DNA of 48,499 bases, taken from contig CAMCXK010000014.1 of assembly GCA_945883435.1 (NCBI GenBank), forward strand, positions 1-48,499. The letters run 5' to 3'. A program made the position numbers and the translations under genes. Below the pieces are notes generated by a model. The model ran no database searches. It was not told the DNA's origin and saw only the letters and a list, made by a program, of their open reading frames with translations. This document shows positions 1-48,499 of this stretch, in pieces; position 1 is the first letter of the stretch, and each line of letters starts with the position of its first letter. This stretch comes from Chthoniobacter flavus. GTDB lineage: Bacteria; Verrucomicrobiota; Verrucomicrobiia; Chthoniobacterales; Terrimicrobiaceae.

Positions 1-1310
1 GGAGTTCGGTTCATGAGGTTTACGACCAAGCCCGCGTCGAGTTGGCGGAGTTGGCAGCGAAAGCTTCGGCGCGCACAGTGGAGATCCTCTCACGACCGGA
101 CACCGAAGCCGAAGAGTGTGTTTTTAATCCGCTGCCACAGCCTGTTCACTTCCAGCATGGGAGCGGCACCGACCTCCTGCCCCCGCTTTCCGCATCCAAG
201 CTTGGGGATTTGAAATCCCTGACACTGCCCCAAGTGGAGGTCTCTCCCGGACGCCTCTCCAACGGACGCGTCGCGGCGTCTTTTGATGCGCTGGGCCGCA
301 TCCTGTCCCTGAGCATCGACGGGGTTCCTGTTCCATTCACCGGGCCCGCCGGGGGGCTCTTCCTCCATCCTGACCGCCCTCACGCTTACGAGGCGTGGGA
401 CATTGATCGACACACGCTCTCTTTGGCGGTGGAGGAACTTCGAACGACTGACATGGCGCTGGGTGATGGAGAGATCGTTTTTACCAAGCCGCTTGGAAAA
501 AAAAGCCGGGTATCCATCCGTTACCACTTGGGACCAAGCGACTCCACCCTGCGCATCCAGTATGACCTCGACTGGCAGGAACGCCATGCGCTGTTGAAAG
601 TTTCGTTTCCCACCGCTTTTCTCGGGCGAGACGCCCGGTTCGGCGCTCCTTTTGGAAGCGTCAAGCGCCCGCAGTGGCCCGGCTTGCCCACGGCGGAGGC
701 CATGTGGGAAGTCCCGGCCAGCCGTTGGGCCTTCGTGGCCGACGACTCGGAGTCCGAGGGATTTTTCGCCGTGTCGCAGTCGAAATTCGGTTTCTCCGCC
801 CGCGAGGGTTGCCTTGGTGTGTCCCTCGTGCGGAGCGCCCGGATCACCCGTGAGGACAGGGGAGCCAACGCGGGCCCGCATCCTGAAACGATCCGGCGGA
901 CTCTCTCACCAAACGAAGTCAGCGACATCGGCAACCATACGATCGATCTCGCCGTGGGCCGCTTCCACGCGGAAATGCCCCGTGCCGAACAACCCGCCGC
1001 CCTTGCTGAAAGCCTCTTCCAGAAGCCCGTTGCCTTCAAGGGCCGCCCTGGAAATTGCGGTTTCCTCGGTTTGGAGGGAGGCGGGTCTCTACAACCGGTC
1101 TGGGCCGTTCCGGATGGTGCTCAAAGCTGGACCCTCCGCCTGCACGAGACCTTGGGCCGCTCGGGCAGCGTCCGGGTAAAGCTCGCCGAGGGATGGAACA
1201 TCCATCAAGTCAACCTCTCGGGACAACAATCAGCTTACCAACCCGTTCAGGGAGTGGTGAGATTTTCCGCCTACCAGATCGTCAGTCTTCAAATCTCCAA
1301 GAAGTATTAA
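1..1310 (+). CDS. GH38 alpha-mannosidase, C-terminal part (5' truncated by window)
   Basis: The frame is open from the first bases of the window (first full codon at 3), so this is the 3' end of a longer gene; the TTG at 42 is internal. About 435 residues are visible. They match the all-beta C-terminal half of glycoside hydrolase family 38: YEAWDID, the stretch LDWQERHALLKVSFPTAF, and EVPASRWA are characteristic family blocks. The N-terminal catalytic barrel with the zinc site and nucleophile lies upstream of the window. Family members release alpha-linked mannose from N-glycans or mannans. The next gene starts 10 bp after the stop and a GH130-type gene follows it, which suggests a mannose-glycan utilisation operon. 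No signal peptide can be judged because the start is missing. Confidence 0.85.
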   Translation, partial: SSVHEVYDQARVELAELAAKASARTVEILSRPDTEAEECVFNPLPQPVHFQHGSGTDLLPPLSASKLGDLKSLTLPQVEVSPGRLSNGRVAASFDALGRILSLSIDGVPVPFTGPAGGLFLHPDRPHAYEAWDIDRHTLSLAVEELRTTDMALGDGEIVFTKPLGKKSRVSIRYHLGPSDSTLRIQYDLDWQERHALLKVSFPTAFLGRDARFGAPFGSVKRPQWPGLPTAEAMWEVPASRWAFVADDSESEGFFAVSQSKFGFSAREGCLGVSLVRSARITREDRGANAGPHPETIRRTLSPNEVSDIGNHTIDLAVGRFHAEMPRAEQPAALAESLFQKPVAFKGRPGNCGFLGLEGGGSLQPVWAVPDGAQSWTLRLHETLGRSGSVRVKLAEGWNIHQVNLSGQQSAYQPVQGVVRFSAYQIVSLQISKKY

Positions 1311-1320
1311 ACACATCATT

Positions 1321-2733
1321 ATGAGCAACGCACCAGCCGGCGAGGAATGGAAGCACATGGAAGACGCCACGCGTCATTACAATCCGGAGGCGTTTGAAGA
1401 CGATTTGGCGGCAGCCCGCATCCGCATTCGCGAGATCCGGCAAAGCCCGGTCCAACTCGCCTTGGTCGATTTTAAGGGCGCCCCGCTCAAAGGACTTCCT
1501 ATCGAGGTCGTGCAAACAGGCTCCTCTTTCCTCTGGGGTGAGCAACTTTGGGGGCTCGACACACTTTTCCGCAACGGATTTGGCCACACCGACCGCGTGC
1601 GGCATTTCACACGTCTTTTCACCGACTGCCTCAACAGTGCGAATTGCCTTACCTACTGGACAGAGGCACCTCGGAATGACGGTCCCAAACACATGGAATT
1701 CCAAGGCGAGGACCGCATGGACGGCTTCCAATCACAAGTCGATTGGGCGCTGCAAAATGGTCTCGTGCCGAAGGGACACCCGGTTTTTTGGTCGATCGAC
1801 AAAGCGTATCCAGAATGGCTGAAGCGCTACCCGATCGAAACCCAATGGAAATTCATCGAGGTGCGTGTCCGCAACCTGGTGGCCCGTTTCAAGGGCAAGG
1901 TGAAGGTCTGGGATATCGTCAACGAGGCCATGTGGGAGGCGGCCCCCAAAAACCTGCCGCACCGCCACTGGCCCCATATCGAATCGCTCGACGATATCTG
2001 TGAATATGTCATCCCGGTCCTCCGCTGGGCCCGCGAGGAGGATCCGGATGCGCGCTATGTCCTGAACGACTACGGCATGGAGGCCGATCCCGAGAACTGG
2101 ATCATTCGCGACAAGAATGGCACCCACATCACCGCCAAGATGCAGCGCGACCGCTTCACCGCGCTCGCCCGCCGCCTGGCCGCCGAGGGAGCCGCTCCCG
2201 ACGCCCTCGGAATGCAGGCCCACACCGGTTCTTGGATGACTCCCTCCGAGCAAAATGCGATTTTGGACGACTTCGCCACGGGTGGTCTGCCCCTGCATTA
2301 CACCGAATTCTGGGCAAAGACCGACGCGCTCATCAAAGCAGGCCTCGACCCCAAAACAGCCGAGGAAATGCGGGCCGAATACGTCGCCAACACCCTCACG
2401 ATTGCGTTTGCCCATCCTTCCGTGGAGGCGTTTTACTTCTGGGGCGAAATGGGCGCGTCCTTTGGCTTCAGCCAAGACCACAACTCCGTGGGAGGTCCCA
2501 GTTCCTCGAATACGCCCACTGCCACCTACCACCGTGTGCGGCAGTTGCTGCAAAACGAGTGGAGAACCCGCGCAAGCCTGGTCACCGACGAGGCGGGACG
2601 GGTCGACTTCCGTGGCTTCCACGGCGATTATGCCCTCCGTTACAAAACCGCCTCGGGACTTTCCTATGGCGAACCCTTCCGTGTCACACCCGGACAAACC
2701 GGCCTTCTCACCCTTCGCATTCACAAACCATGA
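1321..2733 (+). CDS. GH10-like endo-beta-glycosidase (xylanase family)
   Basis: A 470-residue protein with a GH10 TIM barrel. The putative acid/base is E202 in WDIVNEAMW and the putative nucleophile is E329 in LHYTEFW; FYFWGE near residue 380 is the usual C-terminal barrel block. The first ~80 residues form a beta-rich segment (VQLALVDFKGAPLKG) that often precedes atypical GH10 domains. No signal peptide is visible, so the enzyme appears cytoplasmic, unlike secreted xylanases; it probably acts on imported oligosaccharides. It sits 10 bp after the GH38 gene and overlaps the GH130 gene by four bases (ATGA). Substrate is uncertain: xylo-oligosaccharides by family, but the neighbours point to a mannose-containing glycan. 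Confidence 0.8.
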   Translation: MSNAPAGEEWKHMEDATRHYNPEAFEDDLAAARIRIREIRQSPVQLALVDFKGAPLKGLPIEVVQTGSSFLWGEQLWGLDTLFRNGFGHTDRVRHFTRLFTDCLNSANCLTYWTEAPRNDGPKHMEFQGEDRMDGFQSQVDWALQNGLVPKGHPVFWSIDKAYPEWLKRYPIETQWKFIEVRVRNLVARFKGKVKVWDIVNEAMWEAAPKNLPHRHWPHIESLDDICEYVIPVLRWAREEDPDARYVLNDYGMEADPENWIIRDKNGTHITAKMQRDRFTALARRLAAEGAAPDALGMQAHTGSWMTPSEQNAILDDFATGGLPLHYTEFWAKTDALIKAGLDPKTAEEMRAEYVANTLTIAFAHPSVEAFYFWGEMGASFGFSQDHNSVGGPSSSNTPTATYHRVRQLLQNEWRTRASLVTDEAGRVDFRGFHGDYALRYKTASGLSYGEPFRVTPGQTGLLTLRIHKP

Positions 2734-3692
2734 ACTACGCCAAAATCGACCGCGACGTCCTCGTTCGCCATCCATCCAGTCCCGTCCTCACTGCAGCCCA
2801 CTTCCGCTCGCAACTCGGCATCCGCATGCGGGCCGTCTACAATTCCTCGGCCTACAAGCTCGGCGAGGGACGTTATGTGATGCTCTGCCGGACGAACCAA
2901 CTCAACCACCTCACCCTTTTGTGGGGGGCGGACAGCACCGACGGGGTGAACTGGACGCTGCGTCCGGAGCCGTTTGAGATGCCGCAGGACGATCTTTGGA
3001 AGCGCGTGACCCGCTCGGTCTACTACGACCCGCGCATCACATTCATCGACGGGGAATTCAAGGTGCTCATCGCCTGCGAAGGCGACCAGAATTGCCGAGT
3101 GGCCATGTTCCGCTCCACCGACGACCTCCAGTCGCTGCAATTCGTGAACTACATCAACGCCCCCGACAACCGCAACATGGTGGTCTTTCCCGAAAAATCC
3201 TCCGATGACCGCTACATGCGCCTCGAACGCCCGAGCATCCCCGCACAGGGCGGCAAAGGAAGTATTTGGCTCAGCCACTCGCCGGATCTCATCCACTGGG
3301 GCGATTCCCACGAGGTTTTAAAAACCACCGATTTGTGGAATTTTGCCTACAGCGGCCTCGGAGCCTCCACGGTGCCGCACCGCACTCCGGAGGGGTGGCT
3401 GATTCTTTTCCATGCGATTATGAACAACTGCACCTCCCGCGAATACAGCATCGGTGCGGCCTTGCTCGACCTTGAAAAGCCCTGGATCGTCCGCCACCTC
3501 GCCAAGCATCCAATCCTCGCTCCGGAGGCGGACTATGAAATGCGGGGCCTGGTGGAGCACGTGTGCTTCCCCTGCTCGAAGATCATCGAACCCGACGGCA
3601 GCGTGAAGGTCTACTATGGCGGGGCTGATACGGTTCAATGCCTGGCCACCGGCCGCCTCGATGATATCCTCCACGCTTGCAAAAACTGGTAA
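2730..3692 (+). CDS. GH130-type beta-mannoside phosphorylase or hydrolase
   Basis: A 320-residue five-bladed beta-propeller of the GH43/GH32/GH130 type. YYDPRIT (D100) occupies the place of the family block EDPR-x-T that carries the catalytic Asp, with Tyr replacing the usual Glu. RLERPSI, SPDLIHWGDS and VYYGGADTVQCLATG fit GH130 blades and the C-terminal signature. Family members phosphorolyse or hydrolyse beta-mannosides such as mannosyl-glucose, mannosyl-GlcNAc or beta-1,2-mannan. The start codon overlaps the GH10-like stop (ATGA), so translation is likely coupled. With a GH38 alpha-mannosidase upstream, processing of an N-glycan-like or mannan oligosaccharide in the cytoplasm is a reasonable inference. 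The exact subfamily cannot be assigned by reading. Confidence 0.75.
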   Translation: MNYAKIDRDVLVRHPSSPVLTAAHFRSQLGIRMRAVYNSSAYKLGEGRYVMLCRTNQLNHLTLLWGADSTDGVNWTLRPEPFEMPQDDLWKRVTRSVYYDPRITFIDGEFKVLIACEGDQNCRVAMFRSTDDLQSLQFVNYINAPDNRNMVVFPEKSSDDRYMRLERPSIPAQGGKGSIWLSHSPDLIHWGDSHEVLKTTDLWNFAYSGLGASTVPHRTPEGWLILFHAIMNNCTSREYSIGAALLDLEKPWIVRHLAKHPILAPEADYEMRGLVEHVCFPCSKIIEPDGSVKVYYGGADTVQCLATGRLDDILHACKNW

Positions 3693-4298
3693 GGCCAACG
3701 CCGGCGCCTCGAGCTTGACAATGCCGTCTCGATGCGAGGTGCAGACATCTTAAGCTCCACTCACGGGGCGGAAAGGAAAGGCCGCGCCTTGGTGCGGCGC
3801 ACGTGACCAACCCATCGCTCTCACAATCAGCATCCAGTCAGGCAGGAATGGAGCGGCCCTTGGCCGTGTTTCCCGAGGAGATGGCATCGCGGAAATCATC
3901 GGGTTTTCCCCCACTGGTTTTGTGAGGGCCATAAGCACTACTCGCTTGTCCTGGATTAGCTCCCGATCGATCTGCTCGCGCTGCTCTCTCTGGTTGGTTT
4001 ATGTCTCCAGCGCCATCGATGATTCGCACGCCGATCCCTGGGCGGAATTCGCATCCGCCGTCGCGGCGAGTTCGGCGTTTCACCTCCCGGGTGCACCGGG
4101 GTTGGCACCACAAACATTTCCCTCAGAGGGAGTATCCTGCCATGAGGGGTGTATCGGATACCATCATCGCCCAGGAAGTCATGATCTGCGACTTGAGGAT
4201 TGACGACGTTTTATGGCTTTCGCCGGCCAACATTGGGCGGCTTGTTGCTGAAGAGGTTGAATCCCCTTTTGCATAGGGCAATGAGGCCGTCGGGAACG
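3693..4298. other. 606-bp gap with no supported gene
   Basis: This gap lies between the 3' ends of the convergent GH130 and LON-domain genes, so neither gene needs a promoter here. Short open frames exist on both strands (for example 3838-4113 minus and 4142-4276 plus) but none has recognisable motifs or a ribosome-binding site. A TTGACA hexamer at 3715-3720 has no matching -10 box. No strong terminator hairpin, tRNA or repeat was seen. It may be decayed sequence. Confidence 0.5.
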
Positions 4299-4934
4299 TC
4301 AATCGTCCGAGCACCCGGAGCTCTCATTTGAATCAACACCCGGGCTGAGAATATCGACAAGGCGAACAGCCCGCTCCCGCGGATCGATGACTTCGAGGAG
4401 TTGGCGTTTTTGCTGTGGATCAGAAACGAGCGCTGACGCGACCACGTCTGCAAGGAAGCCAAGGGGGACGTCCCTCTCGAGATACGTTTGAAACTCTTCG
4501 GGGATGTCGCCCGAGTCCGAAACAACTTGCCGGCAGACATCCTGAAGCCGCTTGCGCAGCCGGGTGTTGGTGACGGCATGCGGATCGGAGTCCGAACAAA
4601 CGGTGAGTCGGGCTTGCGGGTAAGGCGAGGACTCAATGGATTCGAACTTCACCCTGCTGACGCCTTGGAGGATCAAGTGCGATGTTTCATCCTCGTTGGT
4701 CACACAGGCGCGGATGACTCCCAGACTGCCGATGTTCGAAACCCGCCCCTCCTCATCGGAGTGCGCCAAGGCCATGAATCGATTCCCGGCCAAAGCAGCT
4801 GACAACATCACGCGATACCTGTCTTCAAAAATGTAGAGAGGCAGAAGCGCCCCAGGGAACAGGCTGACCCAGGGCAAAATCATCACACCGCAGCGGTCGG
4901 GCAGGTCATCGGAGGCATGGGTGCTCACACACAA
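4299..4934 (-). CDS. LON peptidase substrate-binding domain protein
   Basis: A 211-residue protein matching the PUA-like N-terminal domain of Lon (LON_substr_bdg), without AAA+ or protease domains. Diagnostic is the start of the domain, LPWVSLFPGALLPLYIFEDR, followed by R-x-M and GVIRACV. Stand-alone proteins of this type are widespread and of unclear role; some are thought to recruit or modulate substrates. The start used is a TTG two bases after the stop of the anti-sigma gene; a GTG at 4928 is an alternative and the domain begins only about 18 residues in. Its place as last gene of the phosphatase/anti-sigma operon suggests a role in the same stress response, perhaps regulated proteolysis (inference). 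Confidence 0.8.
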   Translation of the reverse strand: MCVSTHASDDLPDRCGVMILPWVSLFPGALLPLYIFEDRYRVMLSAALAGNRFMALAHSDEEGRVSNIGSLGVIRACVTNEDETSHLILQGVSRVKFESIESSPYPQARLTVCSDSDPHAVTNTRLRKRLQDVCRQVVSDSGDIPEEFQTYLERDVPLGFLADVVASALVSDPQQKRQLLEVIDPRERAVRLVDILSPGVDSNESSGCSDD

Positions 4935-4936
4935 TG

Positions 4937-5355
4937 TTACGAAGGACGAGCTTCCGTTGATTCCCCGGAAAATGGTTTTTCCAGAATCAAAAGGGTTCCA
5001 ACCCGGCGTGGACGGTATTCCACACGATCAAAAACACGCTTGATAATCGGCAATCCCAGACCGCCGGGACGGACTTCCTCCAAATCCCGCTCAGGCAACC
5101 CGGCGGCATCGAAGGGAATCCCCCGGTCCCTGAGAAGGACGCGCAGTCGGCCATTGCGCCGACGTGCCCGGATCCAAAGTGGCCCCCCCGAGCCGCGGTA
5201 GGCGTGGCGATAAACATTCGCGCATGCTTCATCGACGGCGAGAACAACCGGATCGATCAAAGCGCAAGAGAAGCCCGTCGACTCCAAAAAGCCCCGGAAA
5301 CTCGCCCGGGCGGACCGCAAAGAGTGCGGCTCACAATCGATGCACAGGTCCCACT

Positions 5356-5359
<4 letters not shown>
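4937..5359 (-). CDS. RsbW-like anti-sigma factor / serine kinase (HATPase)
   Basis: A 140-residue GHKL ATPase of the anti-sigma regulatory factor family. The N-box is VDEACANVYRHAY (42-54), the G1 box is RDRGIPFD (78-84) and the G2 box is PGGLGLPI (98-105). Such proteins hold a sigma factor or another target and phosphorylate a STAS-domain antagonist. The start codon overlaps the phosphatase stop by four bases (ATGA), so the kinase and its likely opposing phosphatase are translated together. No STAS antagonist or sigma factor gene lies in the window, so the partner is unknown. Confidence 0.88.
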
Positions 5360-7571
<2,212 letters not shown>

Positions 7572-7577
7572 GCTTCT

Positions 7578-8360
7578 TTGGACCTGCCCGACTGGCTTGC
7601 CATCGTCATCCTCGGGCTGATCGAGGGAGCGACGGAATTCATCCCGGTATCCTCGACCGGCCATTTGATTGTCGCCCAGGAATGGCTGGGATACCGCCAA
7701 ACAGATCTTTTCAATATCGTCATTCAAAGCGGAGCCGTGCTGGCGGTGCTACCTCTTTTCCGCCACCGCCTGGAGATGATCGCCCGCTGGCGGGAACCCG
7801 AGTGCCGGGACTTTCTTCTCAAAATCCTGGTTGCATTTGGCCTCACCGCCGCCGGTGGCTTGGTCATCGACAAACTGGGCATCACGCTTCCCGAAACCGC
7901 CCTGCCGGTGGCAGCAGCGCTGATCGTGGGTGGCGTGTTTCTCATTTATGTCGAGAGACATTTTATCGGTCGCACACTAAGCGATGTGATCACCTGGAAT
8001 GTGGTTTGGATGGTTTCGATCGCCCAAATTCTTGCGGCTGTCTTTCCGGGAACCTCCCGCTCGGGCGCCACGATCGTTTTTGCGATGCTGTGCGGACTCA
8101 ATCGCGTGGTGGCCACCGAGTTTTCCTTCCTTGTTGGCATCCCAACCCTGCTGGCGGCTGCCGCTTACAAAATCTTGAAGGCTGTGAATGGAGGCGCCAC
8201 CGAGAACTGGGGATTGCTGCTGCTCGGAACAGCGGTTTCCGCTGCGGTGTCATTTGTCGCGGTAAAGTGGTTGCTTCGCTACGTGCAAAGCCACTCGTTT
8301 GTCGGATTCGGTGTTTATCGAATCATTCTCGGGGTTTTGCTCCTTGTTTTCCTGCGCTGA
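7578..8360 (+). CDS. uppP: Undecaprenyl-diphosphatase
   Basis: A 260-residue polytopic membrane enzyme that recycles the undecaprenyl carrier lipid for peptidoglycan and other cell-wall polymers; overproduction gives bacitracin resistance in model species. Both catalytic blocks are present: EGATEFIPVSSTGHL (16-30) and PGTSRSGAT (157-165). The start is TTG at 7578, the only start that preserves the first helix; it lies 6 bp after the PII stop. The length agrees with the family (about 260-275 residues). Confidence 0.95.
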   Translation: MDLPDWLAIVILGLIEGATEFIPVSSTGHLIVAQEWLGYRQTDLFNIVIQSGAVLAVLPLFRHRLEMIARWREPECRDFLLKILVAFGLTAAGGLVIDKLGITLPETALPVAAALIVGGVFLIYVERHFIGRTLSDVITWNVVWMVSIAQILAAVFPGTSRSGATIVFAMLCGLNRVVATEFSFLVGIPTLLAAAAYKILKAVNGGATENWGLLLLGTAVSAAVSFVAVKWLLRYVQSHSFVGFGVYRIILGVLLLVFLR

Positions 8361-8388
8361 GAAGTCGATTCTGAACTTCATTGATTCT

Positions 8389-8796
8389 ATGGCCGACTCG
8401 ATTTTTCCGGACATGCAAGCGTGCGTTTTGTGCGAGGACGTGCGTCAGGAGGCCAGCGGCCAGCAAAGCTTGGTCGGCATCCTCGGGGTGATTCCCGCAC
8501 CGTCCCTGCCACTCGGTTTTTTCAAGCTTTGTCTCTGGACCCGCTGGTGTGGCGGCCTCGGAACGTTCACCCAGCACTCTGCCATTCTCACGCCGGATGA
8601 GGAATCACCACTGGCCCAAAGCGAGGTGGAATTCCATCTTCCGGCTTTGGATGCCCACGCGACCAATGTGCATGTGTTCGGCGGTTTGCAATTCCAGGAA
8701 TTCGGCGTGCACACGGTTGAAATCCGCGTGGACGGCCAGTTGCGGTTCCGTTTCCCGCTGCCGGTGGTGCCCGTGCATGGAACCGCCCCCGTTTGA
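8389..8796 (+). CDS. DUF6941-like conserved hypothetical protein
   Basis: A 135-residue soluble protein beginning MADSIFPDMQACVLCEDVRQ. The blocks ACVLCEDVRQE, LVGILG and GVHTVEIRVDGQ fit a small beta-sandwich family annotated as DUF6941, whose function is not known. No signal peptide or membrane span. It begins 28 bp after uppP and ends 22 bp before the next gene, so it probably belongs to the same transcript. I recognise the family pattern only moderately well. Confidence 0.65.
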   Translation: MADSIFPDMQACVLCEDVRQEASGQQSLVGILGVIPAPSLPLGFFKLCLWTRWCGGLGTFTQHSAILTPDEESPLAQSEVEFHLPALDAHATNVHVFGGLQFQEFGVHTVEIRVDGQLRFRFPLPVVPVHGTAPV

Positions 8797-8818
8797 TCTC
8801 CGATTTCTTTGCCTCAAG

Positions 8819-10168
8819 ATGCCTATGATTAGTTGCCCGACTCCACCTGTTCGCGAAATAGTGCTTGTTTGCCTGCTTGCATTCGGCGGTCTTGCCCCGG
8901 CTCAAACCCGCACCGATGGACGTATTATCACCGAGAAGCCGGGGCTCGCCCTCATCAAGCCCCAGGCCTGGTCGAATCCAAGACAAGCCTCGGTGCTGGT
9001 CTTCGAGGCTTTTAGCGACCGCAGGGCGCGTGGAAACGACCGCGCGGGCTATCTTGTATTCCGTTTGCCGGGTGGAAAAACCACCCAGATCGATGCCGCC
9101 CAGGTGGTCGATTTTATCGCACAACCGGATGTCCCCGCCGAGCTTCAAAACGATGCCCAGGCGGAGGTTCTCAGAAAGACCTTGGCGGCCTTCGAACCCT
9201 TCGCTGCCAAAGGGGCCACGGGCAGGGAGGCCGTGCAGCGCCTGACCGAGCCCGTGGCGACCGCCCTCGAGCGCTACGAAAAAGGTGAAGTTCTCATCGG
9301 AGGAATTTGGAAGCTCCGCTCGGCGTGGAAACAGGATAATGCCAAAGACTACGAGGCACGCTTGAAAAACGAATTGCACTCGGCCAAAAGCAAGCGCGAT
9401 TTCGAATTGGAATCGAACCCGCTCTTCGTGGAACTGCTGGCAATCTCCGCCACCGACGCCGCTCTGCGCGCACGCTTGACCGAACTCCAGACCACCCATC
9501 AAAAACTGGCCTCGGTCGAAGAGCAGACCGAGATCACGAATTCGCTCAAGGCCGAGGCGCATTCACCCGGCGATGCCTCGGCTCTTGTCAGCCGCCTACG
9601 GGCGCTTCCCTATCCCGATCCCCAAACAACGCGGATTCTCGCCCAAGCCACGGACGCGGAGGCCCTGCGCAACGAAACCCAATCGGTGGCAGCAGCGGTG
9701 AATACGGCTTTTGCGGGTGATGCCGCCGGGTTGCCTGATCTTTCCGGCGAACTCTCCACACGCATCGACGCCTTGGCGGCCGCCTATGGTGGATTTCGCG
9801 CCGGACTGGCTCCGGTCGGACTTTGGATTCCCTCCGCGCTTTTCTCGGCCGTGGCTTCTGTGCGCGACCAGCTCCCGAGGCTGAAATCGCTCATCGCGTC
9901 CGCCCAGGTTCCTGCGGCGCTGGAGATCTTGCAATCGCTCGGAGCCGCCTCGGAAATGATCGGCCCGCAATGCGCCTCGGCCATGGCCTCAACCAAAGCC
10001 GCCTGTGAGGAACGCCTGGCAAAGTTCACCGAGTGCAAGTCTCAGGCCGCCGCCATCGCGGCTGGCGGAGACAAAAAGGCCGCACTGGCAAAGTGGCAGG
10101 AATGTTATGTCCTCGTGGCCGATCCCGCTGTGGCTACTCAAATCGAAGAGCTGTCCGCCGCAAAATGA
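8819..10168 (+). CDS. Secreted alpha-helical protein of unknown function
   Basis: A 449-residue protein with an N-terminal hydrophobic segment ending near LAPAQ (around residue 29), consistent with a Sec signal peptide. The rest is rich in Ala, Glu, Leu and Lys, predicted largely helical (long heptad-like stretches around 95-320), with no enzyme motif recognised. A short beta-like region near residues 40-85 (ASVLVFEAF, AGYLVFRL) precedes the helices. Start at ATG 8819; an in-frame ATG at 8825 is an alternative. The stop overlaps the thioesterase start (ATGA). It is likely periplasmic or envelope-associated; function unknown. Confidence 0.7.
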   Translation: MPMISCPTPPVREIVLVCLLAFGGLAPAQTRTDGRIITEKPGLALIKPQAWSNPRQASVLVFEAFSDRRARGNDRAGYLVFRLPGGKTTQIDAAQVVDFIAQPDVPAELQNDAQAEVLRKTLAAFEPFAAKGATGREAVQRLTEPVATALERYEKGEVLIGGIWKLRSAWKQDNAKDYEARLKNELHSAKSKRDFELESNPLFVELLAISATDAALRARLTELQTTHQKLASVEEQTEITNSLKAEAHSPGDASALVSRLRALPYPDPQTTRILAQATDAEALRNETQSVAAAVNTAFAGDAAGLPDLSGELSTRIDALAAAYGGFRAGLAPVGLWIPSALFSAVASVRDQLPRLKSLIASAQVPAALEILQSLGAASEMIGPQCASAMASTKAACEERLAKFTECKSQAAAIAAGGDKKAALAKWQECYVLVADPAVATQIEELSAAK

Positions 10169-10620
10169 CCGCCCCGGTCGATCTCCCCGCCTGCTGCCGC
10201 ATCAGCACCCCGGTGCGCGTGATGTATTTCGACACCGATGCCGGCGGAGTGGTTCACAACATCGTTTACCTGCGGTTCATCGAAACCGCGCGCACGCTCC
10301 TCGCCATCGGCATGGGGTTGGATTTCGAGGAAATCGCCCGCACAGGCACCCATCCCGTCGTCACCCGCACCGAAATCGACTATCTCAAACCCGCCCGCCT
10401 GGGCGACGAACTGGAAGTCCAGGGGCATGTGACCGACTGGACGGGCATCCGCTTCCATGTGGCTTTTGAAGTCCACCGGCCCAAGGATGGCGCTTTGCTG
10501 GTCGCCTGCCGCCAGGCACTGGCCTTGGTTCAGATGCCTTCCGGCCGACCCGTGCGTCTGCCAGTGGGTTTCCCATCCACACTCTCGGTCGCTCCCGCCT
10601 CTGGCGGGAAGCCCTGTTGA
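10165..10620 (+). CDS. YbgC/FadM-type acyl-CoA thioesterase
   Basis: A 151-residue hotdog-fold protein. YFDTDAGGVVHNIVYLRFIE is the 4-hydroxybenzoyl-CoA thioesterase/YbgC signature, with the catalytic Asp in FDTDAGG. Family members hydrolyse acyl-CoA thioesters; in Gram-negative bacteria YbgC is linked to the Tol-Pal system, but no tol gene is seen here. The start overlaps the stop of the secreted protein gene upstream by four bases. A fatty acid desaturase gene follows 91 bp downstream, which may point to a role in acyl-chain metabolism (inference). Confidence 0.87.
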   Translation: MTAPVDLPACCRISTPVRVMYFDTDAGGVVHNIVYLRFIETARTLLAIGMGLDFEEIARTGTHPVVTRTEIDYLKPARLGDELEVQGHVTDWTGIRFHVAFEVHRPKDGALLVACRQALALVQMPSGRPVRLPVGFPSTLSVAPASGGKPC

Positions 10621-10711
10621 CCGGCAGTGAAAACTTGCAATGGGGTGAATTTGGCCGATGCTCTCCAGTCCGGCCTCGGGCGGTTTTGACCAAGCCCGCC
10701 GGATTCACCAA

Positions 10712-11857
10712 ATGATCAAAAAAATCTTCGCCAAAGTCCGCGTTACCAACAGCATTTTTCTCATTGGAACATTCGCCGTCACCTGCACCGCGGTTCCATT
10801 CTATATCTGGCAACACGGCCTGGATGTGTTCCAGGTTTCGCTGTTTCTATTCTTTTTCGTGTCGACCGGCATGAGCATCACGCTGGGCTACCACCGCTTG
10901 TTTTCGCATTTGACGTTTCAAGCGAGTCCGCTCGTCAAACTTTACACCCTGCTTTTCGGGGCGGCGGCCTTCGAAGGGTCGGCATTGGCGTGGTCGGCCG
11001 ACCACCGGCGCCACCATAAATTCGTGGATCACGACGACGACCCCTATGACATTTCCCGCGGTCTTTTTCATGCCCACATCGGCTGGTTGCTCTTCCGCCG
11101 CGGGCCCGACACGCCATTGACATGGGTGCGCGACCTCCAAAAAGACCGTCTGGCCTGGTGGCAGCACCGGTTCTACGTGCCGCTGGCCATTGGAATGGGC
11201 TTTGTTTTGCCGACGCTTGTCGGATGGCTCTACGGAGGAGCCGTGGCCGCTCTCGGGGCGCTTCTGATTTCGGGCTTCGCCCGCACGGTGGCTGTTCACC
11301 ACGTCACATTTTGCATCAATTCGCTCTGCCACTGGATCGGCGACCGCCCGTATTCGAGCAAATGCTCGGCCCGCGACAGTTTTCTCATGGCCGTTTTCAC
11401 CTTCGGCGAGGGCTACCACAACTTCCACCACGAGTTTCAACACGATTACCGGAATGGCGTGAAACCATGGCAGTTCGACCCCACCAAGTGGACCATCTGG
11501 CTTCTTGAAAAAGTCGGCATGGTGCGAAACCTCCGGACCGTGCCGGAAGAGAAAATCCTGAAAGCCCAAATCGCCGAGCAGGAGCTCCAGATGGATGCCC
11601 ACATGAAGGCCCATGCCGCCTCGATTACTGAATCCTGCCAGCAACTTCTGGCCACCGCCCGCCAGCGCATGGATGAAGCGCTCCTCCGCTGGGAGGAACT
11701 TCTGGTGGAATATCGCGCCGCCGCCGCCGGGCAGCAGGAGATCTCACGGCGCGAAATGGCCGAACTCCGCGAGCGCCTCCAAGAGGCTTACGAACAGTTC
11801 CGCGAATCTCTCCAAACCTGGAAATCCACTTGGCGCAGCCTCCCGGTCGCCTGCTGA
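10712..11857 (+). CDS. Membrane fatty-acid (acyl-CoA) desaturase with coiled-coil tail
   Basis: A 381-residue di-iron membrane desaturase of the stearoyl-CoA delta-9 type. The three histidine boxes are complete: HRLFSH (61-66), HRRHH (98-102) and HNFHH (236-240), with hydrophobic helices at ~12-32, ~40-58, ~72-92, ~155-175 and ~178-200. The enzyme introduces a double bond in fatty acyl chains and so tunes membrane fluidity. Residues ~280-375 form an unusual hydrophilic, heptad-like coiled coil (for example EMAELRERLQEAYEQF) beyond the usual C terminus. ATG 10712 was preferred over an upstream in-frame start at 10658 because the conserved domain begins there. Confidence 0.88.
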   Translation: MIKKIFAKVRVTNSIFLIGTFAVTCTAVPFYIWQHGLDVFQVSLFLFFFVSTGMSITLGYHRLFSHLTFQASPLVKLYTLLFGAAAFEGSALAWSADHRRHHKFVDHDDDPYDISRGLFHAHIGWLLFRRGPDTPLTWVRDLQKDRLAWWQHRFYVPLAIGMGFVLPTLVGWLYGGAVAALGALLISGFARTVAVHHVTFCINSLCHWIGDRPYSSKCSARDSFLMAVFTFGEGYHNFHHEFQHDYRNGVKPWQFDPTKWTIWLLEKVGMVRNLRTVPEEKILKAQIAEQELQMDAHMKAHAASITESCQQLLATARQRMDEALLRWEELLVEYRAAAAGQQEISRREMAELRERLQEAYEQFRESLQTWKSTWRSLPVAC

Positions 11858-11901
11858 AAATTCGAAGTTGATCGACCCGGCAGTGGTGCTTTGTTTGAAG
11901 C

Positions 11902-12846
11902 ATGCGCGCAGCACTCCCTCTGGCGGCAATCCTCCTGTGGCAATTCCCGGGCCCTTTGCGGGCTGAGTTGACGCTCCGCTCTCCGGTCGGCCCGCTGGAA
12001 CTGGACCAAGCCGGGGTGGTTTTGGAACTGTCGTCCCATTTCTCCGGCATCGCCGATGCCGCTGCCTTCGTGCGGGCGACGACCTCGTTTGGTCTATTGC
12101 ATATGGAACTTTTGGAATCCTCCGCTCCTGCAACCACGGCCAATTTCCTGAACTATGTCCGGGCGGGGGCCTATACCAACTCGGTGATCCACCGTTTGAT
12201 TCCAGGATTTGTCTGGCAAACTGGTGGCTACCAAGTTGCGAACAATACCCTGTTCCAGTCCCCGACCGATCCGCCAGTGGTCAACGAGTTCGGTGTTTCC
12301 AACACCCGTGGAACCGTGGCGATGGCGAAATTGGGGGGTGATCCGGACAGCGCCACCAGTCAGTGGTTTGTCAATCTGGGGGACAACCGCGCCAATCTTG
12401 ACAACCAGAACGGCGGATTCACGGTTTTCGCCAAAGTCTGGGACAATGATCTGCCAACTGTGGATCAGATCGCCTCGATCCCGACATACGATGTCACCAA
12501 TCTGGGACAGGATTGGCCGCTTCAAGACCTCCAACCCGGCCAACAGCAGGTGACCTTTGACAACCTGGTGTATGTATTCGGTATCGAAGAGGGCCCGTTG
12601 TTCGCGCTGAACCCGCGCACGGATTTGTTTTCCGCCTCTCTGGACAATGGCCGGCTGTCGATTTTTCCCACTGGCGAACACGGACTCTCCACCACCCTCA
12701 CGCTTTATGGATTCGACTCCACCGGCGGACTGGTGCGGGATGATTTTGTCGTCACGGCGGTTCCCGAGCCCTCGGCGATGCTTTTGCTGGTTGGCGCACT
12801 GGGGTTCATGTGGCGGGGCGCCTGCCCGCGCCGGGCCTTGGATTGA
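11902..12846 (+). CDS. Secreted cyclophilin-type peptidyl-prolyl isomerase with PEP-CTERM signal
   Basis: A 314-residue precursor. Residues 1-21 are a signal peptide; ~60-225 is a cyclophilin domain with VIHRLIPGFVWQTGGY (His97, Arg98 of the active site), NTRGTVAMA and SATSQWFVNLG. The C terminus carries VPEPSAMLLLVGALGFMWR (287-305) plus a basic tail, a classic PEP-CTERM sorting signal that an exosortase would recognise. The region 230-285 is a small beta-rich spacer. The protein would therefore be exported and processed at the envelope, possibly assisting folding of other surface proteins. No exosortase gene is in the window. Confidence 0.88.
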   Translation: MRAALPLAAILLWQFPGPLRAELTLRSPVGPLELDQAGVVLELSSHFSGIADAAAFVRATTSFGLLHMELLESSAPATTANFLNYVRAGAYTNSVIHRLIPGFVWQTGGYQVANNTLFQSPTDPPVVNEFGVSNTRGTVAMAKLGGDPDSATSQWFVNLGDNRANLDNQNGGFTVFAKVWDNDLPTVDQIASIPTYDVTNLGQDWPLQDLQPGQQQVTFDNLVYVFGIEEGPLFALNPRTDLFSASLDNGRLSIFPTGEHGLSTTLTLYGFDSTGGLVRDDFVVTAVPEPSAMLLLVGALGFMWRGACPRRALD

Positions 12847-12885
12847 AGCTGGCGGACGGCAACCGGTTTTGACAGGGTGATTCCC

Positions 12886-13320
12886 ATGAGCCGCAAATCC
12901 TCGTCTCCCACAAAAAAAGGTCTTCGACTTCTGGGCACTGCCTCGGCGTTGCCACAAGCTCCGTCGCGGGAGATTCTCGACACCTTCCTCAACGCCCACA
13001 ACGGCCGCCCGTATGTGATCCGGCTGGCCACCGAGGATTTCTCGTCCCTGTGTCCTGTGACCGGACAACCCGACTACGCGGAAATCACGATTGAATACAT
13101 CCCGGCGGCAAAGTGCGTCGAGACCAAGTCGCTGAAATACTATCTGGCCTCGTTCCGGAACACACCGGCCTTCAACGAGCAGATCGTGAACCGTATCCTC
13201 GACGACCTCGTGGCGGTTTGCGCCCCGGCCGAAATGGTGGTGGAGGGGGCCTTTGCCTCGCGGGGAGGCTTGTCCCTCACCGTCACCGCGAGCCACAGCG
13301 CGGAAGAGTCGGAGGATTGA
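12886..13320 (+). CDS. queF: NADPH-dependent 7-cyano-7-deazaguanine reductase
   Basis: A 144-residue unimodular (type I) QueF. It reduces preQ0 to preQ1 in queuosine biosynthesis for tRNA wobble modification. Catalytic Cys56 lies in SSLCPVTGQPDYA with Asp63 nearby, and the QueF motif ETKSLKYY spans 79-86. An AGGGTGA ribosome-binding site precedes ATG 12886 at a good distance, which decides against an in-frame GTG at 12877. No other que genes are adjacent. It ends 7 bp from the convergent FUSC gene. Confidence 0.95.
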   Translation: MSRKSSSPTKKGLRLLGTASALPQAPSREILDTFLNAHNGRPYVIRLATEDFSSLCPVTGQPDYAEITIEYIPAAKCVETKSLKYYLASFRNTPAFNEQIVNRILDDLVAVCAPAEMVVEGAFASRGGLSLTVTASHSAEESED

Positions 13321-13327
13321 CCCTGGA

Positions 13328-15523
13328 TCAAAGAGAGACGTCGCCCAGATAATCGGTCAAGTGCAGCTCCCTCGCCTCTCCGAGCGCCTTTTGCAAAAGC
13401 AGCAGTGCCGCGCGGAACCTTGCCCCGAGCCCAAGAAAAACGATCGCTTTCGCGGGAGCCACATCGTTCGCCAGCACATGGGCATGGATGCGCTGATACC
13501 ATTCGTCGCACAGGCCCAGCCCCCTCTCGATTTCCAACGTGAGATCCGCCGGACGCGCGCCCCGGCGAAAGGAGGTCTCGAGCGCTCCGAGACCGTCCAG
13601 AAAGATCGCCTTGCTGTCCGCGATCGATTCGCCGACTTCGGCATCCAGATCGTGCGGAAGAAGGGGCCGCAAGCGTCCCACGCACAGAGCCAACTCGCCT
13701 CCCAAGTCCTGCAAGGTCTGGACAAACCGCCCCAATCGGGCTGCCTCCTCCGGCGGCAACGAGGGGCCGGCCATGACCCCGATCAATTTCCGCGCCTTGG
13801 CGGGAAAAAGACCATGCGCCGTCCGCTTCCACAGCGGCAGCCGGTCCATGCCCGCCTCCACCGATTCTTTGAGAACCTGCGCAAAGTCGCATACCCCCCG
13901 CTGCAGGTTTTTCTGGGGCAACACGGGCCAGAAAAGGCGCTGGATCAAAGCGGATAAAACAAATCCGAGGATCAGTCCGTTGAATAGCCCGACGATATCC
14001 ACAAACGCCACCGGCTTCTGCGCGTTCAATCCCACCACCGACACGAGCATCATGAACGACGCGGTGATCGGCACCGTCACCCCGCCACTCCCCACAAACC
14101 AATACCCGAACAAAAATGCCCAGGCCGCCATCAAAATGTTCAAAACCGCGTAACTCGCCATCAACGGGGTGGCTGCCAGCAGCGCCACACACAATCCAAT
14201 GGCCCCCACACCGAAAAAAACCGAGTAGCGCATGGCTGTCTGGTCGCCGGTTTCGTCGGGGCTTTGCGCGTTGAGGGCGGTGAATGTGTAAACGCAGAGC
14301 AACATGAGCGCGCCGCCGGGCATATCGAGCCAGTTTTCGAGCACCAAGGCGATCACGCAGCCCAGAGCGGACCGCAGGCCCCGGAAAATCCACTCCGGGC
14401 CGGGCCATGCCGGAGCCAGCGCCATTCGATCTTCGGCGCCAAGCGAACCCGCGGGGGCCCGCTCGATGTCGTCGATCTGTATGAGCACATCGCGAAGTTC
14501 CGAGAGGGCGAGCAAGTGGGCCGAGAGGGCCATCCATCCCCCGGGTGGCACTTGGGCGGCCTCCTGGCTTCCCCGCAGGGACAGCAAGCCCTCATCCAGT
14601 TGCGCGAAGAGCTTCTCCGCATCGCTCCGCCACTCCGCGGGTAGGCAACCGTTTGTGTGCAATCCCTCCCAGCCCGAGGCCAGCAACACTCCCAACCGGG
14701 ACACGACCTCCTTTACTGCGCTTCGATACGGCTCCGGGGCGGGTTCGTAGCGCTGGAACGACCTCAAAAGCGAGGCTCCGCGCGAGACTTTGTCGATCAA
14801 CTCGGCATAACGCCCGATTTCCGTGCGGAAATCACGGCTTTCCATGCCGCCAAACCGCAGCAGGGATCGCAAGGTTGCGGAACGGCCGGGAAAGTCGGCC
14901 AGGCTTTGCGCGAGCCCGGTGTGCGCCTCGCTGAAATGCCGCACACCGAGCGGCGTAGCCGTCTTCAATTCGTCCAACGTGGATTTCAGCGCCTCTCGAA
15001 ACGACCGGTTGGCATAGCTCGGAAATACCGTGGTTTGAACCACCAAACTGACCACCACACCGAGTCCGACCTCCTCGACGCGCCACAACGCGGCCTGCCA
15101 CGCATTTTCCGGATTGGTTTGGCTGTTGGAAACGACCACCACAAATGTAAGCCCTGTCAGAAAAAATGCATACGGGGCCCGCGATTGGCCGAACATCGCG
15201 ACCGAAACGGCCAGCACCACAAACGTCACCGTCAGGTAAAGCCAGGGATCCTGCTGCAGCGCGCCGGTGGCCAGATACCCGAGCGCCCCGCCGGCAATCG
15301 TGCCCGCCACGCGGAAGACCGCCTTTTCCTGCACCGCGCCCACATAGCGCGCCATCAAAAGCATCAAGACCGTGAAAACCGACCAGGTCGGATGTTCCAG
15401 CCTCAGCACAAGAGCGAAAAAGAGCACGGCCACGAGCCCGATGGCCATTTGCAGGCCCATAACCGCCGCCGCCCGGTCGAACGACGGGGTCCAACGCGAC
15501 CAACGGGAACTCAAAGCCGGCAT
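13328..15523 (-). CDS. FUSC-family inner-membrane transporter (AaeB/YccS-like)
   Basis: A 731-residue membrane protein with duplicated architecture: a hydrophobic cluster at ~20-185, a cytoplasmic helical region at ~185-375, a second hydrophobic cluster at ~380-510 and a cytoplasmic C-terminal region to 731. The first cluster contains HPTWSVFTVLMLL and GTIAGGALGYL, typical of FUSC proteins such as the aromatic-acid exporter AaeB. ATG 15523 was taken as start; GTG 15529 is two codons upstream. It is divergent from a DUF1656 and an HlyD gene, the usual partners of this transporter type, across a 68-bp gap that likely holds both promoters. Confidence 0.87.
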   Translation of the reverse strand: MPALSSRWSRWTPSFDRAAAVMGLQMAIGLVAVLFFALVLRLEHPTWSVFTVLMLLMARYVGAVQEKAVFRVAGTIAGGALGYLATGALQQDPWLYLTVTFVVLAVSVAMFGQSRAPYAFFLTGLTFVVVVSNSQTNPENAWQAALWRVEEVGLGVVVSLVVQTTVFPSYANRSFREALKSTLDELKTATPLGVRHFSEAHTGLAQSLADFPGRSATLRSLLRFGGMESRDFRTEIGRYAELIDKVSRGASLLRSFQRYEPAPEPYRSAVKEVVSRLGVLLASGWEGLHTNGCLPAEWRSDAEKLFAQLDEGLLSLRGSQEAAQVPPGGWMALSAHLLALSELRDVLIQIDDIERAPAGSLGAEDRMALAPAWPGPEWIFRGLRSALGCVIALVLENWLDMPGGALMLLCVYTFTALNAQSPDETGDQTAMRYSVFFGVGAIGLCVALLAATPLMASYAVLNILMAAWAFLFGYWFVGSGGVTVPITASFMMLVSVVGLNAQKPVAFVDIVGLFNGLILGFVLSALIQRLFWPVLPQKNLQRGVCDFAQVLKESVEAGMDRLPLWKRTAHGLFPAKARKLIGVMAGPSLPPEEAARLGRFVQTLQDLGGELALCVGRLRPLLPHDLDAEVGESIADSKAIFLDGLGALETSFRRGARPADLTLEIERGLGLCDEWYQRIHAHVLANDVAPAKAIVFLGLGARFRAALLLLQKALGEARELHLTDYLGDVSL

Positions 15524-15591
15524 CCACACGCCGCGACACTACGGGCGCCCGCGGGCTTGCGTCCACGACAAAGCCGTGAAAAAACGTTGCC

Positions 15592-15807
15592 GTGCCCTTC
15601 CTCGCCGTCAATGCCGAGATTTTGATCGGAGACTTCCTTCTCCCGTGGGGAATGGTTGTAAGCGCGGCCGGATTTGTGGCCGCGTGGCTTTGCGTGCTGG
15701 GCATGGAACAACTCCGCCTCACCCGCTTCGTCGGCAACCTCCCGGTTTTTTTCATCGCCTTGGCCGTTCTTTTCGGATGCGCGATCGGGCTCGCTTTTTC
15801 ACCATGA
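15592..15807 (+). CDS. DUF1656 / AaeX-like small membrane protein
   Basis: A 71-residue protein with two hydrophobic spans (~17-37 and ~47-67) and the family opening AEILIGDFLLPW (residues 9-20). Such proteins accompany FUSC transporters and HlyD adaptors in aromatic-acid and multidrug efflux operons; their own role is not known. The start is GTG 15592. The stop overlaps the adaptor start (ATGA), so the two are translationally coupled. Confidence 0.75.
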   Translation: MPFLAVNAEILIGDFLLPWGMVVSAAGFVAAWLCVLGMEQLRLTRFVGNLPVFFIALAVLFGCAIGLAFSP

Positions 15808-16661
15808 ACCTTCACCAAACCAAACACGTCCTGACCGCCGTCGTGATCCTTCTCGCAGGAGCCGCCTCGCTGGGCATGTATGAACGATACACGACCAAGC
15901 CCTGGACGAGGGATGGTCAAGTCCGCGCAAACGTCGTCGGAGTCGCCTGCCGCGTCGCCGGTCCGATCGTTCAGATTCCGGTCCGCGACAACCAGCCGGT
16001 GAAAAAAGGCGATCTTCTTTTCGAGATCGATCCCTCCACCTACCAAGCCCAGGTTGAAAATTCCCAAGCCAAGCTTCTTCAGGCGCAGGCGGCGGAGGTC
16101 CAGGCCAATCAGGAACTCGCCCGTCAAACCCAGCTTTACCAAACGAAGGTGACCGATCTCCGGGACCTTCAAAACGCCCAGGATTCCTTTGCTGCCGCGC
16201 AGGCGAATACCGCCGCCGCCAAAGCCGACCTGGACTACGCCACCCTCAATCTCGGCTACACCAAAATCTTCGCTCCTGTGGACGGATACATCACCAACAT
16301 GAACACCTCGCCGGGAACCTATGTCTACGCCGGGCAACAACTCCTGGCCCTTGTGGATGCCAGTTCCTTCTGGGTCGCCGCCTACTTCAAGGAAACCCAA
16401 CTCCAGCACGTCCGCGAGGGCGGCGCGGCAAAAATCACCTTTATCGGCCGCGAAAACGAACCATTCGAGGGCCGCATCGAAAGCGTGGCCTGGGGCATTT
16501 TCGATCCCGACGGCTCGACTGTCGAACTTCTGCCAAAAGTCGACCAGACGATCGACTGGGTGCGTTTGCCCAACCGCTTCCCCGTGCGCATCCAGGTCAC
16601 TGGCACCCCGCCGATTCCGCTGCGCATTGGCCAGACGGTCTCGGTCGCCACCATTCACTGA
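15804..16661 (+). CDS. HlyD-family periplasmic adaptor (AaeA/EmrA-like)
   Basis: A 285-residue membrane-fusion protein: N-terminal anchor at ~8-27, first lipoyl half around 40-75 (RVAGPIVQIPVRDNQPVKKG), coiled-coil hairpin ~75-145 rich in Gln/Ala, second lipoyl half around 150-190 (YTKIFAPVDGYITNMNTSPG) and a beta-barrel domain after it. It should link the FUSC inner-membrane protein to an outer-membrane channel. The length is like AaeA (about 310). No TolC-type gene is in the window. Coupled to the DUF1656 gene by a 4-bp overlap. Confidence 0.9.
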   Translation: MNLHQTKHVLTAVVILLAGAASLGMYERYTTKPWTRDGQVRANVVGVACRVAGPIVQIPVRDNQPVKKGDLLFEIDPSTYQAQVENSQAKLLQAQAAEVQANQELARQTQLYQTKVTDLRDLQNAQDSFAAAQANTAAAKADLDYATLNLGYTKIFAPVDGYITNMNTSPGTYVYAGQQLLALVDASSFWVAAYFKETQLQHVREGGAAKITFIGRENEPFEGRIESVAWGIFDPDGSTVELLPKVDQTIDWVRLPNRFPVRIQVTGTPPIPLRIGQTVSVATIH

Positions 16662-16671
16662 CCCGCCCGCG

Positions 16672-17175
16672 ATGCCCACCGCCGCCCAGCCAGTTCTCGA
16701 TGAATCGAAAATTCTCATTTCCGACATCTCCCCGCTTTTGTTCGGCGGCATCATGCTGATTCTGATGATGACGACCCATGCGATTTTCACAGAAATCGTG
16801 GCCTACATCCGTGACCGGAGGATTGAACCCCTGATGGCCAAAAAGCGCGTCCTCGCCGCCCGCCCGTATCTCTATCTTTGCAATTTCCTTCTTTTAACCG
16901 CCCACCTCGCCGAGATCACCCTCTGGGCCTATGCCCTCTCTCTCACAGGACTGGTGCCGGATTTCCACAAGGCCCTTTTCTTCAGCGGGAGCACCTACAC
17001 GACCCTGGGCTACGGCAACGACATCATGCCGGAGGATTGGAACAGCGTCACCATGGTGATTGCGATCTCGGGAATGTTCACCATTGCCTGGACCACATCC
17101 TTCATCATGGGGCTTATCGGGCTGTTCCACAACCGCACCGTGACAGGGCCGGACAGGCCCGAAACCGGCCGCTGA
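16672..17175 (+). CDS. Small membrane protein with K+-channel-like pore loop
   Basis: A 167-residue protein with hydrophobic spans at ~20-45, ~65-92 and ~125-150. Before the last span lies TTLGYGN (110-116), which resembles the potassium-channel selectivity filter TxGYG with one extra residue (T-L-G-Y-G). Layout span, pore loop, span fits the Ion_trans_2 family. No RCK/TrkA-N regulatory domain follows. It starts 10 bp after the HlyD adaptor and probably shares its transcript. K+ conduction is inferred from the motif only. Confidence 0.65.
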   Translation: MPTAAQPVLDESKILISDISPLLFGGIMLILMMTTHAIFTEIVAYIRDRRIEPLMAKKRVLAARPYLYLCNFLLLTAHLAEITLWAYALSLTGLVPDFHKALFFSGSTYTTLGYGNDIMPEDWNSVTMVIAISGMFTIAWTTSFIMGLIGLFHNRTVTGPDRPETGR

Positions 17176-17243
17176 CCCCCCCACCCGGTCGGCTCCGAAA
17201 TTGCGGCATTCCGCGGGGGGAGGAATGTGGTAGCCTCGTTGCG

Positions 17244-19253
17244 ATGTCGAGATTCCGCCTGCAAGATTTGAACCCCGAGCAACTCCGCGCGGCCCGCCAC
17301 GACTCGGGTCCGTTGCTCATCCTCGCCGGTGCGGGAACGGGAAAAACCCGCACCATCGTCGCCCGCATCTCCTGCCTCGTCTCGGAGGGGGTCCCCCCCT
17401 CCCGCATCCTTGCAGTGACTTTCACCAACAAGGCCGCCCGCGAAATGAAAGAGCGGATCGCCGGCATGGTGGATTCCGAGCAGGCCCGTGAAATCACCGC
17501 CTCGACGTTCCATGCTCTCTGCGTCCGCATTCTCCGCGCGGATGCCGACCGCATCGGCTACAAAAACAACTTTTCCATTTTCGACGAAGGCGACCAGACG
17601 GGCCTGATTAAAAAAGTTATCGCCCGCGTGACAGCCCAGGATGAAAAAGTCGATCCGGGCCTCGCGAAGGCGATGATCAGCAAGGCCAAAAACAACGCGT
17701 GGTCGCCCCCGCCGGAGGACCAGTCTGTTCTGGGAGCCGTCTATGCCCGCTACCAGCGTGAGTTGAAAGCCATGAACGCAATGGATTTCGACGATCTGCT
17801 CGGCCAAAGCGTCCGCCTCCTGACCGAAAACCCCGATGTGCGATCCAAGTGGCAGGCCCGCTTCTCCCACATGATGGTGGACGAGTTCCAGGACACGAAC
17901 CGCCTGCAACTCGACCTCGTGGGCCTCCTGGCCTCCGGCAGCCCGCCCAATGTCTGCGTGGTGGGGGACGACGACCAGAGCATCTACGGTTGGCGCGGTG
18001 CCGAGATGTCCAACATCCTGGAGTTCGAATCGCACTTTCCCAATCCCGAGATCATCCGCCTGGAGCAAAACTACCGGAGCACGATGCCGATTTTGGCCAC
18101 TGCCAACCGCCTTATCAAAAACAACCCCCGCCGCCGCGTGAAAAACCTCTGGAGTTCCGTGCGGTCGGGCGATCCGGTCCACGTGGTGTCGATGCCGGAC
18201 GACAAAACGGAGGCGGAATTCGTCGTGGGCGAGGCGGGAGCGATCCGCAACGCCCACAACCTGCCCTGGGAGCACTTTGCCGTGATCTACCGCATGAACG
18301 CCCAGTCGCGCCTGCTGGAGGAAAACCTCCGCCGCATGAAAATCCCCTACCGCCTGGTGGGCGGGAAAAGTTTTTTCGACCGCCGCGAAGTGAAGGATGT
18401 TCTGGCGACCATCTCGTGTCTGGTGAACCCGCAGGATGACAATGCGCTCCTCCGCATCATCAACACTCCGCCGCGGGGCATCGGTCCCTCGACGGTGGAG
18501 GTTGCGCTGGAAATCAGCGCCCGCGACAACAAAAGTCTTTTCGACACTCTCACCGCGCCGGAATTCGCCGATCACACGACCCGCAAGACCGCGGAGGCGA
18601 TCCGCCGCTTTGCCGAGGACGTTGCCGCCACGCGCATCTACCTCCTCACCCCGCAGGCCAATGCCTCTGCCCTTGTCATGCGCTTCCTGACCGACTCGGG
18701 ATATTTCGACGATCTCAAGCGCTCGTGCAAAACCCCCGAGGAGTCGCTCAACCGCGAGGCCGGGGTGCGCGAGATTCTCAACGCCCTGGCGGCCCACCAA
18801 AGCCGACGCGCAGGCGATCTCCAGGATTTTCTCGACGAACTCAGCCTCAACCGCGAACGCGAGGAGGACAAAAAGGACCAGGCTGCAGGCCTCACGCTCA
18901 TCACCCTCCACGCCGCCAAGGGACTCGAGTTTCCCCATGTGTTCCTCATCGGCGCCGAGGACGGTCTCCTGCCCCACGAGCGCTCGAAAACCGAGGGCAC
19001 TGTGGACGAGGAGCGCCGGCTCTTCTACGTGGGCATCACCCGTGCCATGAAATCCCTCACAATCACCCACTGCCGCCAGCGCCTGAAATTCGGCTCCGCC
19101 TCGCATTGCCGCCCGAGCCCGTTTCTCCGGGAAATCGAGGGCGAGGAGGTGGTCTCGGAATCCTACGAGCAGATCGCAGCCCGGCCGGCCAGCGCCGAAG
19201 AGGCTGACGCCGCCTTTGCAAATCTCCTGGCGATGCTCAAAGAGGAGCCGTGA
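17244..19253 (+). CDS. UvrD/Rep/PcrA-type DNA helicase (superfamily 1A)
   Basis: A 669-residue ATP-dependent 3'-5' DNA helicase. Motifs in order: Q-motif region LNPEQLRAARH, Walker A GAGTGKT (~29-35), motif Ia AVTFTNKAAREMKERI, motif II VDEFQDTNR, motif III GDDDQSIYGWRGA, motif IV region LEQNYRS, motif V TLHAAKGLEFPHVFLIG and motif VI EERRLFYVGITRA. Length is close to E. coli Rep (673) and shorter than UvrD (720). It serves in repair or replication restart. ATG 17244 lies after an AGGAATGTGG stretch. Assignment between Rep, PcrA and UvrD is not attempted. Confidence 0.95.
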   Translation: MSRFRLQDLNPEQLRAARHDSGPLLILAGAGTGKTRTIVARISCLVSEGVPPSRILAVTFTNKAAREMKERIAGMVDSEQAREITASTFHALCVRILRADADRIGYKNNFSIFDEGDQTGLIKKVIARVTAQDEKVDPGLAKAMISKAKNNAWSPPPEDQSVLGAVYARYQRELKAMNAMDFDDLLGQSVRLLTENPDVRSKWQARFSHMMVDEFQDTNRLQLDLVGLLASGSPPNVCVVGDDDQSIYGWRGAEMSNILEFESHFPNPEIIRLEQNYRSTMPILATANRLIKNNPRRRVKNLWSSVRSGDPVHVVSMPDDKTEAEFVVGEAGAIRNAHNLPWEHFAVIYRMNAQSRLLEENLRRMKIPYRLVGGKSFFDRREVKDVLATISCLVNPQDDNALLRIINTPPRGIGPSTVEVALEISARDNKSLFDTLTAPEFADHTTRKTAEAIRRFAEDVAATRIYLLTPQANASALVMRFLTDSGYFDDLKRSCKTPEESLNREAGVREILNALAAHQSRRAGDLQDFLDELSLNREREEDKKDQAAGLTLITLHAAKGLEFPHVFLIGAEDGLLPHERSKTEGTVDEERRLFYVGITRAMKSLTITHCRQRLKFGSASHCRPSPFLREIEGEEVVSESYEQIAARPASAEEADAAFANLLAMLKEEP

Positions 19254-19318
19254 CCCCGCCGGGCACGCGGTCAATTTTCCCATTCCAGACAGCCTCCCGC
19301 CTGTGATTGATTGGAGCG

Positions 19319-20146
19319 GTGTCAACGTCAGTCGCCTATCTCGGACCCGAGGGAACCTTCTCGCACATTCTCGCCCGGCAGCGCCATGGCCGCCAGGCCC
19401 CGCTGGTTCCCTGCCCCTCGATCGACCTTGTTTTCGAGGCGGTCCTGGAAAACCGTGTTGCCGAGGGACTCGTGCCGGTGGAAAACTCTTCGGGCGGCAC
19501 CGTCCATGACACGATCGACCAGCTGATCCGCCACGCCGGACATCTTTTTATCCTCGAGGAAATCCCGCTGGACATCCGCATCGCCCTGATCGGCCGTTCC
19601 GGCGAACCCGTGGCCCGCGTTTTTTCACACTTTACCCAGATCAAACACCACGCCGACTGGCTCCGCAATCGCCACCCCGGAGTGGAACTCGTCCCGGTCG
19701 AAAGCACCGCCACAGCCGCGCAAATGGCCAAGGGCACGCCTGGCAGCGCGGCTCTGGCATCGCCGGGCGCCGCCGAGATCTATGGCCTCGATCGCCTCGC
19801 CACCGCCAGCCGCAGCCATGACGTCAATGTCACCAACTTCTTCCGCATCGCCCGCTCACCGTCGACGGATCCACAGCCCGACCGCACCGCACTCGCCGCC
19901 ACCCTGCCCAACCGCTGCGGCAGCCTGCACCGGCTTTTGGGCCCGTTCGCCCGCCAACAGGTGAGCCTCACCCGCATTGTTTCGCGCCCGGTTCCGGGCC
20001 ATCCGCAAACCTACGTGTTCTACCTCGAGGTCGAAGGGGGGGCGGACCGTCCCGGCGTGGCAGCCGCCCTTCGCGCGGCCCGCCGCCATGCCGCCTCCCT
20101 CGTTTCCCTGGGGGGCTTTCCCCTGGGGCGACGGTTCCGTTCATAA
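19319..20146 (+). CDS. pheA: Prephenate dehydratase
   Basis: A 275-residue protein with a prephenate dehydratase domain (VAYLGPEGTFS at the N terminus; GLVPVENSSGGTVHDTID) and a C-terminal ACT domain (GSLHRLLGPFARQQVSLTRI, then SRP and YVFYLEVEG) for phenylalanine feedback. It converts prephenate to phenylpyruvate. The catalytic TRF block reads VTNFFRI: the Thr is kept but the Arg is replaced by Asn. There is no chorismate mutase domain. Start taken as GTG 19319; TTG 19307 is an alternative. It stands alone, 153 bp before rpoA. Confidence 0.9.
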   Translation: MSTSVAYLGPEGTFSHILARQRHGRQAPLVPCPSIDLVFEAVLENRVAEGLVPVENSSGGTVHDTIDQLIRHAGHLFILEEIPLDIRIALIGRSGEPVARVFSHFTQIKHHADWLRNRHPGVELVPVESTATAAQMAKGTPGSAALASPGAAEIYGLDRLATASRSHDVNVTNFFRIARSPSTDPQPDRTALAATLPNRCGSLHRLLGPFARQQVSLTRIVSRPVPGHPQTYVFYLEVEGGADRPGVAAALRAARRHAASLVSLGGFPLGRRFRS

Positions 20147-20164
20147 AATTTTCACGCCGGGGGC

Positions 20165-20193
20165 TTGACAAAACGAGTTTTCTCTTCAACATT
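20165..20193 (+). promoter_or_regulatory. Candidate rpoA promoter
   Basis: A perfect -35 hexamer TTGACA lies at 20165-20170. With 17-bp spacing the -10 position (20188-20193) reads AACATT, a weak match to TATAAT. It falls in the 153-bp gap between pheA and rpoA, where a promoter for the rpoA-rplQ unit is expected. Only the -35 box is convincing. Confidence 0.3.
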
Positions 20194-20299
20194 CCCCACC
20201 CGCGCATCACAAAATCCGCTTCGTTGGTCCTGAGGAGACACGCCGATTGGCCTCTCCGCCGCGCACAGGGAAACCCGGAGCAAGCCAGTCACATCTATT

Positions 20300-21310
20300 A
20301 TGCCAGTTCGTCTCGGACGTTTCGAAATGCCCAAGTCCCTTAAAAAGGACGAAAAAACCTCCACCGACAAATATGCCTCGTTTGTTGCCGAGCCTTTTGA
20401 AGCCGGCTTCGGCCATACGATCGGCAACTCGCTCCGCCGCGTGCTTCTCAGTTCGCTCGAAGGAGCCGCCATCACGTCGGTTAAAATCGAGGGCGTGCAA
20501 CATGAATTCAGCACGCTTTCAGGCGTCGTGGAAGACGTCGTCGATATCATTCTCAACTTGAAAAAAATCAAGTTCAAGGCGCACGACCACGATCTGCGCA
20601 CTCTCAAAATCTCGGTGAACAAAGAAGGAGCCATCACCGCCGGTGACATTCAGAGCACCAACCAGTGCGAAGTTCTCAATCCGGAACAAATCATCTGCAC
20701 CCTTGACAAAAAGATGAAATTCGAGGCGGAACTTGAAGTCCGTGTGGGCCGTGGTTTCTCGACCGGCGATGAAAACAAACGTTCGGACCAACCGATCGGC
20801 GTGATCGCGATCGACTCGATTTTTTCGCCCGTGACCCGTGTCAAATACGCGGTGCAAAACACCCGCGTGGGCCAGCGCACCGACTACGACAAGGTCGTCC
20901 TGGATATTTGGACCGACGGGCGCATCACGCCCGACGACGCCTTGTTGCAGGCCTCGGCCATCCTCCGCCGCCACCTCGACGTCTTCGTCGGTTTTGATGA
21001 AAGCGCGGTGGAATTCGATGAAACCACCCAAGAGGTGAGCCAGGAAAACAACCGTCTCAAGAAGCTTCTCGCCATGAGCGTGAACGAAATCGAACTTTCA
21101 GTCCGCGCCGCGAATTGCTTGAACAATGCCAACATCACCACCGTTGGCCAGTTGGCCCTCAAGAGCGAGGCGGAGATGCTCAAATACCGCAATTTCGGAA
21201 AAAAATCCCTCAACGAAATCAAGGACAAGCTGACCCAACTCGGGCTCGGCCTCGGCATGAAACTCGACCAAGGCGTCGTGGAAGTGCCCGAAGAATCCTC
21301 ATCCAAGTAA
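20300..21310 (+). CDS. rpoA: RNA polymerase alpha subunit
   Basis: A 336-residue alpha subunit. The N-terminal dimerisation domain shows FVAEPFEAGFGHTIGNSLRR and LLSSLEGAAITSVKIEGV; the C-terminal domain (~245-325) shows ELSVRAANCLNNANITTVGQ and the helix-hairpin-helix FGKKSLNEIKDKL that contacts UP elements and activators. Length agrees with the family (about 330). It is followed 6 bp later by rplQ as usual, but rpsM, rpsK and rpsD, the typical upstream partners, are absent; pheA precedes it. Confidence 0.97.
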   Translation: MPVRLGRFEMPKSLKKDEKTSTDKYASFVAEPFEAGFGHTIGNSLRRVLLSSLEGAAITSVKIEGVQHEFSTLSGVVEDVVDIILNLKKIKFKAHDHDLRTLKISVNKEGAITAGDIQSTNQCEVLNPEQIICTLDKKMKFEAELEVRVGRGFSTGDENKRSDQPIGVIAIDSIFSPVTRVKYAVQNTRVGQRTDYDKVVLDIWTDGRITPDDALLQASAILRRHLDVFVGFDESAVEFDETTQEVSQENNRLKKLLAMSVNEIELSVRAANCLNNANITTVGQLALKSEAEMLKYRNFGKKSLNEIKDKLTQLGLGLGMKLDQGVVEVPEESSSK

Positions 21311-21316
21311 CACGCC

Positions 21317-21733
21317 ATGCGCCACCAGAAGAAAACCGTCAAACTCGGCCGTTCCGCCTCCCACCGGGATGCCCTGCTCGCCAATCAGGTTTGCAGCCTC
21401 ATCGAGCACAAACGCATCAAAACCACCCTCGCCAAAGCCAAGGCGGTCCGCCCGCTGGCTGAAAAAATGGTGACCCTCGGCAAACGCGGCGACCTCCATG
21501 CGCGCCGCACCGCCGCAGGCTACCTGGGCCAGAAGGATGCCGTGAAAAAACTCTTCGCGGAAATCGCCCCGGCAGCGGCCTCCCGCAAGGGCGGTTACAC
21601 CCGCATCATCAAACTCGGCCAGCGCCTCAGCGACTCGGCCCCGATGGCCTTCATCGAGTGGGTCGACACGGCCTCCGCGCCCGACGTGGAAGACACCACC
21701 GTGACGCCCGCGGCGGAAACTCCCGCCTCCTGA
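21317..21733 (+). CDS. rplQ: 50S ribosomal protein L17
   Basis: A 138-residue L17, MRHQKKTVKLGRSASHRDAL at the start and the LIEHKRIKTTLAKAKAVRP helix. The body matches the bacterial core of about 115-120 residues; a low-complexity acidic/Thr/Ala tail of about 20 residues (DVEDTTVTPAAETPAS) is added. It follows rpoA by 6 bp and ends before a strong terminator, closing the transcript. Confidence 0.97.
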   Translation: MRHQKKTVKLGRSASHRDALLANQVCSLIEHKRIKTTLAKAKAVRPLAEKMVTLGKRGDLHARRTAAGYLGQKDAVKKLFAEIAPAAASRKGGYTRIIKLGQRLSDSAPMAFIEWVDTASAPDVEDTTVTPAAETPAS

Positions 21734-21803
21734 CGCCCTCAGGCCCTCGCACACTCACCAAGGACACAGTGGAAGATTTCTCCCGAGAAATCCCCTGACG
21801 GAC

Positions 21804-21840
21804 CGGGCGGGATTCCTTAAAAGAATCCCGCCCGTTTCTC
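21804..21840 (+). terminator. Rho-independent terminator after rplQ
   Basis: A perfect 12-bp stem, left arm 21804-21815 (CGGGCGGGATTC) and right arm 21823-21834 (GAATCCCGCCCG), encloses a 7-nt loop (CTTAAAA) and is followed by TTTCTCTT. It ends the rpoA-rplQ unit, 70 bp after the rplQ stop and just before argD. Confidence 0.88.
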
Positions 21841-21849
21841 TTGCCGCCC

Positions 21850-23067
21850 ATGACACTGGCCGATACCTACGCACACTACGTTATTCCGACCTACGGAAGG
21901 TTCGATCTCGACATCGTCTCGGGTTCGGGATGCCGGGTTCGCGATTCCTCCGGTCGCCCCCTTCTGGATTTTGGCGCCGGGATCGCGGTGTGCTCGCTCG
22001 GGCACGCCCACCCCGAAGTCACCGAGGCGGTGGCCCGCCAGGCCTCCACTCTCGTTCACACCTCGAACCTCTATCGCACCGCGCCACAGGCCGATCTGGC
22101 CCGCCGGTTGGTCGAAATCACCGGCCCTGGAAAGGTGTTTTTTTGCAACAGCGGAGCCGAGGCGAACGAGGGGCTCATCAAAACAGCCCGCCGCTACGGC
22201 TGTCCCACCGGGCGCCATCGCATCATCACGTTCCAAAATTCCTTTCACGGCCGCACCATGGCGGCGATCTCCGCAACCGGCCAAGACAAGGTAAAAAAGG
22301 ATTTCGGTCCCTTGCTGGATGGCTTTGTGCATGTTCCATTCGGCGATCTGGAGGCGGTGCGCGCGGCGCTGGACCCCCGAACCATCGCGATTCTTCTCGA
22401 GCCGGTTCAAGGCGAAGGCGGCATTCACCCGGCCACCGCCGGTTTCCTCCGGGATTTGCGCTCCCTCTGCAACGAGCACGATTTGTTGCTGCTGTTCGAC
22501 GAGGTGCAATGCGGCTTGGGACGCACCGGCGACTTTTGTGGCTGGCATTCGCTGCATTGTGGCATCGAGCCCGATGGCGTTTCCTGGGCCAAGGGAATTG
22601 CCAACGGTTTTCCGCTCGGATCGTTTTGGATTTCAGATGCGCCCCGCGACGCCCGCGGTCCGCTCTGTGATCTTCTTGGCCCGGGCAGCCATGGCACAAC
22701 CTACGGCGGCAATCCGGTGTGCTGCGCCGCCGCCCTCAAGGTGCTTGAAATCATCGAACGCGACGGCTTGCTCGCCGCCACCCGCAATTTGGGGGGGCAC
22801 CTGGCCAGCCGGCTGCGCGCGCTCCCGTCGCCCGGGATCGCGGAAGTTCGTGCCTGCGGCCTCATGGTCGGCGTGGAGTTGTCTCTTCCCGCAAAAGAGC
22901 GCCCGCCCGCACTGGAAGTCGTTCTGGCGGCGATGGACGAGGGCCTTCTTCTCGTGCCTGCGGGCGAACGCGTCGTCCGGTTTCTTCCCCCGCTCAATGT
23001 CAGCGCCGCAGAAATCGACGAGGGTGTCGAACGCTTCGCCCGCGCGCTCGATCGCGCGGCCTCCTAA
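21850..23067 (+). CDS. argD: Acetylornithine aminotransferase
   Basis: A 405-residue class III PLP aminotransferase. Family blocks include DFGAGIAVCSLGHAHPEV, FFCNSGAEANEGLIKTAR, FHGRTMAAISATG, LLFDEVQCGLGRTG and the PLP lysine K248 in SWAKGIANGFPLG. It forms N-acetylornithine from N-acetylglutamate semialdehyde in arginine synthesis. The call over other class III enzymes is supported by argF starting 25 bp downstream. ATG 21850 is used; an in-frame TTG at 21841 lies too close to the upstream terminator. Confidence 0.92.
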   Translation: MTLADTYAHYVIPTYGRFDLDIVSGSGCRVRDSSGRPLLDFGAGIAVCSLGHAHPEVTEAVARQASTLVHTSNLYRTAPQADLARRLVEITGPGKVFFCNSGAEANEGLIKTARRYGCPTGRHRIITFQNSFHGRTMAAISATGQDKVKKDFGPLLDGFVHVPFGDLEAVRAALDPRTIAILLEPVQGEGGIHPATAGFLRDLRSLCNEHDLLLLFDEVQCGLGRTGDFCGWHSLHCGIEPDGVSWAKGIANGFPLGSFWISDAPRDARGPLCDLLGPGSHGTTYGGNPVCCAAALKVLEIIERDGLLAATRNLGGHLASRLRALPSPGIAEVRACGLMVGVELSLPAKERPPALEVVLAAMDEGLLLVPAGERVVRFLPPLNVSAAEIDEGVERFARALDRAAS

Positions 23068-23092
23068 CTCCACACTCCGCCGGGTTTTTGCC

Positions 23093-23995
23093 ATGAACCA
23101 TCTCTTATCCATCGAATCGCTTTCCTCCTCCGACATCACCGGTCTCCTGCACGAGGCCGCCATGCTTAAAAACTCCCGTGGCGACACGGCTTTCAAGCCC
23201 CTGTCCGGCCAGACGTGGGCTTTGCTGTTTTCCAAATCCTCGACACGCACGCGCGTGTCTTTCGAGGTCGGTATCCACGAACTCGGCGGTAACGCGCTCT
23301 TCCTGGCCGCGTCGGAAATCCAGCTTGGGCGTGGAGAGCCCCTTTGTGACACCGCCCGTGTCCTCGGTCGCATGGTCCACGGCGCGGTGATCCGCACCTT
23401 TGCGCAATCCGATGTGGAGGACTTCGCCCGTCTGGGCGGCATTCCAACCATCAACGCCCTCACCGACGGCGAACACCCCTGCCAAATTCTGGCCGATCTT
23501 CTGACCATGCAGGAATCCGGTCTTGATATCTCCACCGCCAAAGTCGCCTTCATCGGCGATGGCGACTGCAATGTCGCCCGCTCCTGGATTTGGGCGGCGG
23601 CCCGCTGCGGGTTCGAGCTCCGCATCGCCTCGCCCGCGAAATTCCTGCCTCCCGGCGATCTTGTGGCCCGCGCCGGCGGTCGCATCCACCTCGTCGAGGA
23701 CCCCCGCGAAGCCGCCGCCGGCGCCGATGTTCTTTACACCGATGTCTGGGTCAGCATGGGCAAGGAGGACGAAGCCGCCTACCGCGCCGCTCAATTTCAA
23801 GGCTATCAAATCAATGCCTCCCTCCTCGCCGCCGCCCGCCCAGAGGCCCTGGTCATGCACTGCCTCCCCGCCTACCGCGGCAAGGAAATCGACTCCGAAA
23901 CCCTCGAAGCCCACGCCGATACCATCTTCCGCCAAGCCGAGAACCGTCTTCACCTCCAAAAAGCCGTTCTCGCCCGCCTGGCCGGCCATCGCTGA
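23093..23995 (+). CDS. argF: Ornithine carbamoyltransferase
   Basis: A 300-residue transcarbamylase. The carbamoyl-phosphate loop SSTRTR (49-54), the block DGEHPCQILADLLTM and the ornithine-binding HCLPAYRG are all present. It joins carbamoyl phosphate and ornithine to citrulline. Length is typical (about 305). It follows argD by 25 bp and is probably cotranscribed. The other arginine genes are not in the window. Confidence 0.95.
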   Translation: MNHLLSIESLSSSDITGLLHEAAMLKNSRGDTAFKPLSGQTWALLFSKSSTRTRVSFEVGIHELGGNALFLAASEIQLGRGEPLCDTARVLGRMVHGAVIRTFAQSDVEDFARLGGIPTINALTDGEHPCQILADLLTMQESGLDISTAKVAFIGDGDCNVARSWIWAAARCGFELRIASPAKFLPPGDLVARAGGRIHLVEDPREAAAGADVLYTDVWVSMGKEDEAAYRAAQFQGYQINASLLAAARPEALVMHCLPAYRGKEIDSETLEAHADTIFRQAENRLHLQKAVLARLAGHR

Positions 23996-24135
23996 CATCC
24001 AGCCCCACCCAATCCCGGATCTCCAATGCACTGCGTATCCCGTGCTGGGATTCGGGGAGCCCTTGACGAACCGTTGTTGCCACGGGGTTTCGCGCTTGGC
24101 GTGCGACAGGAAGCCTGAAAGGTTGCCATGCAATA

Positions 24136-25776
24136 ATGAAACCACTTTCTCTCTTGAATATGACGGCCGCCGTTTGGCTCCTGTCCGGTTGTGCCGTGGT
24201 GGGTGTGAAGGTGGAGAAAGAGGGTTCAGCCCGGTTCCGGCGGGAGACCGTGCGGATGGCGGAGGAGAATCCAAAATCCGAAGCCGCCCGGCTTTTGCGC
24301 GAGGCGGGGCGAGGGTATCTCTCCGAGGCGGACCGGGCGCAGTCGCTCCTGACGGTGCTCGAATCCAACGTGGATGAGGAATCCGCGCACCGCCAACTGA
24401 ATCAAGCAGCCCTGCGCGAATTGGTCTCGCTCATGGCCGAGCGGAAGTTCGCCGATCTGGAATTGTCAAACGGGCGGTGGCTCACCGTCTCAACCGACAG
24501 CCGCCACACGCTGGATCCGCGCATGGCAACGCGTGTCTTTCCAGCCGCCGACGTGGTGATTTCAAAGCTCCGGGTCCGGACGGTTCAGGCGGGTGCCGGC
24601 TTGCCGTGTGTGGCTTCATTCGCCCCCCGCTCGGACGCCTTGAACGGCCAGCCCGGTGTTCCCAAACTCTCTGGCCTGTGCGAACCGGTGACTGCGCTGG
24701 TGCGCTTTGACGGCAAAAATCCCCGGTTGGTTTTTTATCGCACGCGGATCGACGACGATGTTTCTGGGGCGGGCCGCCGCATCAAGCTGGCTGCGGATTT
24801 CTCGGCTCCGCTGGCCTACATGCTTTCGCAAGGGAAAAACCGCAACATTGACATCGGCGCCCTGCTGCGAAGTGACAAAAACATGGGTGCGGCCGGGCTA
24901 TATCAGTTCCATCGATATGATCCCGAAAAAATCCCGGTTGTCTTTGTGCACGGATTGCTTTCGCGTCCCGAAACGTGGGTGCCTGCGGTGAATGAATTGA
25001 TGGCCGACGAAAAAATCCGCGAGCGTTTCCAGTTTTGGTTTTTTCTTTACCCCACGGGTCTGCCGGTCTGGAGTTCGGCTGCGGAGTTGCGTTCGGAACT
25101 TGACCGCTACCGCCGCGTGCTCGACCCGGAGCGCGACAACCGTGCGTTCGACCGCATGGTGCTGGTCGGGCACAGCATGGGCGGGTTGATCTCCAGCCTG
25201 CAGGTGCGGACCGGCGGGGAGGCCTTGTGGAGGCAGTTTATGGATACGCCACCCGAAAAATTGTCCCTCTCCCCTCGGTTCAAGCAACGTATCGTCGAGG
25301 TGGTGGAATTCCAACCCCGGCCCGAGGTCTCGCGGGTCGTTTTTTTCGCCACCCCGCATCGTGGCAGCAACATGGCCGTGAATCCCGCCGTCGAGTTTTT
25401 TTCACGCTTGATCCGGGTGCCGGTCAACTTTGTGAAGACCGACGCCCGCATTTTGCACTCCGCCGTGCGCGACGAATTCGCCGGTCTTTTCACCGCGCCC
25501 GCGAACAGCTTGGTTTTCCTGCGTGCGCACTCCCCGTTGCTGAAGTCGATCCTTGCACTGCCCCTGCGGCCCGGACTGCCCACCCACTCGATCGTCGGAG
25601 ATCAGGGGAAGGGTGACTCCCCCCACAGTTCGGACGGAGTGGTGCCGTATTGGAGTTCGTTCATGGAAGGCGCGGCCTCGGAAAAAATCGTTCCTTCGGG
25701 GCACGGCGCGCACGAGAACCCCGAGGGAATTCAGGAACTGCGCCGCATCCTCCACCTGCACCTCGGCGGAGGATAA
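24136..25776 (+). CDS. Alpha/beta-hydrolase lipoprotein (lipase-like)
   Basis: A 546-residue precursor with a lipoprotein signal peptide; the lipobox LLSGC places the lipidated cysteine at residue 19. Residues ~25-260 are a variable N-terminal region. From ~270 there is an alpha/beta-hydrolase domain: oxyanion region VVFVHGLLSRPETW, nucleophile elbow GHSMGG (Ser347), ATPHRGSNMA, and near the end SDGVVPYWSS and GHGAHENP that could supply the Asp and His. Likely a membrane-anchored esterase or lipase facing the periplasm; substrate unknown. It is a single gene, 140 bp after argF. Confidence 0.85.
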   Translation: MKPLSLLNMTAAVWLLSGCAVVGVKVEKEGSARFRRETVRMAEENPKSEAARLLREAGRGYLSEADRAQSLLTVLESNVDEESAHRQLNQAALRELVSLMAERKFADLELSNGRWLTVSTDSRHTLDPRMATRVFPAADVVISKLRVRTVQAGAGLPCVASFAPRSDALNGQPGVPKLSGLCEPVTALVRFDGKNPRLVFYRTRIDDDVSGAGRRIKLAADFSAPLAYMLSQGKNRNIDIGALLRSDKNMGAAGLYQFHRYDPEKIPVVFVHGLLSRPETWVPAVNELMADEKIRERFQFWFFLYPTGLPVWSSAAELRSELDRYRRVLDPERDNRAFDRMVLVGHSMGGLISSLQVRTGGEALWRQFMDTPPEKLSLSPRFKQRIVEVVEFQPRPEVSRVVFFATPHRGSNMAVNPAVEFFSRLIRVPVNFVKTDARILHSAVRDEFAGLFTAPANSLVFLRAHSPLLKSILALPLRPGLPTHSIVGDQGKGDSPHSSDGVVPYWSSFMEGAASEKIVPSGHGAHENPEGIQELRRILHLHLGGG

Positions 25777-26796
25777 GCCGGATTCAAGCGCCTTCCGGTC
25801 CTTTGGAGGATGTCCGGGAGGTGCGCGACCGCCTTGGAGCTATCGGGCTGCGTCGCAAGCGGCAACCTGGTGGTCAGGTCGATCTGGCCGGTGCCGTCGA
25901 TTCCCCGGGCGCGGGAACGCCATAGGTGGACTGGTAGGGATTGGGGACGGTGGAAGTGGTCCCGGTTCCGAGTTGCTGGGTGGTCTGGAGATACGGGTTG
26001 CTGGAGACCGGAATCTAAGGGTAGCAAACGATCTGATCGAAAAGTCATTGAGTAGATTCGGCGTCGAGGCGCTGGAGAAAAGCTGCGGCATGAGCGGACC
26101 CCAGCTTCCAGCCGACCAATTTGAGGAATACCAATGGTCTGGTGCCGGTGTGGGGTAGGTTTCGATCAGATTATGGCGGGACTGCAACGCGGAGGTCCAT
26201 GATGACCGGGGAGTGAAGCCGGAGATTCCGAAAGGCGAGGTGTAGTTCTGAGCTGTCGCTGCGAGGTGCGCAAAAAATAATAATGAAAAATGACTTTTTG
26301 ATCATAAGTAATTTGTTATGCAGTGGAAAAGCGCAAACAACGCTCCTACAGCGATAGCGCCAAGTGTCAGTATTTGAGGTTCGGGAATGCTCCTGCATTG
26401 ACTTGTGAGGCGTCAAACGACGCCGGCTCATTGAGACCAGATCCACCGATCGGCACGGGCACGGCTCTTTCAGCTGCTTGCAACGTGTTGCGCGGAAAGT
26501 TTTAAAGTTTTTCGCGTTACGCCGAACGTTTTTAGAGCCGGATGGATTCGCTCCCGGCCGTGGTGAGGGCGCGTTCCAAGTCCTCCAGAACGATTTGAAT
26601 CGGGAGCGGAATGATATGACGGGAGTAGTTGGTGGTGGTCGAGTCGAACGAGGCGATTTCGAAGTAGTTAATAGCTGGAGCGCCGTTTTCGCTACGGTTG
26701 AATAACTCACATTTTGTTCGGCGTCTGTCCAAGCTTGCTACACGGAAGTTGCAATCGGCGGAAATTTACTCCACGATGGTGAGCTAATCTTTTGCC
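25777..26796 (-). pseudogene. About 1 kb of apparently decayed minus-strand coding sequence
   Basis: No intact gene fits, but protein-like stretches occur on the minus strand in changing frames. Near 26732-26532 an open frame includes RHIIPLPIQIVLEDLERAL before its stop. Near 26450-26280 a segment with NEPASFDASQVNAGA runs out of frame at about 26388 into IPEPQILTLGAIAVGALF, which looks like a PEP-CTERM sorting signal, ending at a TGA. Near 26160-25790 come PLVFLKLVGWKLGSAHAAAF, then in the same frame two stops, then NPYLQTTQQLGTGTTSTV, then a shift to GIDGTGQIDLTTRLPL. Segment 26270-26340 is strikingly AT-rich. I infer one or more frameshifted genes; the identity is not known and no transposase is seen. 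Confidence 0.45.
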
Positions 26797-28305
26797 ATGG
26801 AAAACGACGAGACCCAACCGGTGAGCGAGGTGATGAACGGCGACGAAGCGGCTGTTTTTCTAAAAATGCCGAAATCCACGCTGCTGAAGCTCTGCAGCGA
26901 GGGACAACTCCCGGGGGTCAAAGTCGGCCGCCAGTGGCGATTCCACCGCGATGCGCTTGAGAATTGGCGCCGCGAAAAGGCCGGCGAGGAATCGACGGAT
27001 TTGCCGGAGGCGCCTGCCGAGGGCTTTGGGCAATCGCTGGCCTCCGCGGAAGCCCGTTTGGAGCGTGAGATCAAACCTGTCGTCAATGAGGTGATCGGCA
27101 GCGTGGGAGAGGAGGACTTTGATTCCGTGGGCGATGTCATCGACTTGGACGAGTCCGGCACGACAGGCCAGCCGGTGCCACTGGAGGAAACGGTTGACAA
27201 GCCAGTGGCCAAGGCCAGCCGGAAAGCCCCGGCCAAGCCATCGGCTCTGGAGTTGATGGCGGAGATTTCCGAACGTTCCTCGGGCAGGAAATCCACCAAA
27301 ACCAGCCGCGCGCGTGCCACGACTGCCCCCAAAGCGGCGGCTCCAGCGCCTGCACCCAAGCCAGTTTTGGAAAAGCGCGAGGAACCCGAGGCCGTCGAGG
27401 TTTCGCGGCCTTACAACAAGCCGCCCGCCGTCGCTCCGTCCCGTCCTGCGCCCGCGCCCCGCAAGCAAGGCGGGGGAGCGGGGGCTTTGAAAAATCTCTT
27501 CTACGGTGTGGTTGTGGTTGGGGTATTGGTTTTGGCCGGCTTCGGTGTGAAATCCATTCTGATCCCCCCGCAAATGGCGACCCCATCCGGGGCCGATGCC
27601 CCCAAAGCTCCTTATGTGCCGCCGCTGCCGGAGTTTCAGGTCGTTTACAAGCACAACGAACCCGACGAACCGCGGGATGACACCTTCAAAGTGCCGGCCA
27701 CCCCGCAACCGACTCCTGCCGTGTTGGCTGACGCGGCTCCTCCGCTGGCAACAGGTCCTGCGTTACCCGCTTCTCCACAGGAAATCGCGGCGCCGGCGCC
27801 ATCGATGCCGATCAACGTGCCTCCACCGGCAAACCCCAACTTGGATTCCATCAACCGTCTTCTTCCGGGGCTCTTCGACTTGTCGGGATGCGCGATCACA
27901 AGCAACAACAATGAAATCCGGATCAAGTTCCAGGACGGACTGTTCGCCTCCGGCGTCAAGCTCGATCGCGCGGGGCGTGAGCGTCTGACGCGCGTGGCCC
28001 AGTTCCTTTCAGCAAATGCGCCCGATTTTTACGTGATCATCGAAGGCCAGACCGATGGCCAACCATTGCGGGCGAATTCCATGTTCCGCGACAATTACAA
28101 TCTCGGGTTCCAGAGGGCGATCACCGCCACGGAAGTGATGCGATCGGAAGCGGGATTCCCGGCCGAGCGGCTTCTGGCAAGTTCCGCCGGAGGATCTCCT
28201 CCGCCCTTTGCGAAGGACCAGCCGAACGCGGCCCAAAAAAATCGAACGGTGGTTTTGCGCCTGATTCCAAAGACCGGCAGCATCCCCGCTTCACAGCCCG
28301 AATAA
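26797..28305 (+). CDS. HTH (excisionase/MerR-type) - transmembrane - OmpA-like fusion protein
   Basis: A 502-residue protein with three parts. Residues ~10-60 form an excisionase-type winged helix-turn-helix (DEAAVFLKMPKSTLLKLCSE, then GVKVGRQWRFHRDAL). Residues ~60-230 are a long low-complexity Ala/Pro/Lys linker. A single membrane span lies at ~234-256. After a Pro-rich periplasmic linker, ~349-490 resembles an OmpA/MotB C-terminal domain: IIEGQTDGQPL keeps the Asp of the canonical GHTD, LGFQRA keeps the conserved Arg and QKNRTVVLRL matches the NRRV end. The topology puts a DNA-binding domain in the cytoplasm and a peptidoglycan-binding domain in the periplasm. Roles such as wall-responsive regulator or chromosome anchor are inference. 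Single gene, 43 bp before pyrD. Confidence 0.75.
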   Translation: MENDETQPVSEVMNGDEAAVFLKMPKSTLLKLCSEGQLPGVKVGRQWRFHRDALENWRREKAGEESTDLPEAPAEGFGQSLASAEARLEREIKPVVNEVIGSVGEEDFDSVGDVIDLDESGTTGQPVPLEETVDKPVAKASRKAPAKPSALELMAEISERSSGRKSTKTSRARATTAPKAAAPAPAPKPVLEKREEPEAVEVSRPYNKPPAVAPSRPAPAPRKQGGGAGALKNLFYGVVVVGVLVLAGFGVKSILIPPQMATPSGADAPKAPYVPPLPEFQVVYKHNEPDEPRDDTFKVPATPQPTPAVLADAAPPLATGPALPASPQEIAAPAPSMPINVPPPANPNLDSINRLLPGLFDLSGCAITSNNNEIRIKFQDGLFASGVKLDRAGRERLTRVAQFLSANAPDFYVIIEGQTDGQPLRANSMFRDNYNLGFQRAITATEVMRSEAGFPAERLLASSAGGSPPPFAKDQPNAAQKNRTVVLRLIPKTGSIPASQPE

Positions 28306-28348
28306 GCGCACGGCAGCCCCGGATTTTCACAGCGGGCGTCACTCTTTC

Positions 28349-29359
28349 GTGGATATTTACCGATTCTTCAGGGCGCTGCTCTTCAGGCTGCCGGCGGAAT
28401 CCGCACACAATGCCGCGCTGATGGCCTTGCGTTGGACTCCAGTTGCCTTGCAGCGCCGGATCGGCGTTGCCGTCGAGTCGCCGCGCCGCCTTTGGGGGCT
28501 CCACTTCCCCAATCCCGTCGGGCTCGCTGCCGGGATGGATAAAAATGCCTCCGCTCTCATGGCCTGGGAGGCCTTTGGGTTTGGCTTTGTCGAGGTCGGA
28601 ACGATCACCGCATTGCCGCAGCCTGGAAACCCCAAACCGCGGTGCTTCCGCTACCCGTCCCAAGCCGCCCTTGTCAACCGCATGGGTTTCAACAATGCAG
28701 GAGCCAGTGCGATCGCCACCCGCTTGGCCCGCCAAAAAGCCGCCGGGCACTGGCCGAAAATTCCCGTCGGGATCAATCTCGGAAAATCCAAGGCCACTCC
28801 GAACGAGCAAGCCGCCTCGGATTATGCAACTAGCTTCCGGCTCCTGTTGCCTTTCGGCGACTATTTTGTGGTCAACGTGAGTTCCCCCAACACACCGAAC
28901 TTGCGAGCCTTGCAGGACCGCGACGCATTGGCTTCGATTGTTTCCACCCTTCAAAAAATCAATCCTGGCAAACCGCTGCTTGTGAAAATCGCTCCCGACC
29001 TGGCGCCGGATGCGGTGCGGGAAATTGCCGCCCTTGCGGATGCCGAAGGGCTCGCAGGCATCATCGCCACAAATACCACGCTCGATCATTCCTCGCTGCC
29101 CGCCGGCACAGATCAGCAAGGGGGACTCAGTGGGGCCCCGCTCACAAAGCGAAGCACGGAAATTCTTGAAATCCTCCGTGCGAGCACCTGCTTGCCGTTG
29201 ATCGGATCCGGCGGCGTGATGAGCGCGGAAGACGCGGTTGCCAAGGTCTCCCGGGGGGCGGATCTCGTTCAAATCTACACCGGCTTCGTCTATCACGGCC
29301 CCCGCCTCATCGGGGATATCTCCAACGCCTGCGGGAAAATTGTCCGCACCGCCGCTTGA
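28349..29359 (+). CDS. pyrD: Dihydroorotate dehydrogenase (quinone), class 2
   Basis: A 336-residue class 2 enzyme: N-terminal membrane-associating helices (~1-40), then the FMN barrel with NPVGLAAGMDKNA, VEVGTIT, NRMGFNN, VNVSSPNTPNLR (catalytic Ser), LLVKIAPDL and IGSGGVMSAEDA. It oxidises dihydroorotate to orotate with a quinone acceptor in pyrimidine synthesis. Start is GTG 28349, which gives the standard length. No other pyr gene is adjacent. Confidence 0.95.
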   Translation: MDIYRFFRALLFRLPAESAHNAALMALRWTPVALQRRIGVAVESPRRLWGLHFPNPVGLAAGMDKNASALMAWEAFGFGFVEVGTITALPQPGNPKPRCFRYPSQAALVNRMGFNNAGASAIATRLARQKAAGHWPKIPVGINLGKSKATPNEQAASDYATSFRLLLPFGDYFVVNVSSPNTPNLRALQDRDALASIVSTLQKINPGKPLLVKIAPDLAPDAVREIAALADAEGLAGIIATNTTLDHSSLPAGTDQQGGLSGAPLTKRSTEILEILRASTCLPLIGSGGVMSAEDAVAKVSRGADLVQIYTGFVYHGPRLIGDISNACGKIVRTAA

Positions 29360-29435
29360 GTTGCGGCCGACAGCCAAGAGTAACGCTTGCTCTTTCCGCA
29401 TTGAGTCGGGCGATTGGCGGGCATAAAACAAATCC

Positions 29436-30005
29436 GTGCTTCATCTCAAATTCTGGATTCCATTTTTGGCGTTCAGTGGCATGGCAGGGCTGTATTTTTG
29501 GCACCAGCAACCGCCACCCGAGCCAACTCCCCGTGAGCGTTTCCGCACCATGGCGGCCTCGGGTTTTTTTGAAGCAGCGGACATTGTGGAGTTCACAAGA
29601 CAGTTTCCGCGCTTGGCGGAAGAACTCTGCGAGAACCGTGTGCTCGTGGTTTCAGGGCGGCTGAAACATGCTTCCGTTCAGGGGGTGAACCGGGAAAATC
29701 TCACTTTCTTATTCGATGTTCCCGGGGCTGGCCGCGTGCAGGCGGTCTCCGATGTCAACGGGGTCCGGCGTTTGGGCAAAAGCCGGGAGTCCTCCGGGGT
29801 GAAATTCGAGAAGCGGGACGTCGAAATTTCTGCGAACGGAAATCCCCTCGTGCGCCAAATGGAAAACGTGACGGTTCGGGGTGTTTGCACAAGCGCCCAC
29901 TCTGGAGGGATCAACCTGCGAATGACGGAAATCGTGGGGCCTCGGGCCTACAATTTCGAAAATCCTGCCCAACCGAAGAAGGCATCGCCCAAGGTGGAGA
30001 ACTGA
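29436..30005 (+). CDS. Membrane-anchored protein with possible OB-fold (tRNA_anti-like)
   Basis: A 189-residue protein with one N-terminal hydrophobic anchor (~4-22) and a Pro-rich stretch. The remainder is beta-rich; ENRVLVVSGRLKHASVQGVN and the alternating strands after it resemble the periplasmic tRNA_anti-like OB-fold family, but the match is weak. No catalytic motif. The start is GTG 29436. It ends 16 bp before the convergent tRNA gene. Function unknown. Confidence 0.55.
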   Translation: MLHLKFWIPFLAFSGMAGLYFWHQQPPPEPTPRERFRTMAASGFFEAADIVEFTRQFPRLAEELCENRVLVVSGRLKHASVQGVNRENLTFLFDVPGAGRVQAVSDVNGVRRLGKSRESSGVKFEKRDVEISANGNPLVRQMENVTVRGVCTSAHSGGINLRMTEIVGPRAYNFENPAQPKKASPKVEN

Positions 30006-30021
30006 AGAAGCTCATCTTTAC

Positions 30022-30095
30022 TGCACCCGGCGGGGGTCGAACCCACAACCTACGGCTTCGGAGACCGTCACTCTATCCAATTGAGCTACGGGTGC
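30022..30095 (-). tRNA. tRNA-Arg (anticodon CCG)
   Basis: A complete 74-nt cloverleaf on the minus strand. The acceptor stem GCACCCG/CGGGTGC is perfect with discriminator A. D-arm GCTC/GAGT, anticodon stem ACGGT/GCCGT with loop CTCCGAA giving anticodon CCG, variable loop AGGTT and T-arm GTGGG-TTCGACC-CCCGC. The 3' CCA is not encoded. It reads CGG codons. It lies between two plus-strand genes, 16 bp after the OB-fold-like gene stop and 105 bp before cysS. Confidence 0.96.
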
Positions 30096-30200
30096 GATGG
30101 AGCGTCACCATCTTTCAACCAAGCGGAAAATCAATCTCAAATTCCCTGTGCCAGCGCGGGCGAAGTTTGATTTTTCAAGCTGTGGCGGCTTAATACTCCC

Positions 30201-31586
30201 GTGGCATTGCGATTTTTCAACACCCTGGCGCGCGAGATCGAGGACTTTCACCCCGCGGAACCGCCCCTCGTGCGGATCTACACGTGCGGGCCCACGGTTT
30301 ACAATTTTGCCCACATCGGCAACTTCCGCGCCTACGTTTTTGAAGACCTCTTGCAACGCCACTTGGAGTTCCGTGGCCACCGGGTCGTGCGGGTGATGAA
30401 CCTCACCGATGTGGATGACAAGACCATTCGCGGATGCCGGGCGGCCGGGCTTCCGCTGGGTGAATTCACCGCGCCGTTCAAAGCCGCGTTTTTCGAGGAT
30501 TTGGAGGCGCTGCGGATCAAGCGGGCCGCGCACTTTCCCGAGGCGACCGATCCGGTTCACATCCGGCGAATGATCGAGATGATCTCGGTGCTGGTCGAGA
30601 AAGGCCATGCCTACCGCGCCGAGGATGGTTCGGTTTATTTTCGCATTCGCACATTCCCCGCCTACGGGCATCTGGCGCACTTCCCGCTCGACCAGCTCCG
30701 CGACGGGGTGCGTGTGCGCAACGACGAATACGAAAAGGAAAACGTCGGCGATTTTGCCCTTTGGAAGGCCCGCAGTCCGGAGGACGGCGATGTGGCTTGG
30801 GCGAGTCCATGGGGCGAGGGGCGGCCGGGCTGGCATATCGAGTGCAGTGCCATGGCCACCGGGATTCTCGGCCCCGAGATCGACATTCACTGCGGCGGCG
30901 AGGACAATATTTTCCCGCACCACGAGGCCGAGATCGCTCAAAGCGAGTGCGTCACGGGACGACGTTTTGTTCGCCTCTGGATGCACTGCCGCCACCTGCA
31001 AGTCGAGGGTAGTAAAATGGCCAAAAGCGCGGGGAACTTTTTCACGCTCCGGGACCTTGCCGAGCGGGGCTGGAGCGGTCGCGAGGTGCGTTTCGCGCTG
31101 CTGGCGGTCCGCTACCGGGAGCCTTTGAATTTCACTCTGGATGGCTTGGCGGCCGCGCGCAGCAGCTTGCAGCGTATCGATGCCTGGCGCCAACGTCTGG
31201 CTGAAACCGCCGGGCAGGCCTTGCCATTGGAAGTCCCCGGAGAGGGTTTCGCCGAGGCCTTGGATGACGATCTTAACATTTCCGCGGCGCTGGGGTTTCT
31301 TTTCGACACCCTTCGCGCGACCAATCGCCGCATGGACGATGGCACCCTGCCTGCCGGGGAGGCCGCCGGATGGTTGGTTTGGCTCGACGGGATCGATACG
31401 GTGCTGGCCATCCAACACGGCGAGGGCGGGATTCCCGAGGCGGTTGCCGCCTTGCTCAAGGAACGCGAGGCGGCCCGTGCCGCGAAAGATTGGGCGTCAA
31501 GCGATGTCTTGCGCGACCGCATTTTGCAGGAGGGATGGATTGTCAAAGACACCAAAACCGGACAAAAAACGACACCCGCACCATGA
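30201..31586 (+). CDS. cysS: Cysteinyl-tRNA synthetase
   Basis: A 461-residue class I synthetase. Zinc ligand Cys29 in YTCGPTVYN, HIGH-type motif HIGN (38-41), WHIECSAMA, GGEDNIFPHHEAEIAQSE and the KMSKS loop as KMAKS (272-276) are all present. Length is typical. Start is GTG 30201; the stop overlaps the next gene (ATGA). Confidence 0.96.
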   Translation: MALRFFNTLAREIEDFHPAEPPLVRIYTCGPTVYNFAHIGNFRAYVFEDLLQRHLEFRGHRVVRVMNLTDVDDKTIRGCRAAGLPLGEFTAPFKAAFFEDLEALRIKRAAHFPEATDPVHIRRMIEMISVLVEKGHAYRAEDGSVYFRIRTFPAYGHLAHFPLDQLRDGVRVRNDEYEKENVGDFALWKARSPEDGDVAWASPWGEGRPGWHIECSAMATGILGPEIDIHCGGEDNIFPHHEAEIAQSECVTGRRFVRLWMHCRHLQVEGSKMAKSAGNFFTLRDLAERGWSGREVRFALLAVRYREPLNFTLDGLAAARSSLQRIDAWRQRLAETAGQALPLEVPGEGFAEALDDDLNISAALGFLFDTLRATNRRMDDGTLPAGEAAGWLVWLDGIDTVLAIQHGEGGIPEAVAALLKEREAARAAKDWASSDVLRDRILQEGWIVKDTKTGQKTTPAP

Positions 31587-32266
31587 TACCGATCGATGAA
31601 TTTTTCGACCTTGAGAATTGCGAACACCGGGCCTTGTTCGAAAATGTGTCCAACGTCTGGGATGTTCTGCCGAAAATCGGTGCGTATCTGCAATTTCGCC
31701 TGCGACCTGGCATTCATGGCCGCCTGATTGGCAAGCCGTTCGTGAGCGGAGCCGTCTTCATCGGAAAAAATACCGTGATTGAACATGGTGCCATGGTGAA
31801 AGGCCCTGCCTGGATCGGGGAGAACTGCGAAATCCGGAACGGTTGCTACATCCGTGAAAACGTGATTCTTGGCGACGGCGTGATTGCCGGCAACTCGTGC
31901 GAGTTCAAGAATTGCCTCGTGATGGACCGGGCCCAAATTCCTCATTTCAACTACGTCGGCGACTCGATTCTCGGGGCGGGAGCGCACCTGGGAGCCGGTG
32001 TGATACTGTCCAATGTGCGGCTCGACAAATCCACGGTTCGGGTGCGTTTGGGCGACGGGTCCCTCGATTCCGGCCTCAAAAAATTCGGCGCGGTGGTGGG
32101 TGAACTTGCCGAAATCGGGTGCCATGCCGTGTTGAGTCCCGGTTCATTGATCGGTCGCGGCTCTGTTGTTTACCCGGGGAGCCAGTGGCGCGGCCATCTC
32201 CCGGCCGGCCACATGGCCAAATACCGTCAGGAGTTTGAGATCGTGCGCCGGCGCGGAGCGTTGTGA
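31583..32266 (+). CDS. Left-handed beta-helix acyl/nucleotidyl-sugar transferase-like protein
   Basis: A 227-residue protein built largely of hexapeptide repeats (for example VFIGKNTVIEHGAMVKGPAW, then IGENCEI). It resembles the C-terminal GlmU-type beta-helix domain of UDP-GlcNAc pyrophosphorylase-related proteins, with the block SNVRLDKSTVRVR and a late KFGAVVGELAEIGCHAVLSP. There is no N-terminal nucleotidyltransferase domain. It probably transfers an acetyl group to a sugar or nucleotide-sugar; the substrate is unknown. Translationally coupled to cysS (ATGA). Confidence 0.75.
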   Translation: MIPIDEFFDLENCEHRALFENVSNVWDVLPKIGAYLQFRLRPGIHGRLIGKPFVSGAVFIGKNTVIEHGAMVKGPAWIGENCEIRNGCYIRENVILGDGVIAGNSCEFKNCLVMDRAQIPHFNYVGDSILGAGAHLGAGVILSNVRLDKSTVRVRLGDGSLDSGLKKFGAVVGELAEIGCHAVLSPGSLIGRGSVVYPGSQWRGHLPAGHMAKYRQEFEIVRRRGAL

Positions 32267-32318
32267 AAGCACAGGCCTCGGGGCGCACGGAGGGGTTTCA
32301 TCGACGGTCCAGGGATGC

Positions 32319-33779
32319 TTAGATCTTCAGCATGGCGCGGCTGCGCGGTTTCCGTGTTCCTCCGACCAGTGATTGAAGTTCGTCAACCAGAACCCCGAGA
32401 GCAGAGGCTTGCGATTTCAGATCGCTGGCGACTTGGGAACTTTCCTCCGCGGCTGCGGCGTTGGATTGGGTCAAGCCATCCATTCTCGCGATCGTGGTGT
32501 TGAGTTGGCCAATCCCTTGGCTCTGCTCCGCCGAGGCGGAGGCGATGAGAGCGATGAGGTCATCGACTTGGCGGGCCTTGTCCACGATGTGTCCGAGGCT
32601 TTTCGAGACCTTCGAGTTGATCTCCACGCCGGCCGCGCTTTTTTGGATCGAGTCCTCGATCTTTTCAGCGGTTTCGCGGGCGGCACTGGCGCTCCGGAGG
32701 GCCAGGTTGCGCACTTCCTCGGCAACCACCGCAAATCCCAAGCCGGCCTCCCCGGCGCGGGCGGCTTCCACTGCCGCATTCAAGGCAAGAATATTTGTTT
32801 GAAAGGCGATCTCGTCGATCGTGTGGATGATCTTGGCGATGTTGTCGCTGGATTCTTTGATGGCCGCCATGGCATGGGCCATCGAAGCCATGTCGCTGGA
32901 TCCTGTTTCGGCCGCTTGGCGCATTTCGGCCGCGAGATCCTTGGCCTCGGTCGAATTGTCCGCGTTGTGGCGGGTCATGCTGGAAATCTCCTCCAGGGAG
33001 GAGCTGGTTTCCTCTAGAGAGGCGGCTTCCTCGGAAGTGCTCACAGCCAAGGCCTCGCTGGAGGAGGCCACATGCCCCGCCGCCGCGTCGATTTGACGCG
33101 AACCTTCGGCGAGCCGGTGCACAAGACCCAAAAACGCCTGCGGAATGCTGCGGGCCACCAAAAGTCCGGTGAGATTGATCAACACCACGCTTCCGACTAT
33201 CCCGACAACCAGATTGCGCCAGAATTGAGCCCGGCTTTGGGCGGCCGCTTCTTGCATCGTCCCGCGACGCTCCATGATGAGATCGCTTGTGGCCGCCATG
33301 CTGGTCTCCAGCTCCCGAAAGCGGGCCGAAAACTCCTCCATCCGCGCCTGTGCCGTTGCGGGATCGTTGACGGCCGTGCGCACTAGGTCTCCGGCAGAAT
33401 TCACATAGGCCTCCAGTGGCGGAAGGATATTGGCGAGTGTTTGCTTCACCTCGCTGTCCAGATCGAGCCGGGAGTTCGCCTCGATGGCCCCCCGGAAAAC
33501 CGTGATATGCTCGGTCAAGTCGTTTTGAACTTCAGTGCCGGCTGAGATATTGTTTTCCAGGCCCGCCAGAATCGCTGACAAAACGTCGCTTCGCAGGGCG
33601 TCATGCATCATATCGGCTTCCAAGTGGTTTGCGACGGCATTCGAAACGGCCAGCAACTGCTCCTCACGCTCCACGTTGTTTTGGAATTCGACATAAACGG
33701 CCGCACCAAACGCCAATAGAACTGCTGAGGCAACAACCGCCAGCACACCGACTTTTTGATTCACATTAAGATTGAGCAT
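32319..33779 (-). CDS. Methyl-accepting chemotaxis protein
   Basis: A 486-residue receptor. Membrane spans at ~9-30 and ~189-209 enclose a ~155-residue helical periplasmic sensor domain of four-helix-bundle character. No clear HAMP is visible; the cytoplasmic part leads into the methylation helices and the signalling hairpin IDEIAFQTNILALNAAVEAA (321-340). There is no NWETF-type CheR tether at the C terminus (ends SRAMLKI). No che or flagellar gene is adjacent, so the ligand and output pathway are unknown. Confidence 0.95.
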   Translation of the reverse strand: MLNLNVNQKVGVLAVVASAVLLAFGAAVYVEFQNNVEREEQLLAVSNAVANHLEADMMHDALRSDVLSAILAGLENNISAGTEVQNDLTEHITVFRGAIEANSRLDLDSEVKQTLANILPPLEAYVNSAGDLVRTAVNDPATAQARMEEFSARFRELETSMAATSDLIMERRGTMQEAAAQSRAQFWRNLVVGIVGSVVLINLTGLLVARSIPQAFLGLVHRLAEGSRQIDAAAGHVASSSEALAVSTSEEAASLEETSSSLEEISSMTRHNADNSTEAKDLAAEMRQAAETGSSDMASMAHAMAAIKESSDNIAKIIHTIDEIAFQTNILALNAAVEAARAGEAGLGFAVVAEEVRNLALRSASAARETAEKIEDSIQKSAAGVEINSKVSKSLGHIVDKARQVDDLIALIASASAEQSQGIGQLNTTIARMDGLTQSNAAAAEESSQVASDLKSQASALGVLVDELQSLVGGTRKPRSRAMLKI

Positions 33780-33807
33780 CGATTGAAAAATGGTCTGTCG
33801 TTGATCC

Positions 33808-34371
33808 TCACGCTTCGCTCAAAAGTTGTCGATTTTTAAGCAGGTAGGAAACGCCGGAGACGACCGAGAGGAGGACTGCCACTGGAACAAGCACCCAGGT
33901 GCCGAAGTCAAGGGCAACGGGCATCCAAGCCGGGCGGTAAAACTCCTCCAGGGCCATCAAGGCGAGGAGGTAAAGGATCGCCGCCATCTGCCAGGCTGTT
34001 TTGTGTTTGCCGAGGTTCTCGGCGGGCAAAACCACCCCGCGCGTTGCAGCCAATGTTCTCAGGCCGGTGATGAGAAATTCGCGACTGATGATCAGAATCG
34101 CCGCCCACGAGGCGATGGCTTCGCTGCCGACCAGACAAATAAATGCCGAGGCGGTCAGGATTTTGTCGGCCAGAGGGTCCATGAGCTTTCCGAAGTTCGT
34201 AACCAGGTGGCGCCTCCGGGCAATCTCCCCGTCGAGCCAGTCGGTGAACACCGCCACGAGAAAAACCGCGAAGCCGGCCGCGTTGTGGCCCGGGAACCCC
34301 GCCGTGAGACAGACCACAAAAACGGCCGTGAGCCCAAGCCTGGCCACGGTCAGTTGGTTGGGCAGGTTCAT
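33808..34371 (-). CDS. pgsA: CDP-diacylglycerol-glycerol-3-phosphate 3-phosphatidyltransferase
   Basis: A 187-residue polytopic enzyme with the CDP-alcohol phosphotransferase signature spread over DWLDGEIAR and, eight residues on, GKLMDPLADK, matching D-G-x2-A-R-x8-G-x3-D-x3-D. It makes phosphatidylglycerol phosphate from CDP-diacylglycerol. MNLPNQLTVARL is the typical start. It overlaps the carbonic anhydrase gene by four bases. Confidence 0.93.
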   Translation of the reverse strand: MNLPNQLTVARLGLTAVFVVCLTAGFPGHNAAGFAVFLVAVFTDWLDGEIARRRHLVTNFGKLMDPLADKILTASAFICLVGSEAIASWAAILIISREFLITGLRTLAATRGVVLPAENLGKHKTAWQMAAILYLLALMALEEFYRPAWMPVALDFGTWVLVPVAVLLSVVSGVSYLLKNRQLLSEA

Positions 34372-34922
34372 CGGGCCCGCCTTTCGGCGTGGGCGCGGGC
34401 TACGATGCGGTATTTCGCCGCGCTTTCGTGGAGCGATTCGATTTCACGTGCGGTGAGGGGACGCACAACTTTGGCGGGCGAACCCAGAACCAAAGAACGC
34501 GCTGGAACAACCATTCGCTGCGTCACCAGGGCTCCCGCTCCAACCAGGCATTCCTCTCCGATCTCTGCTCCATCGAGGATGGTGGCCCTCATGCCGACCA
34601 GCGTCGTGTTTCCCACGCGGCAGCCGTGGAGGATCGCGGCGTGTCCAATCGTGCAGCGATCCCCGACCACGGTGTCCAAGTCATCCGCCAAGTGGATGAT
34701 GCATCCATCCTGCACATTGGATCCCGCACCGACATGGATCGAGGCGATATCCGCCCGTAGAACAGCCCCGTAAAAAACACTGGAGTCCGGGCCCAGCCGC
34801 ACATCGCCGATGATCCGGGCGCACGAGGCGACGAACAAGGCGGAGGAAATATCCGGCGCGCGGCCGAGATGCCGCCCGAGCCGGGTTTCGGTCGAGATGG
34901 CGGGGGGGGCGGAATCGCTCAA
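34368..34922 (-). CDS. Gamma-class carbonic anhydrase-like protein
   Basis: A 184-residue trimeric left-handed beta-helix protein (Cam/YrdA family). The three zinc histidines are visible in QDGCIIHLADD and IGHAAILHGC, with hexapeptide repeats such as IIGDVRLGPDSSVFYGAVLR and SVQDG-type turns. Function may be CO2 hydration or another hydrolase activity; many members are untested. The start is taken as TTG 34922, which overlaps the DUF2934 stop as TTGA; a longer frame to 35006 overlaps that gene more deeply and is not preferred. Its stop overlaps the pgsA start. Confidence 0.85.
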   Translation of the reverse strand: MSDSAPPAISTETRLGRHLGRAPDISSALFVASCARIIGDVRLGPDSSVFYGAVLRADIASIHVGAGSNVQDGCIIHLADDLDTVVGDRCTIGHAAILHGCRVGNTTLVGMRATILDGAEIGEECLVGAGALVTQRMVVPARSLVLGSPAKVVRPLTAREIESLHESAAKYRIVARAHAERRAR

Positions 34923-35281
34923 TTGGACAACCGGTGGCGGCGGCGGGCTTCCGCGAGAAGCTGGGATTCCGCGTCGCTCCAGTCGGTGGCCGAGTCGCCC
35001 GGCCATCCCATCGCCTGGCGGCGTTCGGAAATCAAATAAGCCCGCACTTCGATTTCATGGTGCGGGATATCGGCCAGTGTGGGTTCGGGCTTTGGTGGAA
35101 CCGGAGCCGGAGCTGGCTGAGCCTTGGCTTTGGATGCAACTTTTTTGGTTTTCGCCGGTGCAACCGGTGAGGCTGGCTTGACAGCCGCGCGCGCGGATCG
35201 CGTCGGCTTGAGAGCCGCTTTGGAAGCGGCTTTTTTGGTTGGGCCGGCGGGGGCAGCCGAGCTGGTCTTTTTGGCTGGCAT
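34919..35281 (-). CDS. DUF2934 protein with Lys/Ala/Pro-rich basic tail
   Basis: A 120-residue protein. The first ~70 residues are histone H1-like low complexity (Lys, Ala, Pro, Ser), for example MPAKKTSSAAPAGPTKKAAS. The last ~45 contain the DUF2934 motif IEVRAYLISERRQAMGW followed by DWSDAESQLL. The family function is not known; the basic tail could bind nucleic acid or the polyanionic envelope (inference). ATG 35281 was chosen over an upstream in-frame start because the Lys-rich domain begins there. Coupled to the carbonic anhydrase gene by TTGA. Confidence 0.75.
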   Translation of the reverse strand: MPAKKTSSAAPAGPTKKAASKAALKPTRSARAAVKPASPVAPAKTKKVASKAKAQPAPAPVPPKPEPTLADIPHHEIEVRAYLISERRQAMGWPGDSATDWSDAESQLLAEARRRHRLSN

Positions 35282-35361
35282 GACCGCAGAGTGCTCAAGC
35301 TGGCGGTCTTTTTGCAAAATAAATCTTCAAACTTTTTCCTTCATGAACGAGTTTTCAGGGT

Positions 35362-35772
35362 ATGGGACCTTTTTTGATTCGATGGATGGTGACAACGATT
35401 GCCGTTTTTGCGGCCGAGAGGTTGATCCCCGGGATACACTGCCCAACCTTCGCCACTTTGCTGGGGGCCTCGCTTTTGCTGGGAATCATCAATGCGTTTG
35501 TGAGGCCGGTGCTACTCTTGTTGAGCCTGCCATTCATCATCGTCACGCTGGGAATGTCGATTTTTGTGGTTAACGCGCTTTTGCTGCTTTTCGTCGCCAT
35601 GATTGTGCCGGGTTTTCAGGTCGATGGATTTTGGAGTGCGCTGTTCGGCTCGATTGTGATCTCGGTGGTCAGCATCGTCTTGAGTTCCTTCTTCCGGGCC
35701 AGTGACGGACGCCTCCGTCCGATCACGCATCATCCCTCGATGAAAAAAGCCAACGCGCGTCTGGTCGAGTGA
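35362..35772 (+). CDS. Phage-holin-like 4-TM membrane protein (PF04020/YvlD type)
   Basis: A 136-residue protein with four hydrophobic spans (~7-25, ~32-48, ~50-80 and ~88-112) and the family pattern AFVRPVLLLLSLPFIIVTLG followed by NALLLLFVA. Known members (YvlD) are cytoplasmic-membrane proteins of unclear role, sometimes in envelope-stress operons; the holin name is historical. GTGA overlap couples it to trpF. Confidence 0.85.
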   Translation: MGPFLIRWMVTTIAVFAAERLIPGIHCPTFATLLGASLLLGIINAFVRPVLLLLSLPFIIVTLGMSIFVVNALLLLFVAMIVPGFQVDGFWSALFGSIVISVVSIVLSSFFRASDGRLRPITHHPSMKKANARLVE

Positions 35773-36431
35773 GTTGGTTGTCGCGCACATCGCCGGGGGT
35801 GAAAATTTGCGGAATCCGCCGCGAGTCGGATGCGCGGTTCTGCATTGAGGCGGGGGCCGCCGCGCTGGGGTTCAACTTCCATCCCGGTTCCAAGCGCTTC
35901 ATTGATTTCGACGGGTCGATATCATGGATCCGGGCCTTGGGCGGGGTGGCCGAACGGGTGGCGGTGGTCGTCAACGCCGATTCCATGCTGCTGGAGCGCA
36001 TCCGCTCCTCCGGTTGCTTCGAGTGGATCCAATTCCACGGTGATGAATCGGCTTCATTCTGTGCGGATCAAGGCGGCGATCGCTGGCTCAAGGCCATTCG
36101 CCTGCGCGACCGCGATGCCGTGGGCGAGGCCCTGCGTTGTGAGGCCCCGGCCTACCTTCTGGATGCGTGGGATGCGGCATCCTACGGCGGATCGGGAAAA
36201 ACCGCCGACTGGACGCTGGCAGCCGAAACGATTCAATCGCGCCCGGCCTCTTGCTTTGCGCTGGCGGGAGGCCTCACTCCGGAGAATGTGGCCTCCGCGC
36301 TTCGTCAAACCCGGGCCTCCGCGCTGGATGTTGCCGGGGGAGTGGAGGGTCCCGATGGCTTCAAATGCCCGGCCCGCGTTCGTGCTTTTGTCCAAGCTGT
36401 GAAAAGTGCATGCTTGGATCCACAGAAATGA
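35769..36431 (+). CDS. trpF: Phosphoribosylanthranilate isomerase
   Basis: A 220-residue TIM barrel. VKICGIRRESDA at the start, and the C-terminal phosphate-binding blocks FALAGGLTPENV and LDVAGGVE (SSGVE is the usual form) identify it. The family block GFVFAPKSPR reads GFNFHPGSKR here. It isomerises PRA to CdRP in tryptophan synthesis. Start is GTG 35769 overlapping the upstream stop; the stop overlaps the L,D-transpeptidase start (ATGA). No other trp genes are nearby. Confidence 0.9.
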   Translation: MSWLSRTSPGVKICGIRRESDARFCIEAGAAALGFNFHPGSKRFIDFDGSISWIRALGGVAERVAVVVNADSMLLERIRSSGCFEWIQFHGDESASFCADQGGDRWLKAIRLRDRDAVGEALRCEAPAYLLDAWDAASYGGSGKTADWTLAAETIQSRPASCFALAGGLTPENVASALRQTRASALDVAGGVEGPDGFKCPARVRAFVQAVKSACLDPQK

Positions 36432-37012
36432 TCCGCCCGACCCGATTCATGCAACTGGTGGCCTGCGCGCTGTCGCTTTTGCTCGCAGGTTGCGTGTTGG
36501 ACAGCCGCCACCGCATGGTGGTGAGTGTGGGCGACCAGCGCATGGTGGTCCTGCGGGACGGCAAACCGCTGTGCGCGTATCCGGTTTCCACATCGAAATT
36601 CGGTTTGGGCGACCGCCAAGGCTCCTATGCGACTCCACTCGGGGTTCTGAGGGTCAAACAAAAAATCGGCCATGGCCTGCCGCACGGAGCTGTTTTTAAA
36701 AGCCGTGTGCCGACGGGCGAGGTTCTGCCGGTAGATGCTCCCGGCCGCGACCCGATCGTCACCCGGATCCTTTGGCTGGATGGACTCGAGGAGCGCAACA
36801 AAAATTCCTACAACCGGTTCATCTATATCCATGGAACCCCCGAGGAGCGCAACATCGGCCGTCCGGTCAGCTATGGTTGTATTCGCATGCGATCCTCCGA
36901 CATCGTCGAGCTTTTTGACACGGTGGGTTTGAACTCCAAAATTCTCATCACTCCCGAGCGCCTGCCCGCGCATCTGGCGGGGGTGCCGATCCGCAAAGCG
37001 CCTGCTCCATGA
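36428..37012 (+). CDS. L,D-transpeptidase (YkuD) lipoprotein
   Basis: A 194-residue precursor with a lipobox LLAGC (Cys22), so probably anchored in a membrane. The YkuD domain (~30-180) has FIYIHGTPEE (His135) and SYGCIRM (Cys151), the catalytic His and Cys. It would form 3-3 crosslinks in peptidoglycan or attach lipoproteins to it. It overlaps genes on both sides by four bases: trpF upstream and rnc downstream. Confidence 0.9.
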   Translation: MIRPTRFMQLVACALSLLLAGCVLDSRHRMVVSVGDQRMVVLRDGKPLCAYPVSTSKFGLGDRQGSYATPLGVLRVKQKIGHGLPHGAVFKSRVPTGEVLPVDAPGRDPIVTRILWLDGLEERNKNSYNRFIYIHGTPEERNIGRPVSYGCIRMRSSDIVELFDTVGLNSKILITPERLPAHLAGVPIRKAPAP

Positions 37013-37776
37013 CGCCGCCCTTCTCCATCGATCCGGTCAAATCCACGTTCATGAATCCCATCGAGGAGCGGATTCAATACAAGTTCCGCAACGGTCTTCT
37101 TTTGGCTGAGGCGCTTACTCATCCGAGTATTTCCCTCGAGCGAAAAGACTATCCGTTCGACAACCAGCGTTTGGAATTTCTCGGAGACGCGGTGGTGCAA
37201 CTGGCCGTCACCGAACACCTGTTCCGGATGTTTCCGGGCTCGAGTGAGGGGCAGATGACCAAGCTCCGCACCCGGATTGTTTCCCGGAGTGCGCTCAAGG
37301 AACGGGCCAGCGCCCTCGGTTTGGGCGACTTCATCATGATGGGACGCGGCGAGGAGGCCAGCGGTGGTCGTGAGCGCGCCTCGACACTGGCGGACGTCTT
37401 TGAATCGCTGGTCGGTGCCATTTATATCGACGGGGGTTTTGACTCGGCCCGGTTGTTCATTCTCCGCCAGATGGATATCCTGTTCCAGGAGATCGCCGAA
37501 AAGCCCGAAGAGATCAACCCCAAGGGTTATCTCCAGGAAATTCTTCAAGCGATCGAACCCTCCGCACCCGATTACCGCATCGTCTCCCAATCCGGTCCCG
37601 AGCACTCCAAGGTGTTCATCTGCTCGGTGGTGTGGAACAGCATCGATCTCGGTCAAGGCTGTGGGTTCAGCAAAAAAGAAGCTCAAGTCGCAGCCGCACA
37701 GGATGCCCTCACCCACCGCCGCTGGGAGCAGGAGTGGAAAGCGGCCGCCCGTCCCCGCAGACGTATCAAAAAATGA
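37009..37776 (+). CDS. rnc: Ribonuclease III
   Basis: A 255-residue double-strand RNA endonuclease. The RNase III signature NQRLEFLGDAVVQ (52-64) and the metal-site block ADVFESLVGAIYID are followed by a double-stranded RNA-binding domain (PKGYLQEILQ, then SKKEAQVAAAQDAL). It processes rRNA precursors. ATG 37009 overlaps the L,D-transpeptidase stop; an internal ATG at 37051 is possible. The stop overlaps the next membrane protein gene. Confidence 0.95.
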   Translation: MTPPFSIDPVKSTFMNPIEERIQYKFRNGLLLAEALTHPSISLERKDYPFDNQRLEFLGDAVVQLAVTEHLFRMFPGSSEGQMTKLRTRIVSRSALKERASALGLGDFIMMGRGEEASGGRERASTLADVFESLVGAIYIDGGFDSARLFILRQMDILFQEIAEKPEEINPKGYLQEILQAIEPSAPDYRIVSQSGPEHSKVFICSVVWNSIDLGQGCGFSKKEAQVAAAQDALTHRRWEQEWKAAARPRRRIKK

Positions 37777-38321
37777 TCTACCATCTCTCTCTTCAAACCG
37801 CAGGACTCGCCGCGGGATTGCTTCTGATCCTCACCCACACCTGGGCGGTGGCTTGGCCGGGGGCGATCGCAGCCGTCCGTGACTTCCCGCGGTCCCGCGT
37901 CGCCGGCACGGTGCTTTTGATTGTGGCGGCAGTCTGGGCGTTTCTACTGGTCCGCTCGATCGACCTGGGGGAGTTCTCGCGCCTGCGGGGCATCATGCTG
38001 ATCGGGATCGTGGGGGGCTCGATTTTAACGTGGCGGTTTGTGGAGGAATTTCTCGCCGCGCGGGCACTGGGGATGTTGCTGCTGCTGGCTGCCGACCCCC
38101 TGCTGGAGTCGGCGATGCTGCGTCATGAGGAATCCCGGTTGTTGCTGGTTGTGCTCGCCTACGTCTGGTTGGTGGCCGGACTTTTTCTTGTCGGGATGCC
38201 ATACCTCCTGCGCGATGCGATTTCTCTCGCGACATCGCGGGTGGCAATTTGGAAAATGTCCGCCTTTGCGGGCCTTCTTTATGGGATCGCTCTGATCGCC
38301 GTTGCGCTGATCACCTGGTGA
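37773..38321 (+). CDS. Hypothetical polytopic membrane protein
   Basis: A 182-residue protein with about five or six hydrophobic spans across its length and no recognised motif. Charged residues lie mainly in short loops (FPRSRV, LRHEESR). It is translationally coupled to rnc (ATGA) and ends 4 bp from the convergent small secreted protein gene. Function unknown. Confidence 0.7.
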   Translation: MIYHLSLQTAGLAAGLLLILTHTWAVAWPGAIAAVRDFPRSRVAGTVLLIVAAVWAFLLVRSIDLGEFSRLRGIMLIGIVGGSILTWRFVEEFLAARALGMLLLLAADPLLESAMLRHEESRLLLVVLAYVWLVAGLFLVGMPYLLRDAISLATSRVAIWKMSAFAGLLYGIALIAVALITW

Positions 38322-38325
38322 GGAT

Positions 38326-38613
38326 TTACCAGCACTCCACTCCCACCAGCGTGAGAGTGGTCGCGGCGTAGGGGGTTCCCGCCTTGGAGTCCCGGCTCAC
38401 ATTCCGGACCCCTGTTCCAGCGGCAGCTGGAGCCACCGGGCTCACCGCCTGCCATGGTTTTTCAACGTTGAAAATCTGAGTCACGATGCCGGTCACCCCA
38501 ACCGGTTCCAAGACAGTTTCGATTTTCCGCTCCGGGGCCCGTGGGGCCACAAAATCGCTGGCCGAGAGGAGGGGCGCCACGGCGAATGCCAAAACAACAG
38601 GAGGAATCTTCAT
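38326..38613 (-). CDS. Small secreted protein of unknown function
   Basis: A 95-residue precursor starting MKIPPVVLAFAVAPLLSASD; a Sec signal peptide with cleavage near residue 18-20 is likely. The mature part is short, beta-like and has no recognised motif. A longer frame to 38820 exists but overlaps the sufT gene, so this start was chosen. Not recognised. Confidence 0.55.
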   Translation of the reverse strand: MKIPPVVLAFAVAPLLSASDFVAPRAPERKIETVLEPVGVTGIVTQIFNVEKPWQAVSPVAPAAAGTGVRNVSRDSKAGTPYAATTLTLVGVECW

Positions 38614-38666
38614 CCAGCCTCCATATCGCCGAACGGGTCGGGTGGTGAAAGGCCCTCCCATGCAGA

Positions 38667-39206
38667 TCAGAGAATCCCCAGTTTCATTTTGCCCGCTTCG
38701 CTGATCATCGTTTGATTCCATGGCGGGTCCCAGACCAACTCGACTTGGGCATCGTCGATGCCCTCCAGGCTGAGGATTTTCGCCCGTGCGTCGGCAGCGA
38801 TCGTTGGTCCCATCCCGCACCCCGGGGCGGTGAGGGTCATTTTGACAAGCACCGAGGTGGTGCCGTTTTCGGCCTCGGTCACGACACAGTCGTAAATCAG
38901 GCCCAGGTCAACCACGTTGACGGGAATTTCCGGATCGAAGACCAGTTTCAACTGGGCCCAGACGGCGTCCTCTTTGGATCCTTCGATACGCACTTTTTCC
39001 GCCGCCTTGGCGGGATCGATGCCCAGGGCGTCGGCGTCTTTGAGTTCGATGCGGGCGAGACCCCCGGGGGTGGCGACCGTGAAGGTGCCGCCCAGAGACT
39101 GGGTGATCACCACGGACATGCCCTCAGGCAGGACAATCGGGTGTCCGCTGGGGATTTGAACCGCGTCGCAGGCGCGGGAGAGTGGAATTTCGTTCGAAGC
39201 GTGCAT
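38667..39206 (-). CDS. sufT: SufT-type Fe-S assembly protein (MIP18 / DUF59 domain)
   Basis: A 179-residue protein. Residues ~80-170 form the MIP18/DUF59 domain with PVNVVDLGLIYD, LTAPGCGMGP (conserved Cys) and VELVWDPPWNQTMISE. The N-terminal ~70 residues carry the SufT extension (LPEGMSVVITQSLGGTFTVA). Such proteins help mature Fe-S proteins, but the mechanism is not settled. No suf operon is adjacent; the cysteine desulfurase 3 kb away may supply sulfur (inference). Confidence 0.88.
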   Translation of the reverse strand: MHASNEIPLSRACDAVQIPSGHPIVLPEGMSVVITQSLGGTFTVATPGGLARIELKDADALGIDPAKAAEKVRIEGSKEDAVWAQLKLVFDPEIPVNVVDLGLIYDCVVTEAENGTTSVLVKMTLTAPGCGMGPTIAADARAKILSLEGIDDAQVELVWDPPWNQTMISEAGKMKLGIL

Positions 39207-39260
39207 GGATTCACGAATAAAGACAGCGTGCGAGAAAAGTCGAGCGGATACCCGGAATGC

Positions 39261-40307
39261 TTAAGCGGCGGAGAAGACGTATCGGGTTTCCCGGGTTTGC
39301 ACCTCGCCCGGATGGAGGAGGATGTCGCCGATCGCGGGAATTCCCGAGGCTCCCGGATGCCCGTGGCACTCCAGACACAAGCCGGAGTAAAGTTCATAAA
39401 CACGCCCTGATTTTCCGGGCAACGGACAATCCATCATGCTGGAGGTGTAAAACTGAAGTCCCGTGTCGCTTGAAAAAACCTCAAGGCGTCGCCCGCTGGC
39501 CCCGTGTTCGACCAGTGCGGCGCGACGCGGAACGGCCGGCCGGTCCTTGCCGAAAAAATAAAAATCCCCGTGGTTGCGGTGCAAATGGGGCAACGCATCG
39601 GCAAGCAGAGTGGGACGCCTGAAATCATAGCATCGTCCTCCGACCGGCTCGGGATCGAGAGAGGGAGTCATGTCGGCAGAGGCGGGGAATGCCTGGTCGG
39701 CAAAAATTGAAACCCGGTGGTCGAGCACCGTTCCGTGGCCATCCCCGCCGAGGTGGAAATAGGAATGGTTTGTCAGGCTCAAAGGAGTGGATTCCGAGGT
39801 TGTGGCCCGCGTGCGGATCACAAATTCGTGGGCGTGGGTGAATTCATACACCACCTCGATACGAACCTCGCCGGGATAGCCTTCTTCGCCAGCAGGGCTC
39901 GTGTATTGGAGACGCAAGGCGTCGCCCGAGTCCATCGGCACCACATCCGCCTCCCACACGCGCCGGTCGAGGCCGCACCATCCCCCGTGCAAATGGTTTT
40001 GGCCATCGTTCAACTCCAGTTGACGCACCCTCCCTCCGGCCTCGAAAGCCCCGTTCGGAATACGCCCCGCCACGCGCCCGGTGATGGCTCCAAAATAAGG
40101 GTGGCGCGTCTCATAGGCGGCGAGATTGTCAAACCCCAGCACCACATCGGCCAGCCTGCCTTCTCGGTCGGGCACGTGGATGGCGGTTACGATACCGCCG
40201 TAAGTGATCGCCCGCAAAAGCGCTCCGGAAGGGGCTCTCAAGGTGTGTTCGGTGACCGGTGTGCCGTTTTTCAAAACTCCGTAGACACGGGAGGAATGGG
40301 TTGTCAT
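39261..40307 (-). CDS. galM: Aldose 1-epimerase
   Basis: A 348-residue galactose mutarotase. Family blocks: NDGQNHLHGGWCGLDRRVW, LTNHSYFHLGGDG (catalytic His) and SGLCLECHGHPG near the end (catalytic Glu). It interconverts alpha and beta anomers of aldoses in sugar catabolism. It lies divergent from hisF with a 127-bp gap and upstream of the sufT gene. No gal operon is adjacent. Confidence 0.93.
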   Translation of the reverse strand: MTTHSSRVYGVLKNGTPVTEHTLRAPSGALLRAITYGGIVTAIHVPDREGRLADVVLGFDNLAAYETRHPYFGAITGRVAGRIPNGAFEAGGRVRQLELNDGQNHLHGGWCGLDRRVWEADVVPMDSGDALRLQYTSPAGEEGYPGEVRIEVVYEFTHAHEFVIRTRATTSESTPLSLTNHSYFHLGGDGHGTVLDHRVSIFADQAFPASADMTPSLDPEPVGGRCYDFRRPTLLADALPHLHRNHGDFYFFGKDRPAVPRRAALVEHGASGRRLEVFSSDTGLQFYTSSMMDCPLPGKSGRVYELYSGLCLECHGHPGASGIPAIGDILLHPGEVQTRETRYVFSAA

Positions 40308-40434
40308 GCGGGAAGCCCTTATCCCATATCTGGAGCCGCGCCAAGCCCCGCCCCATCGTCGGGCGGAAGCGGCTCAACCCGCCGCGGTGTGTTTTTTCAT
40401 TGAGGCGGTGCCCCTCCGGGGGGATTGATGCTGC

Positions 40435-41208
40435 ATGCTCGCAAAACGAATCATTCCCTGCCTCGATGTCACGGATGGCCGGGTCGTCAAGGGAACCCGC
40501 TTTCTGGATCTGCGGGATGCCGGCGATCCGGTCGAATGCGCAAGGGCCTACGACGCCCAGGGGGCGGACGAATTGGTCTTCCTCGATATCACCGCCTCGA
40601 GCGATGGACGCCAGACGATGGTCTCCGTGGTCCAGCGGACAGCCGAGCAATGTTTCATGCCGTTGACAGTTGGCGGCGGCATCCGCTCGGTCGATGATTT
40701 TCAAGTCATGTTGCGCGCCGGGGCCGACAAGGTCAGCGTGAACACCTCCGCGCTCCTGCGACCCGACCTCATCAACGAGGCGGCCGGGGAGTTCGGGTCC
40801 CAATGTGTGGTGCTCGCCGTCGATGCCAAGCGCAAAGGGCCCGGCCGATGGGGGGTCTACACCCACGGGGGTCGCAAACCCGCCGGTCGCGATGCCTTGG
40901 AATGGGTTGTCGAAGCGGCTGCCCGCGGAGCGGGTGAAATCCTCCTCACCAGCATGGATGCGGATGGCACACATGGCGGATACGATCTTGAGCTGACGAG
41001 GGCGGTCTCCGAGGCGGTCCCCGTGCCGGTGATCGCCAGCGGGGGGGCCGGCGAGCTGGCCCATCTGTCCGAGGTCCTTCTGGAAGGTCGTGCCGACGCG
41101 GTGCTGGCGGCGAGCATTTTTCACTTTGGAACACACACGATCGCCGAAGCCAAAGCCCATCTTGCCGCTTGCGGGCTGCCTGTGCGATGTGTTTCCAAGT
41201 CCGCATGA
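40435..41208 (+). CDS. hisF: Imidazole glycerol phosphate synthase, cyclase subunit
   Basis: A 257-residue TIM barrel that, with HisH, makes imidazole glycerol phosphate and [24 protein letters not shown] contains catalytic Asp11; [11 protein letters not shown] holds the second catalytic Asp; [13 protein letters not shown] binds phosphate. It is separated from the other histidine genes, and its stop overlaps the Fur-family gene (ATGA). Confidence 0.96.
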
Positions 41209-41651
41209 CTCCTCACGAGACATCCCTCACGCTGGAGAAAACCGCCGAGACATTGCGGGCGGCCGGTTTGCGCATGACGAAAAAGCGGTTTGGCATTATC
41301 CAAGCCCTCTTGGAGGCCAACTCCCCGCTGAGCTTGCAGGACATCCAGTCCCGGGCCGAGGTGCACACCTCCCTGCGGCCCGACTATGCCACGGTGTTCC
41401 GCACGGTGGGCGCGATGGAAAAGCTGGGGTTGGTGCACAAGGTCAGCCTGCAGCGCTCCTGCACGTATTATGAGATTTCCGACCCCCGCAAGCATTACGA
41501 CCACCTTGTCTGCCGCCAGTGCGGCCAAGTCGTGCTCATCGATATTCCCTGCCCGATCGGCGAGGCGGAAAAGACGATTGCGCGGCAGTATGGATTCCGG
41601 GAGTTGAGCCACTCGCTCGAGTTTTTCGGGCTTTGCTCGACGTGTCCCTGA
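41205..41651 (+). CDS. Fur-family transcriptional regulator
   Basis: A 148-residue metalloregulator. N-terminal winged helix: [20 protein letters not shown] and [20 protein letters not shown] (the DNA-recognition helix region). The C-terminal dimerisation/metal domain has [12 protein letters not shown] and LCSTC, giving two CxxC pairs for structural zinc. Subtype (Fur, Zur or PerR) cannot be decided by reading. It is coupled to hisF by a 4-bp overlap and ends 6 bp from the convergent SprT-like gene; sulfur/Fe-S genes are nearby. Confidence 0.9.
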
Positions 41652-41657
41652 AAAGTC

Positions 41658-42269
41658 TCAGGCGGCAGCTTCGGCCGGAGCCTCGACCGGGCGGAAGCGG
41701 AAGCGCTCGTGATAGCGCCCCGAGTTGTGGCGGCGGCAGCATTTCAAGCAGGCCGACTTGCGTCGGAGCGGACGCACCCTCGCCAGAATCGACTGGCAGG
41801 CTGGACACGCGTAGAAAAACCGGCGCGCGATCTTGCGGCGTTTGAACGGCAGGTCGTGGCAACGCGCCTCCCCGGGAATTTCCAGGTCGGCACAAGCGGC
41901 GCGCCACTCGGGTCCGTGCGCCTCGATCCGCCGGCGTCCCGCACGTTCCTTGGCAAGCAAATGGGCCAGTTCATGACGCAACGTGCGCTGCACTTCCGCC
42001 GCCGAGACCTCCTGCAATTTGGGGTTCAGAACGACTATCCGGTCCTGCCACACCGCGATTCCCGCAGTGGTTTTCAAGGAGGGATTCCAAAAGACGCGCA
42101 CATCGAGACGGCTCCCGTTGGCACGCAGCAATTGATTGGCAAAGTCTCCCAAAAGCGGGTCGAGCACGAGCCGCTTGCGGGGGCGTCGCGGCTCGAACTC
42201 CTCCGGGCTGCTCTGCACGCGGCGCATCACCGAGCGGCCAAAATCCAGCAGCAATTGGCGGTAGCTCAT
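41658..42269 (-). CDS. SprT-like zinc metalloprotease-family protein
   Basis: A 203-residue protein. The zinc-binding motif RHELAHLLAKE is followed by a later His in EAHGPEWRAACADL, the SprT-like pattern, and the C-terminal end has a zinc ribbon (YACPACQ, then SACLKC). SprT-family proteins resemble SPRTN-type DNA-protein crosslink proteases, but bacterial function is not established. ATG 42269 overlaps the cysteine desulfurase stop (ATGA); a longer upstream frame is antisense-like and not credible. Confidence 0.8.
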   Translation of the reverse strand: MSYRQLLLDFGRSVMRRVQSSPEEFEPRRPRKRLVLDPLLGDFANQLLRANGSRLDVRVFWNPSLKTTAGIAVWQDRIVVLNPKLQEVSAAEVQRTLRHELAHLLAKERAGRRRIEAHGPEWRAACADLEIPGEARCHDLPFKRRKIARRFFYACPACQSILARVRPLRRKSACLKCCRRHNSGRYHERFRFRPVEAPAEAAA

Positions 42270-43414
42270 GCGGCAAGGGCGGGTTGAAGACCGGCCACCC
42301 GGGCCAAGGCCTCCACGGTGCGGTCGATCTCGGCTTCTGTGGTGAAGGCTCCCAGGGAAAACCGGACCGTCGCCAGCGCGGTGGAATGATCCACGCCCAT
42401 GGCCACCAGCACATGGGAGGCTTGGATCGCGCCCACCATGCAGGCCGAGCCGCTGGAAACACAGACCCCCTCCAAATCGAGCCCCATGAGAAGAGACTCC
42501 CCGTCGGCTCCGGGAAAACTCGCGTTCAGGGTGTTGGGCAATGATCGCAACGCGTCGCCGTTGCGCACGGCGGAAGGCACCGCGGCGGCAATGCCTGCCC
42601 ATAGACGCTCTCGCAGCAACTCCAGTTGTGAGTGGTCGGATTCCGCCATGCGCAAGGCCTCCTCCGCCGCCGCGGCCATGCCTGCGATCCCGGCGACATT
42701 CTCGGTGCCCGGACGGCGTGAATTCTCGTGGGCTCCACCATAAAGTGTCTTCGACAGCGCGATGCCCGCCTTCAGATACAGGCCTCCCACGCCTTTGGGG
42801 CCATGGAATTTGTGGGCGGCAAACGACAGTGCCGAAACCCCCGGGTGCCCGGTCAGCCGCAGTGGGATTTTTCCAAAAGTCTGAACCGCGTCGCAGTGGA
42901 ATAACACGCCCGCCCCACGGCACAGCGTGGCGATTTCCTCAACCGGCTGAATCACCCCGGTTTCATTGTTGGCGTGCATCACGGAGACAACGGTTGTGTC
43001 GGGGCGGAGGAGGCTTTTGAGCATCTCCACCTCCACCACGCCGCGCGTGTCCACAGGCGCCAGCGTGACGTCGAACCCCTCGAAGTGCCGGAGGTGCTCC
43101 GCCGCATGCAGCACCGCATGGTGCTCGATGGCGGATACGATCAAATGCCGTCCCTTGACCGCATGGGCGCGAGCCAGGCCGATCAGTCCCAGGTTGCAGG
43201 ATTCCGTGCCGCCACCGGTGAAAATCAGTTCATGGGCCTTCACTCCCAGCCCCGCGGCCATACGGTCACGCGCATCGTCCACTGCGGCTCTCGCCCTCCG
43301 GCCCGCCACGTGGATCGAGGAGGGATTTCCGAATTCCCCGGTCAAAAACGGTTCCATCGCCTCGCGGGCCTTCCGGCTGAGGGGCGTTGTCGCGTTGTGA
43401 TCGAGATAAATCAT
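42266..43414 (-). CDS. Cysteine desulfurase (NifS/IscS-like)
   Basis: A 382-residue PLP enzyme that takes sulfur from cysteine for Fe-S and thio-cofactor assembly. MIYLDHNATTPLS start, PLP lysine K202 in AAHKFHGPKGVGG and the catalytic persulfide loop SSGSACMVGA with Cys325. Length and motifs match group I desulfurases. It overlaps the serine acetyltransferase gene upstream and the SprT-like gene downstream by four bases each. Confidence 0.93.
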   Translation of the reverse strand: MIYLDHNATTPLSRKAREAMEPFLTGEFGNPSSIHVAGRRARAAVDDARDRMAAGLGVKAHELIFTGGGTESCNLGLIGLARAHAVKGRHLIVSAIEHHAVLHAAEHLRHFEGFDVTLAPVDTRGVVEVEMLKSLLRPDTTVVSVMHANNETGVIQPVEEIATLCRGAGVLFHCDAVQTFGKIPLRLTGHPGVSALSFAAHKFHGPKGVGGLYLKAGIALSKTLYGGAHENSRRPGTENVAGIAGMAAAAEEALRMAESDHSQLELLRERLWAGIAAAVPSAVRNGDALRSLPNTLNASFPGADGESLLMGLDLEGVCVSSGSACMVGAIQASHVLVAMGVDHSTALATVRFSLGAFTTEAEIDRTVEALARVAGLQPALAA

Positions 43415-44313
43415 GAAGCCGAAGCCGAATTTCGCTCCTTTGGCAAAACACGCAACTGCTTTTCCTCGTAAATTACAAGAGACTTTTCAGGAACGCTTTG
43501 CATTAAGAAGACATTGGCACCAATTGTGCTGCCGGAACCGATAGTCGTCTCACCGCCCAGAATGGTGGAATTGGGATAAATCGTGACATGGTCGCCCACA
43601 TCGGGGTGGCGCTTGCCGCCTTTGACGATTTTTCCAAGTTCGTCGCGGGCAAAGCTGCGGGCGCCGAGGGTGACGCCATGGTAAAGTTTGACATGGTTGC
43701 CGATCCGGCAGGTTTCGCCAATGACCACGCCCGTGCCGTGATCGATGAAGAAATGGGTGCCGAGGTGCGCTCCTGGATGGATGTCGATGCCGGTGCGTGT
43801 GTGGGCCCACTCGGTCATCATGCGCGGGAGGATCGGCACTCCATCGAGATAGAGCCGATGGGCGCAACGCTGGATCGCGATCGCTTCGATGGCAGGGTAG
43901 GACAAAATAATCTCTTCGATGCTGGTGGCTGCGGGATCGCCGTCGTAGGCGGCCTCGATGTCGGATCTGAGCAGGCGGCGAACGGCCGGAATCCCTTCAA
44001 AAAAGCCATCTGCAATCCGTGCGACTTCCGCTTCCGGAGCCGGGGTGTGGTCGTCGCTCAGGCTCTTGGCGACTTGATCGGAAAGCCGGGTGGAGAGCGC
44101 CTGCAGGCGCTCCCGCGTGATGCCCGCGAGTTCCTCCTTGTGCAGGGGCCGTTCATCGTGGAAGCCCGGGAACAAAAGGCGCAGGAGACCCGCGCAGATC
44201 GCATCCAAGGCGCGTTTGGAAGGAAGATTGTGGCGGTCGGTGTGGTTTAAGCCGCCAACCTCTTCATAAGAGGCGAGGAGACGCGCGACATGGGACGGGA
44301 AGGTTTCCTCCAT
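43411..44313 (-). CDS. cysE: Serine O-acetyltransferase
   Basis: A 300-residue enzyme with an N-terminal helical domain (~1-150) and a left-handed beta-helix (~170-275): DIHPGAHLGTHFFIDHGTGV, VIGETCRIGN and KLYHGVTLGA. It makes O-acetylserine for cysteine synthesis. The N-terminal domain is longer than in E. coli CysE (273), resembling the longer epsC-type group. The ATG at 44313 is used. The stop overlaps the desulfurase start. Confidence 0.92.
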   Translation of the reverse strand: MEETFPSHVARLLASYEEVGGLNHTDRHNLPSKRALDAICAGLLRLLFPGFHDERPLHKEELAGITRERLQALSTRLSDQVAKSLSDDHTPAPEAEVARIADGFFEGIPAVRRLLRSDIEAAYDGDPAATSIEEIILSYPAIEAIAIQRCAHRLYLDGVPILPRMMTEWAHTRTGIDIHPGAHLGTHFFIDHGTGVVIGETCRIGNHVKLYHGVTLGARSFARDELGKIVKGGKRHPDVGDHVTIYPNSTILGGETTIGSGSTIGANVFLMQSVPEKSLVIYEEKQLRVLPKERNSASAS

Positions 44314-44387
44314 AGGCTGGAAGGTTAGCGTTTCAGCCGGGCTTTGAACAGCCTCCGCCTTCCTGCGGCGAAGGCCGCCGCGGCGGA

Positions 44388-45263
44388 TTAGTGGCGACCT
44401 TGGCCGGAGATCGCCCCCCGGAAGCGGAAGAACGTCTCTGCGGTGCGGGTGGTTTCGGCGGCAATCTCCTCGAGGGTGGATCCGCGTGCGGCAGCGATCG
44501 CCTGCGCCACCAGTCGCGCATGGGCGGGTTCGCAGCGTTGTCCCCGGTGGGGCACCGGCGCGAGATACGGGCAATCGGTTTCAATCATAAACGAACCCGG
44601 AGGGATCGCGGTCGCCGTTTCGCGCACAAGAGCGGCATTTTTGAATGTGGCGATGCCGGTGAAGGAAACCAGATGGCCCATGGCAAGAATTTCGGCGGCT
44701 TGGGCGGGTGTGTTTCCAAAGCAATGGAAAACGCCGCGCACCCCAACCGGACAGGCTTTTAAAATTTCGAGAGTGTCGTCCCAGGCATCGCGCTGGTGAA
44801 TCACGACGTTCAAACCGAGATCGGCGGCCAACTCGAGTTGGGCGGTGAACGCCTCGGCCTGGGCGGCCCTGTAGGCCCCATCGAGGACAGCGGCTTCCAT
44901 GTCGGATGGCAGTTCGGCCCCCAAGGCGCTGAGAGCCGGGGAGGAGGGCAACTGCTCGGAGGGCAACCGGTGATAATCAAGGCCGGTTTCCCCGATCGCG
45001 ACCACTTTCGGATGCCGCGCGAGTTGACGGATTTCATCGAGCCAGCCGCGGCATTCTTGATCCACATGGGTTGGATGAAGGCCGACAACCGCAAAAATCA
45101 TTTCGTGCGTTTCGGCGAGGGCCACTGCCCGCCGGCTGCTGTCGACTCCGGTTCCGATGGTCACAATGCGGTCCACACCGGCCTGCCGTGCGGCTTCCAG
45201 AACCTGAGGCAGGTCGTTTTGAAAATCCGGATAATCCAGATGGGCATGGGTATCGACAAGCAT
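44388..45263 (-). CDS. TatD-family metal-dependent DNase
   Basis: A 291-residue amidohydrolase-fold enzyme: MLVDTHAHLDYPDF (metal His pair), GLHPTHV, AIGETGLDY (metal Glu), VIHQRDA, VFHCFGN and IETDCPYLAPVPHRG. Residues ~99-130 form an insert of about 30 residues (for example SEQLPSSPALSALGAELPS) after GLDYHR that is absent in E. coli TatD. It lies 6 bp after cysH. Known homologues are 3'-5' DNases; the insert is unusual. Confidence 0.9.
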   Translation of the reverse strand: MLVDTHAHLDYPDFQNDLPQVLEAARQAGVDRIVTIGTGVDSSRRAVALAETHEMIFAVVGLHPTHVDQECRGWLDEIRQLARHPKVVAIGETGLDYHRLPSEQLPSSPALSALGAELPSDMEAAVLDGAYRAAQAEAFTAQLELAADLGLNVVIHQRDAWDDTLEILKACPVGVRGVFHCFGNTPAQAAEILAMGHLVSFTGIATFKNAALVRETATAIPPGSFMIETDCPYLAPVPHRGQRCEPAHARLVAQAIAAARGSTLEEIAAETTRTAETFFRFRGAISGQGRH

Positions 45264-45269
45264 GGGTCC

Positions 45270-45998
45270 TCAGATGTTGCTGCCGAGAAACGTGTGGATG
45301 CCGCACTCGCTTTTGTCAAAGCCCGTCCAGCGCCCGGCCCGTTCGTTTTCGCCGCTTCCGACCGGCCGGGTGCACGGTTGGCAACCGATCGAGCGATAGC
45401 CTTGGGCAACAAGTTCGTTCACCGGCAGACCGTGGGTCTTCAAGTGGCTTTGCACGGCCTCTCTCGACCAAGCCGCCAGCGGGTTCAGCTTGAGAATGTA
45501 GAGATCCCGCAAGACGTCGAAGTGATAAAGCTCGAGAATGCGGGTGTTTTCGCGGGTCTCGTTTTGTTGGCGGCGCACCCCGGTGATCCAGACGTCAAGG
45601 GTGGACAATTTTTTTTGCAGCGGCACGACCTTGCGCAGCGAGCAGCACAGGTCCGGTTTGTTGGCCCAAAGCTCCGGACCGAGTTCGGCCGCCTGCTCGT
45701 CCAATGATTGCTCGGGGTGGAGCGACTCGATGTTGATTCCGAAGCGGGCTTCCACTTGATCTTTGAGGCGCAGCGTTTCGGGGAACAGCAATCCGGTGTC
45801 GATCGTGAACACCGGAAACTGGAGTCCGTGTGTGAACGCCTGGTGCATGACCACAAGACCGGCTCCTTGAAAGCTGGTGCCGATCGCCGCCCGTGTGCCG
45901 AACTTTTCCCATGTCCAAGCGAGAACGTCCACCAAGCTGGCGGATTCCAACTCTTCCGACTTGCGACGGATTTCTTCGCGGTCGAATCGAAGCGGCAC
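45270..45998 (-). CDS. cysH: Assimilatory APS/PAPS reductase
   Basis: A 242-residue reductase. PP-loop-like block TSFQGAGLVVMHQ, then LCCSLRK and, near the C terminus, IGCQPCTRP: the CC and CxxC cysteines of the 4Fe-4S cluster found in APS reductases. The active-site Cys is in KSECGIH. It reduces activated sulfate to sulfite. Start taken as GTG 45998, which lies after the hairpin at 46021-46068; an in-frame TTG at 46100 would run through that hairpin and into the transketolase gene and is less likely. Confidence 0.88.
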   Translation of the reverse strand: MPLRFDREEIRRKSEELESASLVDVLAWTWEKFGTRAAIGTSFQGAGLVVMHQAFTHGLQFPVFTIDTGLLFPETLRLKDQVEARFGINIESLHPEQSLDEQAAELGPELWANKPDLCCSLRKVVPLQKKLSTLDVWITGVRRQQNETRENTRILELYHFDVLRDLYILKLNPLAAWSREAVQSHLKTHGLPVNELVAQGYRSIGCQPCTRPVGSGENERAGRWTGFDKSECGIHTFLGSNI

Positions 45999-46020
45999 GT
46001 GTTTGGATGGATTAAGAGCC

Positions 46021-46068
46021 GGGGGGGCTTCCGCTTCGCGGCAAGCCGATGCGGAAGGCTCCCCCCCC
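46021..46068 (-). terminator. Hairpin between transketolase and cysH
   Basis: The arms GGGGGGGCTTCCGC (46021-46034) and GCGGAAGGCTCCCCCCCC (46051-46068) pair over about 14 bp with a small bulge and an internal loop of about 16 nt. It lies 6 bp after the transketolase stop on the minus strand. The tail toward cysH is GGCTCTTAATCC with few T residues, so termination may be partial. The structure also faces TTTTG on the other side, which could serve the opposite strand. Confidence 0.5.
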
Positions 46069-46074
46069 TTTTGC

Positions 46075-48057
46075 TCAAAGGCTCCTTGCGGCCGATACAA
46101 CGTGTTCGGCCGTGATGCCCAGTTCCTTCATGACCACTGGTCCCGGCGCGCTGAGGCCGAAACGGTCGATGCCGATCGCCTTCCCGTCGAGGCCCACGAA
46201 GCGGAACCAGGGTTCGGTGATACCCGCTTCGATGGAAACGCGCTTGCGACAGGAGGACGGCAACACGCTTTCGCGGTATTCCGGTGTCTGGGATTCAAAT
46301 CGCTCGAAGCAGGGCATCGACACCACGCGTGTTCCGGCGCCAAGGACCTTGGCTGCTTCCATGGCGTGCTGAAGTTCGCTGCCGCTGGCCAGAAGAATGG
46401 TCTCCAAAGCGGCGGATTCCTTTTGGGCGATGTAACCCCCGAGAAAAACACCCTCGCGCCGTGTTTGCACCGGGATCGCGGCGAGCGTCGGAAGATTTTG
46501 CCGGGAGAGCACGAGAATGGTGGGACCATTGGTCTTTTGAAAGGCAGCGGCAAATGCCCCTGCTGTTTCCTCCGGATCGGCGGGACGGATGACGTCCAGG
46601 CCGGGAATCGCCCGCAGCGCGGCCACGGTCTCGACGGGTTCGTGGGTCGGGCCGTCCTCTCCCACACCCACCGAGTCGTGGGTGAAAATGTAGACAACCG
46701 GGAGCTTGGATAGCGCCGCGAGGCGGATCGAAGGGCGGCCATAATCGCTGAAAACCAGGAAGGTCGCTCCGCTGGGGCGGAAAATTCCGTCGTAGGCGAT
46801 GCCGTTCATGATGCCGCACATGGCATGCTCCCGGATCCCGAAGTGCAGATTTCGTCCACCGTGGTTCTCGCGGTTGAAGTCGCCGCCGTCCTTGATGTAG
46901 TTCAAAGTCGAACCATGCAGGTCCGCGCTTCCGCTGACCACGAGCGGCATGGCGGCGCAGACGGGTTGCAGCACGTCGCTGCCCGCCTTGCGCGTGGCAA
47001 TCGACACCGAGGGGTCGAAAGCCGGGATTTTTGAGAGGAGGTCGGGGGTTTTTCCCGCCAAGGCCTCGTCAAGTTCCCGGGCCAGATCGGCATTTGCCGC
47101 CTGCCAGGCTGTGTAGGTTTTCTGCCATTCCGCATGGGCGGCGGCCAATTCGGCGGTGCGATTCGCAAAGTAGGCGCTTGTCTCGGCAGAGACAAAAAAC
47201 GGTTCTGCCGGAAGTCCCAGGTTTTTGCGGGCCTCGGCGATGAATTTCACGCCGGCCTCCCCGTGGGCCTTGTTGGTTCCGCTGACTTCCGGGATGCCTT
47301 TGCCGATGAGCGTGCGCGCGATGATGAACTGCGGCTTGCCGCTGGTCGATCCCTTCGCGGCACGGATGGCCTCGGAGATCGCATGAAGGTTGTGGCCGTC
47401 GATTTCGCGGACCTCCCACCCAATTGCCGCGTATCGGGCCGCGGTATCCTCGCTTTGCGTCACGGGCGCCATGGCATCGAGGGTGACGTTGTTCGAATCG
47501 TAGATCAGAATGAGGTTGTCGAGCCCCAGATGCCCGGCGAGGGCGCTTGCCTCCATCGCCACGCCTTCTTGAAGGCATCCATCGCCCGCCAGCGCAACGA
47601 TGTGATGGTTGAAAATCCGGTGCTCGGCGGTGTTGAAGCGGGCCTCGCACATTTTGGAGGAAATCGCGTAGCCGACCGCATTCGAAACGCCCTGCCCGAG
47701 AGGCCCGGTCGTGGCCTCGACACCCGGGGTTTCATGAAACTCCGGATGCCCCGGAGTGATGCTGTGCAACGCCCGGAATTTTTTCACATCGTCCAGCGAA
47801 ACTCCGAACCCGGAGAGGTGGAGCCAAGCGTAGAGGAACATGCTGCCGTGGCCTGCCGAGAGGATGAATCGGTCGCGGTTCAACCAACGGGGATCGGCCG
47901 GATGGTATTGAAGGGCGGAACCGAAAAGGACCGCGCCGATGTCGGCCGCTCCCAAGGGAAGACCAAGGTGGCCGGATTTGCATTGTGCGACAGCGTCCAT
48001 CGCGAGACCGCGGGCATCGCGGGCTGCGAGTTCGAGTGAGGTGGTATCCAGTGTCAT
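46075..48057 (-). CDS. tkt: Transketolase
   Basis: A 660-residue thiamine-diphosphate enzyme. The TPP/Mg motif begins [20 protein letters not shown] and continues to YDSNNV; the substrate loop [17 protein letters not shown] is near the N terminus, and [12 protein letters not shown] plus [18 protein letters not shown] form the pyrimidine domain. It shuttles two-carbon units between sugar phosphates in the pentose phosphate pathway. The ATG at 48057 gives standard length; upstream residues in the longer frame are not family-like. It is followed by the hairpin and cysH. Confidence 0.95.
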
Positions 48058-48137
48058 GAGATGAAGTGATGAAAGGACGACAGCAAACCCGCTTCGGGCG
48101 TTCGTGGCAAGGCGGCGCTTTGAGCGGAAGGAGCCGG

Positions 48138-48499
48138 TCAATCGGAAGCCCGTTCCTTGGTGGATGTCGAAAGGACCTTTTCAAGACCCGTGTCCGGCGC
48201 GGCGCCCAACCGGCGTGCCTCGGCGTAGTGCCTGCGGGCGGCGGAGAGATCGGGCGGTTTCGAAAAGGCTTTCACCCGGGCCAGATTGAAATGCGCACTC
48301 GCATGTCCGGGGTCGATCGAGAGGGTCTTCTCGAAGCACCAGGCGGCCTTGTCCGGATCGTTTTTCAAGCCATGGGCGATGCCGGCATAGTTCCAGGCGG
48401 TGGCATTCGAGTCGTTTTGCTTCAGAAGGCCGTCGACTTGGACGAGTGCGGCGTCTGGATTTTGTTGGCGGATGTCGACAGCGACCAGGGCAAGCACCG
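48138..48499 (-). CDS. TPR-repeat protein, C-terminal part (5' truncated by window)
   Basis: The frame is open to the window edge, so the start lies outside. The ~120 visible residues hold tetratricopeptide repeats: [20 protein letters not shown] with [20 protein letters not shown] is a clear TPR unit. TPRs mediate protein-protein contacts. The stop is 81 bp upstream of the transketolase start, same strand. Function unknown. Confidence 0.8.

Follow-up and report, generated by a model that had tools for sequence, protein, structure and literature searches.

A Membrane Protein Joining an Excisionase-Type Helix-Turn-Helix to an OmpA/MotB-Like Domain in Chthoniobacter flavus: a Candidate Wall-Anchored DNA Tether

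Described systems closest to the window protein

Positioning of the bacterial chromosome makes use of landmarks in the membrane, at the pole, or in the nucleoid. Among the described anchors, the MerR-type winged helix-turn-helix (wHTH) proteins RacA, Par, and RocS tether DNA to the pole or the membrane (PMC11500499), and HubP combines a periplasmic LysM domain, one membrane span, and ParA1 binding (PMC8789113). We analyzed a 48,499-nucleotide stretch of DNA from Chthoniobacter flavus (contig CAMCXK010000014.1; hereafter the window), in which the open reading frame at exactly 26797..28305 (+ strand) encodes a 502-residue protein that, judged by its domains, span, and orthologues, is a bitopic inner-membrane protein (the window protein).

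Like the window protein, RocS (Streptococcus pneumoniae) and RacA (Bacillus subtilis) have an N-terminal MerR-type wHTH, an extended region, and an attachment at the other end (PMC11500499), and it is by analogy with these that tethering would be proposed for the window protein. Unlike it, RocS attaches through an amphipathic helix and RacA through DivIVA, and both lack a membrane span and a wall-binding domain. HubP/FimV (Vibrio) resembles the window protein in carrying a periplasmic peptidoglycan-binding domain (a predicted one in the window protein), one span, and a cytoplasmic part in one chain, and its cytoplasmic part fixes a chromosome-partition protein (PMC8789113). It differs in having LysM instead of OmpA and the opposite order of parts, and in acting on ParA1 and lacking an HTH.

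The stator subunits PomB and MotB share the single span, the linker, and the same OmpA-type C-terminal domain with the window protein, which, however, has no acidic ion-carrying residue in its span, no MotA partner nearby, and a large HTH-bearing cytoplasmic part. RodZ also consists of a cytoplasmic HTH, one span, and a periplasmic C-terminal domain, as does the window protein, but its HTH belongs to HTH_25 rather than HTH_17, and a RodZ-type protein exists separately in the genus. A cytoplasmic winged HTH, one span, and a periplasmic domain are likewise found in proteins of the ToxR/CadC type, whose HTH is of the OmpR type; in contrast, the window protein has an HTH of another family, a (predicted) wall-binding domain instead of a dedicated sensor domain, and no conserved target neighbor.

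Each part of the window protein is already known, and the order HTH-span-OmpA has not been described within the open papers searched. The open-access main texts searched contained no description of HTH-span-OmpA or ParB-span-OmpA proteins, and the main text of a 2025 survey of ParB-CTPase fusions names neither OmpA nor transmembrane proteins. A first-pass annotation of the window had known of no well-described family with this architecture, and none turned up in the profile libraries and open papers that we searched.

Architecture, conservation, and upstream region

The first-pass annotation had read the protein as a DNA-binding domain joined to a peptidoglycan-binding domain, with an excisionase-type HTH at about residues 10-60, one membrane span at about 234-256, and an OmpA/MotB-like domain at about 349-490, and had suggested as possible functions a wall-stress regulator, a chromosome anchor, or a partition element. 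Profiles, structural model, charge pattern, and orthologue conservation bore the architecture and topology out, and computation establishes for the window protein the domains, their order, the single span, its orientation by charge, the conservation, and the OmpA subtype. When Pfam was run on the 502-residue protein, HTH_17 and OmpA were both significant and above the gathering score, with nothing else of weight. The gene is present as a single copy in its genome and is flanked by genes for an alpha/beta hydrolase and pyrD, with cysS also in the window.

The HTH_17 or truncated MerR-type (excisionase-type) wHTH, predicted to be cytoplasmic, covers residues 13-62 (26833..26982, +). Pfam HTH_17 (PF12728; residues 16-61, E = 3.8e-12, 46.7 bits against a cutoff of 27) and the NCBIfam excise model TIGR01764 (42.6 bits against 28.8) agreed on this domain, which was the top HTH_17 match of the whole genome, and there was no Pfam match to HTH_25 or Trans_reg_C in the window protein. 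Invariant among family members are 31 of the 48 HTH columns, with K26, S27, T28, K31, K42, R45, and R48 invariant in the recognition helix and wing. Domains of the HTH_17 type usually bind DNA, and the HTH of the window protein would do so too. A phage excisionase, i.e., a small, stand-alone recombination directionality factor near an integrase or prophage, was rejected, given the 502 residues, the ordinary chromosomal neighbors, and the full-length presence through the genus.

The membrane span, without acidic residue, lies at about residues 231-256 (27487..27564, +) and is the only hydrophobic span in the protein (238-256, mean hydropathy 2.55; no D and no E), and no second span was found in any of the 15 family members. 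The 20 residues before it contain three positive and no negative charges, those after it one of each, and the N-terminal side carries the higher net charge in 13 of the 15 family members, the two sides being equal in 2. This charge bias supports a topology with a cytoplasmic HTH and a periplasmic OmpA domain, i.e., on opposite sides of the membrane.

Within the cytoplasmic linker, a conserved short helix, SALELMAEISER (residues 149-160; 27241..27276, +), may serve as a partner-binding motif. The pattern S-A-x-x-L-M-x-x-I-S (written SALxLMxxIS, 149-158) is near-invariant in all orthologues, and a helix was seen at 150-160 in a low-confidence full-length AlphaFold model (two sequences; pLDDT 40), used for secondary structure only. 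Another conserved motif, AVEVSRPYN (199-207; 27391..27417, +), precedes the membrane span, with A199, V200, E201, S203, R204, and P205 invariant (family motif AVExSRPY, 199-206). The predicted periplasmic linker (residues 259-345; 27571..27831, +) is Pro/Ala-rich (45% P+A), varies from 87 to 124 residues among family members, and includes a conserved LPEFQVVYKHN (277-287; consensus among orthologues LPEFxxVYxHN).

At the C terminus, residues 346-492 (27832..28272, +) form the OmpA/MotB-like domain, with predicted peptidoglycan binding. Pfam OmpA (PF00691) matched residues 388-483 (E = 6.5e-7, 30 bits against a cutoff of 27.2), many weaker MotB/PAL-type NCBIfam models also matched, and the best match in a sequence search of the PDB was to PomB periplasmic domains (E = 5.7e-6). 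An AlphaFold model of residues 345-498 (two sequences; pLDDT 74, pTM 0.74) supported the fold, with YiaD as the best Foldseek match (8.8e-10, TM 0.76), followed by MotB, PomB, a T6SS wall anchor, and OmpA with a bound peptidoglycan pentapeptide. The annotation had also considered an Asp/Arg site equivalent to known peptidoglycan-binding residues to be kept. The window protein indeed has both the Asp of GQTD (D420), which corresponds to the DAP-binding Asp, and the Arg of LGFQRA (R440). Across the 15 family members R440 is invariant, but position 420 is occupied by D in 11, by N in 3, and by S in 1, so the Asp half of the claim fails in 4 of the 15 species. With Asp420 variable and Arg440 invariant, peptidoglycan binding by the OmpA domain appears likely, although not assured for every orthologue.

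Orthologues were found in 14 of the 15 other species of the genus (one of them ends at a contig end), which makes the architecture more than chance; the one species in which no match was found has an assembly of 590 contigs, so that its absence may be a gap. The relatives found come from assemblies of metagenome type. No orthologue was found in 10 species of sister genera. A full-length relative with 50% identity is present in the Verrucomicrobia MAG REEB449, and family-profile searches of 384 class genomes and 388 phylum genomes yielded no other full-length members. The window gene is genuine and specific to its lineage. Conservation in the family is highest in the HTH, with a mean pairwise identity among orthologues of 85%, compared to 66% for the OmpA domain, 61% for the span region, and 34-45% for the linkers. 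An order-wide protein search beyond the genus returned only HTH domains fused to receiver-like domains, and the phylum-wide HTH matches were acetyl-CoA synthetase-like fusions or small HTH proteins, none of those examined having a span and an OmpA domain. As read from translated sequences, HTH_17-type domains are fused to response-regulator receiver-like domains in L021, L025, and L026 of the same order and lie N-terminal to an acetyl-CoA synthetase-like enzyme in L067, L068, and L074, from three genomes of other classes.

The neighbors of the family gene (orthologue neighbor names were read from translated sequences) differ by subgroup: pyrD, thrB in six species, ychF and ftsA/ftsZ (the ftsZ end of the division cluster) in two, and a glutamine-synthetase region in others. 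No conserved synteny around the gene was found when subgroups were compared. Upstream, the element TTGCAA-N17-CACGAT (26749..26777, +) ends 19 bases before the ATG. The pattern TTGC[AC]W-N17-[CG]ANNNT starts 48-51 bases before the ATG in 14 of 14 family members with a complete start, compared to 0.02 on average in composition shuffles, the pattern itself having been derived from the same sequences; the stricter TTGCAW-N17-CANNNT matches the window at a single place. The element is probably the gene's own promoter and could possibly be, or overlap, an operator or site for the window protein itself, while the upstream search gave no clear further operator shared by family genes. Given its own upstream element and the lack of fixed neighbors, the gene behaves as a stand-alone gene, for which a structural or global role would account better than dedicated local regulation.

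Relatives sharing the OmpA subtype

A search of the phylum with the family profile matched other single-span proteins through their OmpA part, a subtype with the signature GLxRA, PPF/PPY, and KNRTV. A joint HMM scored the subtype at 117-187 bits compared to 23-36 bits for three other OmpA proteins of the window genome, MotB included, a gap that is partly by construction since the model was built from the subtype proteins themselves. Used alone, the window-family model also placed the subtype proteins well ahead of the remaining OmpA proteins of the genome, none of which it reported. The window protein shares its OmpA subtype behind one span with a ParB_N/LGRGL-span-OmpA group (HMM and tree). 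In the OmpA-domain tree, the HTH proteins form one group (support 93) next to a single TPR-like protein, and another group (92) unites the ParB/LGRGL proteins. ParB_N occurs in the cytoplasmic part of L057, L059, L061, L063, L064, L065, and L078, and coiled coils, TPR-like, and GYF-like parts occur on the same OmpA subtype in others. Neither the window protein nor its neighbors contain a ParB_N domain, an LGRGL motif, or a parA gene.

Two further observations concern these relatives. Family f35 (L057, L059, L061, L063, L065, L157, and L161) has the order ParB_N-span-OmpA without LGRGL and with no parA found nearby, and a cyclophilin-type peptidyl-prolyl isomerase gene adjoins two of its members. 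The protein encoded by L090 (4615-9165) has 1517 residues, beginning with a GYF-like part and ending, after a long middle stretch, in the same OmpA subtype.

In at least eight genomes, from other classes of the phylum, the gene immediately behind a soj-type parA encodes a single-span protein with LGRGL, the ParB-type ParA-contact motif, a periplasmic OmpA domain, and in some cases a ParB_N domain. These parA-linked anchors are L085 (7231-9422; G340), L094 (G355), L088 (G532), L137 (G467), L087 (G550), L135 (G603), L136 (G611), and L138 (G605), and they start with an LGRGLxDL-type motif (LGRGLGEL in G467). ParB_N was not recognizable in G550, G603, G611, and G605, where the LGRGLGDLL motif, the span, and the OmpA domain are kept; G467, their close relative, retains a recognizable ParB_N. 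That these three parts are kept without a recognizable ParB_N suggests that the ParA-contact peptide and the wall anchor are the working core of the parA-linked proteins. All six genomes tested have two soj-type ParAs, of which the anchor-adjacent copy is 65-67% and the second copy 53-60% identical to the anchor-adjacent G340 copy, and a canonical parB is located elsewhere in four of four genomes tested, without a parA within about 1.5 kb. The LGRGL-span-OmpA protein beside a second parA is apparently a wall-anchored ParA partner.

Possible roles of the window protein

We favor, tentatively and at slightly below even confidence, the reading that the window protein is a wall-anchored DNA tether, linking DNA to the cell wall. 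A site on the DNA would be bound by the MerR-type wHTH at the N terminus, some 170 residues of flexible linker with the two short conserved motifs would span the cytoplasm, one helix would cross the membrane, and the Pro/Ala-rich linker of about 90 residues would span the periplasm, so that the MotB-like OmpA domain could dock on peptidoglycan. A chromosomal locus or the nucleoid edge would then be held at a fixed place on the wall, as with RocS/RacA and HubP. From these features we infer DNA binding, wall binding, and a positioning role. The domain, span, and fold evidence and the full-length orthologues through the genus argue for the tether, as do the higher conservation of the HTH relative to OmpA domain and linkers, with its basic and polar helix and wing residues invariant, and the stand-alone gene with its conserved upstream element and wholly different neighbors between subgroups. 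The published precedents RacA, Par, and RocS (PMC11500499) and HubP (PMC8789113) are consistent with it. In addition, the same OmpA subtype, fused behind one span to ParB_N or LGRGL, is encoded immediately downstream of a soj-type parA in other classes, and such relatives tilt the reading toward anchoring or partition. The variation of D420 argues against the tether, however, and so do the absence of ParB_N, LGRGL, and a parA neighbor from a protein whose genus has an ordinary parA and parB, and the TPR-like rather than ParB-type identity of its closest non-HTH relative on the OmpA tree. Since the OmpA subtype also occurs on coiled-coil, TPR-like, and GYF-like parts, it may be a general wall anchor only.

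A membrane-embedded one-component regulator similar to ToxR/CadC, in which the OmpA domain would sense the wall and the HTH would switch wall genes, perhaps including its own promoter, is an unlikely but serious alternative. The usual DNA binding of HTH_17 and the topology fit it, and the element found 48-51 bases upstream in every complete-start member could overlap an operator, but the HTH is not of the OmpR-winged type (no Trans_reg_C match) and is separated from the membrane by a 170-residue flexible linker. The lack of any conserved neighbor as a possible target also tilts away from a dedicated local regulator. Also unlikely, and placed by us after the regulator, is a RodZ-like adaptor, whose HTH would bind protein, as the RodZ HTH fold binds MreB, and would link a cytoplasmic scaffold instead of DNA to the wall. 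The layout is that of RodZ, the motifs SALxLMxxIS and AVExSRPY resemble partner-binding sites, and the OmpA subtype bears non-DNA cytoplasmic parts elsewhere; against this, the HTH belongs to HTH_17 instead of HTH_25, a RodZ-type HTH_25 protein is present in the genus besides, and the basic residues typical of a DNA-contacting helix and wing are invariant. Replacement of RodZ was ruled out by that HTH_25 protein, and replacement of ParB by the canonical parB and one soj-type parA in the genus. A fusion of an excisionase-like HTH and a MotB-like anchor without a DNA-related function, e.g., a relative of motility stators, is very improbable: genus restriction and the PomB match would suit it, but every domain is strongly conserved across the genus, the span lacks an acidic residue, no motA is adjacent (a separate motA/motB pair is found at G000:C1), and the OmpA subtype is far from the genome's MotB.

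Extending the tether reading to the phylum, we consider it possible, though doubtful, that there is a modular class in which one OmpA subtype and a span carry as inside part an HTH (in this genus), a ParB CTPase-type domain, or a ParA-contact peptide served by a dedicated second ParA, with the wall as the fixed frame for positioning DNA or ParA. If true, one polypeptide reaching from DNA to peptidoglycan would supply an external frame that stays fixed and would couple chromosome order to wall growth in a simple way. The idea is testable in the parA-linked relatives, where a wall anchor is combined with the known ParA-contact peptide, and the exchange of the HTH end for parts of the partition machinery in distant relatives hints at direct anchoring of the bacterial chromosome to the wall.
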